Under the pieces are notes generated by a model. The model had not been told where the DNA came from. It saw nothing but the letters and a program-made list of their open reading frames with translations, and did not search any database. 64,000 nt of DNA, taken from Oribacterium sp. WCC10 (lineage in GTDB: Bacteria > Bacillota > Clostridia > Lachnospirales > Lachnospiraceae). Shown piece by piece: positions 1 to 64,000 of the stretch. Position 1 is the stretch's first letter, and every line of letters starts with the position of its first letter. Location of the stretch: NCBI RefSeq assembly GCF_900113415.1, contig NZ_FOPH01000012.1, positions 1 to 64,000 of the forward strand, in the 5' to 3' direction. Position numbers and translations under genes: made by a program.

Positions 1-245
1 GTCCTTAGTACGAGAGGACCGGGATGGACTGACCTCTGTTGGACCTGTTGGAGATCAACTCCAGTGCAGGGTAGGCATGTCGGGACTGGATAAACGCTGA
101 AGGCATCTAAGCGTGAAGCCACCCTCAAGATGAGATATCCCATCGCAAGAGTAAGACCCCTTGAAGACTACGAGGTAGATAGGGCTAAGCTGTAAGTGCT
201 GTAAAGCATTCAGGTGATAGTTACTAATAGGTCGAGGGTTTGACC
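1..245 (+). rRNA. rrl: 23S ribosomal RNA, 3' end (partial)
   Basis: The window opens inside the 23S rRNA sarcin-ricin region (AGTACGAGAGGACCGG at 8-23) and runs through domain VI to the usual 3' end, where the text reads GGTCGAGGGTTTGACC. The 5' part lies upstream of the window. The exact mature end is estimated to a few bases. No 5S rRNA follows before the terminator at 341, so this operon either lacks 5S or carries it elsewhere. Confidence 0.95.
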
Positions 246-582
246 AATGTGGTTTGGTTGCTGGATAACAGATGGATTACTGAGAATAAGTTATTTGCAT
301 TCGGTACGCAGTTTTCAAGTGACGATTTATAATGTTTTTAAGTCGTGTGGGTTTAACCTACACGACTTTTTTGATTAAAAATCAAACTTGAAATAGAAAT
401 TATCTATAAGGTGAATTATATTATAAGTGTATTGACTTTCATTAGGATGCATTAGTTCTTTCTGCCTATCTTTGGGTAGTGGGGAATGATACTAACAAAC
501 AGGGCGGGTTATACCGTGAGCTGATTTTAATCTTTTCAAATGGGTACAATCTAAAAAGTTCCGTTGAAGAATTGGAGACTGT
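246..582 (+). other. Intergenic region after the rRNA operon
   Basis: This stretch holds the rRNA 3' spacer and the rRNA terminator at 341-367. I saw no 5S rRNA, tRNA or credible ORF here. A TTGACT-like -35 lies at 432-437, but no good -10 was found for the lysR gene that follows. Confidence 0.5.
341..373 (+). terminator. Rho-independent terminator of the rRNA operon
   Basis: AGTCGTGTGGGT pairs with ACCTACACGACT (one G-T wobble) around a short TTA loop, followed by TTTTTTG. It lies about 95 bp after the 23S end. Confidence 0.85.
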
Positions 583-1533
583 ATGGATTTTAGAGAATTA
601 ACATATATAACGGCGGTAGCAGATAACCGTTCTGTTACAGAAGCAGCGAGACAGTTGTATATTTCACAGCCTTCTTTAAGCTACATTATCTCTAAGGTTG
701 AGGAAGATCTGGGAGTTAAGCTTTTTGACAGGAGAACCAATCCGATAAGTCTCACATATGCCGGTGAAAGATATGTGAAAACGGCAAAAGAGATACTTGT
801 TATGAAGGATAACCTACGAAGAGAACTATCTGATATCGGGCATGGACAGAAAGGGAGAATAAATATTGGCATTCCTACTGAAAGAGCCGGGTATATGCTT
901 CCGAAAGTCATAGGAGAGTTTAAAAAAAGCTATCCTAATATTAAAATCTATCTTCAGGAATCAAAGTCTGAGGAAATAATAAACAATCTTATAAATGATA
1001 AGATTGCTTTCTGTATACTTCCGGGGGGAAAGGAAAGTCTGCCGCCCGGAGTTAAAACCGAGTATATTTATTCTGAAAAACTATATCTTGTTGCAGCAAA
1101 GGGGATGGTAAGCAGAGATATGATCATAGATAATAGTATAGATGACGGAATACCTGTTGCTGATCTGAAGTTGCTGAATATTTATCCTTTTATTATGATG
1201 AAGCGTGGACAATACATAAGGCATAAGGTAGACGATATTTTCAGAAGATTCGATTATATTCCAAAGGAGGTTATGGAGGTTTCAAGCTGTATATCAGCAA
1301 CACAGCTTGCGGGTGCAGGTCTTGGAATAACCATAGTCCCGGAAAGAGCTATTGAACCGCTGAAGAATGCCGGGTTCGAAGTTTTTAATTACAGCGAAGA
1401 AAGTGACAGCTGGGATGTAAACATTGTTTATAAAGAAGGCGTGTATCTGGATGAAGCGGAGAGGGCACTGATACGAACAATGCGGGAAGTATTTGCAAGA
1501 TATCAGGGAATAAAGCCTGAAACCATGAAATGA
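583..1533 (+). CDS. LysR family transcriptional regulator
   Basis: A 316-residue one-component regulator. Residues 1-60 form the LysR winged helix-turn-helix (LTYITAVADNRSVTEAAR, then QPSLSYIISKVEEDLGVKLF). The rest is the usual two-lobed periplasmic-binding-like effector domain ending near residue 300, and the length is normal for the family. The ATG at 583 follows a TTGGAGAC ribosome binding site. It sits upstream of, and reads toward, the YbhJ-type aconitase at 1798 but is separated from it by a strong terminator at 1677-1713, so it is probably a separate transcript acting on the aconitase promoter. It is clearly related in layout to the second LysR gene at 16882-17796. A tricarboxylate effector is inferred from the neighbours only. 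Confidence 0.9.
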   Translation: MDFRELTYITAVADNRSVTEAARQLYISQPSLSYIISKVEEDLGVKLFDRRTNPISLTYAGERYVKTAKEILVMKDNLRRELSDIGHGQKGRINIGIPTERAGYMLPKVIGEFKKSYPNIKIYLQESKSEEIINNLINDKIAFCILPGGKESLPPGVKTEYIYSEKLYLVAAKGMVSRDMIIDNSIDDGIPVADLKLLNIYPFIMMKRGQYIRHKVDDIFRRFDYIPKEVMEVSSCISATQLAGAGLGITIVPERAIEPLKNAGFEVFNYSEESDSWDVNIVYKEGVYLDEAERALIRTMREVFARYQGIKPETMK

Positions 1534-1653
1534 CATAAGTGTATCTCTCAATTGTGCTCGCACAAGAGTGGGAGACAGACATCATGACACTCCCATAATA
1601 TATAATTAATCCTATTCTATAGAAAATATGTAATGTTAAATATACATTTCAAT

Positions 1654-1663
1654 ATATTGTACA
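1654..1663. promoter_or_regulatory. ATATTGTA-type candidate operator upstream of aconitase 1
   Basis: ATATTGTACA occurs here between the LysR gene and the aconitase. Closely similar ATATTGTATA words occur ahead of prpF (18029-18038) and, as an inverted pair, ahead of aconitase 2 (20892-20901 and 20930-20939). It lies before the terminator at 1677, so its relation to the aconitase promoter is uncertain. Confidence 0.3.
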
Positions 1664-1676
1664 GATGAATGCAGGG

Positions 1677-1713
1677 TCCCTATAATCAAATTATGATTAT
1701 AGGGCCTTTTTTG
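1677..1713 (+). terminator. Strong terminator between lysR and aconitase 1
   Basis: An 11-bp perfect stem, CCCTATAATCA with TGATTATAGGG, around an AATTA loop is followed by CCTTTTTTG. It may end the lysR transcript, or act as an attenuator if transcription of the aconitase starts upstream of it. Confidence 0.85.
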
Positions 1714-1797
1714 TACAGGATTTATCAGATAGCCGATTAGACCTGCAACTACGTGTCTGAAATATACAGCTAAACATGCATTTAGATAGGAGAATAT

Positions 1798-4095
1798 ATG
1801 GTTAAACTTATTGATCACGGAGTTTTTGTAAATGAAAAGTTTGAGATTATCTGTGATGCATATGAAAATACTGAGGGTACTGCTATTGAATCCGGGGATC
1901 TTAAAATCGAGGAAGGTCGTAAGAAAACAATGGCCTACAGGATTATCTCAAAGCATAATCACAGTGAAGACATGAAAAATCTCAAGATAAAATTTGACTC
2001 CATGGTGTCTCCGGATAATAATTACGTGAATATCTTACAGACAGCAAGAGCTGCAGGATTAAAGGAGTTTAAGCTGCCCTATGTTCTTTCCAATTGTCAC
2101 AATACACTTTGTGCCGTAGGCGGAACCATTCTTGAGGACGATCATGCTTTCGGTCTTTCCGGTGTCAAAAAATACGGCGGTATCTTTCTTCCACCATACC
2201 GTGGAGTACTTCATCAGTACATGCGCGAAATGATGGCCGGGGGAGAAAAAATGATACTTGGTTCAGATTCCCATACCCGTTACGGAGCGCTGGGTACAAT
2301 GGGGATAGGTGAAGGTGGCGGAGAGCTGGTTAAACAGCTGGTGGGAAAAACCTATGATATTCCTTATCCCAAGATCATAGGGATAAAACTTACAGGTGCA
2401 CCAAAACCTTTCGTAGGTTCTATGGATGTGGCTCTGTCGCTTATTTCCAAGACCTTTATAAATGGATTCAGCAAAAATTGTGTTCTTGAATTTATAGGTT
2501 CGGGGATCCGGAATCTTTCCATGGAATATAGAATGGGGATTGATGTAATGACCACAGAGTCAGCTGCCCTCAGTTCTATCTGGTGTACCGATGAATTTAC
2601 AGAAGAATATCTGAGGGAGCATGGCAGGGCAAATGACTACATCAGCCTAAAGCCTGAGGATGGAGCATATTACGACAGGTTTATTGAGATAGATCTTGAC
2701 AGCGTAGAACCTATGATAGCTCTGCCTTTCCACCCCTCCAATGCAGTGACCATACGTGAATTTAAATCGGATATGGACAGATTTGTGAAAGAGATTGAAG
2801 AACGGGGCAATGAGATAAAAGGCGGCAGAGGAGAAGCATTCTCTTTGAATGCAAATATAAAAGACGGATGTTTTTATCCGGATCAGGCACTTGTATCAGG
2901 CTGTGCAGGAGGTCTTTTTGAAAACATTGTGGCTATGGCAGATATCCTTAAAAGTGGGAATGAAAGTATCTACGGTATTTCTGGAAACGGACTGAACCTC
3001 CATGTAAATCCGGCATCTCTTCCCATCATGGAAGATCTTATGAAAACAGGCATAGGCTCAGAGCTTGCAATTCAAGGAGTGACTATGAGACCCTGCATAT
3101 GCGGCCCTTGTTTCGGAGTCACGGATGCTCCTGCCAACAACCAGATTTCCATACGTCATGTAACGAGAAACTATTCGAATCGCGAAGGAAGTAAACCTGA
3201 TCAGGGTCAGATGTCGGCAGTGTGTCTTATGGATGCAAGATCCATCGCAGCCACAGTAAGAAATGGGGGAAAGCTGACAGGAGCCGATGAACTTAGTGAC
3301 GTGGTTTACCGAAACCTGAGGCATCATTTCGATGAAAGAATATATAGAGCCCAGGTTTATGATAATTTTGGTCACGGAGATGAAAAGCATGAGCTTGTCA
3401 GAGGTCCCGGAATCGCAGACTGGCCGGATATGGCTCCAATTAAGGAAAATTTACTGCTTAAAGTCGTGGGTTCCTACCGGGGGTCTGTCACAACAGATGA
3501 TCTTATTCCATCAGGAGAGGCCAGTTCCTACAGATCAAATCCCGAGAAGCTGTCGGGGTTTACCATGATTTCCAAGGATCCGGATTATGTTCCGCAGTCC
3601 ATGTCAGTACGAAAAATAAGTGCATCTGTAAATCTTGATAAAGATGCTAATGCTGTAACCTTCGGTTCTGTCATAGTATCTGATCAGATAGGAGACGGTT
3701 CAAGTCGAGAGCAGGCGGCGTCCTGCCAGAAGGTACTGGGTGGATTTGCAAACCTCAGTAATGAGTATTCAACCAAACGTTACAGAAGCAATCTTATCAA
3801 TTGGGGCCTTCTGCCGCTTAGAACTGAAGAAAAACCTGAAATTCTTCGCGGAACCTATCTATATATTCCGGGGATAAAGAAAATCCTGAAAAGCGGCGAA
3901 AGTGCTGTAGAAATATTTGTTCTCGATAGGGATATAAGAATAGAGAGTGAAGAAGATCTAAAGGGCCTAAGACATGAAGAAATCATAAAGCACAGTATCA
4001 AAAGTATAAAAGCTACATTAGACAGCCTTACTAATGAAGAAAGAAACATACTCCTTTCAGGATGTCTGATAAATAATTATAAAAAAATACAGTAG
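1798..4095 (+). CDS. YbhJ-type aconitase family hydratase (copy 1)
   Basis: A 765-residue [4Fe-4S] dehydratase of the aconitase superfamily, closest by my recollection to E. coli YbhJ rather than to AcnA or AcnB. The N-terminal half carries SNCHNTLCAVGG and [21 protein letters not shown]-type motifs. The cluster cysteines are C369 (SGCAGG) and C435/C438 (CGPC), a C-x65-C-x2-C spacing like mitochondrial aconitase. The C-terminal swivelling domain contains IPSGEASSYRSNP and [12 protein letters not shown]. The ATG follows ATAGGAG. It is homologous over its whole length to the protein at 21157-23460 but uses more AAA, AGA and ATA codons, suggesting lower expression. Aconitate hydration is the expected reaction; the exact substrate is not established for this subfamily. 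Confidence 0.87.
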   Translation: MVKLIDHGVFVNEKFEIICDAYENTEGTAIESGDLKIEEGRKKTMAYRIISKHNHSEDMKNLKIKFDSMVSPDNNYVNILQTARAAGLKEFKLPYVLSNCHNTLCAVGGTILEDDHAFGLSGVKKYGGIFLPPYRGVLHQYMREMMAGGEKMILGSDSHTRYGALGTMGIGEGGGELVKQLVGKTYDIPYPKIIGIKLTGAPKPFVGSMDVALSLISKTFINGFSKNCVLEFIGSGIRNLSMEYRMGIDVMTTESAALSSIWCTDEFTEEYLREHGRANDYISLKPEDGAYYDRFIEIDLDSVEPMIALPFHPSNAVTIREFKSDMDRFVKEIEERGNEIKGGRGEAFSLNANIKDGCFYPDQALVSGCAGGLFENIVAMADILKSGNESIYGISGNGLNLHVNPASLPIMEDLMKTGIGSELAIQGVTMRPCICGPCFGVTDAPANNQISIRHVTRNYSNREGSKPDQGQMSAVCLMDARSIAATVRNGGKLTGADELSDVVYRNLRHHFDERIYRAQVYDNFGHGDEKHELVRGPGIADWPDMAPIKENLLLKVVGSYRGSVTTDDLIPSGEASSYRSNPEKLSGFTMISKDPDYVPQSMSVRKISASVNLDKDANAVTFGSVIVSDQIGDGSSREQAASCQKVLGGFANLSNEYSTKRYRSNLINWGLLPLRTEEKPEILRGTYLYIPGIKKILKSGESAVEIFVLDRDIRIESEEDLKGLRHEEIIKHSIKSIKATLDSLTNEERNILLSGCLINNYKKIQ

Positions 4096-4104
4096 TACAT
4101 ATTC

Positions 4105-4139
4105 CCCCTTTTTCCCAGGACTGAGAAAAAGGGGATTTT
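4105..4139 (+). terminator. Terminator after aconitase 1
   Basis: CCCCTTTTTC pairs with GAAAAAGGGG over a 10-nt loop, followed by ATTTTC. It ends the aconitase 1 transcript. Confidence 0.75.
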
Positions 4140-4183
4140 CATTTGGTTCATAAGGATTTAAAACCTATTGTGAAACATGATGC

Positions 4184-4211
4184 TAATAATTAATAATTAA
4201 TAATTAATAAT
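4184..4211. repeat. 7-bp AT-rich tandem repeat
   Basis: Four tandem copies of TAATAAT lie between the aconitase terminator and the efflux operon, near its presumed promoter. Slippage could vary the copy number. Confidence 0.8.
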
Positions 4212-4260
4212 TATAAGTCCGATATATAATAAGAAATAAATAAGTATAAAAAAACTGAGT

Positions 4261-5001
4261 ATGGATGAAATGGAAAACAGTACTAAGGTCGAAAATAAGA
4301 AGGTTCTTATAAAACTTGAGAAAGTAGGGAAAATATATAAAACCGGTCAGATCGTATATGAAGCTCTGCATGATATAGATCTCGAAGTAACAGAAGGTGA
4401 ATTGGTTGTTATTCTAGGACCCAGCGGTTCAGGAAAAAGTACACTCCTTAATGTTATAGGCGGGCTTGATAATGCAACCAGTGGCAAGATATATTTTGGA
4501 GATGATGAAATAACCGCATTTAACGACACACGCCTTGGAAAGTTCAGAGCCAGGGATGTGGGTATCATTTTTCAGTTTTATAATCTTGTTCCTTCACTTA
4601 CAGCCTATGAAAATGTGGATCTCATGAGGGATCTTGGTATCGATATAATTGATCCCACAGAGGCATTGGGACTTGTCGGATTAGCTGATAAAAGTACGAA
4701 CTTTCCATCACAGATGTCAGGCGGACAGCAGCAAAGAGTGGCAATAGCCCGTGCTATTGCAAAAAAACCAAGACTTCTCCTGTGCGATGAACCTACAGGT
4801 GCACTTGATACCAATACGGGAAGAGAGGTTCTGAAACTTTTGCAGGATCAGAGCAGAATAGATAAAAGAACAGTAGTTATGGTTACACATAATGCTTTGT
4901 TTGCAGAGATTGCAGATAAGGTTATCATGGTGAAAAACGGAACCATAGATGAAATAGTTATAAATGATAATCCAAAGGATGCATTTGATCTGGAGTGGTA
5001 A
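4261..5001 (+). CDS. ABC transporter ATP-binding protein, MacB/LolD type
   Basis: A 246-residue ATPase. Walker [10 protein letters not shown] lies near residue 53, the Q-loop is in [16 protein letters not shown], the signature is [15 protein letters not shown] near residue 150, and Walker [13 protein letters not shown] is followed by the H-loop VTHNA. The [12 protein letters not shown] and GALD signatures are typical of the LolD/MacB/FtsE class that drives FtsX-fold permeases. It is first in a three-gene operon with the permease (6 bp gap) and a membrane fusion protein, forming a MacAB-like exporter. No strong ribosome binding site is visible before the ATG at 4261; the in-frame ATG at 4270 is an alternative start. 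Substrate unknown: antimicrobial peptide or lipid export is possible. Confidence 0.92.
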
Positions 5002-5007
5002 TGAAAT

Positions 5008-7341
5008 ATGACTAAAAACCTTGTAATAAAGCTCATTAGAGATCTGAGAGAGAATTTTGTTCAGTTTCTCGCTATTTTTCTGATGTGCTTTTTTGCAATG
5101 TTCATCATGGAAGCATTCGATGCTGTGGTAACAGGACTTGGTAATTCAGTGGATGAATACTATAAAGAGACAAATTTTATGGATATAAAGATCTCTTCAG
5201 AAGGATTTTCCAGGGAGGATCTTTCTCTCATCATGAATTTACCGGCTGTTAAAAATGCTGAACTACGGTATACAACAAACGGGAAAGTAAAGCATAAGGG
5301 TAAGGAAAAAAAGCTGGAGTTCAATTTTATCGAAGAAAACGAAGTTTCAAAAATGCTTATTTGGAAGGGAACTCCATATGAAAAAGACCAGAGCGGGATC
5401 TGGATTGACAGATATTTTGCTGAAAAACAGGGAATAGATGTCGGAGATGAACTTCAGCTTATATGTGACGGAGTTGAATTTGATGAATCGGTAAGAGGTA
5501 TAGTGGAAAATCCCGATCATTCATATTTTGTCATCGACAACACATATACCATACCGAGTATCGGAGACTATGGTTATGCTTTTCTCGACTCAGGAGATTA
5601 CCCGGGAGAGTATGTACAATTTGACAGCATTTATATTGATCTGAAAAATGTTTCAAACCAGTTTGAACTTACCGAAGCAGATAAAAAAGAAACAGATTCG
5701 GTAAAACTTGAAATCCAGAATCTGTTTTCGGAAATTAACATAAGCTGCGTTTCAAAGAAGGACGAAGAGGGACATGATGCCCTGCATGGGGATATGGAAT
5801 CGGATGAAACACTGGAAATCGTATTCCCTTGTCTGTTTATAACCATCGCTCTCTTGGGAATAGTATCAACCATGACAAGACTGGTACTTAAGCAGCGCAC
5901 CATAATCGGAACCTTCAAAGCACTGGGGTTTGCTAAAGGGGTGGTGTTTATGCACTATATCACATATTCTGTTGTGGTTTGCCTTTTAGGCTGCATACTT
6001 GGGGCAGTGGCGGGATGGTTTAGCCTTGGTCAGTATATACTCGATATCATGGCGGAATACTATTGTAACCCGTATCAAAGACTTGAAGTTTCACCGAGAA
6101 TAATCATAGTGATTTTGGCTGTTGTGGGGATGTCAGCATTAACAAATTTTCTTTCCTGCAGAGGGATTCTGTCTTTAAGAGCATCGGAAATACTGGTGCC
6201 GGAACCACCAACGGTTGCAGGCGCAGGAATAATTGAAAAAGCATTTTTTTGGAATAAACTCAGTTTTGCCAGCAGATGGAACATAAGAGATATTAACAGG
6301 AACAAAATAAGGACATTGGCCGGGATTATCGGAGTTACGCTTTGTACGGCTCTGATGCTTACTGCCTTCGGAATGGATGAACTGAATAAGGGAGTAGTGG
6401 AATGGCAGTATTCAGGACTTACGCCTTCGAACTATCAAATAGGTTTTGCGCCTGAAACAGATTACGGCACAGTTTATGAATACTCAAGGCAGTATAAGGG
6501 ACAGATGGTGGAAAAGCTTCAGACGGATATAACTAAAGATGATAAAAGAGGCTTATATTATGTCACGGTTATGGATGAAGGAAATCTTTACAGATTTCAG
6601 GATGATTCGGGAAAATATATCAGACTTCCGGATATGGGAGTCGCAGCCAGTGCGAGAGTCATGGAAGAGATGGATCTTAAAATAGGAGATACCGTATCTT
6701 TCAGGATCCCGGGAGTAAAAGAAAAGTTCAAAGTAAAGATATATACGGTTTATAAGGAACCCTATGAACAGGGAATAGCTATGAAACGACGTTTCTATGA
6801 AAGTATAAACGGTGAATTCAAGCCAAATCAGTTGTTTACCAATATGACTGTTCCTGCAAGGTATGCTACGGAAAGAGAAGAAATAATAAGTGTCTTTTCC
6901 AAAGATGAGTATATAAGATCCTATAGACTGAAAAGTCAGGCCACGAATCTTGAGGTATATTACGTAATGACTATCGCAGTACTTCTCGGAATAGTTGTAA
7001 TGTACAATCTGGGAGTTTTATCCTTTGCGGAAAAGATGAGAGAGGTTGCTACATTAAAGGTACTGGGATTTTCCACAGGAAGTATACGCTGGATACTGAA
7101 TCAGCAAAGTTTAATCATCGATGGTGCAGGTACCGTTACAGGTCTTATACTTGGAAAGAAACTGCTGGTTTTTGCCATGAGCAATCTGGATTACTCGGCG
7201 GACTATATCTACAGGATAAGTTACATGCCTTATCTTCTCTCAGTGCTTATCTCATTTGTTTTATCAATAGTTGTAAATTCCATCATTTCGGCGAAAGTAA
7301 AAACCATTAATATGGTTGATGCATTAAAAGGAGTCAGATAA
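5008..7341 (+). CDS. ABC transporter permease with two FtsX domains
   Basis: A 777-residue membrane protein with about eight predicted transmembrane segments: one near residue 17, three between roughly 270 and 390, one near 435, and three between about 645 and 765. This is the duplicated FtsX/MacB layout with two large extracytoplasmic domains (about 45-265 and 460-640). Motifs such as KALGFAKG and KVLGFSTGSIRW after the last cytoplasmic helices are typical of FtsX permeases, where they contact the ATPase. It begins 6 bp after the ATPase gene, and its TAA stop overlaps the ATG of the adaptor gene, indicating translational coupling. The family is involved in mechanotransmission-type export of peptides or lipids; the substrate is not evident. 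Confidence 0.9.
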   Translation: MTKNLVIKLIRDLRENFVQFLAIFLMCFFAMFIMEAFDAVVTGLGNSVDEYYKETNFMDIKISSEGFSREDLSLIMNLPAVKNAELRYTTNGKVKHKGKEKKLEFNFIEENEVSKMLIWKGTPYEKDQSGIWIDRYFAEKQGIDVGDELQLICDGVEFDESVRGIVENPDHSYFVIDNTYTIPSIGDYGYAFLDSGDYPGEYVQFDSIYIDLKNVSNQFELTEADKKETDSVKLEIQNLFSEINISCVSKKDEEGHDALHGDMESDETLEIVFPCLFITIALLGIVSTMTRLVLKQRTIIGTFKALGFAKGVVFMHYITYSVVVCLLGCILGAVAGWFSLGQYILDIMAEYYCNPYQRLEVSPRIIIVILAVVGMSALTNFLSCRGILSLRASEILVPEPPTVAGAGIIEKAFFWNKLSFASRWNIRDINRNKIRTLAGIIGVTLCTALMLTAFGMDELNKGVVEWQYSGLTPSNYQIGFAPETDYGTVYEYSRQYKGQMVEKLQTDITKDDKRGLYYVTVMDEGNLYRFQDDSGKYIRLPDMGVAASARVMEEMDLKIGDTVSFRIPGVKEKFKVKIYTVYKEPYEQGIAMKRRFYESINGEFKPNQLFTNMTVPARYATEREEIISVFSKDEYIRSYRLKSQATNLEVYYVMTIAVLLGIVVMYNLGVLSFAEKMREVATLKVLGFSTGSIRWILNQQSLIIDGAGTVTGLILGKKLLVFAMSNLDYSADYIYRISYMPYLLSVLISFVLSIVVNSIISAKVKTINMVDALKGVR

Positions 7342-8849
7342 TGATTAAGTATATAAAGAGAGGAATAATATGTCTTTTGTGCATTGGGATCATTGCCGGG
7401 GCTGTATGGTATTTTATGCAGCCGGAATCTATGATCGTTATAGTGGCTGAGAGAAAATCCATAAATCCGGTTATATACGGAACGGGAAAGATCAGCGGGG
7501 GCAGAAAGATAACCATATATGCAGATGTGACCGGACTGGTGGAGTCAAAAGAGGTTCAGGTAGGTGACAGGGTTAAGGCAGGAGATAAACTGGTTCAGTA
7601 TGTTAAGGATGATCAGAAATTACAGGTTGATCTTGCAAGGACAGATGCTGAATACAGTAAGAAGATTCTTAATGCTGACATCAATCAAAAGGCAAAATAT
7701 GAAAGTATGATGAATGCAGCAACCCTGCAAATAAATAATTGTGCACAGACCTACACCACTCTTGAAGAACAGCTCAGAGCCATGACCAATGAAAGTTATG
7801 GTGATGATCGTTTTATTGCAGATGTTAAAAAACAATATGACAGTGATATCCTAAAGCTTCAGGACCAGATGTTTCAAAAGCAGCAGGGAGTTGCCCAGAC
7901 GGAGGTTGAACTGAAAAAAATAGAATTACTTACAGGGGATGAAGAGGAAGCCAGTAAAGAGAAGGTGGATAAAAAGACAGATAAGGCTATAGATTACTAT
8001 GAAAGTATAAGTGAGTTAAACAGAAAGATAACTGATATAGAGGTAGATAAGCTGACGCTTCCGGAAGAGGGAATGGAACCTGAGAAACATGAAAAGTATC
8101 TTGAGCTGCAGGCAAATATGGAAACGGTGCTGAAGCTTTGGTCTGAAGCAAGAGCTCAAAAAGAATTCGCACAGTCAATGCTTGTAACTAACGGAGATAT
8201 ATACAACAGGGAACAGCAGCTTGCTTTGTCCAACAGAACTCTTGAAAATGCAGAAAAGGAACTGAATAAAGCAGAGACCGGAACAAATTCAACGACTGAT
8301 GGGATAGTTACGGCCTGTTTTATAGATAAAGGAGCTTCGGTTGAAAAGGGTGCACCTATCATGGAAATAGAAACAGACGATGAGTATCTGATAAAGATGA
8401 AGGTTTCCAAATATGATATCCATTCAATAGGGTTGGGACAGAAAGCAGAAGTAAGAATAGGCGATAAAAAGTATACAGGTGAGGTTATAAGAATAGGACA
8501 GTCGGCAGAGAATGATTCAAGCGGTAAGGCCAAAGCAGTTGCAGAAATCAAGCTGGACACAAGAGATGAGCTTATAGTGGGGCTTGACGCAGATGTAACC
8601 CTTGAACTTGAAGAAGTTACCGATACAATAGGTATTCCAAATGAATGTATATACAATGATGATGACGGATCATATCTTTATATGATAAGAGATGGTGTTG
8701 TGACTAAAGTCTATGTAATCACAGGAGCAAAAGATAACACTATGACAGAAGTGGAGGGAATAAAAGAAGGAGATCATGTAATCATGGATCCTGCTGCGTC
8801 AGAATATGTAGGCGAAGAAGTGGAGGAAATAGTATATACGGGACAATAA
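7341..8849 (+). CDS. Membrane fusion protein (HlyD/MacA-like adaptor)
   Basis: A 502-residue adaptor. An N-terminal membrane anchor (about residues 7-26) is followed by a half-lipoyl domain (VTGLVESKEVQVGDRVKAGD), a long Glu/Lys/Gln-rich coiled coil (about 95-310), the second lipoyl half (DGIVTACFIDKGASVEKGAP) and beta-barrel and membrane-proximal domains. In Gram-positives such adaptors pair with FtsX-fold permeases, matching the two upstream genes, and this ATG overlaps the permease stop by one base. The coiled coil is interrupted by an acidic stretch near 195-210. Its place inside a tricarboxylate gene region looks coincidental. Confidence 0.88.
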   Translation: MIKYIKRGIICLLCIGIIAGAVWYFMQPESMIVIVAERKSINPVIYGTGKISGGRKITIYADVTGLVESKEVQVGDRVKAGDKLVQYVKDDQKLQVDLARTDAEYSKKILNADINQKAKYESMMNAATLQINNCAQTYTTLEEQLRAMTNESYGDDRFIADVKKQYDSDILKLQDQMFQKQQGVAQTEVELKKIELLTGDEEEASKEKVDKKTDKAIDYYESISELNRKITDIEVDKLTLPEEGMEPEKHEKYLELQANMETVLKLWSEARAQKEFAQSMLVTNGDIYNREQQLALSNRTLENAEKELNKAETGTNSTTDGIVTACFIDKGASVEKGAPIMEIETDDEYLIKMKVSKYDIHSIGLGQKAEVRIGDKKYTGEVIRIGQSAENDSSGKAKAVAEIKLDTRDELIVGLDADVTLELEEVTDTIGIPNECIYNDDDGSYLYMIRDGVVTKVYVITGAKDNTMTEVEGIKEGDHVIMDPAASEYVGEEVEEIVYTGQ

Positions 8850-8931
8850 ATCTCTCATTTTGATTTCGTCAGCAAGTGTACAGCTTAATGTATTATGAGT
8901 CCTTTATGTCCATAATCTTGTATTTAAGCTT

Positions 8932-8963
8932 AAAAGTGCATTTCATTTGGAATGCGCTTTTTT
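8932..8963 (+). terminator. Terminator of the efflux operon
   Basis: AAAAGTGCATTTC pairs with GGAATGCGCTTTT, with one G-T wobble, around a short loop. The 3' arm merges into TTTTTTAA. Confidence 0.75.
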
Positions 8964-9103
8964 AATGTTCTAAAGATAAAAGAGAATTGGATTCAGACAT
9001 TTTAACATTTGCAGGGCTTCTCTCTTGAATTGGATTATATTGTTTCTCTGCGGGACTTTCACGTTTGTTATATAAGATATTCCAAAAAATAATAAGGACA
9101 CAG

Positions 9104-9132
9104 TTGACAAGTCTTTAATATCGGTTTATGAT
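9104..9132 (+). promoter_or_regulatory. Consensus sigma-A promoter for icd
   Basis: TTGACA at 9104-9109 and TATGAT at 9127-9132 are separated by exactly 17 bp, predicting transcription from about 9139 and a leader of about 145 nt. Confidence 0.75.
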
Positions 9133-9283
9133 ATGAACCATAAGAGATAAGGACATACAAAACAAGTCCAAAACATCGTGATACTAAGTTAGCTGATATT
9201 GATGACAAACGAAACACAAGTAAATATTGACTGACATCTAACACAAATGAACAAACAATGAGCAAAGAAGCGGGAGGTAAGCC

Positions 9284-10327
9284 ATGAGAGCAGCAGAGAA
9301 CAAAGCGGTTAAGACAGTAACATTCTTTAGAGGCGACGGAATCGGACCTGAAATTTCAGATTCAGTATTTGCCATTTTCCAGGCTGCACATGTTCCCGTT
9401 AAGTTTGAGATATTTGATGTTGGGGAAGCAGAGTACAACAGAAACGGAAAGCTTATTCCTGATGATGCGTTTACATCTTTTGAAAAGACAAAGGTTCTTC
9501 TTAAGAGCCCTATCACAACACCTGTAGGTAAGGGATTCCGTTCTCTCAATGTAACAATGAGAAAGAAGTATGATCTTTATGCAAACTTCCGTCCGGCGAA
9601 GTCAAATTCAGCGGTTCCGACACCATTCCCGAATACAGACATTGTCACATTCCGTGAGAATACCGAAGACCTGTATGCGGGAGTTGAGGAGAAGATTTCA
9701 GACAATGAGATGCACAGCATCAAGATCATCACAAGAGACAAGTCAGAGAGAATCTGCCGCTCAGCTTTCGATTTTGCAGTACAGAACGGACGTAAGAAGG
9801 TTACATGTATTCACAAGGCCAACATCATGAAGCTTACAGACGGACTTTTCCTGGATGTTTTCTATGAGGTAGCAAAGGATTATCCAGGTATCGAAGCAAA
9901 GGACATGATCGTAGATGCATGCTGCATGAATCTGGTTCTTGATCCTTCAAAGTTCGATGTTATGGTAACAGAGAACCTGTATGGAGATATCATCACAGAT
10001 CTTACATCTGGACTTATCGGCGGAGTTGGGCTCATGCCATCTGCCAACATCGGAACAGACATGGCCATGTTTGAGGCAGTACACGGTTCAGCACCTGATA
10101 TCGCAGGAAAGAACATTGCAAATCCAACAGCATTTATCTGGTCGGCATGTATGATGCTTGATCATATCGGACTTAACAGCTATGCTGATGTAATCCGTGA
10201 AGCAATCAAGAATGTTATGGACGAAGGTGTACACACAACAAAGGATATCGGTGGTTCAGCTTCAACCACAGAATATACAGATGCAGTGATCAATGAGATT
10301 AAGAAGATCATGTCTCAGGCTGCATAA
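9284..10327 (+). CDS. icd: NAD-dependent isocitrate dehydrogenase
   Basis: A 347-residue beta-decarboxylating dehydrogenase (isocitrate/isopropylmalate family) converting isocitrate to 2-oxoglutarate and CO2. Visible motifs are FRGDGIGPEI at the N-terminus, the substrate-binding NVTMRKKYDLYANFRP segment, RENTEDLYAG, and the metal-site MVTENLYGDIITDL. The cofactor loop reads HGSAPDIAGK; Asp-Ile here, in place of the Lys-Tyr of E. coli NADP-IDH, indicates NAD use. The ATG follows GGGAGG. Codon use is biased as in the citD-citF genes, suggesting high expression. With no citrate synthase in the window, it probably takes isocitrate from the aconitases, for glutamate synthesis. Confidence 0.93.
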   Translation: MRAAENKAVKTVTFFRGDGIGPEISDSVFAIFQAAHVPVKFEIFDVGEAEYNRNGKLIPDDAFTSFEKTKVLLKSPITTPVGKGFRSLNVTMRKKYDLYANFRPAKSNSAVPTPFPNTDIVTFRENTEDLYAGVEEKISDNEMHSIKIITRDKSERICRSAFDFAVQNGRKKVTCIHKANIMKLTDGLFLDVFYEVAKDYPGIEAKDMIVDACCMNLVLDPSKFDVMVTENLYGDIITDLTSGLIGGVGLMPSANIGTDMAMFEAVHGSAPDIAGKNIANPTAFIWSACMMLDHIGLNSYADVIREAIKNVMDEGVHTTKDIGGSASTTEYTDAVINEIKKIMSQAA

Positions 10328-10440
10328 TATGACAGCGGATGAGATTGTTTCAGTATCAGACTTTTGATGATCGTATGATATCTATATAAAGCGCGGGTAC
10401 AGAACTCGGCATTGAACCTAAACATAAAAAGCAGAGATAG

Positions 10441-10486
10441 AGACACAGGGTTATTCGGTAAAACCGATTGGCTCTGTGTCTTTTGT
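10441..10486 (+). terminator. Terminator after icd
   Basis: AGACACAG pairs with CTGTGTCT, with an inner CGGT-AAA-ACCG stem, followed by TTTTGTTG. Confidence 0.7.
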
Positions 10487-10555
10487 TGTGTAAGTATACA
10501 AAACATGGATATAATGTCTAATGGATTCTTTAAATAACAGCGGGGCAGATAATGT

Positions 10556-12748
10556 ATGAGCATCTTTAATAAAAACAACCAGAAATATACTGATATGGCA
10601 CAGAGATTTGGTCTGTTCATGCTTGGTATAATTATACTATTTATTGTCTTTATAGATTTCAACAGTTATAAGACATACAGCGATGTACTGATAAGGCAGG
10701 AGGAGACACAGCTCCTGTCCATTGCACGGATCGTAGGTGATAACTTAAACAACTACCTTGAACAGGAACGTGACAAGATTGATGTTACTTTTGCAAAGGA
10801 AAACGGTGGAATTTCGGATATACACAGTAAGAACAAATATCTCATTGATGACAGCTTTCCTTTATATCGAGGTTATGTTTTGCTGGATGATAATGCAGAA
10901 ATCGTAGATATCATCATGTCCGGTACACAGGGAACCGAAAACCGGGAGAAATTGTATGAGGGCATAAAGCTTGTAAACCTGCTCAAGAATTACAGAGCTG
11001 AAATAGTAGGTAAGTTTTTTTCGAAGGAGGATTCTGAATATACTCTTTACATCAAAAAGACCATTCGTGTGGAGAATAAACTATATACCGCAATATATGC
11101 GCTTGATATGAGTGAAATATACAATCGTATCATTAAACCTGTTCAGATAAACGGTGCCGGATACATCTACATCAGGGATGCGGAAAATGTAATCATCATG
11201 CATCCCTATCATGATGAAATAGGAACTTCCGGTTTTCAGAGTGTTCATGAGAATACAACCGGTAAGTCCGATGCATTCGACGATCTTTTCAGATGGTCAA
11301 ACTATCAGAAACAGGTTGCCGAGGGTTACGATGTCATTCAATCCTATAGCATCAAAAGAAATGCTTTGGTACCGGAAACCATGATAGGTGCATTTACAAA
11401 ACTGTATATTCAAAATGAGGAGTGGACTGTTACTGCATTTTTGCCTATGAGCGTACTATCGGGGCCGCTTACCCAGTTCATTTCCATATTTCTTCTGATT
11501 ACGCTGATCATATTCCTGCTTGCTGTAATCGGAACAGCGGTTTGCATGAACATCGTGAGACAAAGTAATGAAATAAAGTATCTGAGAGAGATAAATGATG
11601 GTATGGAGATGATACAGAAGCAGAGCGATGAGATCAGAAACTATCAGAGAATACAGTCGCTAGGTATGATGGCAAGTCATATCGCACATGAGTTCAATAA
11701 TTTTCTCACTCCGGTTATGGTATATGTAGATCTTCTGAAAACAGATAATGACATTTCTGAAGAAAATCATGAACTTCTGAATGAAATGTCCGGTTCTCTT
11801 GATCAGGCAAAGCAGTTGTCAACGGATCTTCTGAGCTTTGCAAGACAGGATACAGGAGCAAAGCTTACAAACATTAATTTGCGTGAGGAAACCGAGTCTG
11901 CATTAAAGATGGTAAAACGTCTGACACCGCACAGGATTAAATTTGAGAGTGAGATCTCATGTAAAGACATCAACCTGTACGCACGAAAGGGGAACATTGA
12001 GCATATTCTTCTAAATCTCAGCAAAAATGCATATGATGCCATGGAGAATTCTGAAAAAAGAATTCTCAGAGTGGAACTTAAGACAGAGGGTGAGGAAGCT
12101 GTGCTTATGGTATCCGATACAGGCTGCGGTATACCAACAGAAACCATAGAACAGATTTTCGAACCTTTCTATACAACCAAGGGAAGTCGTCAGGGAACAG
12201 GACTTGGTCTTTCTGTGGTGAAAAATATAGTTACGTCAATGGGCGGAAGACTTGTAGTCAGGAGCAGTGATGAAGGGACAACATTCAGCATGTATTTCCC
12301 TGTTGCAGAAGATAGCGGAGAGAATAAGACAAGTAAGATAGCAAGCATTAAGCGTATAGCTGTTATATACAATAAAAACATAGATATCAGGAGAATTGAG
12401 GAGATCTTCAAGGGCAGCGGTGTGAGAACGGAGTTTTTTGATCATCCTGCAGCGGTAATATCAATTGTGGAAAAGAGGAAGGACTATTTTGGAATGATCA
12501 TTTCATCCTATCATCTTCCGCTCATGAACGGAGTTGAGACTCTGAAGATAGTCAGACGTCTGGATCCGGAGATAAGACTGATACTTACAACAGATGAAAA
12601 AATCACTGAGTTTGAGTGGTATCTGAATAACGGGTATTTTGACAGGCATATAACTGTAGAGGATTTGTATAAGGAGCTTGGAACTTTGATAACCATGAAC
12701 AGGGGCGGGATATTGCCTAGAGAAAGTGACGCAAAGTTTGTTGAATGA
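10556..12748 (+). CDS. Membrane sensor histidine kinase with degenerate C-terminal receiver domain
   Basis: A 730-residue two-component sensor. Transmembrane helices lie at about 17-37 and 303-331, enclosing an extracytoplasmic domain of about 260 residues that looks like a double-Cache sensor. The dimerisation helix has H378 in SHIAHEFNNFL (NtrB-like H-box). The ATPase domain has the N-box LNLSKNAYDAM, G1 DTGCGIP and G2 GTGLGLSVVK. A receiver-like domain follows (about 600-715), but the phosphoacceptor position is serine (S651 in SYHLP) and the N-terminal acidic pair is lost (VIYNKN), so phosphotransfer through it is unlikely. The gene stands directly upstream of tctCBA; the response regulator at 16165 on the far side is the likely partner. 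Tricarboxylate sensing is inferred from context. Confidence 0.88.
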   Translation: MSIFNKNNQKYTDMAQRFGLFMLGIIILFIVFIDFNSYKTYSDVLIRQEETQLLSIARIVGDNLNNYLEQERDKIDVTFAKENGGISDIHSKNKYLIDDSFPLYRGYVLLDDNAEIVDIIMSGTQGTENREKLYEGIKLVNLLKNYRAEIVGKFFSKEDSEYTLYIKKTIRVENKLYTAIYALDMSEIYNRIIKPVQINGAGYIYIRDAENVIIMHPYHDEIGTSGFQSVHENTTGKSDAFDDLFRWSNYQKQVAEGYDVIQSYSIKRNALVPETMIGAFTKLYIQNEEWTVTAFLPMSVLSGPLTQFISIFLLITLIIFLLAVIGTAVCMNIVRQSNEIKYLREINDGMEMIQKQSDEIRNYQRIQSLGMMASHIAHEFNNFLTPVMVYVDLLKTDNDISEENHELLNEMSGSLDQAKQLSTDLLSFARQDTGAKLTNINLREETESALKMVKRLTPHRIKFESEISCKDINLYARKGNIEHILLNLSKNAYDAMENSEKRILRVELKTEGEEAVLMVSDTGCGIPTETIEQIFEPFYTTKGSRQGTGLGLSVVKNIVTSMGGRLVVRSSDEGTTFSMYFPVAEDSGENKTSKIASIKRIAVIYNKNIDIRRIEEIFKGSGVRTEFFDHPAAVISIVEKRKDYFGMIISSYHLPLMNGVETLKIVRRLDPEIRLILTTDEKITEFEWYLNNGYFDRHITVEDLYKELGTLITMNRGGILPRESDAKFVE

Positions 12749-12789
12749 GAAAAATGACAAAACTGTCACTGTTGAATGTGCCCAAATTA

Positions 12790-12819
12790 TTGCCTTGACT
12801 TTGAACGTATATGTATAAT
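12790..12819 (+). promoter_or_regulatory. Promoter of tctCBA
   Basis: TTGCCT at 12790-12795 and a perfect TATAAT at 12814-12819 with an 18-bp spacer. The leader is about 120 nt and includes the hairpin at 12849-12874. Confidence 0.55.
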
Positions 12820-12848
12820 GTCGCCATAGGTTAGAGAAACGAAATAAC

Positions 12849-12874
12849 TGCCTGATCCATCAAAAAGTCAGGCA
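12849..12874 (+). promoter_or_regulatory. Hairpin in the tctC leader
   Basis: TGCCTGA and TCAGGCA form a perfect 7-bp stem around a 12-nt loop. No T-tract follows, so it is an RNA structure or a DNA dyad of unknown role. Confidence 0.45.
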
Positions 12875-12943
12875 TATGGCGTCGATCCGCAGAGAATCGG
12901 ATATAAGCGGAAAGATGTTCACAGGAAAGGAGAGGTTCTTATT

Positions 12944-13969
12944 ATGAAAAAAGCATTTATGGGTTCTATCGCTATTCTTACGGCGATGTCGATGGCAGTT
13001 CTCGCAGGATGCGGCGGCAGCTCATCATCAGGCGCATCTTCTACGAAGACAGAAGCAGCCGGTGGTTCAGGTGAAGCTGCAGCTGAGGACTGGAAGTGGG
13101 AGCGCAACATCGAGATCGTTTGTCCATGGGGAACAGGCGGTGGAGCTGATACAACTCTCAGAGCATTTGCTACCGCTCTTGAAAATGAGATCGGCGTCAA
13201 GGTAGTCGTAAACAACAAGTCCGGAGCAGGCGGAGTTACAGGTGTTCAGTTCGCATCTTCACAGCCGGCAGACGGATACACATATCTTCTCTGCACACAG
13301 TCACCTATGCTTGCTCAGATCACAGGAGCAACAGATTTCGATGTATATGGTTCAGTTAAGCCACTTTGCCAGCTTGTACATGATGTAAACGTATTCGTAG
13401 CAGGTAAGGATGAGCCATACAACAATATGGAAGAGCTCAAGGAGTACCTTAAGGCAAATCCCGGTTCTGTAAAGTGTGGTGTTATGACTATCACTGGTCT
13501 TGATGCAGCTTGCGTACAGGGGGCATTTGAAGGTGGAGTTGAGGCTGTTGCTTATACAGAGGGTTCACAGCTCAACGCTGATATCGTAGGCGGACACATC
13601 AACCTTGGATGTGAGGGTCCTGCTGAAGTATCTGCAATGGTAGAGTCAGGCGATATGAAGGTTATCGGTGCATGTACAGATCAGCACCTTACACTTGCAG
13701 GTTGGGAAGATGTTCAGACAACAGCTGACATCAACAACGAGACAACTTATGGTCCTGCACGTGGTATCTTCTACATCCCGGGAACACCTGATGCTGCTAT
13801 AAAGGCATTTGAGGCAGCTGCTGAGAAGGCCGTTGCATCTGATTCTTTCCAGGAGTTCTGCAAGCAGCAGGGTCTTGATCAGAGACAGGGTTGGCTCAAC
13901 ACAGCTGATTATCAGGCTGAGTGGGATTCAGACTATGAGAATCTTACAGCACTTTTCGGAACAAAGTAA
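12944..13969 (+). CDS. tctC: Tripartite tricarboxylate transporter substrate-binding lipoprotein
   Basis: A 341-residue TctC/Bug-family solute receptor tethered outside the membrane. The signal peptide ends in a lipobox LAGC with lipidated C23, followed by a Ser/Gly/Ala-rich linker to about residue 45. The mature domain starts WERNIEIVCPWGTGGGADTTLR, the conserved beginning of the family that binds a carboxylate, with FASSQPADGYTYL downstream. The ATG is preceded by AAAGGAG. It is first in tctC-tctB-tctA; a terminator-like hairpin follows, so the receptor should be made in excess over the membrane subunits. Citrate or another tricarboxylate is the likely ligand, judging from the flanking genes. 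Confidence 0.93.
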   Translation: MKKAFMGSIAILTAMSMAVLAGCGGSSSSGASSTKTEAAGGSGEAAAEDWKWERNIEIVCPWGTGGGADTTLRAFATALENEIGVKVVVNNKSGAGGVTGVQFASSQPADGYTYLLCTQSPMLAQITGATDFDVYGSVKPLCQLVHDVNVFVAGKDEPYNNMEELKEYLKANPGSVKCGVMTITGLDAACVQGAFEGGVEAVAYTEGSQLNADIVGGHINLGCEGPAEVSAMVESGDMKVIGACTDQHLTLAGWEDVQTTADINNETTYGPARGIFYIPGTPDAAIKAFEAAAEKAVASDSFQEFCKQQGLDQRQGWLNTADYQAEWDSDYENLTALFGTK

Positions 13970-13992
13970 TTCGTTTTAAGTAATGTAATTGT

Positions 13993-14025
13993 CGGGGGAA
14001 CAGTTATTTGTTTCCCCGTATTTTT
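13993..14025 (+). terminator. Intercistronic terminator-like hairpin between tctC and tctB
   Basis: CGGGGGAAC pairs with GTTTCCCCG (one G-T wobble) and is followed by TATTTTT. It probably acts as a partial terminator or mRNA-stability element. The hairpin covers the far-upstream TTG at 14008, which argues against that start for tctB. Confidence 0.7.
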
Positions 14026-14040
14026 AAAGGGGGAAATGTT

Positions 14041-14544
14041 TTGGATATCATATTTTCAGCATTTTTAATCATTGCGGGAATTGGTCTTTTTTCCATGATC
14101 GGTGCTGATCCATCAGCTGCAGCTTCCGAAACTGAGCTTGGTGCCGCATTTTGGCCTCAGATCGTTCTGACCATCATGATCGTATTATCTGTAGTTAATA
14201 TAGTTACCGCACTAAAAAAGATGAAGGCAGAGGGTAAGACCATAACTTCGGAGATTGATGTTGCCGGATTCTTTAAGAGTAAGCTTTTCATTGGAATGAT
14301 AGCAGTAGCTGTACTTGCGCTGGTACTGCCTACTATAGGGTTCGTGCCTTCATGTATTCTGTTCCTTATAGGCTATGGAGTCCTTCTCAAGGCTCCTGAT
14401 ATTCCCAAGCTTGCCATAGCTGCTGTTCTTATCACCATAGTTATATATATTCTTTTCCAGGGTGCTCTTGATATCATGCTTCCCAGAGGAACAGGTGTCT
14501 TCCGTGAGCTTGCTCTTGTATTTGAAAGAATATTACCGTTCTAA
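14041..14544 (+). CDS. tctB: Tripartite tricarboxylate transporter small membrane subunit
   Basis: A 167-residue membrane protein with four predicted transmembrane segments, the TctB layout. I take the TTG at 14041 as the start because AAGGGGG lies 7-8 bases before it; an upstream TTG at 14008 would start inside the intercistronic hairpin. The opening residues LDIIFSAFLIIAGIGLF form the first membrane helix. It associates with TctA to form the sodium-coupled carrier. The gene ends 15 bp before tctA. Sequence conservation in this family is low, so the assignment rests partly on its place between tctC and tctA. Confidence 0.85.
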   Translation: MDIIFSAFLIIAGIGLFSMIGADPSAAASETELGAAFWPQIVLTIMIVLSVVNIVTALKKMKAEGKTITSEIDVAGFFKSKLFIGMIAVAVLALVLPTIGFVPSCILFLIGYGVLLKAPDIPKLAIAAVLITIVIYILFQGALDIMLPRGTGVFRELALVFERILPF

Positions 14545-14559
14545 GGAGGAGATAAGAGT

Positions 14560-16059
14560 ATGTTTGATTTACTTGTAACAGGATTTTCTATAGTATTTGC
14601 GCCTGCTACCTTCCTCTTTATCGTAGGTGGTACAATTATCGGCGTTATCTTCGGCGCCATGCCGGGAGTTTCGGCATCAATGGCGGTTGCCCTTGCACTT
14701 CCTTTCGCTTATGCGATGAAACCTATCGTTGCCATTGCATTCCTTGTATCTGTTTACTGTGCATCAATAACAGGAGGCGGTATCACTGCAATTCTTTTCA
14801 AGATTCCGGGAACTCCTTCATCTGCGCCTACAACATTTGACGGTTATCCTATGGCTCAGAGAGGAGAGGCAGGTAAGGCACTTGGATATTCACTTGTTGC
14901 ATCTGCTTTCGGCGGACTTGTTGCAGCATTTGCTATGGCGCTCATTTCGCCTCAGCTTGCGGCTGTTGCTCTAAAGTTTGGTCCTTCAGAGCTTTTTGCC
15001 GTATCTTTCCTCGGACTTTCGGTTCTTTCATGTCTTGACAGTGATAATATAGTAAAGACACTTATCTCAGGCTGTATCGGACTTTTCCTTGCATGTATCG
15101 GTATGGATCCGATGCTTGGTATAGCACGTTTCACATTCGGAAGTTCAACACTTCTTTCAGGCATCGAGATGATCCCTGTCATGATCGGTCTTTTTGCAGT
15201 AACTGAGGTTCTGAAGCAGACAAACAAGCAGAAGAAAATCGATATTGAAAAGGATTCAACAGCAAAGGGCGGAGATACATCTGCAAAGCTTCCTTCTATT
15301 AAGGAACTCTGGGAGACTAAGTGGACTATGATCCGTGCTTCAGTTCTCGGAACAGTTGTAGGTATCCTTCCCGGCGCAGGTGCTACTATCGCTTCTTTCC
15401 TTGCATACGCAATCGAAAAGAAAGTTTCAAAGCATCCTGAACTTCTTGGTACAGGTATCCCTGACGGTATCGTTGCTTCCGAGGCAGCTAACAACGGTGC
15501 TACCGGTGGTGCCATGGTTCCTCTTCTTTCACTTGGTATCCCCGGTGGTAATGCAGCGGCTATCATGATGACAGCTCTCGTTATCCAGGGTGTACAGGTT
15601 GGACCGCTCCTTATCAAGCAGCAGCCGGAGTACCTTGCGTCTGTATTTGCATCAATGTTTGTCACAAATATCGTTATGGTTATCGTATCCATGGGTATTG
15701 CAAGAGTCTTTGCAAAGATTCTTTCAGTTCCGTATTCTATCCTTGGACCGGTTATCGTTATTCTTGCAACAATCGGTGCTTACGCTACAAATAACAACAC
15801 AGGTGATGTTGTTCTTATGGTGGTTGCAGGTATCATCGGATATCTGTTCTCAAAGCTTAAGTACAACTCGGCAGCACTTGTTCTTGGTCTCGTACTTGGA
15901 CAGATGTGTGAGTCAAACTTCCGTAGAGCTTATACACTTATGAATGGTAGCATCATAGGTATTTTCTCAAAACCAATCACATTCGTTATCGTATCAGCAT
16001 GTGTGATCATGCTTGTATATCCGTTTGTTAAGCCGTTAATCTCAAAGAAAAAGGCTTAA
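14560..16059 (+). CDS. tctA: Tripartite tricarboxylate transporter large membrane subunit
   Basis: A 499-residue polytopic carrier with about 11-12 transmembrane segments. It has the paired glycine-rich signatures typical of TctA: GAMPGVSASMAVALALPFAY near residue 30, and GILPGAGATIASFLAYAIEKK near residue 270. SLGIPGGNAAAIMM near 325 is a further conserved segment. AAGGAGG precedes the ATG. It is the last gene of the tct operon, which is closed by a terminator at 16075. It imports a carboxylate delivered by TctC, driven by an ion gradient. Confidence 0.94.
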   Translation: MFDLLVTGFSIVFAPATFLFIVGGTIIGVIFGAMPGVSASMAVALALPFAYAMKPIVAIAFLVSVYCASITGGGITAILFKIPGTPSSAPTTFDGYPMAQRGEAGKALGYSLVASAFGGLVAAFAMALISPQLAAVALKFGPSELFAVSFLGLSVLSCLDSDNIVKTLISGCIGLFLACIGMDPMLGIARFTFGSSTLLSGIEMIPVMIGLFAVTEVLKQTNKQKKIDIEKDSTAKGGDTSAKLPSIKELWETKWTMIRASVLGTVVGILPGAGATIASFLAYAIEKKVSKHPELLGTGIPDGIVASEAANNGATGGAMVPLLSLGIPGGNAAAIMMTALVIQGVQVGPLLIKQQPEYLASVFASMFVTNIVMVIVSMGIARVFAKILSVPYSILGPVIVILATIGAYATNNNTGDVVLMVVAGIIGYLFSKLKYNSAALVLGLVLGQMCESNFRRAYTLMNGSIIGIFSKPITFVIVSACVIMLVYPFVKPLISKKKA

Positions 16060-16074
16060 TGACATAAGTGACAG

Positions 16075-16106
16075 GAACTCTTGCTATGTGCAGGAGTTCT
16101 TTTTTA
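16075..16106 (+). terminator. Terminator of the tct operon
   Basis: A 10-bp stem, GAACTCTTGC with GCAGGAGTTC, has one wobble and a TATGT loop, followed by TTTTTTT. Confidence 0.85.
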
Positions 16107-16164
16107 TGTTAAAATTCAAATTATATAAGTGAACATTATTCTTTGGCGGTTAGGTGAATGGGAT

Positions 16165-16866
16165 ATGGCGAACGAAAATATTCTGGTTGTGGATGATGAG
16201 GCGGCTATACGCCTTGCTATGCGGGTGGCTCTAAAAAGAGAAGGAATGCGAGTGACTGAGGCGCCTGACGGGAAGGAAGCTATTGAACTTTTGGGTGATC
16301 AGAAGTTTAGTCTTGTGATCCTTGATGTCATGATGGAAAATGTTGGCGGTTATGAAGTTCTTCGTCATATGAGGTCGAATGATGATATGACACCTGTTTT
16401 AATGCTTTCCGGTAAGTCTGATGAGGCGGATCAGATGATGGGACTTGATTTCGGTGCTGACAGTTATCTGACGAAGCCTTTCCATACCGCACTTCTTATC
16501 CAGAATGTAAAGGCCCTGATAAGGCGTACACAGGTTTATGCTCATGTTGATACTACAAAGCTGAAATGCGGTCACTTCAGTGTGGATACAGTGAAGATGG
16601 AGTGTCTGAAAGACGGTGAACCACTTGATTTCACGGGACGAGAGACTAGTCTTTTCAGATTTTTAATGGAGCATCCCGGAGAAGTATTTACCAAGGAACA
16701 GCTATACAGGCAGATCTGGGATGATAGTGGAGCGGTTGTGGATGAAAATACAGTTACAGTCTATGTGAAGCGTATAAGGAGTAAGATTGAAAAAGATCCC
16801 AAAAATCCTGTATATCTGAAAACAGTACGTGGCGTTGGTTACAGATTTGACCAAACAGAGATGTGA
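16165..16866 (+). CDS. OmpR/PhoB-type response regulator
   Basis: A 233-residue regulator. The receiver domain (about 5-118) has the acidic pair in VVDDE, phosphoacceptor D54 in ILDVMM and the conserved K in YLTKPF. The C-terminal winged helix (about 135-230) ends in NTVTVYVKRIRSKIEKDP and TVRGVGYRF, the OmpR-type recognition helix and wing. I chose the ATG at 16165, which has AGGTGA 7 bp upstream, over a GTG at 16129. It directly follows tctCBA, with the sensor kinase on the other side of the operon, resembling a TctD-TctE pair. Note that the kinase's H-box is NtrB-like, so pairing is by position rather than class. Confidence 0.9.
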   Translation: MANENILVVDDEAAIRLAMRVALKREGMRVTEAPDGKEAIELLGDQKFSLVILDVMMENVGGYEVLRHMRSNDDMTPVLMLSGKSDEADQMMGLDFGADSYLTKPFHTALLIQNVKALIRRTQVYAHVDTTKLKCGHFSVDTVKMECLKDGEPLDFTGRETSLFRFLMEHPGEVFTKEQLYRQIWDDSGAVVDENTVTVYVKRIRSKIEKDPKNPVYLKTVRGVGYRFDQTEM

Positions 16867-16881
16867 TGCATCTGAAGACTG

Positions 16882-17796
16882 TTATGTAAAATCTCTGACA
16901 ATCTTTATATATTCTGTCGCGTGGTATGGAAGATAACTGTTCTTTCGGAAGGCCGCTACAAAGTTGATCGGTGTGCTTGGGTCTCCAACGGAAAAATATT
17001 TTAAAGGTTTATCAAGTTTCATATGTTTGAGATGTGTCTCAGTGATGAAACAGACGCCGTAATTTCTTGAAGCAAGTTCTGCCTCGGCGCGAATGTTACT
17101 TGTTTCAAGAATGATATTCGGATTGACATGGTGCTGTCTGAAGAGTCTGTCTACTATGGTTCTGGTACGCTGATTCGGATTTTGCATGATCACGCCCTGA
17201 TTATGAGTTTCAAGGTGCTTTAAATCAAGATGAGGATAACGGCACCCTTCCATCGGATAAGCCAGTTCACACAGAGGATTATCAGGAGACATAACAAGTA
17301 CCATCTCTTCGTGGCTTATGATCTCGGTTTCAATATATGGGTTTTCATCAGGTTGATTGTAGAAAGCGAGGTCCACATCTCCGCTGAGTATCAGTTCATT
17401 CAGTTTGCTGGAGCTGGATTCGTGTATTTTGATTTTAACATTAGGATAAAGGCTGTGAAAAATCGGGAGAGTACAAGGCAGCATATAGGTTCCTCTCATG
17501 GCAGGGAAGCCAACATTAAGTAAACCTGAATCGTGTTTCAGAATATCACCTACTTCCTGATCAAGTTCTCTTTTTATATTCAGTATCTCTTTAGATCTCG
17601 CTATATATCGTTTTCCAACATAAGTCGGTACATACCTGTTCCCGATTCTATTAAACAGAGGCTGACCCACATAGGATTCGGTGTTCTGTAAAAATCTTGA
17701 CAATGAAGGCTGAGACAGAAAAAGTGCCTCAGCAGCTTTCGAAATATTCCCGTACTTCTCAATCGCTATTAGATATGTCAGGTCCTTGAAATCCAT
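16882..17796 (-). CDS. LysR family transcriptional regulator
   Basis: A 304-residue LysR regulator on the minus strand, divergent from prpF. The N-terminal helix-turn-helix reads LTYLIAIEKYGNISKAAEAL, then QPSLSRFLQNTESYVGQPLF, followed by the effector domain. The start at 17796 has a strong AGGAGG 5 bases upstream. The long shared intergenic region holds a perfect 10-bp inverted repeat and other dyads, a typical arrangement in which a LysR protein controls the divergent operon and its own gene. A tricarboxylate or aconitate-like inducer is inferred from the targets (prpF, matC, aconitase 2). Confidence 0.9.
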   Translation of the reverse strand: MDFKDLTYLIAIEKYGNISKAAEALFLSQPSLSRFLQNTESYVGQPLFNRIGNRYVPTYVGKRYIARSKEILNIKRELDQEVGDILKHDSGLLNVGFPAMRGTYMLPCTLPIFHSLYPNVKIKIHESSSSKLNELILSGDVDLAFYNQPDENPYIETEIISHEEMVLVMSPDNPLCELAYPMEGCRYPHLDLKHLETHNQGVIMQNPNQRTRTIVDRLFRQHHVNPNIILETSNIRAEAELASRNYGVCFITETHLKHMKLDKPLKYFSVGDPSTPINFVAAFRKNSYLPYHATEYIKIVRDFT

Positions 17797-18174
17797 TACG
17801 TCCTCCTGAAAATGGTTTTGATTCTTTCACGAAAAGCTGTCGTCTGATCAACTACAAATAAATATATCATTTCAAAGTGGAGAGCAGGCAAGAACTTCGG
17901 TTGCTGAAGGGCTTTTACCTGCTTTCATTCGTTGATCATCTGTAGATGGATTATATCTTGAAATGGACTATACGTCCAATGCATAGTTTTTATCGAATAA
18001 ATGCATTGGATATATAAAAATGCAAATGATATTGTATATACATAGATAAACAGATGCGCGCTGTTCATTGAAAACTAAATGAAACGTTTCTCTTATCCCC
18101 CGATGAGATACATTTTCGAAACACTATTTTTTACGCTGTGGCTTTCTGGTAAGTGGCAGCAGAATGGAGTTTAT
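17797..18174. promoter_or_regulatory. Divergent lysR-prpF regulatory region with several dyads
   Basis: It contains TGATCAAC (17846-17853) and its inverse GTTGATCA (17931-17938), flanking an imperfect GCAGG/CCTGC hairpin at 17884-17922. TGGAC-N5-GTCCA lies at 17964-17978. A perfect inverted repeat TCCAATGCAT-N16-ATGCATTGGA spans 17975-18010, and ATATTGTATA is at 18029-18038. These are good LysR operator candidates. No clear -35/-10 pair was fixed. Confidence 0.6.
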
Positions 18175-19338
18175 ATGGAACAGGTGCATGAGCGTGCAAT
18201 GAAACTGCCGGTTACTATCATTAGAGGCGGAACCAGCAAGGGTGTGTATATCCTGGAAGAAGATCTTCCCAAGGATAAGAATGAGTGGGATGCTATTCTC
18301 CTTAGACTGATGGGCAGTCCGGACAAAAAGCAGATTGATGGACTTGGCGGTTCACAGTCAGTTACAAGTAAGGTGGCTATCATTAAGAAATCTGACAGAG
18401 CAGATGCAGATGTTGATTATACATTTGCACAGGTTTCTGTAGACAAGCCTATCGTAAGCTACAAAGGAAACTGCGGAAATATTTCATCCGGCGTAGGACC
18501 TTTTGCCATTGAAAAGGGACTTGTTGAAGCGAAGGATGGAATGACAAGTGTTCGAGTTTACAATACAAATACAGATAAGATAATTGAAGAAGAAGTCAAG
18601 ACTGAAGATGGAGAGGTGGTTTACGATGGCGATTTTGCAATCGCAGGCGTTCCCGGAACAGCTTCACCGATTAAGCTTAAGTTTGTAGATCCTTCAGGAA
18701 CATTGGGAAAGGGGCTTCTTCCTACAGGTAATGCTGTCGATGTTCTGGATGTTCCTGACTTTGGCAAGGTTGAGGTATCTATAGTTGATGCAGCCAATCC
18801 GCTTGTGTTTGTAAAGGCGCAGAGTCTTGGATTAAACGGCGGTGAGACACCTGATGATATAAACGGTGATGCTGAAAAGCTTGATCTTCTTGAAAAGGTA
18901 AGAGGTCTTGCTGCAGTAAAGCTCGGTCTCATTGATGACTACACAAAGTCAGCGTGGGAAACACCTGGTATACCTAAGATGACATTTGTTTCTGAAGCTA
19001 ATGACTATACAACAGCAGATGGTAAGGAAATAAAGAAAGAAAACATTGATCTTCTTTCAAGAATGATGTCAATGCAGAAAGCTCATCCAAGCTACGCAAT
19101 GACCGGTGCCATGTGTACGGCAGCTGCAGCAGTTATAGAAGGAAGCGTCGTTAATCAGGTGCTTTCTGAAGGAACAGATACGCAGTATATCCGTATAGGA
19201 CATGCAAGCGGTATCCTTGAGTGCGGAGTTGATTATGCTGAAGATACTGAAAATCCAAAGGTTCCTAAGATAGACGATACTTTCGGATTCAGAACAGCCA
19301 ACATGATCATGGAAGGTAAGGCAGTCATCAGAACCTGA
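18175..19338 (+). CDS. PrpF family isomerase (aconitate or methylaconitate isomerase-like, YbhH type)
   Basis: A 387-residue protein of the PrpF family, related to diaminopimelate epimerase fold enzymes. Members shift double bonds or cis-trans isomerise unsaturated tricarboxylates; PrpF itself acts on 2-methylaconitate and aconitate. The diagnostic N-terminus KLPVTIIRGGTSKGVYI is present, as are GGSQSVTSKVAI, the loop NCGNISSGVGPFA with its cysteine, and a late HPSYAMTGAMCTAAAA. I use the ATG at 18175, 7 bases after GGAG; an ATG at 18079 would add a 32-residue tail with no family support. With the MatC-like carrier and YbhJ-type aconitase downstream it matches E. coli ybhH-ybhI-ybhJ. trans- to cis-aconitate conversion is my favoured role. 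Confidence 0.85.
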   Translation: MEQVHERAMKLPVTIIRGGTSKGVYILEEDLPKDKNEWDAILLRLMGSPDKKQIDGLGGSQSVTSKVAIIKKSDRADADVDYTFAQVSVDKPIVSYKGNCGNISSGVGPFAIEKGLVEAKDGMTSVRVYNTNTDKIIEEEVKTEDGEVVYDGDFAIAGVPGTASPIKLKFVDPSGTLGKGLLPTGNAVDVLDVPDFGKVEVSIVDAANPLVFVKAQSLGLNGGETPDDINGDAEKLDLLEKVRGLAAVKLGLIDDYTKSAWETPGIPKMTFVSEANDYTTADGKEIKKENIDLLSRMMSMQKAHPSYAMTGAMCTAAAAVIEGSVVNQVLSEGTDTQYIRIGHASGILECGVDYAEDTENPKVPKIDDTFGFRTANMIMEGKAVIRT

Positions 19339-19346
19339 TGGTAAAA

Positions 19347-19446
19347 GAAAAGACAAAAACAGTCTTTTCGTTGTTGAGTATAGAATAATGGAGGAACGTA
19401 AAGCATAAAACGCTAAACGGTCCTATAAGAATGACATTAGTGTCAT
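19347..19446 (+). promoter_or_regulatory. Dyads between prpF and the carboxylate carrier
   Basis: GAAAAGAC-N7-GTCTTTTC (19347-19369) and the perfect palindrome ATGACA-TTAG-TGTCAT (19431-19446) lie in the 190-bp gap. The first may be a weak terminator without a T-tract; the second could be an operator or a processing hairpin. Confidence 0.4.
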
Positions 19447-19528
19447 GTAAAGTCTTTGTTTTATAAAGCGGATATATGAATATCCATGAACAGGATAAAA
19501 GCCTTTGCTTATTTTGGGAGATTAAAAA

Positions 19529-20794
19529 ATGAATTTTGCATTGATTTCGCTTGTAGTACTGGCTGTGGTAGTAGCAGTCGGATTTATCAAAAAGGTTAAT
19601 ATCGGATTCTTTTCCATCGGAGCAGCATTTCTTCTTGGTATGGCAGGAGACCTTTCTGCCAAGGATATCACCAAGGGATTTTCAAGTTCCATGTTTGTAA
19701 CTCTCGTCGGTGTAACATTCCTCTTTGGTATGGCTTCACAGAACGGTACATTGGATCTTTTCTCTAAGAAGGTAGTTGCTCTTGTAGGTAAGAGAACATA
19801 CCTTATCCCGATTCTGATGTTTGCTCTTTCAGCATTTATCTCAGCAATCGGACCTGGTCACATCGCAGCAGGTATCCTTATGACAACATTTGCCGTATAT
19901 CTTGCATTTGAGCTTGATATCAATCCTATGGCAACTGCACTCTATGCTAAACTCGGCGCCAATGCAGGATGCGCGTCACCTTTGTCCATGACGGGTATAC
20001 TTGCAAAAAATCTGAGTGAGCCACTCGGATATTCAGGATTTGGTTTACACCTTTTCCTTACAACACTTCTTTCCGGCTTTGTATTTACAGCAATCATGTA
20101 TGTTTATTATAAGGGATATAAGGTTAAGGCAGACAATCCTCTCAAGCTTTCTGACATCCCTGCATTCAACCGTAACCAGAAGATCACAATGGCTGCCATC
20201 GCAGTTATGGTTATCTGCTGTATCGGTTTCAAGCTTGACACAGGACTTTTCGCTTTCGTTGCAGCAGCAGTTCTTATACTTCTCGGATGTGCTGATGAAA
20301 AGAAAGCTATCAAGGGAATTCCATGGGGAACACTGATGCTCATCTGTGGTGTTGGCCTTCTTGTAAATGTTATCGACAAGCTTGGCGGTATCACACTCAT
20401 CTCTGATTTCTTAAGTTCACTTATGACAAAGTCAACAGCTTGTCCTATCATGGCAGCTACTTCAGGTATCCTTTCATGGGTGAGCTCAACAACAGGTGTT
20501 GTAATGCCTACACTTTATCCTATTACTGACAATATCGTTAAGACATTTGGTGACGGAGTAAGTTACGTAGAGATTATTTCAGCACTCACAGCTACATCAT
20601 TTGCGGCAGCTATCAGCCCTCTTTCAACAGGTGGTGCTATCATCATGTCTTCTTATTCTGCAGCTAAGGAGACAACAACTGAAGAGATGAACAAGATGTT
20701 CAGAACCCTGTTCCTCTTATCAGTTATGAACGTTGTTATCAACGTGCTTATGTCTGCATTAGGTATTTTTAATCTTGGCGGACTTTTCTACTAA
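19529..20794 (+). CDS. MatC-like di/tricarboxylate carrier
   Basis: A 421-residue membrane protein with about 11-12 predicted transmembrane helices, of the ion transporter superfamily and closest in appearance to dicarboxylate carriers of the MatC type. Features include the N-terminal helix pair, SAIGPGHIAAGILM and NAGCASPLSMTGILAKN in the first half, and WVSSTTGVVMPTLYP with AAAISPLSTGGAIIMS in the second half, resembling the paired reentrant motifs of such carriers. GGGAG precedes the ATG. Its position between prpF and aconitase 2 suggests it carries the substrate of those enzymes, perhaps aconitate; it occupies the place of ybhI in E. coli, although YbhI belongs to the DASS family. Confidence 0.82.
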   Translation: MNFALISLVVLAVVVAVGFIKKVNIGFFSIGAAFLLGMAGDLSAKDITKGFSSSMFVTLVGVTFLFGMASQNGTLDLFSKKVVALVGKRTYLIPILMFALSAFISAIGPGHIAAGILMTTFAVYLAFELDINPMATALYAKLGANAGCASPLSMTGILAKNLSEPLGYSGFGLHLFLTTLLSGFVFTAIMYVYYKGYKVKADNPLKLSDIPAFNRNQKITMAAIAVMVICCIGFKLDTGLFAFVAAAVLILLGCADEKKAIKGIPWGTLMLICGVGLLVNVIDKLGGITLISDFLSSLMTKSTACPIMAATSGILSWVSSTTGVVMPTLYPITDNIVKTFGDGVSYVEIISALTATSFAAAISPLSTGGAIIMSSYSAAKETTTEEMNKMFRTLFLLSVMNVVINVLMSALGIFNLGGLFY

Positions 20795-20826
20795 TTCATC
20801 CGGTATGTCAGGAATATAATTTTCAG

Positions 20827-20876
20827 TGCCGTTTCTACTTGAAAGGAAGTGATAGGGTAGGAACGGCATGTTTTTT
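20827..20876 (+). terminator. Terminator after the MatC-like carrier
   Basis: A 12-bp stem TGCCGTTTCTAC with GTAGGAACGGCA (one wobble) is followed by TGTTTTTT. Aconitase 2 therefore probably has its own promoter. Confidence 0.85.
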
Positions 20877-20891
20877 CAAAAAAGCATAGGA

Positions 20892-20939
20892 ATATTGTAT
20901 ACAGTGCATCGACTATAATAGGATAAGCCTATACAATAT
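20892..20939. promoter_or_regulatory. Inverted ATATTGTATA operator upstream of aconitase 2
   Basis: ATATTGTATA (20892-20901) and TATACAATAT (20930-20939) form a perfect 10-bp inverted repeat with a 28-bp spacer that contains GACTATAATAGG, a possible -10. The rest of the 20795-21156 gap has no ORF and a leader of about 210 nt with no recognised riboswitch. Confidence 0.6.
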
Positions 20940-21156
20940 ATATCCTTATAAATATTTTACTATTATTAATACCTGAATTAATATATTTGCATAGATCATA
21001 GATAAGAGAAAAACAATAAAGAGAAGAAAGTGTGGTAAAATAAATATGTATTTTCCACAAACAACTTAAGAATTGTTGTGCAGTTTGCTAATATCTATGG
21101 GATCTTAAGTCGGGTTGATTTTAGCCCATTAGGGCATCATTTAAGGAGGTTTTATT

Positions 21157-23460
21157 ATGGTTAAGCTTCATGAAGGCGGAGTATACCTGGTTAACGGAAC
21201 AGAGCTTGTTCCTGAGGCAGAAGCGGCTAAGGTAGAGCAGCTTACAGGGAAGGCAGCTGATAAGGCAGAGGCAAAGAAGGGTACCATTGCTTATGGTATC
21301 ATGGAGTCTCATAACACAAATGATAACATGGACGATCTAAAGATCAAGTTCGATGCCATGGTATCACATGATATCACTTATGTAGGTATCATTCAGACTG
21401 CAAGAGCTTCAGGAATGGAAAAGTTCCCTCTTCCTTATGTACTTACATGCTGCCACAATTCACTTTGCGCAGTTGGCGGAACCATCAATGATGATGATCA
21501 CTATTTTGGACTTTCTGCAGCAAAGAAGTATGGCGGAATCTATGTACCACCTCATGTTGCGGTTTGCCACCAGTTCATGCGTGAGAAGTTCGCAGGCGGC
21601 GGAAAGATGATCCTTGGTTCAGATTCACATACCCGTTACGGTGCCCTTGGAACCATGGCTATCGGAGAAGGCGGCGGAGAGCTTTCAAAACAGCTTCTTG
21701 AGCAGACATATGATGTTGCATACCCTGGTGTAGTTTGTATCTACCTTACAGGAAAGCCGGCCCCATTTGTAGGACCTCATGATATTGCACTTGCTATCGA
21801 GAGAGCAGTATTCAAGAATGGATATGTAAAGAATAAGGTAATGGAGTTTGTCGGACCGGGAGTATCATCTATGACAACCGATTTCAGAAACGGTGTAGAT
21901 GTTATGACAACAGAGACAACATGTCTTTCATCTGTATGGAGAACAGACGACGATACCAAGGCATTCCTTACAATGCATGGCAGAGGAGATGATTTCAAGC
22001 AGCTTGATCCTGCATCTGTTGCATACTATGACGGTTGTGTAGAAGTAGATCTTTCTTCTATCCGTCCTATGATTGCACTTCCATTCCATCCATCAAATGC
22101 ATATGAGATTTCAGAACTTTATGCAAATCTTGAGGATATCCTCCGTGAGACAGAGAAGGAAGCTGAGAAGGTAGCTGAGGGAAGAGCACATTTCACTCTT
22201 CTTGATAAGATCACAGCTGATCATAAGCTTCAGGTACAGCAGGGTATCATCGCAGGATGTGCCGGCGGTAACTATACAAACGTTGTAGAGGCTGCTCATG
22301 CTCTTAAGGATAAGAATATCGGTGACGGTGAGTTCTATCTCAGCGTATATCCTTCATCACAGCCTGTATATACAGATCTTGACCGTAAGGGACTTCTTGC
22401 AGATCTTATGGATGCCGGTGCTATCATCCGTTCAGCTTTCTGCGGACCTTGCTTCGGTGCCGGTGATACACCTGCAAACAATGCGCTTTCAATCCGTCAT
22501 ACAACCAGAAACTTCCCTAACCGTGAAGGCTCAAAGCCGGGTAATGGCCAGATGTCAGCAGTATGCCTTATGGATGCACGTTCTATCGCTGCTACAGCAG
22601 CCAATAAGGGTATTCTTACATCAGCTGAAGAACTTGATTGCTGGGGCGATATTCCTGAGTACAACTATGATGACAAGGCATACAGAAACAGATTATATCA
22701 GGGCTGGAGTGAGGCTAAGCCTGAGACAGAGCTTCGTTTCGGACCAAACATCAAGGACTGGCCTGAACAGGAGCCTATGACAGATAACATCCTCCTTAAG
22801 GTTTCATCAAAGATCCTCGATGCCGTAACAACAACGGATGAGCTTATTCCTTCAGGTGAGACTTCTTCATTCAGATCAAATCCTCTCGGACTTGCTGAGT
22901 TTACACTTTCAAGAAGAGATCCTCAGTATGTTGGTCGTGCAAAGGCTGTAAGAGACCTTGAGACTGAGCGTAAGAATGGAAATGTTCCTTCTGAGATAGC
23001 TGATGTATTTAAGGTTATCAACACAATTCCGGGTCAGGAGAATGTTAATGCGTCAGATGTTGAGATTGGTTCTACAATCTACTCCAACAAGCCGGGTGAC
23101 GGCTCTGCCCGTGAACAGGCTGCTTCATGTCAGAGAGTACTTGGCGGACTTGCAAACATCACTCAGGAGTATGCTACCAAGAGATACAGATCCAATTGTA
23201 TGAACTGGGGTATGGTTCCATTCCATCTCAAGGGCGAGCCTGACAAGTTCGAGGTAGATGATTACATCTATGTTCCGGGTATCAAGAAGGCTCTTCAGGA
23301 TAATGAGCTTTCAGATATCAAGGCTTATGTTATCAAGGATGGTAAGGCAACAGAAATCGAACTCTATGTTCTTCCTATGACTCCGAATGAGCGTCAGATC
23401 GTTCAGGACGGTTGCCTCATTAACTTTAACAAGTTTGGTCATGCAAAGGATTTTGCATAA
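21157..23460 (+). CDS. YbhJ-type aconitase family hydratase (copy 2, highly expressed)
   Basis: A 767-residue aconitase-superfamily [4Fe-4S] hydratase homologous to copy 1. Shared motifs are [39 protein letters not shown] and CGPCFGAGD. The cluster ligands are C368 with C429 and C432. The C-terminal domain contains [14 protein letters not shown] and [12 protein letters not shown]. The ATG follows TAAGGAGG. Strong use of AAG, CGT, ATC and CTT codons, as in icd and citDEF, suggests abundant expression. It lies behind prpF and matC and ahead of the citrate lyase genes, so cis-aconitate to citrate or isocitrate is the likely reaction. Substrate specificity of this subfamily has not been established to my knowledge. 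Confidence 0.9.
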
Positions 23461-23486
23461 ATCAGAGCATATTTATATCATTTTTA

Positions 23487-23510
23487 AGTCCGGGATATCC
23501 CCGGACTTTT
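23487..23510 (+). terminator. Terminator after aconitase 2
   Basis: AGTCCGGG-ATAT-CCCCGGACT, then TTTTT. Confidence 0.9.
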
Positions 23511-23579
23511 TGTTTATGAAAAATTAATAATTAAGAAGAAAAATGAGTCGAATAAAAAAATGTACCAAAAATCCTTAAA

Positions 23580-23912
23580 TTGTAAAAATATAATTTTGAA
23601 TATAATATTTGCCGGAAAATTAAAGCGCTTACAGATACAAAAGTATAGGATGAACCTATGGACATCATAATGGTATAACTATTTTACTATAAAGAAGGAT
23701 TAGACTATTATGTATTTACCACAATTAAAAAGTTTAAATTCATAATTTGCTAGGATATAATTGCTAGTAGTTAAGGCGCTTAAGGGCGCTATGGTATGTG
23801 AATGGTGATTTGCAAGCAGAGTGCATAGTGTGCTCTGCCGGCAGTCATTTAAAACTTTAGTAACATGTTTACGCAGGATCAAGGGAAAGGTCCTGTATCC
23901 AAGGAGGAAGCT
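23580..23912 (+). promoter_or_regulatory. Promoter and long leader of the citrate lyase genes
   Basis: TTGTAA (23580-23585) and TATAAT (23601-23606), with a short 15-bp spacer, could start transcription near 23613, giving a leader of about 300 nt. The leader contains GCAGAG/CTCTGC (about 23817-23839) as a hairpin near the end. No known riboswitch was recognised and no ORF looks real in this gap. Confidence 0.4.
23620..23633. promoter_or_regulatory. cre site (CcpA) upstream of citD
   Basis: TTAAAGCGCTTACA matches the cre consensus TGWAANCGNTNWCA at all but the second position. It lies just downstream of the candidate TATAAT, a position that suits catabolite repression of citrate fermentation by CcpA-HPr(Ser-P). 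Confidence 0.7.
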
Positions 23913-24212
23913 ATGGAAATTAAGAAACCTGCTGTAGCGGGCACTATGGAATCCAGTGACTGCCAGGTTACTGTTGAGCCTGGTGACGGAAAGATTGATT
24001 TCACACTGGACTCTGCAGTTGCTCATCAGTTCGGAAATCAGATCAAAAAGGTAACATACGAGACACTCAATAATCTTGGTGTTGATAACGTTAAGATCTC
24101 TATCGTTGATAAGGGAGCGCTTGACTGCACAATTAAGGCTCGTATCGAGGGCGCAGTATTCCGTTCAGTAGACCAGTACAAAGATTTACCATGGGGAGGT
24201 GCAATCAGATGA
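23913..24212 (+). CDS. citD: Citrate lyase acyl carrier protein (gamma subunit)
   Basis: A 99-residue acyl carrier subunit that bears the 2'-(5''-phosphoribosyl)-3'-dephospho-CoA prosthetic group. The N-terminus EIKKPAVAGTMESSDCQVTV is diagnostic, with the attachment serine at S14. I use the ATG at 23913, directly after AAGGAGG; the longer reading from 23865 has no family support. Its stop overlaps the citE start (ATGA). First gene of citD-citE-citF. Confidence 0.95.
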   Translation: MEIKKPAVAGTMESSDCQVTVEPGDGKIDFTLDSAVAHQFGNQIKKVTYETLNNLGVDNVKISIVDKGALDCTIKARIEGAVFRSVDQYKDLPWGGAIR

Positions 24213-25114
24213 TCGAGAATCCTAATAAGAAGAGATTAAGAAGATCCATGATGTTCCTGAATGCACAGAAGCCTTCACTCATCAAGGATCCGTATATTTA
24301 TAAGATTGACTCTCTCATGCTTGATCTTGAGGATGCCGTAGCAGTAACTGCCAAGGATACAGCAAGATTTTCACTTTATCATGCTCTTAAGACCATCGAC
24401 TACAGAGGATCAGAGCGAGTAGTTCGTATCAATGGTCTCGATACAGATCTTTGGGAAGAGGATATCCGTGTCTGTGTAGCAGGTGGTGCTGATGTTATTC
24501 GTATCCCTAAGACAGAGGATGCTTCTATGGTTCGTGCCGTAGAGGAGAAGATTGTTGCAGCTGAGGAAGAGTTTAACAGAGAGCCCGGTTCAACACTTAT
24601 CATGTCAGCTCTCGAGTCCTGCAAGGGCGTTATGAACGCATACGAGGTATGTACATCATCAGACCGTATGATCGGTGTAGCTCTTTCAGGTGGAGATTAT
24701 ACAAAGGATCTTCAGACAAGAATCACAGGAACAGGCGTTGAGCTTATGGGTGCCCGTCAGCAGATGATCATTGCAGCCCGTGCAGCAGGTGTTCAGTGTT
24801 TCGATACTGTCTGGACAAATCTTGATGATATGGAAGGCTTCCGTAAGGAAGTACAGATGATACATGATATGGGATTTGACGGAAAATCATGTATCAACCC
24901 TCGTCAGATCGATATCGTTCATGAGATCTATACCCCTACTCAGAAGGAGATCATCTTCTCAGAGAAGGTTATCAAGGAAATCGATGACAAGAAGGCCAAG
25001 GGCATCGGTGTATTCACTGTTGATGGAAAGATGATTGATATTGCTTTCTATGACGGTGCTAAGAGAAACATCATGCTTGCAAAGGCTGCCGGAGTATATA
25101 AGGGGGATCTGTAA
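24209..25114 (+). CDS. citE: Citrate lyase beta subunit (citryl-ACP lyase)
   Basis: A 301-residue subunit of the HpcH/HpaI aldolase family that cleaves citryl-ACP to acetyl-ACP and oxaloacetate. The N-terminal RRSMMFLNAQKPSL, LDLEDAVAVTAKDTAR and the substrate-binding RINGLDTDLWEED are typical, with ESCKGVMNAYE and ALSGGDYTKDL further on. The ATG at 24209 overlaps the citD stop (ATGA) and is preceded by GGGGAGG. It ends 2 bp before citF. Cytoplasmic, in the alpha6-beta6-gamma6 citrate lyase complex. Confidence 0.96.
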   Translation: MIENPNKKRLRRSMMFLNAQKPSLIKDPYIYKIDSLMLDLEDAVAVTAKDTARFSLYHALKTIDYRGSERVVRINGLDTDLWEEDIRVCVAGGADVIRIPKTEDASMVRAVEEKIVAAEEEFNREPGSTLIMSALESCKGVMNAYEVCTSSDRMIGVALSGGDYTKDLQTRITGTGVELMGARQQMIIAARAAGVQCFDTVWTNLDDMEGFRKEVQMIHDMGFDGKSCINPRQIDIVHEIYTPTQKEIIFSEKVIKEIDDKKAKGIGVFTVDGKMIDIAFYDGAKRNIMLAKAAGVYKGDL

Positions 25115-25116
25115 TT

Positions 25117-26679
25117 ATGATTAATGCAGTTGGTAGAGACATACCTGAGGAGATCTTAAAGGCTACAGGTAAAGAAGTTTTCCAGGGAACTCATCACTTC
25201 GACGGTTTTGAGTATCAGACAGCTTCACATAAAGTAAAGTGCGTTATTAATTCAAACGGCTCTAAGCTTGTTGACAGCATTCATGACGTACTCGTCAAGT
25301 GCGGAATCAAGGATGGTATGACACTTTCATTCCACCATCATTTCCGTAATGGTGATAAGGTTCTTAACATGGTTATGGAAGAAGTTCATAACATGGGCAT
25401 CAAGAACATCACTATCTGTGCTTCATCACTCGGAAGCCAGAATGACCCTATCGTTTATATGCTTGATGATGGAACAATCACAAATATCCAGTCATCAGGT
25501 GTTCGTGGTGAGATCGGTAAGGCAATCTCAACAGGCAGACTTCAGGGTCTTGCAATCATGCGTTCACACGGTGCACGTTCAAGAGCTATCGAGAGTGGTG
25601 AGACACATATCGATATCGCTTTCATCGGTGCTCCTACAGCAGATGAGTACGGTAACCTTAACGCTAACGGCGGTAAGGCAGACTGCGGTGTTCTTTCATA
25701 CTCAGCAACTGATGCTATGTATGCAGATCGCGTAGTTGCAGTTACAGATACACTTGTACCGTTCCCTAACCTTCCTGCACAGATCACACAGACTTATGTT
25801 GATTATGTAGTTAAGGTTGACGAAATCGGTGATCCTACAAAGATCGCTACAGGTGCTGCAAAGCCTACAACAGACCAGAGAAAGCTTCTCATGGCCAAGT
25901 ACTGCACAGATTTCGTTGTTGCAACTCCTTACTTCAAGGAAGGTTTCTCATATCAGACCGGTGTTGGTGGAGCTTCTATCGCTTCAACAAAGTTCCTTGC
26001 TGAGATCATGAGAGAGAAGAATATCCACATGTCTTTCGGTGTAGGTGGTATCGCTAAGCCAATGTGCGATCTTCTTGAGGAGGGTCTCATCAAGACTCTT
26101 GTTGATACACAGGATTTCGATCAGGACGCTATCAAGTCTGTTGCTACAAATCCTAACCACCACTACATCACAGCAAGTGAGTATGCAGATCCTTTCAACA
26201 AGGGCGCATATGTTAACAAGCTTGACTTCGTTATCCTTGCTGCTCTTGAGGTTGATACACACTTCAACTGTAACGTAGTTGTAGGTTCTGACGGTGTTAT
26301 CACAGGTGCTCAGGGTGGACATCCGGATACTGCTGCAGGTGCTAAGTGTACTATCGTTATCGCGCCTATCATGCAGGGAAGAATTCCTACAATCTGTACT
26401 GATTGTACAACTGTTACAACTCCTGGTGAGGATGTTGACGTTGTTGTTACAGATTACGGTATCGCTATCAATCCTAAGAGAACTGATCTCATCGAGGCTA
26501 CAAAGGATAAGGGACTTCCTATCAAGACTATCGAAGAGCTCAGAGATATCGCTTACAGCATCACAGGCGAGCCTGAGAAGGTTCAGTTCGGTGATCGTGT
26601 AGTTGGTATCATCGAGGGTCGTGACGGTACTATCATGGACGTTGTTCGTGAGATCAAGCCTTTCGAGTTTAAGGGCTGA
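25117..26679 (+). CDS. citF: Citrate lyase alpha subunit (citrate:acetyl-ACP transferase)
   Basis: A 520-residue CoA-transferase-fold subunit that swaps acetyl on the acyl carrier for citrate. Characteristic segments are FEYQTASHKVKCVINSNGSKL, MTLSFHHHFRNGDKVLN, SHGARSRAIESGE, AFIGAPTADEYGN and VGSDGVITGAQGGHPDTAAGAK. The length matches known CitF (about 510). It follows citE after 2 bp, with the same highly biased codon use. A terminator closes this part of the operon at 26768. Confidence 0.97.
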   Translation: MINAVGRDIPEEILKATGKEVFQGTHHFDGFEYQTASHKVKCVINSNGSKLVDSIHDVLVKCGIKDGMTLSFHHHFRNGDKVLNMVMEEVHNMGIKNITICASSLGSQNDPIVYMLDDGTITNIQSSGVRGEIGKAISTGRLQGLAIMRSHGARSRAIESGETHIDIAFIGAPTADEYGNLNANGGKADCGVLSYSATDAMYADRVVAVTDTLVPFPNLPAQITQTYVDYVVKVDEIGDPTKIATGAAKPTTDQRKLLMAKYCTDFVVATPYFKEGFSYQTGVGGASIASTKFLAEIMREKNIHMSFGVGGIAKPMCDLLEEGLIKTLVDTQDFDQDAIKSVATNPNHHYITASEYADPFNKGAYVNKLDFVILAALEVDTHFNCNVVVGSDGVITGAQGGHPDTAAGAKCTIVIAPIMQGRIPTICTDCTTVTTPGEDVDVVVTDYGIAINPKRTDLIEATKDKGLPIKTIEELRDIAYSITGEPEKVQFGDRVVGIIEGRDGTIMDVVREIKPFEFKG

Positions 26680-26767
26680 TAGATTAGCTGTTTTAATTAA
26701 ACCAAATGAAATGTCTGATGCCCGGCATCGGGATATTTTGAGGCTTAAACATTAACCATAAAGATGC

Positions 26768-26815
26768 ATGGCGTTGTGATTGACTTAAAGACAGGTCACA
26801 ACGCCATTTCTTTTT
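26768..26815 (+). terminator. Terminator after citF
   Basis: A perfect 12-bp stem, ATGGCGTTGTGA with TCACAACGCCAT, is followed by a T-rich run. It separates the lyase structural genes from the maturation genes, so the latter would depend on read-through or a separate promoter. Confidence 0.85.
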
Positions 26816-26842
26816 ATGTGAAAAGGACATAATATATATAAT

Positions 26843-27526
26843 ATGACGGATAATTATTATATTGCAGAGGGCAGACCTTTTTCGGGAAGAGAGTGTGACA
26901 GGTTAAAAGCATTTCTGAAGGAACGTGGGCTCGATTATGATGATAAGATTACCTATACTGCCTGCATCATGGATGAAAATACGGGAGAGATAGCAGCTAC
27001 AGGTTCTATAAGCGGAATCATTCTAAAGTGTGTGGCGGTGTCGGAGCATTATCATGGTCAGGGACTGCTCAGTGATCTGATGTCGAAGCTTTATGAAGAA
27101 ATGTATAATAAAGGTACGGTACATTTTGTCGGGTTCACCAAGCCTAAAAATCTTGATATATTCAAGCATATGGGGTTGTATCCCATAGTAGAGACTGAAC
27201 ACATCGTTTATCTTGAGAACAAAAAGGATGAATTCAGTAAGTATCTTAAGAGACTTAGGGAAAAGAGTGATAAATTGATATCAGAGTTTGAGGATGCTTC
27301 AGAGAACGAAAACGTAAGATGCTCTGCTCTTGAAAATGTATTTATGGAAGAACTGTCTAAAGCTGCATTTGCCGGAGATCCTGAGACATTGACATTTCCG
27401 GGATACCTGATACCGGCTCAACAGATACCTACATATTTTATACAAGACAAGGAAAATGCGTTAGCATATCGTGAAGAACTGGTGGATAAGCTGAAAGCCA
27501 TGGTCAGGGATGCTTTAGGGCTGTGA
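26843..27526 (+). CDS. CitC-like GNAT-domain protein lacking the ligase domain
   Basis: A 227-residue protein homologous over about residues 1-145 to the N-terminal GNAT acetyltransferase domain of the full CitC at 32305. Both share ITYTA/LDYTA near residue 35, LKCVAVS/LRCMAVS, the G-rich acetyl-CoA loop region (HGQGLLSDLM here), FVGFTKP versus FLYTKC, and ENKKDEFSKYLKRLREKS versus ENKRTGFGDYLERLRKES. The nucleotidyltransferase/ligase half of CitC, with its HIGH-like NPFTLGHQ, is absent; a 75-residue tail with no recognised domain takes its place. There is no frameshift or remnant ligase sequence after the stop, so it is probably a genuine single-domain paralogue, perhaps modifying or deacetylating the lyase. 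Only a weak AAAGGACA precedes the ATG. Confidence 0.8.
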   Translation: MTDNYYIAEGRPFSGRECDRLKAFLKERGLDYDDKITYTACIMDENTGEIAATGSISGIILKCVAVSEHYHGQGLLSDLMSKLYEEMYNKGTVHFVGFTKPKNLDIFKHMGLYPIVETEHIVYLENKKDEFSKYLKRLREKSDKLISEFEDASENENVRCSALENVFMEELSKAAFAGDPETLTFPGYLIPAQQIPTYFIQDKENALAYREELVDKLKAMVRDALGL

Positions 27527-27622
27527 GTCCCTTAATATCATTCGTTTTATTATGATGATGTATGGATCATAGATAATAGTATGCAAGAATGCTCATGAGG
27601 CATTTAAGGGGGAGGAGATAGG

Positions 27623-28165
27623 ATGGGAGTTTTAGCGGATTTTGAACATGAAGTTACAGTGCCGGAGATGCTGCTCGCAAGAGATCACAGAGTGGAGATG
27701 CAGAGACAGCTTATAGAGGAATATCATAATCCTGTGATCTGTTTTATGCTTAATATACCCGGTCCACACAAAACAGGCGATGACTTTGCACGTGCTTTCG
27801 GTTACGGAGTTGAAAAAATCAGATATAAGCTAACTGAACAGGAAATGACGGTTGTGAAGGAGATTAAAGAAGAGGCCGTTACAGGATATGTGTATTATCT
27901 ATCGGTAGAAAGTGATGCATTGGCCATAAAAAAAGCTATGTGCGATATCGAGGAAGAGAATCGCATAGGACGTATTTTTGATATAGATGTACTTCGGACA
28001 GATGGCAGCAAAGTCAGTCGTGAGGAGTTCGGGATGGGACCGAGAAAATGTCTCATGTGCGAGGAAGAAGCTCATATTTGTGCAAGAAACAGAACCCACA
28101 CGGTTGATTCAATGGTATCTGAGATACATAAAATAATAGAAAAAACAGGGATTCAGGAAGTTTGA
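27623..28165 (+). CDS. citX: Apo-citrate lyase phosphoribosyl-dephospho-CoA transferase
   Basis: A 180-residue CitX, which transfers the prosthetic group precursor onto S14 of CitD. The N-terminal VTVPEMLLARDHRVEMQ is characteristic, as are CFMLNIPGPHKT, RIFDIDVLRTDG and the cysteine-bearing GPRKCLMCEEEAHICARNRTH. GGGGGAGGAG precedes the ATG. It lies between the GNAT-domain gene and citG, with moderate gaps. Codon use is less biased than in citDEF. Confidence 0.94.
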   Translation: MGVLADFEHEVTVPEMLLARDHRVEMQRQLIEEYHNPVICFMLNIPGPHKTGDDFARAFGYGVEKIRYKLTEQEMTVVKEIKEEAVTGYVYYLSVESDALAIKKAMCDIEEENRIGRIFDIDVLRTDGSKVSREEFGMGPRKCLMCEEEAHICARNRTHTVDSMVSEIHKIIEKTGIQEV

Positions 28166-28261
28166 AAATACTTAATCACAGGAGCTTATGGAACTTCAAA
28201 ATGCAGTGTAAAAATGCATTAAACGCACCAGGGCCATACTTAAGATATAAAGGGACAATAG

Positions 28262-29464
28262 ATGCGAACTGAGAACAGACATCAATTACATAACAGGGAA
28301 GAACTTCTGGAAAAAGTGGGGTGGGATGTTCGTAATTCACTTTTGGGAGAAGTATATGCCACACCTAAACCGGGGCTAGTGGACAGACGTGATACCGGTG
28401 CTCACAGTGACATGAACTATGAGACGTTTCTTGCAAGTACAGAGGCTATAACGCCATATCTTGTAAAGATGTTTGAAGCCGGATTTGACATGAGGGATGA
28501 AGCTGGTCATGTGGATAATGCAGGAATCCGGAAGGATAATCTTACAAGCGAAGAAAGAGTATTTCTTCAAATTAGAAAAATAGGCATAGATGCAGAAAAT
28601 GCCATGAATGCGGCGACCGGGAATGTAAATACCCATAGAGGCATGATATTTACAATGGGTATACTTCTTGCGGCTTCTGGAATTTTGGCCGGAAAAAAAT
28701 TGCATGTGGTTTTCGACAAAGATCATGAAGAGCATCATGATGGTTGTGGAGAGGCTTCGATTAAATGTGGACAAACTCATGACGAGGAAAATATATACGG
28801 TGAATGTAAGTTTTCCTCCTCTGATGTGGATGGTGATGATATTGAAAAAGAGACATTATCAAAAGATGCACATAAGCTCTTTACTATAGATGAAATCCTC
28901 AGTTTGGGACAGAGTATGACCGGTAGAATACTTGAAAAAGACTTTGCAGAGATGGAAAAGAGAGAGCCAAGATCGCATGGGGAAAAGCTCTATCGTAAGT
29001 ATGGGGAAAAGGGTATCAGAGGTCAGGCCATGGATGGATTTCCCATCATACGAGACATTGGTATTCCGGCTATGCGGAAGTATCTGAAGCTTAAGGATGA
29101 TGCAGCGGCAAGAAGTGAGATAGGTGAGAAAGCAACTTTAAGAGAAGATTTGCTTGACGGAGAAGGCAGGATGAGGGACGAGCACTTTGAAAATGCCGTG
29201 AACATCAGCACTCTCATAGAAATCATGTCGAAGCTTTCCGATACCAATGTTCTGACAAGAAGCTCATATGAGGATATGGAGTGGCTTAAATCGGAAAGTA
29301 AAAGAATAGTGGAGTTGGGCGCAATTTTCAGTTCGGAAGGGGTTTCTTCAATAGAAGAACTTAATGTAAAATGTATTGAGAAAAATATAAGTCCGGGTGG
29401 GGCTGCGGATATTTTGGCGGTAACCATACTACTATTGAAGCTGGAGGAGTATAGATATGTATGA
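28262..29464 (+). CDS. citG: Triphosphoribosyl-dephospho-CoA synthase with an inserted His/Asp/Cys-rich segment
   Basis: A 400-residue CitG, which makes the prosthetic group precursor from ATP and dephospho-CoA. Family motifs are TPKPGLVDRRDTGAHSDMNYETF (about 38-60), NTHRGMIFTMGILLAASG (about 122-140) and RSHGEKLYRKYGEKGIRGQA (about 238-257). It is about 100 residues longer than usual CitG (near 290). Part of the excess is an acidic insert at about 150-200 between two conserved motifs, rich in His, Asp, Glu and Cys (DHEEHHDGCGE, later CGQTHDEEN), which could bind metal; the C-terminal part is also extended. Its last 8 bp overlap the next gene, implying coupling. Confidence 0.9.
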   Translation: MRTENRHQLHNREELLEKVGWDVRNSLLGEVYATPKPGLVDRRDTGAHSDMNYETFLASTEAITPYLVKMFEAGFDMRDEAGHVDNAGIRKDNLTSEERVFLQIRKIGIDAENAMNAATGNVNTHRGMIFTMGILLAASGILAGKKLHVVFDKDHEEHHDGCGEASIKCGQTHDEENIYGECKFSSSDVDGDDIEKETLSKDAHKLFTIDEILSLGQSMTGRILEKDFAEMEKREPRSHGEKLYRKYGEKGIRGQAMDGFPIIRDIGIPAMRKYLKLKDDAAARSEIGEKATLREDLLDGEGRMRDEHFENAVNISTLIEIMSKLSDTNVLTRSSYEDMEWLKSESKRIVELGAIFSSEGVSSIEELNVKCIEKNISPGGAADILAVTILLLKLEEYRYV

Positions 29465-31130
29465 GTGTCCAAATTGTGGAGGAGATCTGCGATTCGATAT
29501 ACCTTCTCAAAAACTGAGGTGTGAGCATTGTGATACGACATTTGATCCATATTCTGTTGTTTATGAAGAGGATGCAAAGGAGACAAAAGATGCCCTTCAG
29601 GTGACTATCTTTACCTGTAAAAGCTGTGGTGCGGAGATATCAAGTACAAATCTAAATGCTTCGGGATTTTGTAGTTACTGCGGTCAGCCGGCGGTATTTT
29701 CTTCAAGGATCAGTAATGAAAGAAAACCGGAGAAGATCATTCCGTTTAAGATAGATAAGGCAGCATGCAGGGAAAACTTCATCAAACGAATGAAGGGGGC
29801 ACTTTATGCGCCTAAGGAACTCAGTGATCCGGACTCTCTTTCCGGATTTGTAGGCATTTATATGCCGTATTGGCTATATGATTTTTCAATCGGTCCACAG
29901 GTGATAGTGCCGGTTTCTAAAAGTAAGGAAAAAGGTAACTATATCTATACGGATAAGTTCAACATGACTATAGAGTTATCAGGAAAATTTGAGGGAATGG
30001 CATTTGACGCATCAAGCTCTTTTGATGATCATATAGCTGATGTTATAGCACCTTATGATGCCAGGGAAATGATGGATTTTACGCCTTCATTTCTATGTGG
30101 ATTCTATGCGGATGTGCCGGATGTGGGCTCCGAAACATATAAAGATGATGCGGAAGTTTCAGTACTGAAGCATACCTTCAAAGTGATCGATGCGGAATGC
30201 AAGAAAAAGGGATTTGACAGAGACAGTCTGGGCAGTAATGTTTCAAGAGCGGAGGATGCTGTCAAACTTAAGTATTCCGGTGAGAAGGAAGCGATGCTTC
30301 CCGTATGGTTTCTTACATATCGAAAAGGAGATAGAGTATGTTATTCTGTCATGAACGGTGTGACTGGAAAACTTGCGGCGGATATACCTGTTGATTTCAA
30401 GAAGTTTTATCTGACATCACTTTTGATAGCGATTCCGGTATTTATATTGCTTAACTTAAGTTTCACTGTTCAGGCCAAGTCGACACTTGTATTCTCAATG
30501 ATAATGGCCGTGGTTACGGCTTTTATCTATAAAAAGGAAATAGACATTATAAAAGCCAAGGAAGATCCGTTCAGTGATCAGGGATATGTTGCTGCGAGAT
30601 GCAATGGTGCATTTAAGGACGGGAAAAAAGTAGAGTCCAATGCCTACAAGGAGATAGGCAGTACGCTTTCAAAGAAGTCATCCGGAATGGGTGGATTTTC
30701 TATCATAGGTTTTCTTGTTTTGGCATACTGGGGAATTCAGATGGTTCTCGGAGTGGTTTATATTCTTGTGGAATTCTGGCCGCTAATACTTCTTGGAGTT
30801 ATCATTGTCGGAATCTGGATGCTGTGGGATACAATAAAAGGCAACAATAAAAAGAAGAAAGCGGCAGAGGGAAAGACAAAGAGCATACCTGAGAGGATAC
30901 AAAAAGATTTCAGATTCACTGAAATTTCGGGTGTTATCCTTGGACTCATCATAGCGATCGTGGTTCTTATATGGAATCCTATAGATGATATCAATTATTA
31001 TATCGCAAGTACAATTGTGTTCCTGGGCATAGTTTATACCATAACAGGAATCATTAAAAAATATAATATTTTGTCGACACACCCGATACCGGAGTTCTTT
31101 GACAGGGAAGGAGCCAACATCCATGCTTAA
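29457..31130 (+). CDS. Zinc-ribbon multipass membrane protein of unknown function
   Basis: A 557-residue protein. Two N-terminal zinc ribbons are visible: CPNC with CEHC (about residues 4-26) and CKSC with CSYC (about 54-74). A soluble region follows to about 315, with GIYMPYWLYDFS and MLPVWFLTYR, sequences seen in TFIIB-type zinc-ribbon membrane proteins. The C-terminal part has about six transmembrane segments (roughly 316-360, 405-460 and 485-540), with a Lys-rich loop near 463. The start overlaps citG by 8 bp and the end overlaps the TPM-protein leader, placing it in the cit maturation operon, though a role in citrate lyase is not known. The function is not recognised. Confidence 0.75.
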   Translation: MYECPNCGGDLRFDIPSQKLRCEHCDTTFDPYSVVYEEDAKETKDALQVTIFTCKSCGAEISSTNLNASGFCSYCGQPAVFSSRISNERKPEKIIPFKIDKAACRENFIKRMKGALYAPKELSDPDSLSGFVGIYMPYWLYDFSIGPQVIVPVSKSKEKGNYIYTDKFNMTIELSGKFEGMAFDASSSFDDHIADVIAPYDAREMMDFTPSFLCGFYADVPDVGSETYKDDAEVSVLKHTFKVIDAECKKKGFDRDSLGSNVSRAEDAVKLKYSGEKEAMLPVWFLTYRKGDRVCYSVMNGVTGKLAADIPVDFKKFYLTSLLIAIPVFILLNLSFTVQAKSTLVFSMIMAVVTAFIYKKEIDIIKAKEDPFSDQGYVAARCNGAFKDGKKVESNAYKEIGSTLSKKSSGMGGFSIIGFLVLAYWGIQMVLGVVYILVEFWPLILLGVIIVGIWMLWDTIKGNNKKKKAAEGKTKSIPERIQKDFRFTEISGVILGLIIAIVVLIWNPIDDINYYIASTIVFLGIVYTITGIIKKYNILSTHPIPEFFDREGANIHA

Positions 31131-32163
31131 AAAGAAGAATAACATAAAGATGCTGCTCACCGGATTAAGCTTCGGGTATATCATGAAGAAATATAAAAGA
31201 CACAGGTATGAGATCCACAGGAACAGGGCTTCTGTATTTCTGAGAGCTGTCATAGGAATGCTGATTGCGGTTTTTATATTTGCGTCGGAAGGATATGCTT
31301 CTCAAACATTGGATGATGTCAGCATAGATACAAATGATTACAATGCTGAATCGAATGGAGATTATATAGAAGAGTATACAGATGAAGAGGAAACCGAGAC
31401 GGAGTGGCTTGAAGAAGCTGAGATTGAGGGAAGAGAGTTCTATAGAAATCCTGATACGGGATATGTGGTTTATATACGTGATGAAGCAAATCTTCTTACT
31501 GATGATGAAGAGGAATCACTTGCCGTCAGTATGCAGCCTCTTACGGAAATAGGAAATGCTGCTTTTGTTTCAAGCATTGCAATACATGCAGATTCTACTG
31601 ATTACTTTACAGAAGCAAAATATCAGGAATTGTATGGATGGGAAAGCGGCACCATGTTCATGATAGATATGGACTTCAGGGAGATATATATACACAGCGA
31701 TGGTGAGATGTTTAAGGTTATAAATCGTGCCCGTGCTTTGACCATTACTGACAATGCTTACAGGCTTGCAGGAAAGGGAGATTACTACGGCTGTGCAAAT
31801 CTGGTGTTTGATCAGATGATCCGGGTTATAAACGGTGAGCGTATAGCTCAGCCTATGAAGTACACAAGTAATGCCGTTCTCGCGATTATCATCGCTCTTC
31901 TTATGAATTTTGGATTGCTGGTGTTTTCCAGAAGGTCATACGCAAAAGAAATGAAGACCGAAGAGGTGCTTATGCACGCCATGAACAGCTTCGTGGTGGG
32001 AGCAAGTGTTGAGGCGTTCATTAGACAAACAAAGCAATATGTGTCACATTCTTCCGGCAGCAGTGGCGGAAGTCATCACAGTAGTGGTGGGTCTCATAGC
32101 AGCGGAGGATTCCATAGCAGCGGAGGCGGCCACCATGGCGGAGGCGGTGGACATAGATTTTGA
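31123..32163 (+). CDS. TPM-domain membrane protein with Gly/Ser/His-rich tail
   Basis: A 346-residue protein. A basic N-terminus and a membrane segment (about 33-50) lead to an acidic linker, then a TPM domain (about 105-235: VYIRDEANLLTDDEEESLA, GTMFMIDMDFREIYIHSDGE). A second membrane helix follows (about 250-270), and the last 35 residues are almost only Gly, Ser and His. TPM proteins (YgcG/TLP18.3-like) are often membrane-associated and sometimes phosphatase-like. I use the ATG at 31123 after AAGGAG; a TTG at 31099 would overlap the preceding gene further. The TGA stop is also the first triplet of the 115-bp repeat that follows. No link to citrate metabolism is established. Confidence 0.8.
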   Translation: MLKKKNNIKMLLTGLSFGYIMKKYKRHRYEIHRNRASVFLRAVIGMLIAVFIFASEGYASQTLDDVSIDTNDYNAESNGDYIEEYTDEEETETEWLEEAEIEGREFYRNPDTGYVVYIRDEANLLTDDEEESLAVSMQPLTEIGNAAFVSSIAIHADSTDYFTEAKYQELYGWESGTMFMIDMDFREIYIHSDGEMFKVINRARALTITDNAYRLAGKGDYYGCANLVFDQMIRVINGERIAQPMKYTSNAVLAIIIALLMNFGLLVFSRRSYAKEMKTEEVLMHAMNSFVVGASVEAFIRQTKQYVSHSSGSSGGSHHSSGGSHSSGGFHSSGGGHHGGGGGHRF

Positions 32164-32275
32164 GTGGAGGAGTTTTGCATCAGCAAAACTCCGACCGAAA
32201 TGGCAGTTTTTCAGAAGGAAAAACTGTTTTGCGAAGCAAAATCAGGTGAAGGCCAACGAAAGGCCGAACCTGACC
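32161..32275 (+). repeat. 115-bp multi-hairpin repeat, copy A
   Basis: Identical base for base to copy B at 36184-36298. It begins with the TGA stop of the TPM gene and ends before citC. Hairpins in order: GGAGTTTTGC-ATCA-GCAAAACTCC; CAGTTTTTC-N5-GAAAAACTG; TTTTGC-GAA-GCAAAA; and TCAGGT...ACCTGA enclosing GGCC...GGCC. There is no T-tract, so it is not an ordinary terminator. It lacks the GGCGGAGCGCC-type extension found after copies B and C. Confidence 0.92.
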
Positions 32276-32304
32276 CGAAGATAGAGTAAAGGAAATAATA
32301 ATTT

Positions 32305-33510
32305 ATGGCAGAAGCTAATTATGCAATATCATCAGTGGGACCACGTGACAGATATATGATGGAACAGGTGGAACAACTGCTTGAAAGAGAAGGGATACAC
32401 CTTGATAAGAATCTGGATTATACGGCAGCTATGCTTGATGACGATTACAATGTTATAGCCACAGGCAGCTGTTTCGGAAATACACTGAGATGCATGGCGG
32501 TAAGCTCTGATCATCAGGGTGAGGCATTGATGAATGACATAGTGTCGCATCTTATCGAGTATCAGTACAGCAGAGGAAACTATCATCTTTTTCTCTACAC
32601 CAAGTGTAATACTGCATTATTTTTCTCAAGTCTTGGCTTTCGTGAGATAGCCAGAATGGAAGAATCAAATATAGTGTTCATGGAGAACAAAAGAACCGGT
32701 TTCGGAGATTATCTTGAAAGACTTCGCAAGGAATCTATTGAACAGCTCGAAAAAATGGATGATGAAAAAGCCGGTATATATCTTGAACATTTAAAAATGT
32801 ATTCTGATTCGAAGTATGCTGTAGATAAGAGTTTTGTAAATGATGATTCCAAAACGGATGGAAAGACAGAAGATGCAGCCTTAAAGAGCGAATGCATCAG
32901 AGTCGGTGCAATAGTAATGAATGCGAATCCTTTTACTTTAGGACATCAGTATCTTGTTGAGACAGCACTGAAGGGATGCGATATACTTCATATCTTTATG
33001 GTATCTGAGGACGCCAGTCTTGTCCCTTTCAGCGTCAGAAAGAAACTTATCAAGGAGGGTACCGAGAAGCTTGACAGAATCATTTACCATGAATCAGGTT
33101 CATATATCATAAGTTCTGCAACATTTCCAGCATATTTCCAAAAGGGAGATAATGCGGTAATAAAGAGTCAGGCCGGTATAGATCTCCATGTATTTGAAGG
33201 AATAGCAGCCAAGCTTCATATAAATGAAAGATTTGTTGGAAGCGAACCAACATCTCTCGTTACAGGAATTTACAATGATATTATGGCTGAGGCATTACCG
33301 AAGGCAGGAATTGAGTGTCACATCATAGAGAGAAAAGAAGCTGACGGAAAGGCAATATCTGCTTCGACGGTAAGACAGGCTTTACACGACGGTGATATGG
33401 ATACAGTGAAAAAACTTGTCCCGGAAACAACGTATAGTTTTTTCATAAGCGATGAGGCGAAACCGGTTATCGACAGGATAAAACAGGAATGTGACGTAGT
33501 GCATTACTGA
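32305..33510 (+). CDS. citC: [Citrate (pro-3S)-lyase] ligase
   Basis: A 401-residue enzyme that acetylates the thiol of the CitD prosthetic group with ATP and acetate, switching citrate lyase on. The N-terminal GNAT domain (about 1-145) is followed by a nucleotidyltransferase-fold ligase domain with the HIGH-like motif NPFTLGHQYLVE (H214), then LVPFSVRKKLIKEG, FVGSEPTS and ISASTVRQAL. AAAGGAA precedes the ATG. It is last in the cit cluster and separated from the TPM gene by the 115-bp repeat, so the repeat lies in its 5' leader. It is paralogous in its N-terminal domain to the protein at 26843. Confidence 0.95.
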   Translation: MAEANYAISSVGPRDRYMMEQVEQLLEREGIHLDKNLDYTAAMLDDDYNVIATGSCFGNTLRCMAVSSDHQGEALMNDIVSHLIEYQYSRGNYHLFLYTKCNTALFFSSLGFREIARMEESNIVFMENKRTGFGDYLERLRKESIEQLEKMDDEKAGIYLEHLKMYSDSKYAVDKSFVNDDSKTDGKTEDAALKSECIRVGAIVMNANPFTLGHQYLVETALKGCDILHIFMVSEDASLVPFSVRKKLIKEGTEKLDRIIYHESGSYIISSATFPAYFQKGDNAVIKSQAGIDLHVFEGIAAKLHINERFVGSEPTSLVTGIYNDIMAEALPKAGIECHIIERKEADGKAISASTVRQALHDGDMDTVKKLVPETTYSFFISDEAKPVIDRIKQECDVVHY

Positions 33511-33695
33511 TCAAAATAAGTCTTGCAATACAGATACTTTTATATTAAAATATGTCAGTATTTTGTGAGCTTGTATACTGAAAATGCTTAGTACAGAGCC
33601 ACGAAGCAATATTATTTAATTAAATTAGTATAAACAGAATGGAATATTCAGGGGTTTCATTGCTTTCTTCAATGGATATTGAGGAAACCATAAAG

Positions 33696-33726
33696 GGAAT
33701 CCTGAGGGATTCCTGCATTTTTTAGG
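33696..33726 (+). promoter_or_regulatory. Terminator-like hairpin just before the efp ribosome binding site
   Basis: GGAATCC-N4-GGATTCC (33696-33713) and TGCATTTTTT lie directly before AGGAGG. It could end an upstream transcript or attenuate efp. Confidence 0.5.
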
Positions 33727-33734
33727 AGGATTTT

Positions 33735-34292
33735 ATGGTATCAGCAGGTGATTTCAGAAACGGTGTCACACTCGAGATTGATGGTCAGGTTGTTCAGATC
33801 ATTGAGTTCCAGCACGTTAAGCCAGGTAAGGGAGCAGCTTTCGTAAGAACAAAGCTTAAGAATGTAATCAACGGTGGTGTTACAGAGCGTACATTCCGTC
33901 CTACAGAGAAGTTCCCACCAGCACACATCGACAGACAGGATATGCAGTATCTTTACGATGATGGTGAGATGTATAACTTCATGAATCCTGAGACATTTGA
34001 GCAGATCGCTCTTTCACACGATGAGATCGCTGATTCTATGAAGTTTGTTAAGGAGAACGAGACAGTTCGTGTTGATTCTTACCAGGGTAAGGTATTCGCA
34101 GTAGAGCCACCTCTTAAGGTTACTCTTGAGGTTACTCACACTGAGCCGGGCGTTAAGGGCAACACAGCTACAGGTGCTACAAAGCCTGCAACACTTGAGA
34201 CAGGTGTAGAGATTCAGGTTCCTCTTTTCGTTAATATCGGAGACAAGGTTATCGTTTCTACACAGACAGGTCAGTACGAGTCTCGTGGCTAA
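33735..34292 (+). CDS. efp: Translation elongation factor P
   Basis: A 185-residue three-domain factor that rescues ribosomes stalled at polyproline. Residues [11 protein letters not shown] open the KOW-like domain I, and the loop KPGKGAAF places lysine at position 32, the residue modified in many species. The C-terminal OB domain ends with [22 protein letters not shown] precedes the ATG, and codon bias is strong. A terminator follows at 34328. Whether K32 is modified cannot be judged: no epmA/epmB or ymfI-like gene is adjacent. Confidence 0.97.
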
Positions 34293-34327
34293 TTAAAGAA
34301 TTTTGCGGAGAAATCTCCGTTATGAGA

Positions 34328-34356
34328 AAGGTTTCCCGAAAGGAAGCCTTTTTTTT
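34328..34356 (+). terminator. Terminator of efp
   Basis: AAGGTTTCC-N5-GGAAGCCTT (one wobble) and T8. It lies between the efp stop and the argS start and rules out argS starts upstream of it. Confidence 0.85.
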
Positions 34357-34380
34357 ATAAAGATGAAAAGGAGTTTTACA

Positions 34381-36186
34381 TTGACTACAATACTTAATAT
34401 TATAGGAGATGCGGTAAGAACAGGTTTTGTTCTCGCAGGATATGATTCAGAACTTGGAAAAGTTACAGTATCCAATCGTCCTGATCTTTGTGAATATCAG
34501 TGCAACGGTGCAATGGCCGGTGCAAAGCAGTATCATAAGAAGCCTATAGATATCGCAAATGAAGTAGTAGAGAAGCTTAAGGACATGAAGAGAGATGATG
34601 TTCTTATGTTTTCAGAAGTGAATGCGGTTATGCCGGGATTTATAAACATTAATCTCTCACAGGATCTTGTAAAGAAGTATCTCAATGAGATGACATTCCA
34701 TGAGGATCTGGGACTTGATGCACATGAAGGCAAGAAAATCATCGTTGATTATGGTGGAGCTAATGTTGCAAAGCCTCTTCATGTCGGACATCTTCGCTCG
34801 GCTGTTATCGGTGAAACAATCAAGCGTATGGCTAAACAGCAGGGAAATGAGGTTATCGGTGATGTACACCTCGGTGACTGGGGTCTTCAGATGGGACTCA
34901 TCATTGCTGAGCTTGAAGACAGAGGCCAGCTTGATGCAGAGCTCAATATCTCACAGCTTGAGGAGATTTATCCGTTCGCATCAAAGAAGGCAAAAGATAA
35001 AAATGAAGACGGAACTCTTGTGAATCCTGAGTTTGCAGAGCGTGCCCATACAGCTACAGTTAAGCTTCAGGAAGGTGATCCTAAGTACCGTGAGGTATGG
35101 AAGAAGATTATGGCTGTTTCTGTTGCCGACCTTAAGAAGAACTATGGAAATCTGGATGTACACTTCGATCTTTGGAAGGGCGAAAGTGATGCACAGCCTT
35201 ATATTCCGGGACTTATACAGGATCTTCAGGATAAGGGACTTGCATATGAGTCACAGGGGGCTCTGGTAGTTGATGTCAATGAGCCTACAGATCCTAAGGA
35301 AATTCCTCCATGTATGGTTCGTAAGTCAGATGGTGGTGCGCTTTATGCAACATCCGATCTGGGAACCATCATTGAACGTGAGAAGCTGTATCAGCCGGAC
35401 GGATACATTTACATCGCTGACAGCCGTCAGTCACTTCACTATACCCAGTTCTTCAGAGTTGCCAGAAAGGCAGGCTTTGTAAGACCTGAGGAAGATCTTA
35501 AGTTCATCGGTTTCGGTACTATGAATGGTAAGGACGGAAAGCCGTTCAAGACTCGTGAGGGTGGTGTTCTTCGTCTTGAGAATCTCATCAGAGAGACCAA
35601 TGAGAAGGTTCTTGAGCGTATCAAGGAGTCAAGAGGCGATGAAATCAGTCAGGAAGAAGCAGAGAATATCGCAACACTTGTCGGCCTTGCAGCCCTCAAG
35701 TATGGGGATCTCAGCAATCAGGCTACCAAGGATTATATTTTCGATCTTGATAAGTTTACTTCCTTTGAAGGTAATACAGGACCATATATTCTGTATACTA
35801 TCGTTCGTATAAGCTCAATCATCAGAAAGTTCATGCAGGAGCAGGGAGCTTCAGCTGATATGAGCGTTGAGGACTTTATCAAGAGTCGTGCGGTTGATTT
35901 CACAATCCTTCCTATAGAGGATAAGAGCGGACGTGCGCTTGAGACACTTCTGACAAGATATCATGATGAGATAAATGGCGCATGGAGAGATCTTGCACCT
36001 CACCGTATATGTTCATATATCTATGAAGTATCCAATGCCTTCAACAGCTTCTACCATGATGTTAAGTTCCTTAGTGAGCCTGACGAGGCAAAGAAGCAGG
36101 GCTACATGGGACTTTTGATGCTTACATGGAAGGTACTTAACACCTGTATAGATACATTGGGCTTCAGCGCACCTGAGAGAATGTGA
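34381..36186 (+). CDS. argS: Arginyl-tRNA synthetase
   Basis: A 601-residue class Ia synthetase. The N-terminal Add-1 domain is followed by the HIGH-type motif HVGH (H134, in KPLHVGHLRSAVIGE). The degenerate KMSKS region reads GKPFKTREGG, as usual for ArgRS, and the C-terminal DALR anticodon domain closes with AHRICSY-like APHRICSYIYEVSNAFNSFYHDVKF. I place the start at TTG 34381, 7 bases after AAAAGGAG; an ATG at 34363 has no ribosome binding site and lies against the efp terminator. The TGA stop is the first triplet of repeat copy B. Confidence 0.95.
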   Translation: MTTILNIIGDAVRTGFVLAGYDSELGKVTVSNRPDLCEYQCNGAMAGAKQYHKKPIDIANEVVEKLKDMKRDDVLMFSEVNAVMPGFININLSQDLVKKYLNEMTFHEDLGLDAHEGKKIIVDYGGANVAKPLHVGHLRSAVIGETIKRMAKQQGNEVIGDVHLGDWGLQMGLIIAELEDRGQLDAELNISQLEEIYPFASKKAKDKNEDGTLVNPEFAERAHTATVKLQEGDPKYREVWKKIMAVSVADLKKNYGNLDVHFDLWKGESDAQPYIPGLIQDLQDKGLAYESQGALVVDVNEPTDPKEIPPCMVRKSDGGALYATSDLGTIIEREKLYQPDGYIYIADSRQSLHYTQFFRVARKAGFVRPEEDLKFIGFGTMNGKDGKPFKTREGGVLRLENLIRETNEKVLERIKESRGDEISQEEAENIATLVGLAALKYGDLSNQATKDYIFDLDKFTSFEGNTGPYILYTIVRISSIIRKFMQEQGASADMSVEDFIKSRAVDFTILPIEDKSGRALETLLTRYHDEINGAWRDLAPHRICSYIYEVSNAFNSFYHDVKFLSEPDEAKKQGYMGLLMLTWKVLNTCIDTLGFSAPERM

Positions 36187-36330
36187 GTGGAGGAGTTTTG
36201 CATCAGCAAAACTCCGACCGAAATGGCAGTTTTTCAGAAGGAAAAACTGTTTTGCGAAGCAAAATCAGGTGAAGGCCAACGAAAGGCCGAACCTGACCGG
36301 CGGAGCGCCAGCGGGAACGGCCAAGTAAAC
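36184..36330 (+). repeat. 115-bp multi-hairpin repeat, copy B (with 3' extension)
   Basis: 36184-36298 is identical to copy A. The next bases (36299-36322) add a GGCG-GAG-CGCC hairpin and a GC-rich segment that copy C shares in diverged form. The copy begins with the argS stop codon and is followed at a 138-bp period by copy C. Confidence 0.92.
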
Positions 36331-36460
36331 AAGTTTTGCATCAGCAAAACTCCGACCGACATGGCAGTTTTTCAGAAGGATAAACTGTTTTGCAAAGCAA
36401 AATCAGGTGAAGGCCGACCAAAGGCCGAACCTGACCTGCGGAGCGCCGTCGGGTACGGCC
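36331..36460 (+). repeat. Multi-hairpin repeat, copy C (diverged)
   Basis: Same order of hairpins as A and B with about ten substitutions. Many fall in loops (TTTTGC-AAA-GCAAAA, GGCCgaccaaaGGCC); one breaks a pair in the second stem (GATAAACTG). At the 3' end, GCCGT-CGGGT-ACGGC forms a perfect stem that is imperfect in copy B. It ends just before the leader of the phosphoesterase gene, where GGGTATAATAG offers a -10. Confidence 0.85.
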
Positions 36461-36494
36461 GGGTATAATAGTTTGTGGAAAGGAAAATATAGTT

Positions 36495-37052
36495 ATGAAA
36501 TACTTCATAGCAAGTGACATACATGGTTCTGCATATTGGTGCAGAAAGACATTGGAAGCATTTGAAGAGAGTGGTGCGAAGAGAATGGTACTTCTCGGTG
36601 ACATACTCTATCATGGACCACGTAATGATCTTCCGAAAGACTATGCTCCGAAGGAAGTCATAGCTATGTTGAATCCTCTTAAGGACAGAATATGGGCGGT
36701 TCGTGGTAACTGTGAAGCGGAAGTTGACCAGATGGTTCTTGAATTTCCTGTACTTGCCGATTATGCAATTCTTGTATTGAATGGACATACAATTTTTGCG
36801 ACTCACGGGCATGTTTTCAATGAAGAGAAGCTTCCGCCGATAATGGAGGGGGATGTACTTCTTCATGGACACACTCATCTTCTCAAGGCTGAAAAGCTTG
36901 AAAAAGACGGTAAGAACTTTTACCACCTGAATCCGGGAAGTACGTCTATACCAAAGGGTGGTAATCCAAACACATATGCTATACTTGATGGCGATGTGTT
37001 TAGTGTTTATGACTTTGATGGAAATATTGTTAAGTCTATTGAACTCGGCTGA
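36495..37052 (+). CDS. YfcE/MJ0936-type metallophosphoesterase
   Basis: A 185-residue calcineurin-like phosphodiesterase. All metal-binding motifs are present: SDIHGS (about 4-9), GDILYHGPRND, GNCEAE in the GN[HC] position, THGHVF, and HGHTH near residue 130, followed by LNPGSTSIPKGGNP. The length fits the YfcE group, which hydrolyses artificial phosphodiesters; the in vivo substrate is unknown. Its transcript probably starts in or just after the repeat copies B/C. AAAGGAAAA precedes the ATG. Confidence 0.9.
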   Translation: MKYFIASDIHGSAYWCRKTLEAFEESGAKRMVLLGDILYHGPRNDLPKDYAPKEVIAMLNPLKDRIWAVRGNCEAEVDQMVLEFPVLADYAILVLNGHTIFATHGHVFNEEKLPPIMEGDVLLHGHTHLLKAEKLEKDGKNFYHLNPGSTSIPKGGNPNTYAILDGDVFSVYDFDGNIVKSIELG

Positions 37053-37119
37053 CTTTAATATGATTTGAATCAATTTTTTAGACAGAGTTTTGGAAAAAAA
37101 CAGACGTCAGGGTTAAATG

Positions 37120-37158
37120 AAAAAGGATGCACAGTGCGTGATACACTGGCATCCTTTT
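37120..37158. terminator. Bidirectional terminator between convergent genes
   Basis: AAAAAGGATGC and GCATCCTTTTT, with an inner CAGTG/CACTG stem. A-tract and T-tract lie on both sides, serving the phosphoesterase (+) and the alcohol dehydrogenase (-). Confidence 0.9.
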
Positions 37159-37172
37159 TGATATCTGAATAA

Positions 37173-38324
37173 TTATTTCACCATCAGCATACGGAACATA
37201 TCCATAACCTGTTCCTTTGTAGCTTCTCTCGGGTTGCCCGGATAGCATGCATCATTAAGCGCATCTTCGGCAATCTGAGGAAGATCCTCTTCTGTAATCT
37301 TGTCGAGAGTCTTGGGGATACCTACATCCTCTGAAAGCTTCTTTACAGCGTCGATAGCTGCCTTCTGGTATTCTTCTTTGGACATTTCATCGACTCCCTT
37401 TACGCCCATAGCACGAGCGATCTCTTTAAGGCGCTCACCGGTGAAATCCTTATTGAATTCCATCGAGATAGGCAGAAGCATTGCGCATGCTACGCCGTGA
37501 GGTGTGTCGTAGTGTGCTGAAAGTGTATGAGCCATAGCATGGTCGATTCCTAGACCTACATTAGAGAAACCCATGCCTGCAATATACTGGCCGAGAGCCA
37601 TGCCTTCACGTCCTTCCGGCTCATTATTTACAGCCTGTCTAAGGTGCTTTGATATGAGCTTGATAGCCTCAAGATGGAACATATCCGAAAGTTCCCATGC
37701 ACCTCTTGTTGTATATCCTTCGATAGCATGTGTAAGAGCATCCATACCGGTAGCTGCTGTAAGTCCCTTAGGCATCGATGACATCATATCAGGATCAACA
37801 ACTGCATACTTAGGTATATCATGAACATCTACACATACGAACTTACGAACTTTCTCAACATCTGTGATGACATAGTTGATTGTAACTTCAGCTGCAGTTC
37901 CTGCTGTTGTAGGAACTGCGATGGTAGGTACTGCATTATTTTTGGTAGGTGAAACGCCTTCAAGTGATCTTACATCTTCAAATTCAGGATTGTTAATGAT
38001 AATGCCTACAGCCTTTGCTGTGTCCATAGATGAACCACCACCGATGGTAATGATTGAATCGCATCCTGCAGCCTTATAAGCCTTTACTCCATCCTTAACG
38101 TTCTGAATAGTAGGATTCGGCTTGATCTCTGAATAAAGTATATATTCGATTCCCTCTTTATCAAGAAGGTCAGTAACCTTTCCTGTTACTCCAAACTTTA
38201 CAAGATCAGGATCTGAACATACGAAAACCTTCTTGAAGCCTTCATTCTTAGCTATTCCCGGAATCTCGTTAATAGCTCCCTTTCCATGATACGATACTGT
38301 GTTAAGTACAAATCTGTTAGCCAT
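37173..38324 (-). CDS. Iron-containing alcohol dehydrogenase, FucO (lactaldehyde reductase) like
   Basis: A 383-residue group III alcohol dehydrogenase. The NAD-binding GGGSSMDTAKA (about 95-105) and the metal ligands in D-x3-H (DALTHAIEGY), DHAMAHTLSAHYDTPHG are visible; these resemble FucO-type 1,2-propanediol oxidoreductases. AAAGGAG precedes the start on the minus strand. Its promoter overlaps a near-perfect Rex operator, so it should be derepressed at high NADH/NAD, in line with an NADH-disposing fermentative role such as reducing lactaldehyde or another aldehyde. No fucose or rhamnose genes are adjacent, so the substrate remains open. Confidence 0.92.
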   Translation of the reverse strand: MANRFVLNTVSYHGKGAINEIPGIAKNEGFKKVFVCSDPDLVKFGVTGKVTDLLDKEGIEYILYSEIKPNPTIQNVKDGVKAYKAAGCDSIITIGGGSSMDTAKAVGIIINNPEFEDVRSLEGVSPTKNNAVPTIAVPTTAGTAAEVTINYVITDVEKVRKFVCVDVHDIPKYAVVDPDMMSSMPKGLTAATGMDALTHAIEGYTTRGAWELSDMFHLEAIKLISKHLRQAVNNEPEGREGMALGQYIAGMGFSNVGLGIDHAMAHTLSAHYDTPHGVACAMLLPISMEFNKDFTGERLKEIARAMGVKGVDEMSKEEYQKAAIDAVKKLSEDVGIPKTLDKITEEDLPQIAEDALNDACYPGNPREATKEQVMDMFRMLMVK

Positions 38325-38396
38325 AATTACATCTCCTTTTTAAAATAATAACAGCCTTACTTTTTTGATTTTCCGAAAGGCTGACTCGTTCAATAT

Positions 38397-38414
38397 TTGT
38401 TAAGTAATTAACAT
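38397..38414. promoter_or_regulatory. Rex operator
   Basis: TTGTTAAGTAATTAACAT matches the clostridial Rex consensus TTGTTAANNNNTTAACAA at all but the last base. It lies just downstream of the predicted transcription start of the divergent alcohol dehydrogenase, where Rex would block elongation or initiation. Confidence 0.85.
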
Positions 38415-38428
38415 TCGACGCTGTATTT

Positions 38429-38457
38429 ATGATAGCAAAACAGAAAATATTTATCAA
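38429..38457 (-). promoter_or_regulatory. Promoter of the alcohol dehydrogenase
   Basis: On the minus strand TTGATA (38457-38452) and TATCAT (38434-38429) are 17 bp apart. The rest of the 383-bp divergent gap (to 38707) has no ORF; no lysine riboswitch was recognised ahead of the aspartate kinase gene. Confidence 0.6.
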
Positions 38458-38707
38458 TTAAACACTAAAATACAGCAATAAATTATAGTTTTTTGTGTAA
38501 TATATTTAAAATTGCTCTTTGGAGTTTAATGCAGAATTACGGATAAAGATTTAGTGCATCATACCACAGGTCAACTTGAGCACTTGTACACTTTTACACT
38601 TTGCAACAATAAAACAGCTTTCATCAGGCATAATCTTAGAGTAAAATGAAACTCAGTGCTTTTTTCTATTATCGAAGAAAAGTGTTTTATAGGAAGCGGG
38701 TATACTT

Positions 38708-40039
38708 ATGAGAACAGTTGTTGCAAAATTCGGTGGAACATCTTTGGCAGATGCCGGTCAGTTTAAAAAAATAAAAGATATAATATCTAAAGATCCAGAC
38801 AGAAAATTTATTGTTGCATCAGCTCCGGGAAAACGTTTTCCCGAAGATGTAAAGGTGACTGATATGCTTTTGAAGTGCTATCATCATGCAAAAAATGATG
38901 AAGATTATGAACAGGATATATGTGAAATACAAAAACGCTTTCAGGAAATCATAGATGAACTGCACATTGATTTCACATTGGATGAAGAAATAGATACTAT
39001 CAGAAAACATTTGTCTGAAAATCCCGACAGTCAGTATATGGCAAGTCGGGGAGAGTATTTGAACTCGCAGTTACTTGCAGCCTTTCTTGGTTTTACATTT
39101 GTTGACCCGGCCTGGTGTGTCTGTTTTAATGAAGACGGAACTTTGGACAGCAACATGACAAGGCGTGCAATGGGAGCTGCGCTTAGACCACTGAAGAAGG
39201 CTGTAGTTGCAGGATTTTACGGAGCTGATTCTGACGGCAGAATTCATACATTTTCAAGAGGCGGTTCTGATGTTACCGGAAGTCTTGTGGCAAGCGCCAT
39301 ACAGGCTGACCTGTACGAAAACTGGACCGATGTTTCAGGTCTTCTTGCTGCTGATCCACGTATTGTTGATTCTCCAAAATCCGTGGAGTATCTAAGTTAC
39401 CGCGAGCTTAGAACACTTTCCTATATGGGTGCATCAGTGCTTCATACAGATGCTGTTTTACCTGCATCTGATCTCGGTATCCCCATTAATATCAGAAACA
39501 CAAACAGTCCTGATGATCATGGCACAATTATCGTTCGTAAACTGCCCGAAGGAAAGGTGAAGCATCCTGTAGTAGGAGTTGCCGGTCGTCTCGGTATGTC
39601 GGTTATTCAGGTAGAAAAGGTTATGGTCAGTGACGGTTCAGGTTTCAGTGCTATAATGCTGGATATTCTCAGAGAACGTAAACTGCCTTTTGAACAGTGT
39701 CTCACAGGAATCGATACAATTACTCTTGTCATCAGAAGTGACCTTTTGAATCCTTGCAAGGATGAACTTCTGACAGAGATTAAATCAAAGCTCAGTCCTG
39801 ATTATCTTGGCATAAAAGAAAATCTAAGCATGATTGCTGTTGTGGGCGAAAGAGGAACAGAGTCCAGCGATGCCAATGTCAAAGTACTTCATGCTATTGA
39901 TAATGCCGGCATTGAGATCAGCACCATAAATCAAGGCGCCGGTAAACTCAATCTTCTTATAGGCGTTCCTGAAGAAAGATACAAGGATGCCATCATAGCA
40001 ATCTACGAATCCATAGACAGTTCACTTAATGAAGTCTGA
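38708..40039 (+). CDS. Aspartate kinase
   Basis: A 443-residue monofunctional aspartokinase, the first step from aspartate to lysine, threonine and methionine. The N-terminal KFGGTSLADA, SRGGSDVTGSLVASAI (about 189-204) and the WTDVSGLLAADPRIV segment mark the catalytic domain. Two ACT domains occupy about 305-443 (VIQVEKVMVSDGSGF, then IAVVGERGTESSDANVKVLHAI) and should bind lysine or threonine. AGGAAGCGGG precedes the ATG. It is transcribed alone, with a strong terminator at 40186. It resembles the short clostridial type of about 440 residues. Confidence 0.93.
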   Translation: MRTVVAKFGGTSLADAGQFKKIKDIISKDPDRKFIVASAPGKRFPEDVKVTDMLLKCYHHAKNDEDYEQDICEIQKRFQEIIDELHIDFTLDEEIDTIRKHLSENPDSQYMASRGEYLNSQLLAAFLGFTFVDPAWCVCFNEDGTLDSNMTRRAMGAALRPLKKAVVAGFYGADSDGRIHTFSRGGSDVTGSLVASAIQADLYENWTDVSGLLAADPRIVDSPKSVEYLSYRELRTLSYMGASVLHTDAVLPASDLGIPINIRNTNSPDDHGTIIVRKLPEGKVKHPVVGVAGRLGMSVIQVEKVMVSDGSGFSAIMLDILRERKLPFEQCLTGIDTITLVIRSDLLNPCKDELLTEIKSKLSPDYLGIKENLSMIAVVGERGTESSDANVKVLHAIDNAGIEISTINQGAGKLNLLIGVPEERYKDAIIAIYESIDSSLNEV

Positions 40040-40185
40040 TGCTGTTTCGAGACAGGTTGATGGTGAAATAAAATACGTATAAATTGATTATTATTTTTTC
40101 ATGAGGAAACTATGATTTGAGTCAGGCATTATCTTTAGTGATTCATGAATCAATAATGGAAAATTGATAAAGCAAAATAAATTTC

Positions 40186-40222
40186 AAGGTCCGAAGAGTT
40201 TTTTACCTCTTCGGACCTTTTT
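40186..40222 (+). terminator. Terminator of the aspartate kinase gene
   Basis: AAGGTCCGAAGAG with CTCTTCGGACCTT, a 13-bp perfect stem with an 8-nt loop, and T7. Confidence 0.95.
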
Positions 40223-40270
40223 TTGGTATCATATTACTATAGCGTTATTAATGTTAACGGGAGCAGTGGT

Positions 40271-40714
40271 ATGAATGTGAATGAAATAGATAAGAGAGAG
40301 TTCTGTGTTGATGCGGAAATATCAGAGCTGGATTCAGTGCTTGATTTTGTAAATGAATATCTTGAAGAACTCGGATGTTCCATGGGACTAACCATGAAGA
40401 TAGATGTTGCAGTTGAGGAGATTTTCGTTAACATTGCCCACTATGCCTACAAAAAGATAAATCCCGATTTGAAGGGGAATGCTTGGATATCTATATCGAA
40501 GAATGAGACTGGTGACAGGGTTCAGATAGGATTCAGAGATAAGGGTATAGCGTACAATCCACTGGAAAAGGAAGACCCTGATACTACTCTTGATGCGGAA
40601 GATCGTGAGATAGGAGGTCTTGGGATATTCATGGTGAAGAAATCCATGGATGATATTTTGTATGAAAGAACAGGGGATGAGAATTTTCTCATGCTGATAA
40701 AGAAGATAATATAA
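40271..40714 (+). CDS. RsbW/SpoIIAB-like serine kinase (HATPase_c domain)
   Basis: A 147-residue GHKL ATPase of the anti-sigma-factor kinase class. The N-box EEIFVNIAHYAY (about 51-62), G1-type DKGIAYNP and the G2-type GGLGIFMVKK (about 118-127) are clear. The ATG at 40271 follows GGGAG; the upstream TTG at 40223 would lie on the terminator. No partner sigma factor or STAS antagonist gene is adjacent, so the target is unknown; such single-domain proteins often act on a distant anti-anti-sigma factor. Confidence 0.85.
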   Translation: MNVNEIDKREFCVDAEISELDSVLDFVNEYLEELGCSMGLTMKIDVAVEEIFVNIAHYAYKKINPDLKGNAWISISKNETGDRVQIGFRDKGIAYNPLEKEDPDTTLDAEDREIGGLGIFMVKKSMDDILYERTGDENFLMLIKKII

Positions 40715-40792
40715 AGACTGGCGCGGCGAGTAAAGTAGTTGTTTATATATTCTGTTTGTGTACAACGGATGTGGATTATAGTCGTTTTTTGG

Positions 40793-40820
40793 GGAAGGGT
40801 TCATTTGACCCTTCCTTTTT
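40793..40820 (+). terminator. Terminator after the RsbW-like gene
   Basis: GGAAGGGT-N7-ACCCTTCC, then TTTTT. Confidence 0.9.
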
Positions 40821-41314
40821 GGCTGGTTCCTCAGACTGATGCATTATTTGTTTTGGTAAAAGTCTGATGATAGTTCAGATTCTTAGTTAATAGTTAACCT
40901 GACATACTTTAAAAATGTTTATATGGCTGGATATCTGAAGTGTGACTGGAACATGGAGTATTTAGTTATGAGAGTAACTGCAAAACGGGTATAAGAATAA
41001 TTATGTAAGTATGCAGTATATTTTTCATTTTGCAAAATATAATTGATTTCATCATAAACCTCTTGACCAATATACCCCGGGGTGGTATAAAGAATAAAAA
41101 ATAGGGTATAGGGGTATGTTGGTGAAGCGCTGACGGAAAGGGTTCCTGACGGTTTTTCAGTGTGAATCATCCAATTACCCGGAATACCCTTATATTGGGG
41201 GATACATTGTTTAAGTATTTCCTGTCTCAAAGATTTAGCCTGATGAAGACGCTATGATGATCATATTTAGTGATGACGTTTATGCCGCTTCATTTGGAAC
41301 ATCAAGGAGGTTAT
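40821..41314 (+). other. Intergenic region and leader ahead of copA
   Basis: It holds the copA promoter and CsoR operator (41063-41091) and then a leader of about 215 nt. In the leader, GGGTATAGGGGTAT (41104-41117) and ATACCC (41184-41189) are partly complementary and could pair or form a second metal-regulator site. The region 40821-41060 shows no ORF or element I can support. Confidence 0.5.
41063..41091 (+). promoter_or_regulatory. copA promoter with embedded CsoR operator
   Basis: TTGACC (41063-41068) and TATAAA (41086-41091) with a 17-bp spacer. The spacer contains ATACCCCGGGGTGGTAT, a C4/G4 dyad flanked by TA, the layout of CsoR operators. Copper-free CsoR (gene at 43898) bound here would cover the promoter. 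Confidence 0.75.
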
Positions 41315-43894
41315 ATGGAACAGTATATAGTGACAGGCATGAGCTGCGCCGCATGTCAGTCAAGAGTGGAGAAGGCGGCGAAGACAGTTCCCGGAGTAAA
41401 AGAGGCCAATGTTTCACTTCTTACAAACACTCTCATGGTTGAAGGTGATTGCAATGCAAGTGAGGTTATAAAGGCAGTTGAAGCTGCGGGATATGGTGCT
41501 TCAGTAAAAGGTGGTACAACGAAAGACGAAAAAAGCTTAGAAATTAGCGATAGTATGAACGCACAGGAGGAGGCGCTAAAGGATCATGAGTCTCCAAAGC
41601 TGAAAAAGCGTCTCTATCAGTCCGTGGGATTACTGCTTGTCCTTATGTATCTCTCCATGGGGCATAATATGGCAGGATTTCCTGTGCCGGTTTTCCTTGA
41701 AAATCCTGTATCGAATGCCATGACGCAGATGCTTATAGCTATTGTTGTTATGTATATAAACAGGAAATTTTTTACCGGAGGATTCAGAACGCTGCTTGAC
41801 GGATCGCCAAATATGGATGCTCTTATAGCACTCGGGTCATCCGCATCATTTGCATATTCGCTGGTGTCTCTTTACATAATGACAGATAAACTCGGACTTT
41901 CGGATATGAAGGCAGTTCATCATTTGAGTCACAATCTCTACTTCGAGACTGCTGCTATGATACCTACACTTATCACTGTCGGTAAGCTTCTTGAAGCGAT
42001 ATCCAAAGGACATACCACAGATGCTCTTAAAAGTCTTATGAAGCTTAGCCCAAAGACGGCAGTAATTTATAAAGACGGGAAGGAAACAGAGGTTCCTGTT
42101 TCAGATGTGAAGGTTGGAGACATTTTCGCAGTAAGACCCGGGGAAGCCATTCCGGTGGACGGTTTCATCGAGGAAGGTGATACGGCTGTTAATGAATCTG
42201 CCCTTACAGGAGAGTCCATTCCGGTAGATAAAACAGTGGGAGATATGGTCTCGGCTGCTACAATCAATCAATCCGGATTCATCAAGGCAAGGGCAACGAG
42301 AGTAGGAGAGGATACCACATTATCCCAGATTATACATATGGTGACGGATGCGGCGGCAACCAAGGCACCTATTGCAAGAATAGCAGATAAGGTGGCAGCT
42401 GTTTTTGTGCCGGCGGTCATTTTTGTGGCAGTTATGACATTATTTATATGGATATTTGCCGGAAAAGGCATTGAGTTCTCGATTCCGAGAGCGGTTGCCG
42501 TACTGGTGATATCATGTCCGTGTGCTTTGGGACTCGCAACTCCTGTTGCAATTATGGTCGGAAACGGTGTAGGTGCTAAGAACGGAATTCTGTATAAAAC
42601 AGCAGCGGCGCAGGAACAGGCAGGACGAATCGAGATAGTTGCTCTTGATAAAACAGGAACCATCACAGCAGGTGAGCCGAAGGTTACTGACATGGTACCG
42701 GCAGATGGAGTCAAGGAAGAAGAGCTGCTGTCTCTGGCCGCCAGCATTGAAGTAAAATCGGAACATCCATTGGCAAAGGCCATCATGAAGTATGCTGAAG
42801 AAAAGAAAGTAGAGCCTAAAGAGGTTACCGCCTTCCAGGCATTAACGGGAAACGGTGTAAAGGGTGTACTGTCCGGCTACGAGGTACTTGCGGGATCCGG
42901 CCGTTTCATGGATGATAATGTACCGGTTCCGGACTCGATGCTGGAAAACGCTTCTGCGTTGGCACATCAGGGGAAAACACCTCTGTTTTTTGCTGAGGCG
43001 GGAAGGCTGAAAGGAATCATTGCTGTGGCAGATACTATCAAGGCAGATTCTTCACAGGCTATAAAAGAGCTGAAGGGCATGGGAATCGAGGTTTACATGA
43101 TAACCGGCGATAATGAAAAGACCGCAGCAGCTATCGCTGAAGAAGCGGGCATTGACCACGTTATCGCAGGAGTGCTTCCCGACGGAAAGGAAGCGGTAAT
43201 CCGTGAACTTCAGAAGAAGGGGAAGGTCGCCATGGTTGGAGATGGAATCAATGATGCTCCGGCTCTCACGAGAGCGGATCTCGGTATTGCCATCGGTGCC
43301 GGAACGGATGTAGCCATTGACGCGGCAGATGTTGTCATTATGAAGTCAAGGCTTACAGATGTTGCAGCTGCCATCAGACTTGGTAGAGCAACCATCGGTA
43401 ATATACATGAGAATCTTTTCTGGGCATTTTTCTATAATGTTATCTGTATACCTCTTGCCGCAGGCTTTTATTCGGCTCTGTTTGGATGGGGATTTGAGAT
43501 GAATCCTATGGTAGGGGCTGCTGCCATGAGCATTTCCAGCTTCACTGTATGTATGAATGCTCTCAGACTGAATCTGATTGATGTCCATGACTCTAAGAGA
43601 GACAGAAAAATAAAGGTAAATACTTCTACTGTTGAATCAGCCGTAGAGGATAATATAACTAATACAAAGGAGAACAAAAAAATGACAAAGACAGTTAATA
43701 TCAAGGGTATGATGTGTGGACACTGCGAGGCTTCAGTCAAGAAGGCTCTTGAGGCTATCGACGGAATCGAGCTTGCTACAGTATCACATGATGCAGGAAC
43801 AGCTGTTATCGAGCTTACAAAGGAAGTGGCCGATGACGAAATCAGGAAGGCTGTAGAAGATCGCGATTTTGAATTTGTATCAATTGAGGGCTAA
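41315..43894 (+). CDS. copA: Copper-exporting P1B-type ATPase with fused C-terminal CopZ domain
   Basis: An 859-residue copper(I) pump. An N-terminal HMA domain has GMSCAACQ (about 9-16). The membrane part carries the transport motif C401-P402-C403 and the actuator TGES. The phosphorylation site is D445 in DKTGT, with HPLAKA and GDGINDAP further on. The ATPase core ends about residue 765 ([12 protein letters not shown]). A linker then leads to a second HMA domain (about 790-859: [16 protein letters not shown]801/C804). The ATG at 41315 follows AAGGAGG; the GTG at 41270 has no such site. AAAGGAG 9 bp before Met790 suggests internal initiation. Regulated by CsoR through the promoter at 41063; csoR follows after 3 bp. 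Confidence 0.95.
43682..43894 (+). CDS. Possible internally initiated CopZ-like copper chaperone
   Basis: The in-frame ATG at 43682 within copA is preceded by AAAGGAG at 43666-43672, a spacing of 9 nt, as good as any true start in the window. The product would be a 70-residue HMA protein ([19 protein letters not shown]...), the size and motif of free CopZ. It would share its stop with copA. This looks like a former copZ gene fused to copA through loss of the copA stop, with the copZ start retained. Translation from this site is inferred. Confidence 0.6.
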
Positions 43895-43897
43895 ACC

Positions 43898-44212
43898 ATG
43901 CCTGAATGTTGTCATATAGATGAGAACGGGCGTCATAAACATAAACCAAGAACTCCTGAACAGGTTAAGGCGCTTGTGAACAGGTTAAACCGGATAGAGG
44001 GTCAGATCTGCGGCATAAAAAAGATGATAGAAGATAACAGATATTGTCCTGATGTGCTTATGCAGGTAAGTTCGGTACAGGCATCACTCAATTCCTTCAA
44101 TAAGGAACTTCTTCAGACGCATATCAAATCCTGTGTTGTGGATGATATAAAAGCCGGTAATGAGGAAGCCGTTGATGAACTATGTGAACTATTGAAAAAG
44201 ACCATGAAGTGA
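43898..44212 (+). CDS. csoR: CsoR family copper-sensing repressor
   Basis: A 104-residue all-helical repressor. The copper ligands C50, H75 and C79 have the same 25/4 spacing as C36/H61/C65 of the M. tuberculosis protein. The family stretch LVNRLNRIEGQICGIKKMIEDNRYC is intact. The N-terminus has extra Cys/His residues (ECCHIDENGRHKHK) that might also bind metal. It lies 3 bp after copA and should repress the copA-csoR operon through the dyad at 41070. Confidence 0.94.
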   Translation: MPECCHIDENGRHKHKPRTPEQVKALVNRLNRIEGQICGIKKMIEDNRYCPDVLMQVSSVQASLNSFNKELLQTHIKSCVVDDIKAGNEEAVDELCELLKKTMK

Positions 44213-44218
44213 TTTACA

Positions 44219-44258
44219 GCAGTCGTTAGCACTCAAAGCTTACGACTGCTATATTTTT
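44219..44258 (+). terminator. Terminator of the copA-csoR operon
   Basis: GCAGTCGTTAGC-N7-GCTTACGACTGC (one mismatch), then TATATTTTTATATTTTG. Confidence 0.8.
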
Positions 44259-44442
44259 ATATTTTGTTTAGCTTTTTTCACATCTAATACACATTTAAAC
44301 AGTATATTTGCTATCATAAAAAGCAGAACATCAGACTAAGTATTATATCTTATGATTGAAATACAGAAAGCTGGGAGTTCTCGATAAACAAAATGGAGAT
44401 CCTTATGGATACATCGGGGATGCGTAGTAGAAAGGGCATGGT

Positions 44443-46491
44443 ATGGTAAATATCTTCAATGTTTTCACCAGGAAGAAAATGTCATCGCAGCTGAATCTTG
44501 CGAATGAGAATTATTCCGGTAATAACCAGAACAATCCAAATGACAATGGATTCAATAATTTCAACGATTTTTTCAATCGTTTCAATCAGAATAATCAGGG
44601 AAACAACGGAAACAGCTATAAGCCGAGAAACAGAAGACCTTTGATCTTTTATTATTTCGTTGCGCTGGTGATCATCCTTCTTTTGAACACTTTTGTATTT
44701 CCTTCACTTCTGACACGTTCGGTCAGAGAGACTTCATATACGGAATTTATCAATGCGGTTAATAATAATGCAATCACCAAAGTAAGTCTGGGTGATGATG
44801 CAATAGTATATGTTGCCAATGTTAACGGTCAGTCATTAACCTGCAGAACAGGACGTTTAAAGAACCAGTATACAGAAGCTTCGGTACTTGACAAACTGTA
44901 CAGCCAGAATGTCAACTTCGAGGAGGAGATACCTGTAGAAACAAGCCCGTTGCTTTCTTTTGTACTTAGCTGGATATTCCCTATCCTTATTTTCTGGGCA
45001 CTTGGCAACTGGCTTTCAAAGAGAATGGCTTCTACCATGGGCTCCATGGGCGGTGGCGGAATGTTTGGAGGATTTGGAAAGTCCAATGCCAGAGAATATG
45101 AAGCAAACGGTGATAATAAGGTGACTTTCAAGGACGTGGCAGGTGAGGATGAAGCCAAGGAGCTTCTCAGTGAGATGGTTGACTACCTGAAAGAACCTGA
45201 TAAATATACAGAAATCGGTGCACATATCCCTAAGGGAGCACTTCTTGTAGGCCCTCCGGGAACAGGTAAGACACTTCTTGCCAAGGCTGTTGCCGGTGAA
45301 GCAAATGTTCCCTTCTTCTCGATTTCCGGTTCTGAATTCGTTGAGATGTTTGTTGGTATGGGTGCTGCCAAGGTTAGAGATCTGTTTGATCAGGCAAAGA
45401 AGAAAGCGCCATGTATCATTTTTATCGATGAGATCGATGCAATCGGTAAAAAGAGAGGCGGAGGTAATCTGGGCGGTAATGATGAGCGTGAGCAGACTCT
45501 TAATCAGCTTCTTACTGAGATGGATGGGTTTGATTCATCAAAGGCTATCATCATTCTTGCTGCGACAAACCAGCCGGATTCGCTGGACCCAGCACTTTTA
45601 AGACCGGGAAGATTTGACCGCCGTGTTCCTGTTGAACTTCCTGACTTTCAGGGCAGAGTTGATATACTTAAGGTTCATGCAAAGAACATCAAGATGGCTG
45701 AAAATGTAAATCTTGAAGCTATAGCCAAGGCGGCAGCAGGTGCCAGCGGTGCAGAACTTGCCAACATTATCAATGAGTCGGCATTGAGAGCCGTAAGAGC
45801 AGGAAGAGAAAGAGTTATACAATCTGATCTTGAAGAGTCAATCGAAGTTGTTATAGCAGGTTATCAGAAGAAGAACAAGGTTATGACAGATAAGGAAAAA
45901 CTTATCGTTTCTTACCATGAGGTTGGTCATGCACTTGTTGCTGCACTTCAGAAGAACAGTGCGCCTGTTCAGAAGATAACCATCATTCCGAGAACTTCAG
46001 GAGCACTTGGTTATACCATGCAGGTAGAGGAAGAGGGAAATCATTACCTTTACTCTAAGGAAGAGCTTGAGAACAAGATAGCGACTCTGACAGGCGGCCG
46101 TTGTGCAGAGGAGATAATATTCCATACATGTACAACAGGTGCAAGTAATGATATCGAGCAGGCAACAAAGTATGCCCGTGCCATGATCACACGTTACGGT
46201 ATGGCTGATGATATCGGCATGGTTGCGATGGAGCAGCTTCACAACCAGTATCTGGGAGGCGATGCTTCCCTTACATGCTCACCGGAGACTCAGACAAAGA
46301 TCGATCAGATGACAGTTGATCTTGTTAAGAAACAGCATGATAAGGCATACCAGCTTCTTCAGGACAATATTAACAAGCTTCATGAGATAACAAAGTTCCT
46401 CTATGAGAAGGAAACCATCACAGGTGCAGAGTTCATGGAGATTCTTAACAGAAAGGAAATTGATCCTTCTGTTGTAGCACCAAATACATAA
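44443..46491 (+). CDS. ftsH: ATP-dependent zinc metalloprotease FtsH
   Basis: A 682-residue membrane AAA+ protease. After an Asn-rich cytoplasmic leader (about 14-60), two transmembrane helices (about 66-86 and 165-187) flank a small extracytoplasmic domain. The AAA module has Walker A GPPGTGKT (270-277), Walker B IIFIDEID, the pore motif [10 protein letters not shown], and the second region of homology [21 protein letters not shown]. The zinc site is H492-E-V-G-H496 (HEVGH rather than the commoner HEAGH). AAAGGG precedes the ATG. It degrades misfolded membrane proteins and regulators. The Asn-rich N-terminus is unusual. Confidence 0.96.
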
Positions 46492-46502
46492 AAAATGAGA
46501 CA

Positions 46503-46691
46503 GTTCCAAGGAAACACTGATTATATCAGTGTTTCCTTGGAACTTTCGGCGTCGGGGTACGGATTTTCAAAGGAAGTAGGTACTTTACATCGAAAATCCG
46601 GTCGGAGAAACGCTTTAATCAGCGTTTCCATAAAGATTAATGAAAAGAGACGGAGTCAGTGGCATGAGATTTTGCTGCTGACTCCGTTTTT
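46503..46691 (+). other. Highly structured intergenic segment after ftsH (four consecutive hairpins)
   Basis: Hairpins: GTTCCAAGGAAACACTGA with its perfect 18-bp complement (46503-46543, loop TTATA); CGGATTTTC/GAAAATCCG (46560-46600); GAAACGCT/AGCGTTTC (46607-46628); and ACGGAGTCAG/CTGACTCCGT (46650-46687) followed by TTTTT. The last is a terminator. GGCGTCGGGGTACGG at 46548-46562 resembles GCCGTCGGGTACGG in repeat copy C. The remaining 46692-46915 leads to fbp and contains the palindrome TGTCAT-TTTA-ATGACA (46875-46890); nothing else is supported. Confidence 0.75.
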
Positions 46692-46915
46692 CTATCGCCT
46701 ATTCCTATGCCAACCGCATGAGCGTTAAATATAACCTATAAGTTTTGTTAAAATTGTATCATTTTTTGGTTTTTTTATTGATACAATGGTGAATATGTAT
46801 AGAAATATGATTACACCACCTATATAATTAGTACATGTTTGTTGGGCCTTGAAAATTCAGGAAACAATGAAGGCTGTCATTTTAATGACATTGTGAAGTT
46901 TTGGAGTATTAGAAA

Positions 46916-48877
46916 ATGCGTGATCTTGATTATTTGAAGTTATTGGCAAAGCAGTTTCCCACTGCTACGGATGCAGGTGCCGAAATCATCAACCTGCGAG
47001 CGATTTGTGCATTACCAAAGGGAACAGAGTACTTTTTCTCAGATCTTCATGGAGAGAGTGATGCGTTTATTTATCTTATGCGTTCTGCATCAGGTATCGT
47101 AAGAGACAAGATTGACGAAACCTTCGGCAATCTGCTTCCGGAGGAAGAACAGTTGGAACTTGCGAATCTCATTTATTATCCGAGAGATATTCTTTCATCA
47201 TCTGCTCACAAGAAGATCGATTCGCCGGAGTGGCAGCGCATAACCATACATCGTCTTATTAATATCTGCCGCGTGGTATCATCCAAGTTTACACGTTCAA
47301 AAGTTCGTAAAAAGATGCCAAAGAACTATGCCTATGCTATCGACGAGCTCCTTCATATTGACAGTCATGATGAAGACAAGAAGGGATATCTCCGTGAAAT
47401 CATGAATGCCATCATAGACATAGATATGGGAGATGATTTTATTATCGCTCTTTGCGAGCTTATCCAGAATCTTGTCATCGATAATCTTCATATCATAGGG
47501 GATGTTTTCGATAGAGGACCTCATGCTGACCGCATCATGGAGGAACTTATGAGTTTTCATGATGTAGATATCCAGTGGGGTAATCATGACGCTGACTGGA
47601 TGGGTGCTGTTTGCGGAAATCCTGCCTGCATTGCCAATGTTCTTCGTATAGCAACCTCATACAATTCATTTGATGTGCTTGAGGACGGCTATGGCATCAA
47701 TCTTAGGCCACTTTCAATGTATGCCGAGGAAGTATACGGTGATGATCCATGCGAATGTTTCCAGCCGCATCTCCTGGATTCCAATGTCTCCGACTCGGTT
47801 TCTCCGGCACTTGCCGCAAAGATGTGTAAGGCAATCTCCATTATCATGCTGAAGGAGGAAGGACTTCTCATAAAGAGACATCCCGAATATCATCTTGAGC
47901 ACAGACTTCTCCTTGAAAAGGTGGATTACGAGAAGGGAACTGTGGAAATCGATGGAAAGATATATCCACTTAAGGATAAGAATTTCCCGACCATTGATCC
48001 AAAGCATCCATATAAGCTGACAGAAAGAGAAGAACTTCTCATGAAGACTCTTAAGTACAGTTTTACTCATTCACAGCTTCTTCAGAAGCATATACGTTTC
48101 TTCTTTACAAACGGATCGATGTATAAGGTGGTAAACAACAACATTCTTTATCACGGATGTATTCCGATGGAGAAGGACGGCAGCTTCAGAAAACTCAAGA
48201 CACCTGACGGAACTTTTTCCGGAAAAGCGCTTCTTGATTATTTTAATGATAAAGCCATAGATGCATATTTCCTTAACGGAGAAAATGATCCTCAGGGTAA
48301 ACTCTATGCAACAGACTTCTTCTGGTATATGTGGTGCGGACCGAATTCGCCTCTTTTTGGAAAGGATAAAATAACCACTTTTGAGCACTGCTTCATAGAG
48401 GATCCTGCGACACACAAGGAGAGATTTAATGCATACTACGATCTTGTGAAGGAAGAGAAGTATGTGGATAAAATCTTTGAAGAGTTCAATGTAGATGCTT
48501 CTTTGGGTCATATAGTTAACGGACATGTACCTGTAAAGACCAAGATGGGCGAGTCACCTATCAAGGCCAATGGTAAGCTTTTTATCATCGATGGAGGTAT
48601 ATCCAAGGCATACCACTCACGAACAGGAATTGCCGGGTATACTCTTATCTTCAACTCACGTCATCTTGCCCTTGCAGAACATAAGGGATTCAAGAAGGGT
48701 TCCGAGAATACTCCTGAGATTCAGATAGTTGAGCAGATGAAGACTAGAGTAAGAGTAGGCGAGACGGATAACGGAAGAGATCTTAAGAAACAGATATCCG
48801 ATCTGGAAGAGCTTCTTGCAGCATATCGTAATGGTGACATCCTTGAGCAGGGTGAAATCATTCCCAGAAAGCGATAA
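46916..48877 (+). CDS. fbp: Fructose-1,6-bisphosphatase class III
   Basis: A 653-residue gluconeogenic phosphatase of the Firmicute class III type, part of the calcineurin-like metallophosphoesterases. Metal motifs are FFSDLHGESDAF (about 40-51), IGDVFDRGPHADRIME (about 197-212) and WGNHDADWMG; a late HIVNGHVPVKTKMGE and DGGISKAYHSRTGIAGYTL complete the family pattern. The length agrees with the family (640-670). No strong ribosome binding site is seen (TTGGAGTATT). It is monocistronic, with a terminator at 48905. Gluconeogenesis fits growth on organic acids such as citrate or aconitate. Confidence 0.96.
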   Translation: MRDLDYLKLLAKQFPTATDAGAEIINLRAICALPKGTEYFFSDLHGESDAFIYLMRSASGIVRDKIDETFGNLLPEEEQLELANLIYYPRDILSSSAHKKIDSPEWQRITIHRLINICRVVSSKFTRSKVRKKMPKNYAYAIDELLHIDSHDEDKKGYLREIMNAIIDIDMGDDFIIALCELIQNLVIDNLHIIGDVFDRGPHADRIMEELMSFHDVDIQWGNHDADWMGAVCGNPACIANVLRIATSYNSFDVLEDGYGINLRPLSMYAEEVYGDDPCECFQPHLLDSNVSDSVSPALAAKMCKAISIIMLKEEGLLIKRHPEYHLEHRLLLEKVDYEKGTVEIDGKIYPLKDKNFPTIDPKHPYKLTEREELLMKTLKYSFTHSQLLQKHIRFFFTNGSMYKVVNNNILYHGCIPMEKDGSFRKLKTPDGTFSGKALLDYFNDKAIDAYFLNGENDPQGKLYATDFFWYMWCGPNSPLFGKDKITTFEHCFIEDPATHKERFNAYYDLVKEEKYVDKIFEEFNVDASLGHIVNGHVPVKTKMGESPIKANGKLFIIDGGISKAYHSRTGIAGYTLIFNSRHLALAEHKGFKKGSENTPEIQIVEQMKTRVRVGETDNGRDLKKQISDLEELLAAYRNGDILEQGEIIPRKR

Positions 48878-48904
48878 ACAGGATATAGATGAAAAGATAA
48901 ACAA

Positions 48905-48947
48905 AAGACCTTTTGCGACATTGATTTGTTGCAAAAGGTCTTATTTT
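48905..48947 (+). terminator. Terminator of fbp
   Basis: AAGACCTTTTGC with GCAAAAGGTCTT (12 bp) over a 14-nt loop, then ATTTTG. Confidence 0.85.
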
Positions 48948-49457
48948 GATGAAAGGTTTATGGAGAAAAAACGGTATGTTTTTTAACAGGTATGGGTGAT
49001 AGCATAGGGATGACCTGAAAGTGCTTAAGATAAAGAGAATTATTGTATGACAAACCGTACGTCGAATGATACATATAAGGTATAATATGTGCAATATAAT
49101 ATGTTAAATAGCACTTTGAATAGTGAATAATGCACAAATATTGTTTTACAAACGTCCTACAAGGTGTTACGATATTTCCTGGGGAATGTTGAGCAAAGCT
49201 TTTTTTTGTACCTGACAGAGGTTTATTGAAAGATTTACAGAAGGTGTGGAGAAAGAACGAGATGTTGTCGAAAAATCGGTAGAAAAATAGATGTTTTTGT
49301 GAAGTATGTACAAAATTTTCTGTTAAAAAATAGACATATCCCACAATTGCTTTTTATTATTAGTACAAAAGCAGATTTTGGTTGACATAATTTCTGCATA
49401 TATTAAAGTTGATTCATGCTGTTTTTTTAAGCTTCACATTAAGAGGAGGAGTTTTTT
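48948..49457 (+). promoter_or_regulatory. Long AT-rich region ahead of the transketolase genes
   Basis: About 510 bp without a credible ORF. TTGACA lies at 49382-49387, with TAAAGT (49404-49409) at a 16-bp spacing as a weak -10. AGGTATAATATG near 49078-49089 is another possible -10. Runs of T and A (49201-49208, for example) suggest DNA bending. No riboswitch was recognised. Confidence 0.4.
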
Positions 49458-50258
49458 ATGGATTACGAAAAGAAGGCGAAGGAAATCCGAGCTGAGATAT
49501 TGAAGATGCTTTATGCGGCAAATTCAGGACATCCGGGTGGATCTCTTTCATGTGTAGAGATGCTTATGGCGCTTTACTATGACACAATGAAGGGACTTGA
49601 CCCAAAGGATCCTAAGAAGGCAGATCGTGACAGGTTTGTTCTGAGCAAGGGACATGCGTGCCCGACACTTTATGCGATACTTGCTGATCTTGGATATTTT
49701 CCTAAGTCAGATCTTGCTAATCTCCGTAAGATTCACAGCCACCTTCAGGGACATCCTGATTGTAAGAAGACACCGGGCGTAGACGTTAACACAGGTTCAC
49801 TTGGTCAGGGCGCATCTATCTCAATCGGTCTTGCACTTGGTGCAAAGGTACAGAAGCAGACATGGAATACATACGCAGTACTTGGTGATGGTGAGTGTCA
49901 GGAAGGTCTTGTATGGGAGGCGGCTATGTCAGCAGCTCACTACAAGCTTGACAATCTTACATGGATGCTCGATTACAACCACCTCCAGATTGACGGTTCC
50001 AATGAGGAAGTTATGAGCCTCGGCGATATCAATGCCAAGTTCAAGGCATTCGGCTGGGAAGTTTATGATGTTGACGGACATGATATAAAGGCTATCGACG
50101 AAGCACTTCAGGCTCCTCACAACGGAAAGCCGAAGTTTATCTGCTGCCATACAATCAAGGGTAAGGGCGTTTCATTCATGGAGAACCAGTTTGGATGGCA
50201 TGGCAACCCGATAAACAAAGAGCAGTTTGAGAAAGCATTTGCAGAGCAGGAGGTTTGA
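49458..50258 (+). CDS. Transketolase, N-terminal (thiamine diphosphate-binding) subunit
   Basis: A 266-residue half-transketolase, which together with the next gene makes the two-subunit enzyme of the nonoxidative pentose phosphate pathway. Motifs: AANSGHPGGSLSCVEMLMALY, the SKGHACPTLYA histidine segment, TGSLGQGASISIGLA, and the ThDP/Mg motif GDGECQEGLVWEAAMSAAHYKLDN. GGAGGAG precedes the ATG. The second subunit begins 4 bp after the stop. Confidence 0.95.
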   Translation: MDYEKKAKEIRAEILKMLYAANSGHPGGSLSCVEMLMALYYDTMKGLDPKDPKKADRDRFVLSKGHACPTLYAILADLGYFPKSDLANLRKIHSHLQGHPDCKKTPGVDVNTGSLGQGASISIGLALGAKVQKQTWNTYAVLGDGECQEGLVWEAAMSAAHYKLDNLTWMLDYNHLQIDGSNEEVMSLGDINAKFKAFGWEVYDVDGHDIKAIDEALQAPHNGKPKFICCHTIKGKGVSFMENQFGWHGNPINKEQFEKAFAEQEV

Positions 50259-50262
50259 TAAT

Positions 50263-51195
50263 ATGGGAAAGTCATTAAGAGTTGCATTTGGTGAGACACT
50301 TGCAAAGTTAGGTGAGGAAAATGACAAGATTGTTGCACTTGATGCTGATCTTGCAAATGCTACACAGTCCAAATATTTCAAGGCGAAGTTTCCGGAGAGA
50401 TTTTTTGATATGGGTATCGCCGAGGCCAACATGGTAGATACGGCAGCAGGTCTTGCTCATGACGGACTTATTCCTTTTGTATCAACCTTCGCACTCTTTG
50501 GCGCAGGACGTGCCTATGAGGAGATTCGTAACTCTGTTGCTTATGAGAATCTCAATGTCAAGTTTGCATTCTCACATTCAGGTCTTTCAGTAGGTGAGGA
50601 TGGTGGTTCTCATCAGTCAGTAGAGGATATTGCTCTTATGAGAGTCATGCCTAACATGAAGGTTATCGTTCCTGCTGACCCTCAGGAGACAGAAAAGGCA
50701 GTTCGTGCAGCTGCAGAGCTTGACGGTCCTGTATATGTTCGTGTAGGAAGACCTGTTGTTGATGATATTCCTGAACTTGATGACAAGCCTTTTGAATTCG
50801 GTAAGGCCACAGTTATCAAGGATGGAACTGATGCTGCGATCATTGCCTGCGGACTTATGGTTTCCAAAGCCCTTGAAGCAGCAAAGAAGCTTGATGCAGA
50901 GGGTATCAGCACAGCTGTCATCAATATGCATACTATCAAGCCCATCGATAAGGAGACTATCCTTAAGTACAACGATAAGGTTAAAGCTATTGTTACTATG
51001 GAGGAGCATAGTGTTATAGGCGGACTCGGTTCAGCAGTGGCAGAAGTACTTGCGGGTAAGGCAGGAGCCAGGTTCTCTATCATTGGAATCGAGGATCGTT
51101 TCGGTCAGTCTGGTAAGCCGGATTTACTCTTTGAAGAGTATGGCCTTACAGTAGAGCATGCTGTTGCTGATATCAAAACAATGCTTGGTAAATAA
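50263..51195 (+). CDS. Transketolase, C-terminal (pyrimidine-binding) subunit
   Basis: A 310-residue subunit. The pyrimidine-binding domain shows FFDMGIAEANMVDTAAGLAHDG with the catalytic-type Glu, STFALFGAGRAYEEIRN and SHSGLSVGEDGGSHQSVEDIALMR; the C-terminal transketolase domain includes TMEEHSVIGGLGSAV and RFGQSGKPDLLFEEYGL. The ATG at 50263 follows AGGAGG; the apparent longer reading from 50227 only overlaps the upstream gene. A terminator follows at 51272. Confidence 0.95.
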   Translation: MGKSLRVAFGETLAKLGEENDKIVALDADLANATQSKYFKAKFPERFFDMGIAEANMVDTAAGLAHDGLIPFVSTFALFGAGRAYEEIRNSVAYENLNVKFAFSHSGLSVGEDGGSHQSVEDIALMRVMPNMKVIVPADPQETEKAVRAAAELDGPVYVRVGRPVVDDIPELDDKPFEFGKATVIKDGTDAAIIACGLMVSKALEAAKKLDAEGISTAVINMHTIKPIDKETILKYNDKVKAIVTMEEHSVIGGLGSAVAEVLAGKAGARFSIIGIEDRFGQSGKPDLLFEEYGLTVEHAVADIKTMLGK

Positions 51196-51271
51196 TTTAT
51201 ATTTTTAGTCAGATTAAATCAGGATTCTAAAGAGTCTTGTGATATAAAAAACACCTCTTTTGGAGTAAAGG

Positions 51272-51308
51272 AACGCGGTGTGTCCGGAAAGGGCATGCCG
51301 CGTTTTGT
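51272..51308 (+). terminator. Terminator of the transketolase operon
   Basis: AACGCGGTGTG and CATGCCGCGTT form an 11-bp stem with two wobbles, followed by TTGTT. Confidence 0.65.
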
Positions 51309-51365
51309 TATACAATGTGATTGTTATGATGCACAATATATTATTTGAAAAAGCATATAAATTAG

Positions 51366-51453
51366 TTGTAATGCTCAGCGAAGTGGGTTAAAATCATTAT
51401 AACAGTAAAGATTGTATGACATTTTCACAAAGATTGTACGACAATTGTGAAAA
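51366..51453 (+). promoter_or_regulatory. TRAP operon promoter with tandem FadR/GntR-type operators
   Basis: TTGTAA (51366-51371) and TAAAAT (51389-51394) are 17 bp apart. Two 15-bp direct repeats AAAGATTGTAYGACA follow at 51407-51421 and 51429-51443, exactly 22 bp apart. The second contains TTGTACGACAA (51434-51444), a perfect fit to the FadR-subfamily consensus TNGTNNNACNA; the first fits except at the last base. TTTTCACAA (51422-51430) and TTGTGAAAA (51445-51453) form a further 9-bp inverted repeat around the second site. The GntR gene at 54626 is the obvious candidate regulator. Confidence 0.7.
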
Positions 51454-51470
51454 GCGCCAAAGGAGGGAAA

Positions 51471-52595
51471 ATGAAAAAAAGAATTGTGTCATTGGCACTG
51501 GCGATGACCATGGCTGCAACGTCACTTGCAGGTTGTGGTTCGTCAGGTGCAAAGGCAACTGAAACAAAGGAGACAACTGCTGCGGCAAAGGAAGCTGCAA
51601 CTGAAGCTCCAAAGGAGGAAACTAAGGCGGCAGCTGAAAGTGGGTCGGGAGAGCTTGCCGGATTAGATCCTGTGACATTAACTATCTATTCACCGGGAAA
51701 TGAAAATTCAGTGCCAACAAAGACTATTGCAGAGTATGCAAGACTTGTGAAGGAAGCATCAAACGGACAGATAACACTCGATGTACACAGTTCCGGAGAA
51801 CTCGGAAATGATGCGGAGGCTCTGGCATCCACAAGACTTGGTACTATAGATATTATTTTTGCCGGAACATCCGGATTTACAGAGTTTTACGACAAAGCAA
51901 AGGTTCTTGATATGCCTTTCCTTTTTAAGGATGCGGATCAGGCATATGAGGTGACAAACGGAGAGATAGGAGACAAGATATTCTCCGGACTTCCTGATGT
52001 GGGTCTTATATATCTTGCTGAAGGCGATAATGGTATGAGACAGGTTTCAACAACGGAAGCCGGTGGGCCTATTCATTCAGCTGATGACGTTTCAGGTGTG
52101 AAACTTCGAGTTCCTACAAGTCAGGTATATCTTGATGTATGGCAGACACTGGGAGCAAATCCTGTTGCACTGGCTCTTAACGAGCTTGCTATAGCTCTTT
52201 CAAACGGAACTGCTGAAGGACAGGATAATGCAACATATCATCTTGTTGCTAACGCTACTTATGATGATATAAAGTACTTTAGTTTTATCAACTATATGTG
52301 GATGGGATGCACCATGGCAGCCAACAAGGATTCATGGGATGCGTTGCCTGAACAGTATCAGAAGATTCTCAGTGAACAGGCAAAGGCAGCCGCTAAGTAT
52401 TCTTTCGATACTATCAAAGAGGATAACGTAACAGCAAGAAAGACTCTTGAGGATGCAGGAGTTCAGTTTGATGATGATCCTGATATTCAGTCATTCAAAG
52501 ATAAGCTGGATATTCCAAACTTCTATAAGAAGTATGAGAATGAAACCTGGTATGATCAGGAGCTCCTTGATTCCATTCTTGCATTAAATAAGTGA
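51471..52595 (+). CDS. dctP: TRAP transporter substrate-binding lipoprotein (DctP family)
   Basis: A 374-residue solute receptor. The signal peptide ends in LAGC with lipidated C22; a Thr/Lys/Glu/Ala linker reaches about residue 55. The DctP-fold domain includes EYARLVKEASNGQITLDVHSSGELG, the conserved arginine region GVKLRVPTSQVYLDVWQTLGANPVAL (the arginine that salt-bridges a ligand carboxylate) and AEGQDNATYHL. The ATG at 51471 follows AAAGGAGGG; the reading from 51447 adds eight unsupported residues. It is first of dctP-dctQ-dctM. A sugar acid such as a uronate is a reasonable ligand given the downstream genes, but is not shown. Confidence 0.93.
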   Translation: MKKRIVSLALAMTMAATSLAGCGSSGAKATETKETTAAAKEAATEAPKEETKAAAESGSGELAGLDPVTLTIYSPGNENSVPTKTIAEYARLVKEASNGQITLDVHSSGELGNDAEALASTRLGTIDIIFAGTSGFTEFYDKAKVLDMPFLFKDADQAYEVTNGEIGDKIFSGLPDVGLIYLAEGDNGMRQVSTTEAGGPIHSADDVSGVKLRVPTSQVYLDVWQTLGANPVALALNELAIALSNGTAEGQDNATYHLVANATYDDIKYFSFINYMWMGCTMAANKDSWDALPEQYQKILSEQAKAAAKYSFDTIKEDNVTARKTLEDAGVQFDDDPDIQSFKDKLDIPNFYKKYENETWYDQELLDSILALNK

Positions 52596-52694
52596 TTTCA
52601 TGGATATGCCGATTGATTTATTTTGAATTGAGTATGTAGATTAACATACAGGCTGAAGCCTATACATTTACATTTAATACAATGAATGAAAAGT

Positions 52695-52725
52695 GGCAGG
52701 TGCCGTAAAGGTATCCTGCCCCTTT
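52695..52725 (+). terminator. Intercistronic terminator-like hairpin between dctP and dctQ
   Basis: GGCAGG-N14-CCTGCC followed by CCTTTT. It probably lowers read-through into the membrane genes, as with the hairpin after tctC. Confidence 0.65.
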
Positions 52726-52754
52726 TCAAGAGAAAACATTAAAAGGAGGCTATC

Positions 52755-53249
52755 GTGAAATTATATCGGAAAATCCTCAATATTCTTAAGCTAATATCCA
52801 CGGTGATAATGCTTATCTGTATTCTCGGAATAGTCACGATCATGCTTTCTGAGCTTATCGTAAGAAATCTTATCAATACATCATTCCGATGGTCAACAGA
52901 ACTTTGCGGATTCCTGTTCATGTGGATGTCATTTATGGGACTTATAACCCTTATAGATGAAAACAGAATGATAAATCTGGACATGATATACGTCAGGGTA
53001 TCGGATAAACTTAGAAATGTGTTTTGGATAGTCATACGGATCTCTATGATTTTTCTGGGTATCATCATGGTTGTATCCTATAAGGATATGTATCCTATCC
53101 TTGCAACAAGCAGGTTTTCAACAATGCAGAAACTCACAAAGGCATGGCATTATCTGCCGTGTGCCATAGCGGGTGTTTACTTTGTTCTCGTTTCTTTATA
53201 TGAGATTTTGAACAGGGTTATAAATAAGGATCATAAGGGAGGAGACTGA
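52755..53249 (+). CDS. dctQ: TRAP transporter small membrane subunit
   Basis: A 164-residue DctQ with four predicted transmembrane helices. It begins with GTG after AAAAGGAGG. Family features are RNLINTSFRWSTELCGFLFMWMSFMGL (family pattern: R-x-ll-n-xs-f-x-w-seEl) and a C-terminal WHYLPCAIAGVYFVLVSLYEI. It supports the large subunit in the membrane. Its stop lies 4 bp before dctM. Confidence 0.92.
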   Translation: MKLYRKILNILKLISTVIMLICILGIVTIMLSELIVRNLINTSFRWSTELCGFLFMWMSFMGLITLIDENRMINLDMIYVRVSDKLRNVFWIVIRISMIFLGIIMVVSYKDMYPILATSRFSTMQKLTKAWHYLPCAIAGVYFVLVSLYEILNRVINKDHKGGD

Positions 53250-53253
53250 TGAG

Positions 53254-54525
53254 ATGATAGTATTTCTTTTGACATTTCTAGTACTCCTTCTAATCGGAGC
53301 TCCGATAAGTATAGCTATAGGTGCCGGAGCCACAGCAGGATGCATTGCACTAGGATATCCGCTTCAGATAGTCGGACAAAAGATGGTAACGGGCATTGAT
53401 TCCTACCTGCTTATAGCAGTGCCGTTGTTTATCTTTGCAGGCAATCTCATGAATGAAGGAAAGATAACCACAAAGATATTTGATTTTGCAAAAGCACTGG
53501 TAGGATGGATTCCCGGAGGACTTGGACATGCAAATATTGTTGCAAGTATTATTTTTGCAGGAATGTCCGGTTCTGCGGCAGCTGATGCAGGCGGACTTGG
53601 CGTAATAGAGATGAAGGCTATGCGTGATAATGGCTATGACGATGAATTCTCAGCGGCTGTTACTTCGGCATCATCTGTAATCGGACCAATATTTCCCCCA
53701 AGTATTCCTCTTATCATATATGGATCGGTTGCATCTGTATCTGTGGCAAAACTTTTTATGGGTGGAGTTATACCGGGGCTACTCATGGGATTTGCTCTCA
53801 TGGTGCTGGTTTTTATATTCGCTGTTAAAAGAGGATATGAAAAATCTGTATTCAGTTTTAAGGTTCTGACAGAAAGTTTCAAGGGTTCAATTCTATCACT
53901 TGTAACACCGATAATTATACTGGCAGGATTCACAACCGGATGGATCACACCTACAGAAGCATCCTGCATAGCGGTATTATATTCACTTCTGATATCTGCT
54001 GTTGTCTACAAGACATTGGGAATTAAGGATTTCATCCGTTGCGCAAAGGACTCAGCGGTAGGTGCAGCCAATACACTGTTTATCATTGGAACATCGACAC
54101 TATTTACCTATGTCATGGTTAAAGAGGGTATATCAAGAGATATTGCGGATTTCATACTGGGTATAAGTACTAATCAGATAGTTATTCTTTTGATTATCAA
54201 TATCATACTTCTTATACTCGGAATGTTTATGGAACCCGGAGCCATACTTACACTTATGCTTCCGGTACTTGTTCCTATAGCTCAGGGAATAGGACTTGAT
54301 CTGGTTCATTTTGGTGTTGTGATGGTACTTAACCTTATGATCGGGCAGGTCACACCGCCTTTCGGCGTATGTCTGTTTATCATAAGTGACCTTGCTCATC
54401 TTAAACTTGAAGTTTTGTATAAAGGTATATTGCCTTTTATTATTCCACTGATTGTTACACTTATGATGTGTACATATATACCGGGAATAGTTACATGGCT
54501 TCCAAATATGCTTTTGGGAGCATAA
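53254..54525 (+). CDS. dctM: TRAP transporter large membrane subunit
   Basis: A 423-residue DctM carrier with about 12 transmembrane helices. Signatures: SYLLIAVPLFIFAGNLMNEGKI, GGLGHANIVASIIFAGMSGSAAADAGGLG, the IGPIFPPSIPLIIYG motif (about 147-161), and GQVTPPFGVCLFI (about 365-377). It takes substrate from DctP in a sodium-coupled step. GGGAGGAG precedes the start. It is followed closely by the GntR regulator gene. Confidence 0.95.
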   Translation: MIVFLLTFLVLLLIGAPISIAIGAGATAGCIALGYPLQIVGQKMVTGIDSYLLIAVPLFIFAGNLMNEGKITTKIFDFAKALVGWIPGGLGHANIVASIIFAGMSGSAAADAGGLGVIEMKAMRDNGYDDEFSAAVTSASSVIGPIFPPSIPLIIYGSVASVSVAKLFMGGVIPGLLMGFALMVLVFIFAVKRGYEKSVFSFKVLTESFKGSILSLVTPIIILAGFTTGWITPTEASCIAVLYSLLISAVVYKTLGIKDFIRCAKDSAVGAANTLFIIGTSTLFTYVMVKEGISRDIADFILGISTNQIVILLIINIILLILGMFMEPGAILTLMLPVLVPIAQGIGLDLVHFGVVMVLNLMIGQVTPPFGVCLFIISDLAHLKLEVLYKGILPFIIPLIVTLMMCTYIPGIVTWLPNMLLGA

Positions 54526-54625
54526 TGATGCTTTGATATGTGATGTCTGAAGAGAAATGTATTATATTCAGCTCTTTATTAGCAGAATTACGATGAGTTG
54601 ATGCTCAAAAGTCAATGGAGAAACT

Positions 54626-55312
54626 ATGAAAAAGTTATCGGCAACACAGAAAACAATAAACGAATTAAAGAAGTATCTTGAGTCTGATGAGGCAGTAATA
54701 GGAGATAAGCTGGCAACAGAAAAGGAAGTATGTGAAAAACTGTCTGTCGGAAGAGGTACCGTGAGAGAAGCGTTCAGAGATCTGGAAGCTGAAGGGTATA
54801 TCTCGATTGAGCCGGGAAAAGGAGCATTTATCATCAGAAAGACACAGAATGATACAGATGCTCTGGTCAACTGGTTCACTAAGAATCGAGGAACCATACA
54901 GGATTACGTTGAGTTCAGAAACATAATAGAACCCGCTGCTGCGCGTATGGCAGCAGCAAGGGCTTCGGATGGAGATATTTTGGAACTGAAAGAAGTTCAT
55001 GAAACATTTATCACTACAGCCGCAGTCATGGATGATGAGAGACTGGCATATCTGGATGAAGAATTTCATTCAAAAATCATGAAAATGACCGGCAATGAAG
55101 TTATGCAGCTGATTAATCATAACGTCAATAAGCGTATCATGAATTTCAGATTTCAGACATTTAAGATCAGACATAATGTGGATAACGCCATTGAGGCACA
55201 TGGAAAAATTCTAAGGGCAATAACGGACAGAGATCCGGATGTTGCAGAGATGTACATGAAAAGGCACATTGAATTGATTGATGAAGACATGGAAAGAATT
55301 ATTGTAATGTAA
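54626..55312 (+). CDS. GntR family (FadR subfamily) transcriptional regulator
   Basis: A 228-residue regulator. The N-terminal winged helix is typical (IGDKLATEKEVCEKLSVGRGTVREAFRDLEAEGYISIEPGKGAFI, about 27-70). An all-helical FCD effector domain (about 85-225) follows, with metal-ligand-type residues in DEEFHSKIMKMTGN and AIEAHGKILRAI. It sits 100 bp after dctM. Tandem FadR-type operator words ahead of dctP suggest it controls the TRAP operon, with a sugar acid as likely inducer. Only a weak AATGGAG precedes the ATG. Confidence 0.9.
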   Translation: MKKLSATQKTINELKKYLESDEAVIGDKLATEKEVCEKLSVGRGTVREAFRDLEAEGYISIEPGKGAFIIRKTQNDTDALVNWFTKNRGTIQDYVEFRNIIEPAAARMAAARASDGDILELKEVHETFITTAAVMDDERLAYLDEEFHSKIMKMTGNEVMQLINHNVNKRIMNFRFQTFKIRHNVDNAIEAHGKILRAITDRDPDVAEMYMKRHIELIDEDMERIIVM

Positions 55313-55456
55313 AAAGGCGGTATAATTAGTTTGATCTAAAATCGATATAAGGCTTGCAATTTAAGCTTTTATATAAAAACTTTTTTTATATGGAAACAGT
55401 CCATCGCTATGCGATAATTTTTAGGACTGTTGTTCCGTAGTAGTAAGGAGGAAAAG

Positions 55457-56113
55457 ATGAGGTTTTTTATTGACACGGCAAATGTGGACGAGATTCGCGA
55501 AGCAAATGAGATGGGCATCATTTCAGGTGTTACAACAAATCCATCACTTATTGCCAAAGAGGGAAGGGATTACATTGAGACTCTTAAGGAGATCACAGGT
55601 ATAGTTGACGGTCCTATTTCCGGTGAGGTTAAGGCGAGCACAACTACTGCTGAAGGCATGATCGCAGAAGGAAGAGAGATTGCAAAGCTTCATAAGAACA
55701 TGGTAGTAAAGATTCCTATGACTAAAGAAGGTCTTAAGGCTGTTAAGGTACTTTCAAGCGAGGGCATTCATACAAATGTGACCCTTATTTTTTCAGCGGG
55801 TCAGGCTCTTCTTGCAGCAAGAGCGGGAGCTACTTACGTTTCACCGTTCCTTGGACGTCTTGATGATATCTCTACAGATGGTATAGCGCTTATTCAGGAT
55901 ATCGAAGATATATTCCAGATGTACCCTGACATCGAAACTGAGGTTATCTGTGCATCGGTTCGTCATCCTATGCATATACTTGAGTGTGCAAAGACAGGTG
56001 CAGATATAGCAACAGTTCCGTTTAAGGTTCTCATGCAGATGGTCAAGCATCCTCTTACTGATATCGGTATCGATAAGTTCGTCAAGGACTACGAGGCGGT
56101 ATTCGGTAAATAA
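55457..56113 (+). CDS. Transaldolase / fructose-6-phosphate aldolase-like
   Basis: A 218-residue small transaldolase (TalC/FSA/MipB group). [16 protein letters not shown] opens the barrel; [15 protein letters not shown], the Schiff-base lysine in [45 protein letters not shown] and the late [26 protein letters not shown] are family motifs. The ATG at 55457 follows AAGGAGG. Whether it is a transaldolase or a fructose-6-phosphate aldolase cannot be read from the sequence by eye; with transketolase nearby, transaldolase is favoured. Confidence 0.92.
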
Positions 56114-56125
56114 GGTTTAGTGTGA

Positions 56126-56163
56126 AAAAGTCCTTGAGAGTTTAGAGCTCTCAAGGACTTTTT
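56126..56163. terminator. Bidirectional terminator between tal and pfp
   Basis: AAAAGTCCTTGAGAG, a 7-nt loop and CTCTCAAGGACTTTTT; both strands have a T-run. Confidence 0.9.
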
Positions 56164-56211
56164 ATTTTGTTGCTTTGATATTCCGGTATATATTGAGTGT
56201 CGGTAAACAGC

Positions 56212-57435
56212 TTAGAAAACAATGTACTTCGGAATTCCGTTTTCGTATTTACATGATATCTCACCCTGAATGAGAGGTGTAAGGTAGTCTATCATTTCCT
56301 GAGTTACTCCGTTGCCTTCCGATGTAATCCACTCTTCAGGGACTTTTTTCTCACGATCAGCAATCTGAGATATGTCGGCTGATCCGTACACTACCTTATA
56401 GGTATCTCCGGGCACGCGTGTAAGCGTAGACATTACTCCGTTTTCACCTTCTACAGCAAGTTTTACAGCATTTCTTCCGAGTTCCATAGACTCAGTGATA
56501 TCAGTCTCTGAGAGAAGGTGACCGGCACAACGCTGGAGCAGATTTAACTCGATATAACGTACTTTGCATCCGATGTTGGAACGGATTGAATTCTCGAGAA
56601 CACGACCTGCACCTGTTGCTATAGTGTGTCCAAAAGCATCCCTGGACTGATCACGATCTGTGTAGTCACATATCATCTTTCCACTTTTATCGCGGATACC
56701 TTCACTGATAGCTACTATAAGATTGTTGCAGATTGAAAGCTGTCCACGTACGTCTGAAAGGAACTCATTGATGTCGAAAGGATGCTCCTCCAGATATACA
56801 AGATAAGGAACATTGCTGTTTGCACCTTCGGCAAGTGCCGCTGCTGCTGTAAGCCAGCCGGCATTGCGTCCCATCATCTCAACGACGATAACATAAGGTG
56901 TGTCGTAAACTTCGAGTTCTCTTTCAAGTTCAGAAACTGTGGTTGCGATATACTTGGCTGCTGAACCGAATCCGGGACAGTGATCTATACCAAAAAGATC
57001 ATTGTCAATGGTTTTGGGGGCACCGACAACAACGATATCTTTGATATCGTGGGATTTGATATAAAGTGAAAGCTTCCAGACAGTATCCATGGAATCGTTG
57101 CCGCCGATATAGATGAAGTAACCTATATTATGTTTCTGAAATATCTCGATAATCTTTTGGAATTCAGACGAGTCCTTTTCGGGATCCTGAAGCTTATAGC
57201 GACATGAACCCAAAGCGGCTGCCGGTGTGACACTGAGCGCATCGAGAATATCATGAATTCCATTTATTGCACTAAGCTCCGTGAAATTTTCCTGCAGCAC
57301 GCCCTGAATGCCATATCTGGCCCCGAAAATCTTATCTATCAGAGGTGAATCCAATGCTTTCTCTATGATTCCGGTAAGTGTTGCATTGATGGCAGCAGTT
57401 GGTCCGCCTGATTGTGCTACAAGTAAATTCTTCAT
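56212..57435 (-). CDS. 6-phosphofructokinase, pyrophosphate-dependent type
   Basis: A 407-residue phosphofructokinase. QSGGPTAAINATL opens the nucleotide/phosphate site. The phosphoryl donor determinants read G-G-N-D114-S and PK141TIDND; Asp and Lys at these places (Gly104 and Gly124 in E. coli ATP-PFK) are the marks of PPi use. EMMGRNAGWLTAAAALA gives the fructose-6-phosphate site. I use the ATG whose first base is 57435, preceded by AGGAGG on the minus strand. It lies 137 bp behind the pectin methylesterase gene on the same strand. PPi-linked glycolysis saves ATP in fermenters. Confidence 0.92.
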   Translation of the reverse strand: MKNLLVAQSGGPTAAINATLTGIIEKALDSPLIDKIFGARYGIQGVLQENFTELSAINGIHDILDALSVTPAAALGSCRYKLQDPEKDSSEFQKIIEIFQKHNIGYFIYIGGNDSMDTVWKLSLYIKSHDIKDIVVVGAPKTIDNDLFGIDHCPGFGSAAKYIATTVSELERELEVYDTPYVIVVEMMGRNAGWLTAAAALAEGANSNVPYLVYLEEHPFDINEFLSDVRGQLSICNNLIVAISEGIRDKSGKMICDYTDRDQSRDAFGHTIATGAGRVLENSIRSNIGCKVRYIELNLLQRCAGHLLSETDITESMELGRNAVKLAVEGENGVMSTLTRVPGDTYKVVYGSADISQIADREKKVPEEWITSEGNGVTQEMIDYLTPLIQGEISCKYENGIPKYIVF

Positions 57436-57572
57436 TTTGCCTCCTAAAAACAAATCTCAAAGTTCCGTTTCAGATACTCCGTCATCTGAGCGGAAAGCGT
57501 AAAATCTTAACTTTGCGCCTAGATATTTCTACATCAAAATGAAGATAATGTCTATATAAAGTTATCATGTGT

Positions 57573-58793
57573 CTATGAAATAACCTTTTCTTTTGAAAAC
57601 ATACAGGCTTCGGTGTCTGTGAGTTCTTTAACAAACCTCGCTCTGGATTGATGTAGATCTTCTTCTGTAGCATCATATGCAGCATTGACGTTTGGCTTAT
57701 TTGAAAATGATGCCCCAGGACCGTAGTTTCTGTATTCGTAAAATCGCACGGTGGATTCTGCGTCTTTCTTATTCCAGTTATGGAAACCTTCCTTATTTAT
57801 TTGTGAACCTATGAAACTGTTCATTATAACTACAGATGCGTAATTACGCCATGGACGTCCAAGATAGCAGGTTCCGTCAGGACAATCAGAATCAAAATGG
57901 CAATCATCAAATACATATCCATAGTCCTGTCCTTCCGGGGTCGAGGATGCTGTTACGTAGCTTTTGATGACTCTTGTTTCATCTGAATCAAAAATACTAT
58001 TTAAATCTTTCTGAGAAAAACTTTTATCGGATGAGACTATGGTGGTGTCTGAACCGCAATATGAAGTATAAGAATGCTTTCTGTAGAGAAATGCTTCTCT
58101 GTTTTTTTGGAATATTACACATTTTTCAAAATAGGCAGTTGCGGATCCGAAAATGAAGTCAATATCACCTTCTATATAGCAATTATTGTAGTATTGATGT
58201 CCGTTGATCCTTGGCGAGAATTGCTTGGGACCGATAAAACCGTTTTTTTCTATCTCCTTTGGAGGAAGAGGGCCTGTAAACAATGTATCCTGCCAGCCGA
58301 GAAGACGGATATTTTCGAATCTGAGCTTATCGCCATCTGCATAAAGCGCTATGGCTTGTCCTATATCAGGGCCTGCACCGGCAGAATTTTCAATGGTCAT
58401 ATTTTTTAGAGTTACGTCATCTGCATCTATGATCATAGTGTAGGTTCTGAATGTTCCGAGTTTACCTATATCGCTGGATGGCATTTTAGCATAATTACCA
58501 TAGGAAATAATTGTATTATCGGAGGACAGGAATACGTTTGCTGATTCATTGGCGGCACAACATGATGTGCCTGAATCACATAACTCGGATTCATTTGATG
58601 AGATTCGGGATCTGAGATACTCGGCATTAAAATCTGTGTTGCTTCCTATGATAGTGAGATGGGGGGTCTTTACGGTAACTACTTCTTTATATATACCCGG
58701 TGCAATGGAAATGGTGTCTCCGGGTAAGGCATGGTCTATAGCCTCCTGTATACTTGTGAAATCACCGGTGCCGGATTTTGAAACTGTAATCAT
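57573..58793 (-). CDS. Pectin methylesterase (CE8), apparently intracellular
   Basis: A 406-residue right-handed beta-helix pectinesterase. Motifs: GDFTSIQEAIDHALPGDTI at the start, GQAIALYADGD (Gln), GWQDTLFTG (Asp), GDIDFIFGSATAYF (Asp) and YLGRPWRNYA (Arg/Trp). The protein begins MITVSKSGTGDF with no signal peptide or membrane anchor, so it should act in the cytoplasm on imported methylated oligogalacturonides. AAAGGAA precedes the start on the minus strand. Divergent from the GH28 gene and upstream of the phosphofructokinase. Confidence 0.93.
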   Translation of the reverse strand: MITVSKSGTGDFTSIQEAIDHALPGDTISIAPGIYKEVVTVKTPHLTIIGSNTDFNAEYLRSRISSNESELCDSGTSCCAANESANVFLSSDNTIISYGNYAKMPSSDIGKLGTFRTYTMIIDADDVTLKNMTIENSAGAGPDIGQAIALYADGDKLRFENIRLLGWQDTLFTGPLPPKEIEKNGFIGPKQFSPRINGHQYYNNCYIEGDIDFIFGSATAYFEKCVIFQKNREAFLYRKHSYTSYCGSDTTIVSSDKSFSQKDLNSIFDSDETRVIKSYVTASSTPEGQDYGYVFDDCHFDSDCPDGTCYLGRPWRNYASVVIMNSFIGSQINKEGFHNWNKKDAESTVRFYEYRNYGPGASFSNKPNVNAAYDATEEDLHQSRARFVKELTDTEACMFSKEKVIS

Positions 58794-59364
58794 AGGTATG
58801 AATTCCTTTCAACTTTATATAGTTAGTGCTTAACAAGTGTAAATTAACAGCATATGTCAAAAGCGGTGCGACCCGTTAATGACACATGGCACACATCTGT
58901 GTGCAATAATTACATATTATAATGTAATAACTGAGGAACTGAATTATATAATCGGCTACATTTATACTATCGGCTACGTCCAATTTTCCTGTTTTTGAAG
59001 TTTGAATGTTGTTTTGGTGAAATTGTTTATTCAAAACAATGAGAAAAGAAATGGATGTTAAATATGGCATCATTAAGCGCTTACAAATCCTGCGTGATTA
59101 TATAATATGACGATGACAAATGCACGAAAATGCATAAGACTCGAACTGATTCAGATGCACCTCTTATCATAACGGATATTTAAATACGTATAATATGGGC
59201 TAAAAAAGGAAAAATCAGCGCTAAAAAGTATCCGATAAGATAATAATCCGATAAATAGGGTCGGAATTTGTAAGTTTTTTGCTTTTTATACTGATATAAT
59301 CACTAATGTCAGTAAGAGAGAGGGAAAAATCAACAAAAAAGATTTGATTTCGAAAAGAGGAATT
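58794..59364. promoter_or_regulatory. Divergent pectin-gene regulatory region
   Basis: This 571-bp gap has no credible ORF. It contains the palindrome GCACACA-TC-TGTGTGC (58889-58904), the inverted repeat ATTACAT-N6-ATGTAAT (58909-58928), direct repeats ATCGGCTAC 18 bp apart (58951-58959 and 58969-58977), and ATTGTTT-N5-AAACAAT (59022-59040). A cre-like ATTAAGCGCTTACA lies at 59072-59085. ATCCGATAA repeats occur near 59230 and 59246, and an extended -10 TGATATAAT at 59292-59300 for the GH28 gene. It is one of the densest regulatory regions in the window. Confidence 0.65.
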
Positions 59365-60939
59365 ATGGATTTTGTAATAAGATCCGTTTTTAAGCGGAGT
59401 GTAACGATTGAACTGGAAAATGATACTATATGCTACACACCGGAAGAGTATATCATTTCAATAGATGGAAAAGAAATACTGAAAACAAATCTTAATGTAG
59501 TGTCTGTTGAAGGACTTAGTCCTGATAAAGAATATACCATTACACTTACAGATTCAAAGGGAAGCACAGAAAAGACTTTTCAAACAGAAAAAGAGTCGGT
59601 GCTTTTGGATGTTAAGGCATTTGGGGCTGTTGGAGACGGACTTCATGATGACACAGGATTTTTACAGGCTGCGATAAGCGCCTGTCCCAAGGATGGAACA
59701 GTATATATACCGGAAGGAAAGTACCTGACGAGACCTTTATTTCTGAAAAGCGACATGACCTTTTGGGTTTCTGAAGGAGCTGTCATTCTCGGAGATACAG
59801 ACAGAAGTCATTATCCTGTATTGCCAGGTATGACGGAAACAAGTGATGGTAAAGGTGAATATAACCTGGCAAGCTGGGAGGGAAATCCTGAAACATCCTT
59901 TGCATCACTGATAACCGCGATTCATGCAGAAAATCTTGATATTGTAGGAAAAGGAATCATAGACGGAAACAGTGACAAGAGTAACTGGTGGGTTGATCCA
60001 AAGGTCAAAAGGACAGCCTGGAGACCGAATGCGATATTCCTTAACGGATGCAAACACGTAAGGATGCAATCGCTGACAGTGAAGAATTCCCCTTGTTGGG
60101 CGATACATCCATACTATACGGATGATATCGGAGTATTTAACCTCAATATATGGAATCCTTCCGATTCGCCTAATACTGACGGATTTGATCCTGAAAGCTG
60201 CGACGGTGTGCTGATACTCGGAACCAAAATATCAGTCGGAGATGATTGCATAGCCATTAAGTCCGGAAAGTATTACATGAGCGAGAGACATCATAAGCCT
60301 GCGGATCATGTGACTGTACGAAATTCCTTCCTTGAAAGAGGTCATGGAAGTGTTACAGTAGGTTCCGAAGCTGCGGCGGGTGCAAAAAACGTTGAAGTTT
60401 CAAGATGCATTTTCAAGGAAACAGATAGAGGACTGCGCATAAAGACAAGAAGAGGAAGAGGTCCTCACGCGGTTTATGACAATATTTTCTTCCATGACAT
60501 CATCATGAAGGATGTTCATATGCCGTTCACGCTGAATATGTTTTATTTCTGCGATCCGGATGGCCACAGTGATTATGTGCAGGATCAGAACGAAAGACCT
60601 GTTGATGACAGGACGCCGTTTATCGGAACTATCAGGGCTGAGAACATCGAGGCCACCGGGGCGGATGAATGTATGTTTGTGGCTTACGGACTTCCGGAGA
60701 GATACATAGACAACATCATCATGAGAAACATCAATGTATCATTCCTTCCGAAAGAGATCAGAAAACCCGGGCAGACCATCATGATGGACAACTTCCCTGA
60801 AATGACCGGAAAGAGTGTATATGCCAGAAATGTAAGGCATTTTGTGATGGAAAACATCAGGATAAAGGGATGCGACGATTCGGATACAGAACTGATAAAT
60901 GTTACAGATTTTGACAGATGTAACGTTATTTACACATAA
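59365..60939 (+). CDS. Glycoside hydrolase family 28 polygalacturonase, apparently intracellular
   Basis: A 524-residue GH28 enzyme. A small N-terminal beta domain (about 1-85) precedes the beta-helix beginning VKAFGAVGDGLHDDTGFLQAAI. Catalytic motifs are all present: NTDGFDPESC, GDDCIAIKSG, RGHGSVTVGSE and RIKTRRGRG. There is no signal peptide (MDFVIRSVFKRSVTIELEN), implying cytoplasmic, probably exo-acting cleavage of imported oligogalacturonides. The ATG at 59365 follows AAGAGGAA; a TTG at 59344 has none. It is followed by the sugar ABC transporter, 61 bp away, likely in the same operon. Confidence 0.93.
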   Translation: MDFVIRSVFKRSVTIELENDTICYTPEEYIISIDGKEILKTNLNVVSVEGLSPDKEYTITLTDSKGSTEKTFQTEKESVLLDVKAFGAVGDGLHDDTGFLQAAISACPKDGTVYIPEGKYLTRPLFLKSDMTFWVSEGAVILGDTDRSHYPVLPGMTETSDGKGEYNLASWEGNPETSFASLITAIHAENLDIVGKGIIDGNSDKSNWWVDPKVKRTAWRPNAIFLNGCKHVRMQSLTVKNSPCWAIHPYYTDDIGVFNLNIWNPSDSPNTDGFDPESCDGVLILGTKISVGDDCIAIKSGKYYMSERHHKPADHVTVRNSFLERGHGSVTVGSEAAAGAKNVEVSRCIFKETDRGLRIKTRRGRGPHAVYDNIFFHDIIMKDVHMPFTLNMFYFCDPDGHSDYVQDQNERPVDDRTPFIGTIRAENIEATGADECMFVAYGLPERYIDNIIMRNINVSFLPKEIRKPGQTIMMDNFPEMTGKSVYARNVRHFVMENIRIKGCDDSDTELINVTDFDRCNVIYT

Positions 60940-60947
60940 GTATATTA

Positions 60948-60987
60948 CGGGCGCGAGCCCGATTAAATCAGGAACACAAAAGTTCCT
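60948..60987 (+). promoter_or_regulatory. Two intercistronic hairpins between GH28 and the sugar-binding gene
   Basis: CGGGC-GCGA-GCCCG (60948-60961), with a GNRA tetraloop, and AGGAAC-N6-GTTCCT (60970-60987), which ends beside the AAGGAGG of the next gene. They lack T-tracts, so protection or processing of the downstream mRNA is more likely than termination. Confidence 0.65.
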
Positions 60988-61000
60988 AAGGAGGCAAAAA

Positions 61001-62368
61001 ATGAGAAAAATGGTTACTAAGATTCTTTCAGGAAGCTTGGCTGCATCCATGGTTATGGGTCTTGCAGCATGTGGCGGATCATCAACCGCTCCTACAGAGG
61101 CGGCAAAGGCTGAGGCTACTACAGCAGCAACTACTGCTGCTGAGACAGTTGCAAATGCAGCAGCTGAAAACGGTGGTGATGTAAACCTCAGAATTTCATG
61201 GTGGGGCGGCGATTCAAGACACAACGCAACACTCAAGATGCTTGATGAGTATATGGCAGCAAATCCAAACGTTAAGGTCGAGTCTGAGTATGGTGCATGG
61301 TCAGGCTGGCAGGATAAGATCGCTACACAGATCGCCGGTAACTCAGAGCCTGATCTTTTCCAAATCAACTGGAACTGGTTATGGCAGTTCAGTGCAGACG
61401 GAACAAGATTTGCAGATCTTAAGGATCTCACAGATTTTGATCTTTCACAGTATGATCAGTCACTTCTTGATCTCATGACAATCGACGGACATGTACTCGG
61501 CGTTCCTGTATCTTCAACAGGTAGAGTATTCTACTGGAACAAGGCAACATTCGAGAAGGCGGGCCTTGAAGTTCCTACAAGCTTTGCTGATATCCTTGCA
61601 GCAGGTCCTGTATTCAAGGAGAAGCTTGGTGATGATTATTATCCGCTTGCAGCAGGAACTTATGACCTTGTAATTCTTCTTACATACTATATGCAGGAGA
61701 AGTACAACAAGCAGTGGGTTGTTGACGGACAGCTTAACTACACAGTAGACGAGCTTGCAGACGGCTTTGATTTCCTTAAGAGCCTTGAGGAGAATCACGT
61801 TATCCCTACACAGGAAAAGCTCACAGGCGACGGTGCTGATTCTCTTGATAAGAACCCTAACTTCATCGACGGACATTATGCAGGTCTTGTTGAGTGGGAC
61901 AGCTCTATCAAGAAACTTGTTGATGCACTTGACAGTGATCAGGAACTTGTAATCGGAGAGTATCCTGCAGACTACGGCACACCTGCTACAGTTTATAAGG
62001 TATCTATGGGATTCGCGATTTCACCTAACTCAGCAAACAAGGAAGAGGCTGCCAAGCTCCTTCAGTACATGTTCAATGGTGATGGTGTAGAGACTCTTGC
62101 TCTTGAGAGAGGCGTTCCTGCTTCTAAGGCAGCTCAGGAGAAGCTTTCTGCTTCAGGCGCTCTTTCAGGTCTTACATATGAGGCTAATCAGGCTGCATCA
62201 GCCAATGCACCATTCCAGCTTTCTCCATACTATGAGGATGCTGCTCTTAAGGACAGTGCAGAGGGCGCATATCAGGAAATCATGAATGATATGTCTTATG
62301 ATGGAGTAGATTCCAAGGAACTTGCCCAGTCACTTATCGATGCGGTTAATGAGGTTGAGAGCAAGTAA
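61001..62368 (+). CDS. Sugar ABC transporter substrate-binding lipoprotein
   Basis: A 455-residue family 1 solute-binding protein. The signal peptide ends in LAAC with lipidated C24; an Ala/Thr/Glu linker runs to about residue 60. The binding domain opens LRISWWGGDSRHNATLKMLDEYMAANPNVKVESEYG, typical of oligosaccharide receptors, and AAKLLQYMFNGDGVETLALERGVPAS is the usual late family segment. The ATG at 61001 follows AAGGAGG. Codon bias is strong. Downstream lie the two permeases; the GH28 gene upstream suggests oligogalacturonide as ligand. No ATPase gene is visible before the window ends; such systems often share one encoded elsewhere. Confidence 0.92.
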   Translation: MRKMVTKILSGSLAASMVMGLAACGGSSTAPTEAAKAEATTAATTAAETVANAAAENGGDVNLRISWWGGDSRHNATLKMLDEYMAANPNVKVESEYGAWSGWQDKIATQIAGNSEPDLFQINWNWLWQFSADGTRFADLKDLTDFDLSQYDQSLLDLMTIDGHVLGVPVSSTGRVFYWNKATFEKAGLEVPTSFADILAAGPVFKEKLGDDYYPLAAGTYDLVILLTYYMQEKYNKQWVVDGQLNYTVDELADGFDFLKSLEENHVIPTQEKLTGDGADSLDKNPNFIDGHYAGLVEWDSSIKKLVDALDSDQELVIGEYPADYGTPATVYKVSMGFAISPNSANKEEAAKLLQYMFNGDGVETLALERGVPASKAAQEKLSASGALSGLTYEANQAASANAPFQLSPYYEDAALKDSAEGAYQEIMNDMSYDGVDSKELAQSLIDAVNEVESK

Positions 62369-62443
62369 TCTGTAGTAACAGATTGAAAGTGATTTAATCC
62401 CTGATCCTCCTAATGTTAAGGGTTTAAATATTGTTTGTACGAT

Positions 62444-62468
62444 TCGGGCCTTCGGTTCGGGGGCCCGA
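62444..62468 (+). promoter_or_regulatory. Intercistronic GC hairpin between the binding protein and permease genes
   Basis: TCGGGCC-N11-GGCCCGA with TTCGGTTCGG in the loop and no T-tract. Placed like the hairpins after tctC and dctP, it probably stabilises the upstream mRNA. Confidence 0.65.
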
Positions 62469-62500
62469 TTCATATGCAGAAATTTACAAGGAGTAGACAA

Positions 62501-63409
62501 ATGTCAAATACAACAACAAAAAGCGCTCCGAACAATTTTTGGAAAGAGAATAAAGGCTTTATTTTCATCATTCCTTGGTTGGTAGGATTTCTTGTATTCA
62601 AAGGATATCCATTCCTTTCTTCACTGGTATACAGCTTCAGTGATTATTCACTTTTTGAAGGAATATCCAAGTGGGGTATCTTCAACTATCTTGATGTATT
62701 CACTAACAAAAAGATTCAGACAGGTTTCATCATTACATTTAAGTATGCGTTTATGACTGTACCACTCAAGCTGGTATTTGCATTATTCGTAGCTTACATT
62801 CTTAACTTCAAGATCAAGGGAGTTAAGATGTTCAGAACAGTCTATTACATTCCTTCGATTCTTGGCTCATCAGTTGCCATCGCTGTACTTTGGAAGGCGA
62901 TCTTTAAAGATGACGGAATCATCAATATGCTTCTTGGATTATTCGGCATAGCAGGACCACACTGGTTATCAAATAAGTCAGCAGCACTTTTTATTATCTG
63001 TCTGCTTCGTGTATGGCAGTTCGGTTCTACCATGGTTATCTTCCTTGCAGCATTAAAGGGCGTTTCACCTGATCTTTATGAAGCGGCATCTCTTGATGGA
63101 GCAGGAAAGTGGAGACAGTTCTTCACAATTACTGTACCAATGATAACACCGGTTATTTTCTATAACCTTGTTACACAGCTCGTTCAGGCATTCCAGGAAT
63201 TTAATGGACCATACATTATCACAGCAGGCGGACCACGTGGAGCAACAACACTTGTTTCACTGCTTATCTATAACAACGCATTTAAGAAGTATGCTATGGG
63301 ACTTGCAAGTTCACAGGCCTGGGTACTGTTTATTATCCTTATGATCTTCACTGCAATCTTACAGTACAGCCAGAAGCACTGGGTATACTATTCTGATGAG
63401 GAGGCTTAA
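62501..63409 (+). CDS. Sugar ABC transporter permease, MalF/UgpA type
   Basis: A 302-residue permease with six predicted transmembrane helices. The cytoplasmic ATPase-contact loop (EAA motif) reads YEAASLDGAGKWRQFFTITVPMITP (about 210-234). I use the ATG at 62501, preceded by AAGGAG; the reading from 62435 would run through the intercistronic hairpin. It is followed 3 bp later by the second permease gene. Confidence 0.93.
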   Translation: MSNTTTKSAPNNFWKENKGFIFIIPWLVGFLVFKGYPFLSSLVYSFSDYSLFEGISKWGIFNYLDVFTNKKIQTGFIITFKYAFMTVPLKLVFALFVAYILNFKIKGVKMFRTVYYIPSILGSSVAIAVLWKAIFKDDGIINMLLGLFGIAGPHWLSNKSAALFIICLLRVWQFGSTMVIFLAALKGVSPDLYEAASLDGAGKWRQFFTITVPMITPVIFYNLVTQLVQAFQEFNGPYIITAGGPRGATTLVSLLIYNNAFKKYAMGLASSQAWVLFIILMIFTAILQYSQKHWVYYSDEEA

Positions 63410-63412
63410 ACA

Positions 63413-64000
63413 ATGACACTTGAGAGAAGAAGGCAGATAGCGACAGTTTGCAAATATGTCGTACTGGTTCTGGTAGGTATCCTCATGATCTACCCGCTGG
63501 TCTGGATGATAGGTGCTTCATTTAAAACAAATTCAGAGATATTCTCCAGCATAGGATTCATTCCGAAACAGCCTACATTTGACGGTTATAAGGCGGCCAT
63601 GAACGGATACGGCGGAGATATTGATATCTGGAAGTCAATGCTTAATACATACAAGATAGTTATTCCTAAGGTTATTCTTACGATAGCATCATGTACAATT
63701 ACAGCCTACGGTTTTGCAAGATTCAAGTTCAAGGGACATGATTTTCTCTTTGCACTTCTTATGGCAACACTGTTCCTTCCAAACGTAGTACTTAATGTGC
63801 CTCAGTTCATAATGTACAACGGCTGGGGCTGGGTGGATTCACCTTTGTATCTGCCTCTTATTGTTCCGACAATGTTTGCCCAGGATACATATTTTGTATT
63901 CATGCTTATACAGTTCCTGAGAAACATTCCTAAGGAGCTTGATGAGGCAGCAAAGATTGACGGATGTACAGCCCTTGGAACGCTCTGGCACGTAATCGTA
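63413..64000 (+). CDS. Sugar ABC transporter permease, MalG/UgpE type (partial, cut by window end)
   Basis: The reading frame is open from the ATG at 63413 to the window edge, 196 codons so far. GAGGAGG lies about 7 bp upstream of it. The translation begins MTLERRRQIATVCKY, followed by a first membrane helix, and contains the EAA-type loop ELDEAAKIDGCTALGTLWHV at the window edge. Families of this type have about 275-285 residues, so roughly 85 are missing. It pairs with the permease just upstream. Confidence 0.92.
   Translation, partial: MTLERRRQIATVCKYVVLVLVGILMIYPLVWMIGASFKTNSEIFSSIGFIPKQPTFDGYKAAMNGYGGDIDIWKSMLNTYKIVIPKVILTIASCTITAYGFARFKFKGHDFLFALLMATLFLPNVVLNVPQFIMYNGWGWVDSPLYLPLIVPTMFAQDTYFVFMLIQFLRNIPKELDEAAKIDGCTALGTLWHVIV

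Follow-up and report, generated by a model that had tools for sequence, protein, structure and literature searches.

A four-hairpin repeat at gene ends in Oribacterium looks like a previously undescribed small mobile element

Repeat copies in the window and architecture of the unit

A 64,000-nt stretch of DNA from Oribacterium sp. WCC10 (contig NZ_FOPH01000012.1 of assembly GCF_900113415.1, positions 1 to 64,000; hereafter the window) contains the same 115-bp sequence at the ends of two unrelated genes located 4 kb apart, which raises the question of what kind of element it is and how it comes to lie there. As originally predicted, copy A (32161-32275) shares all of its 115 bp with copy B (36184-36298), and divergence sets in immediately beyond. 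The TGA of a TPM-domain gene (assigned by Pfam) provides the first letters of copy A and the TGA of argS those of copy B, also as predicted, although the true start of the unit is better placed at or near the GA of TGA, so that the stop codon spans the junction between gene and element. Copy C is a diverged third unit in tandem with copy B at the predicted period of 138 bp, and the array formed by B and C has argS on one side and a calcineurin-like phosphoesterase gene on the other. The features of the three copies are as follows.

32161-32275, + strand: copy A, complete unit, flanked by the TPM-domain gene (31099-32163) and a citrate-lyase-ligase-domain gene (32305-33510)
32169-32192, + strand: H1 of copy A, 10-bp stem with an ATCA loop (fold and covariation)
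32202-32203, + strand: GG of copy A that closes the junction, partner of CC at 32274-32275 (covariation)
32204-32226, + strand: H2 of copy A (fold and covariation)
32227-32241, + strand: H3 of copy A, with a GAA triloop (fold and covariation)
32242-32273, + strand: H4 of copy A, with an asymmetric GAA/GA internal loop (fold and covariation)
32274-32275, + strand: CC of copy A, 3' partner in the junction-closing pairs and end of the core unit
36184-36298, + strand: copy B, complete unit starting at the argS TGA
36192-36215, + strand: H1 of copy B (fold)
36225-36298, + strand: four-way-junction domain of copy B (GG, H2 at 36227-36249, H3 at 36250-36264, H4 at 36265-36296, CC)
36299-36331, + strand: tail of copy B, a GGCGGAGCGCC hairpin plus AGCGGGAACGGCCAAGTAAACA
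36323-36436, + strand: copy C, diverged tandem unit without the basal pairs of H1
36437-36469, + strand: tail of copy C

Tails resembling that of copy B also trail many copies in related Oribacterium genomes. Counted from 36194 onward, there are 14 differences between copies B and C in 138 positions. The claim that these differences lie largely in loops held in part: they fall chiefly in the linker, the tail and the loops, but the one at 36243 disrupts a pair of H2, and the two basal pairs of H1 (GG at 36192-36193 in copy B) are lost in copy C. A 147-nt stretch including copy B folds much better than 200 dinucleotide shuffles of it, with z-scores of −5.4 (+ strand) and −7.2 (− strand). The identity of copies A and B had been attributed to recent spread or gene conversion; since both sites are common to several species, recent spread is not supported, and copying or conversion between sites 4 kb apart is the likelier origin.

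Thirty-five units cut by hand from different copies measure 99-119 nt, and most of them have the same predicted fold, in which the elements follow one another in the order NAGYGNAG, H1, a GATATGG-type linker, H2, H3, H4 and CC, a fixed order of hairpins as originally predicted. H1 carries an ATCA-type loop, and a GY/RC pair encloses an internal loop of the GNA/GGA type. H3 frequently ends in a GAA triloop, while GA and AG occupy two inner positions of H4 in about a third of the copies (28 and 26 of 80 rows). No spacers separate H2, H3 and H4, and the two bases preceding H2 pair with the two bases following H4 (GG with CC in 77 of 112 rows, CC with GG in 5, AC with GT in 5, other combinations in 25); three contiguous hairpins enclosed by a closing pair form a four-way junction. 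Units in arrays are in direct tandem orientation. Eight genomes of another genus (g178) and one further genome (G680) have equal predicted folds with different sequences; the sequence drifts while the four-hairpin fold with its junction persists in Oribacterium and some relatives.

The predicted covariation of the stems was found. Among 60 units that include those of other genera, 36 of 37 pairs, the junction-closing pairs among them, show two-sided change (627 cells). Twenty-four units aligned with MAFFT gave two-sided change in 27 of 36 pairs and pairing in 91.7% of cells, compared to 29-50% in a control in which the partners were slid, and H1 alone covaries at 10 of 10 pairs over 87 distinct rows. 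Fitting to a model biases alignments A6 and A7 in its favor, while A5 was aligned without structure, the structure being written afterwards with the A5 sequences already inspected. In the best 84 of 112 rows (80 once duplicates were removed), the core pairs comprise 1825 Watson-Crick, 30 G.T (1.6%) and 13 A.C pairs, and close copies differ by 277 two-sided and 61 one-sided changes; 47 tRNAs from the same loci have 936 Watson-Crick and 58 G.U pairs (5.8%). The scarcity of G.T pairs and the two-sided changes suit single-stranded DNA, or a mode of copying that keeps the arms complementary, better than an ordinary RNA. The mild excess of G.T over A.C (30:13, P = 0.014 if copies are treated as independent, which they are not) hints at selection on the strand as read, possibly as RNA, and together with the sense placement described below it makes a role as RNA possible.

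The B-C array is also open over 93 codons (ORF 36187-36468) with a period of 46 codons, as a coding repeat would be. We give this explanation virtually no chance, for the stems are the conserved feature and unit lengths elsewhere (99-119 nt) do not change by multiples of three, and we reject it.

Distribution of the family

The unit recurs within its own genome, as the original prediction implied it should, with 6 matches to the 115-bp query and 7 to a 147-bp query, and in further genomes of the genus. Matches occurred in 10 of 61 genomes, the window's own counted, and every one is an Oribacterium; a BLAST search of 24 order-level genomes outside Lachnospiraceae returned no match. Taking all searches together, the repeat has matches in 16 of 17 Oribacterium genomes and in several other genera of Lachnospiraceae. 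A model of H1 and the linker (R1) matched 15 of the 17 genus genomes at E≤0.05, missing G009, which was added by R2, a model of the four hairpins, and by a third model, R3. The remaining genome, G013, gave no R1 match genome-wide and no R3 match in 7 loci.

Searches of more than 40 genomes scored 9-15 candidates per genome, so that the following counts are lower bounds. R2 matched at least 7 of 397 genomes of the family at E≤0.01, including a match in G209 judged to be due to chance, and R3 matched at least 7 of the 397 at E≤1e-4. At E≤0.001, R2 matched at least 12 of 392 order-level genomes, all 12 of them Lachnospiraceae and 8 belonging to g178, in a set where the family membership of most genomes was unspecified. 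Like the R2 match in G209, R1 matches in G079 and G067 looked like chance when the sequences were inspected.

The original prediction recognised no described family, and our searches agree: no Rfam covariance model matched the element in the stretches searched, and literature searches found no published description of the repeat. Carriage by phages or plasmids was considered and dropped. An 18-mer from the element had 0 matches in IMG/VR; a 14-mer had 95, of which the 80 scanned with R2 gave none at E≤1; and phage and plasmid collections contained no match to the element.

Placement at gene ends and at RNA genes

Both the four-hairpin structure and the placement of the repeat at gene ends are well supported. 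We grouped 84 arrays (first units from 112 rows, with second units and palindromic double hits still included) by upstream protein into 58 site groups, 34 of which have a same-strand upstream frame of at least 80 codons. In 24 of these 34, the stop codon lies between −5 and +7 nt from the first base of the unit, a group being scored as near when any one member is near; L139 was counted apart despite being the same kind of site as the group of a small protein ending in MPREGWDE, and merging the two gives 23 of 33. Without grouping, a stop within −5 to +7 nt was found in 47 of 61 sense cases and in 2 of 30 antisense cases (opposite-strand frames at the 3' end). Under uniform placement, 5.7% would be expected to lie within 7 nt of a stop, a figure computed for 0-7 nt past the stop in the window's co-directional gaps shorter than 400 nt with crude gene calls, and P-values for placement assume independent copies, which these are not. 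Insertion at gene ends, predicted from copies A and B, is real and general.

The stop codon is often supplied by the element, in two frames (GAG TGA and GCG TAG). The occupied gene ends include those of argS, fabG (whose Pfam matches are to short-chain dehydrogenase families only), pheS, aspS and the gene for the protein ending in MPREGWDE, which has no Pfam match; both in Oribacterium and in further Lachnospiraceae the repeat sits at the ends of housekeeping genes. The genes that we take to be fabF, pheT and gatC were named from inspection of their sequences. RNA genes are bordered as well. With GY taken as the start, the unit directly follows the last base of a tRNA match at two loci (L121 and L199), and at a third (L066), in reverse orientation, it abuts a tRNA at the latter's 5' end. 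Copies also lie in 16S rRNA leaders (the window's own genome, G016 and G009) and downstream of 23S rRNA (G015 and G016). Different lineages have different gene ends occupied, and several sites are common to multiple species, so those insertions are old. An A precedes the GY pair in 55 of 57 site groups; it falls within the insert in G009 and therefore probably belongs to the element rather than to the target. For this reason, insertion 3' of GA was dropped as a candidate rule, and no target motif was established across the site groups.

Several of these observations would also be expected of a cis-acting structured RNA, 3' or intercistronic, that is kept by selection, blocks 3' exonucleases or sets the ratio of upstream to downstream products, has its H1 opened by the terminating ribosome and spreads to a new gene only occasionally. 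The unit is placed in sense orientation at gene ends, sits between co-directional genes (argS and the phosphoesterase gene, fabG and presumably fabF, pheS and presumably pheT), is retained at the same sites across species with its stems paired despite sequence change, and occurs in 16S rRNA leaders and downstream of 23S rRNA and tRNA genes. In related species, however, such sites hold no element or a decayed one. The element is missing from the argS 3' end in G003, G005, G006, G007, G008, G009 and G013 and from the fabG 3' end in G002, G008, G009 and G013, while argS copies bear deletions in G016 and G012. These empty sites were inspected by eye and checked with R3, which found no unit in them save one, on the other strand about 0.5 kb from argS of G007 (L185). 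Moreover, the units at L066 and L113 are antisense to a tRNA or neighboring gene, G.T pairs are rarer than in tRNAs, and an exact 108-nt presence/absence, described below, argues for movement. We regard selection for a cis-acting RNA as a possible but doubtful account of the family.

Filled and empty sites and the mode of movement

Two clean comparisons of filled and empty sites, each involving copies within a single genome, support the prediction of a mobile element; a third, at a 16S leader of G009, was not clean. In G015, filled and empty 3' flanks of 23S rRNA (L215 and L225) differ by 108 nt, with a duplication of 0-1 nt. In G009, the unit is nested in a fold-back repeat of about 300 bp, and 108 nt separate the flanks in 7 of 7 parsed copies (3 more filled copies were unparsed). 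The flanks are 0 nt apart, without duplication, in one G009 locus (L383) and in two loci of G013 (L171 and L186). A target-site duplication is accordingly absent from these two comparisons (0-1 nt in G015, 0 nt in G009). The left flank of the empty L383 is 98.8% identical to that of the filled L375, whereas L382 and L388, which are less similar to L383 (81-82%), are filled; precise excision from L383 is thus plausible, although this copy may also never have been filled.

Of the nine G009 copies recovered with R3, eight share the roughly 300 bp, and most have ends like GGGGCTGTAAAAAATCAAAAT and its complement as well as a long closing stem. The unit could be the core of a larger fold-back element or MITE of the G009 type, which would have inverted ends and be mobilised by a DDE transposase; the standalone units would then be its trimmed descendants. 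This is very improbable. At L383, L171 and L186 this fold-back repeat lacks the unit and the flanks meet exactly, which weakens the explanation; the exact 13-mer GGGGCTGTAAAAA is restricted to G009 loci among the non-viral loci compared, and the G015 pair shows the unit by itself. In G009 the unit may have travelled along with the fold-back repeat. The MITE-like nature suggested by the original prediction also sits poorly with the standalone unit, at which we saw no terminal inverted repeats, and with the two comparisons lacking target duplication.

A REP-type repeat mobilised by a REP-associated Y1 tyrosine transposase (RAYT), another of the resemblances first proposed, is improbable too. GTGG or GTAG precedes H1 in some copies, target duplication is absent, and Y1 proteins are encoded by open frames of about 200-285 aa in some genomes of the genus. 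According to the parts of the REP/BIME and RAYT literature cited here (PMC2817692, PMC6006769, PMC3733652), REPs share with the unit a palindromic, extragenic nature, a short 5' foot before the hairpin and compensating stem changes; as described there, a REP consists of one hairpin, 21-65 nt long and tagged by GT[AG]G, and inverted pairs of REPs often occur next to a RAYT gene. The unit, in contrast, is about 110 nt long (99-119 nt in 35 units), has four hairpins in a fixed order with a four-way junction, is arrayed in direct tandem and lacks a conserved tag (GTGG or GTAG at the A, B and fabG sites; GTGA, GCGG or GTGC elsewhere). A search for the REP-type transposase with PF01797 (Y1_Tnp, E≤0.001) gave 0 matches in the window's own genome and none in G002, G003, G005, G007, G010, G011 and G016, some of these eight having 9-17 R1 matches, while 9 of the 17 genus genomes have some matches; neither a linker motif nor a perfect hairpin (stem of at least 7 bp, loop of 3-6 nt) was present in four loci whose Y1 frames measure about 200-255 aa. 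No mobilising enzyme was found in these genomes.

The occupation of different gene ends in different lineages, sense placement next to stop codons, filled/empty pairs, tandem copies, covariation and rare G.T pairs speak for mobility, and the family is real and structured and appears to be mobile. Our preferred reading, with a probability slightly below one half (0.48), is a mobile DNA element, non-autonomous and about 110 nt long, that would be handled as a folded single strand, made up of the H1 domain and the H2-H4 four-way junction. A trans-acting enzyme would mobilise it, with precise entry and perhaps precise exit without target duplication. With its 5' end, NAGYGNAG, providing stop codons in at least two reading frames, insertion into a gene's final codons would be tolerated, which might explain the preference for gene ends. 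At gene ends, behind tRNAs or in rRNA leaders, the element would be transcribed together with its neighbors and form a compact block of RNA between cistrons, possibly with effects on expression, and would be retained for long at some sites. Such retention at shared sites also suits a cis-acting RNA, and, many sites being common to species, the window's group gives little indication that the element is moving at present. More tentatively, the unit may represent an undescribed class of mobile element that joins a spacer-free four-way junction to a hairpin domain, preserves both by compensating changes in nearly every pair, inserts and excises exactly with no duplication of the target, and is directed in sense to 3' gene boundaries (stops, the last base of tRNAs), perhaps via RNA or translation termination, by an enzyme other than Y1. 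A mobile element would make the family a testable case of harmless settling at gene ends and of whether inserts turn into operon regulators.

Known small repeats resemble the unit in part. ERIC/IRU and YPAL/RU-2 of enterobacteria are described in the cited portion of PMC2229807 as small non-coding mobile intergenic repeats structured as RNA. ERIC is reported there to be co-transcribed and to affect the stability of the upstream transcript, and YPAL to carry its inverted repeats internally instead of at its ends, filled and empty sites being known for it. They differ from the unit in host group and, as listed in that portion, in their target duplications and, for ERIC, in terminal inverted repeats and TA ends, which the unit lacks; a four-way junction goes unmentioned for them there. 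Compared to the small repeats in the cited parts of these papers, mostly single hairpins or imperfect palindromes, a four-way junction with strong covariation stands apart. The ends of IS200/IS605 elements, as treated in the cited parts of PMC6006769 and PMC2817692, are processed as folded single strands without terminal inverted repeats or larger target duplication. The unit, with hairpins near its ends, no inverted repeats and no larger target duplication, fits IS200/IS605 derivatives in these features, but no transposase gene, autonomous relative or target motif was found for it. HEARO/omega RNA elements are likewise structured, mobile and inserted at preferred sites; the unit is much shorter, and no Rfam family matched it in the stretches searched. 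By description it can also be likened to the BOX elements of pneumococcus, which are modular, contain several hairpins and reside in a Gram-positive host.

The unit at fabG-fabF and at contig ends

At the fabG site of another Oribacterium genome, G007, the model of the four-hairpin unit gave four tandem hits with a period of 176 bp (locus L062, 1501-2198), in which H2 is enlarged. The own assembly splits its fabG-fabF copy between the end of contig C32 (L004) and the start of contig C21 (L005); rRNA-leader copies of the unit are also carried at contig ends.

A second multi-hairpin module

A second multi-hairpin module, GAGAAAATGCCAT ... GGCATTTTCG ... CTCGCCGGCTGGGCGGCATCC ... GGATATA, recurs with variants in several Oribacterium genomes, and part of it directly precedes a 16S rRNA gene of the Oribacterium genome G016.

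Loci with the second module
L008, L021, L029, L137: module 3' of a unit's linker
L118, L352: module nearby

Other repeats

A repeat of about 300 bp that folds back on itself, with inverted ends near GGGGCTGTAAAAAATCAAAAT in genome G009, occurs both with and without the four-hairpin unit, related repeats being present in genome G013. Another repeat, in the own genome, contains an H1-like hairpin (TGAGTTTTTCATCAGGAAAACTCA and a variant) enclosed by an outer inverted repeat.

Loci with other repeats
L374-L383, L388 (G009): fold-back repeat, ~300 bp
L171, L186 (G013): related repeats
L090, L091 (own contigs C15, C41): repeat with H1-like hairpin

At L382, positions 484-653 match the Clostridiales-1 RNA of Rfam, and an adjoining T-box match falls below its cut-off.
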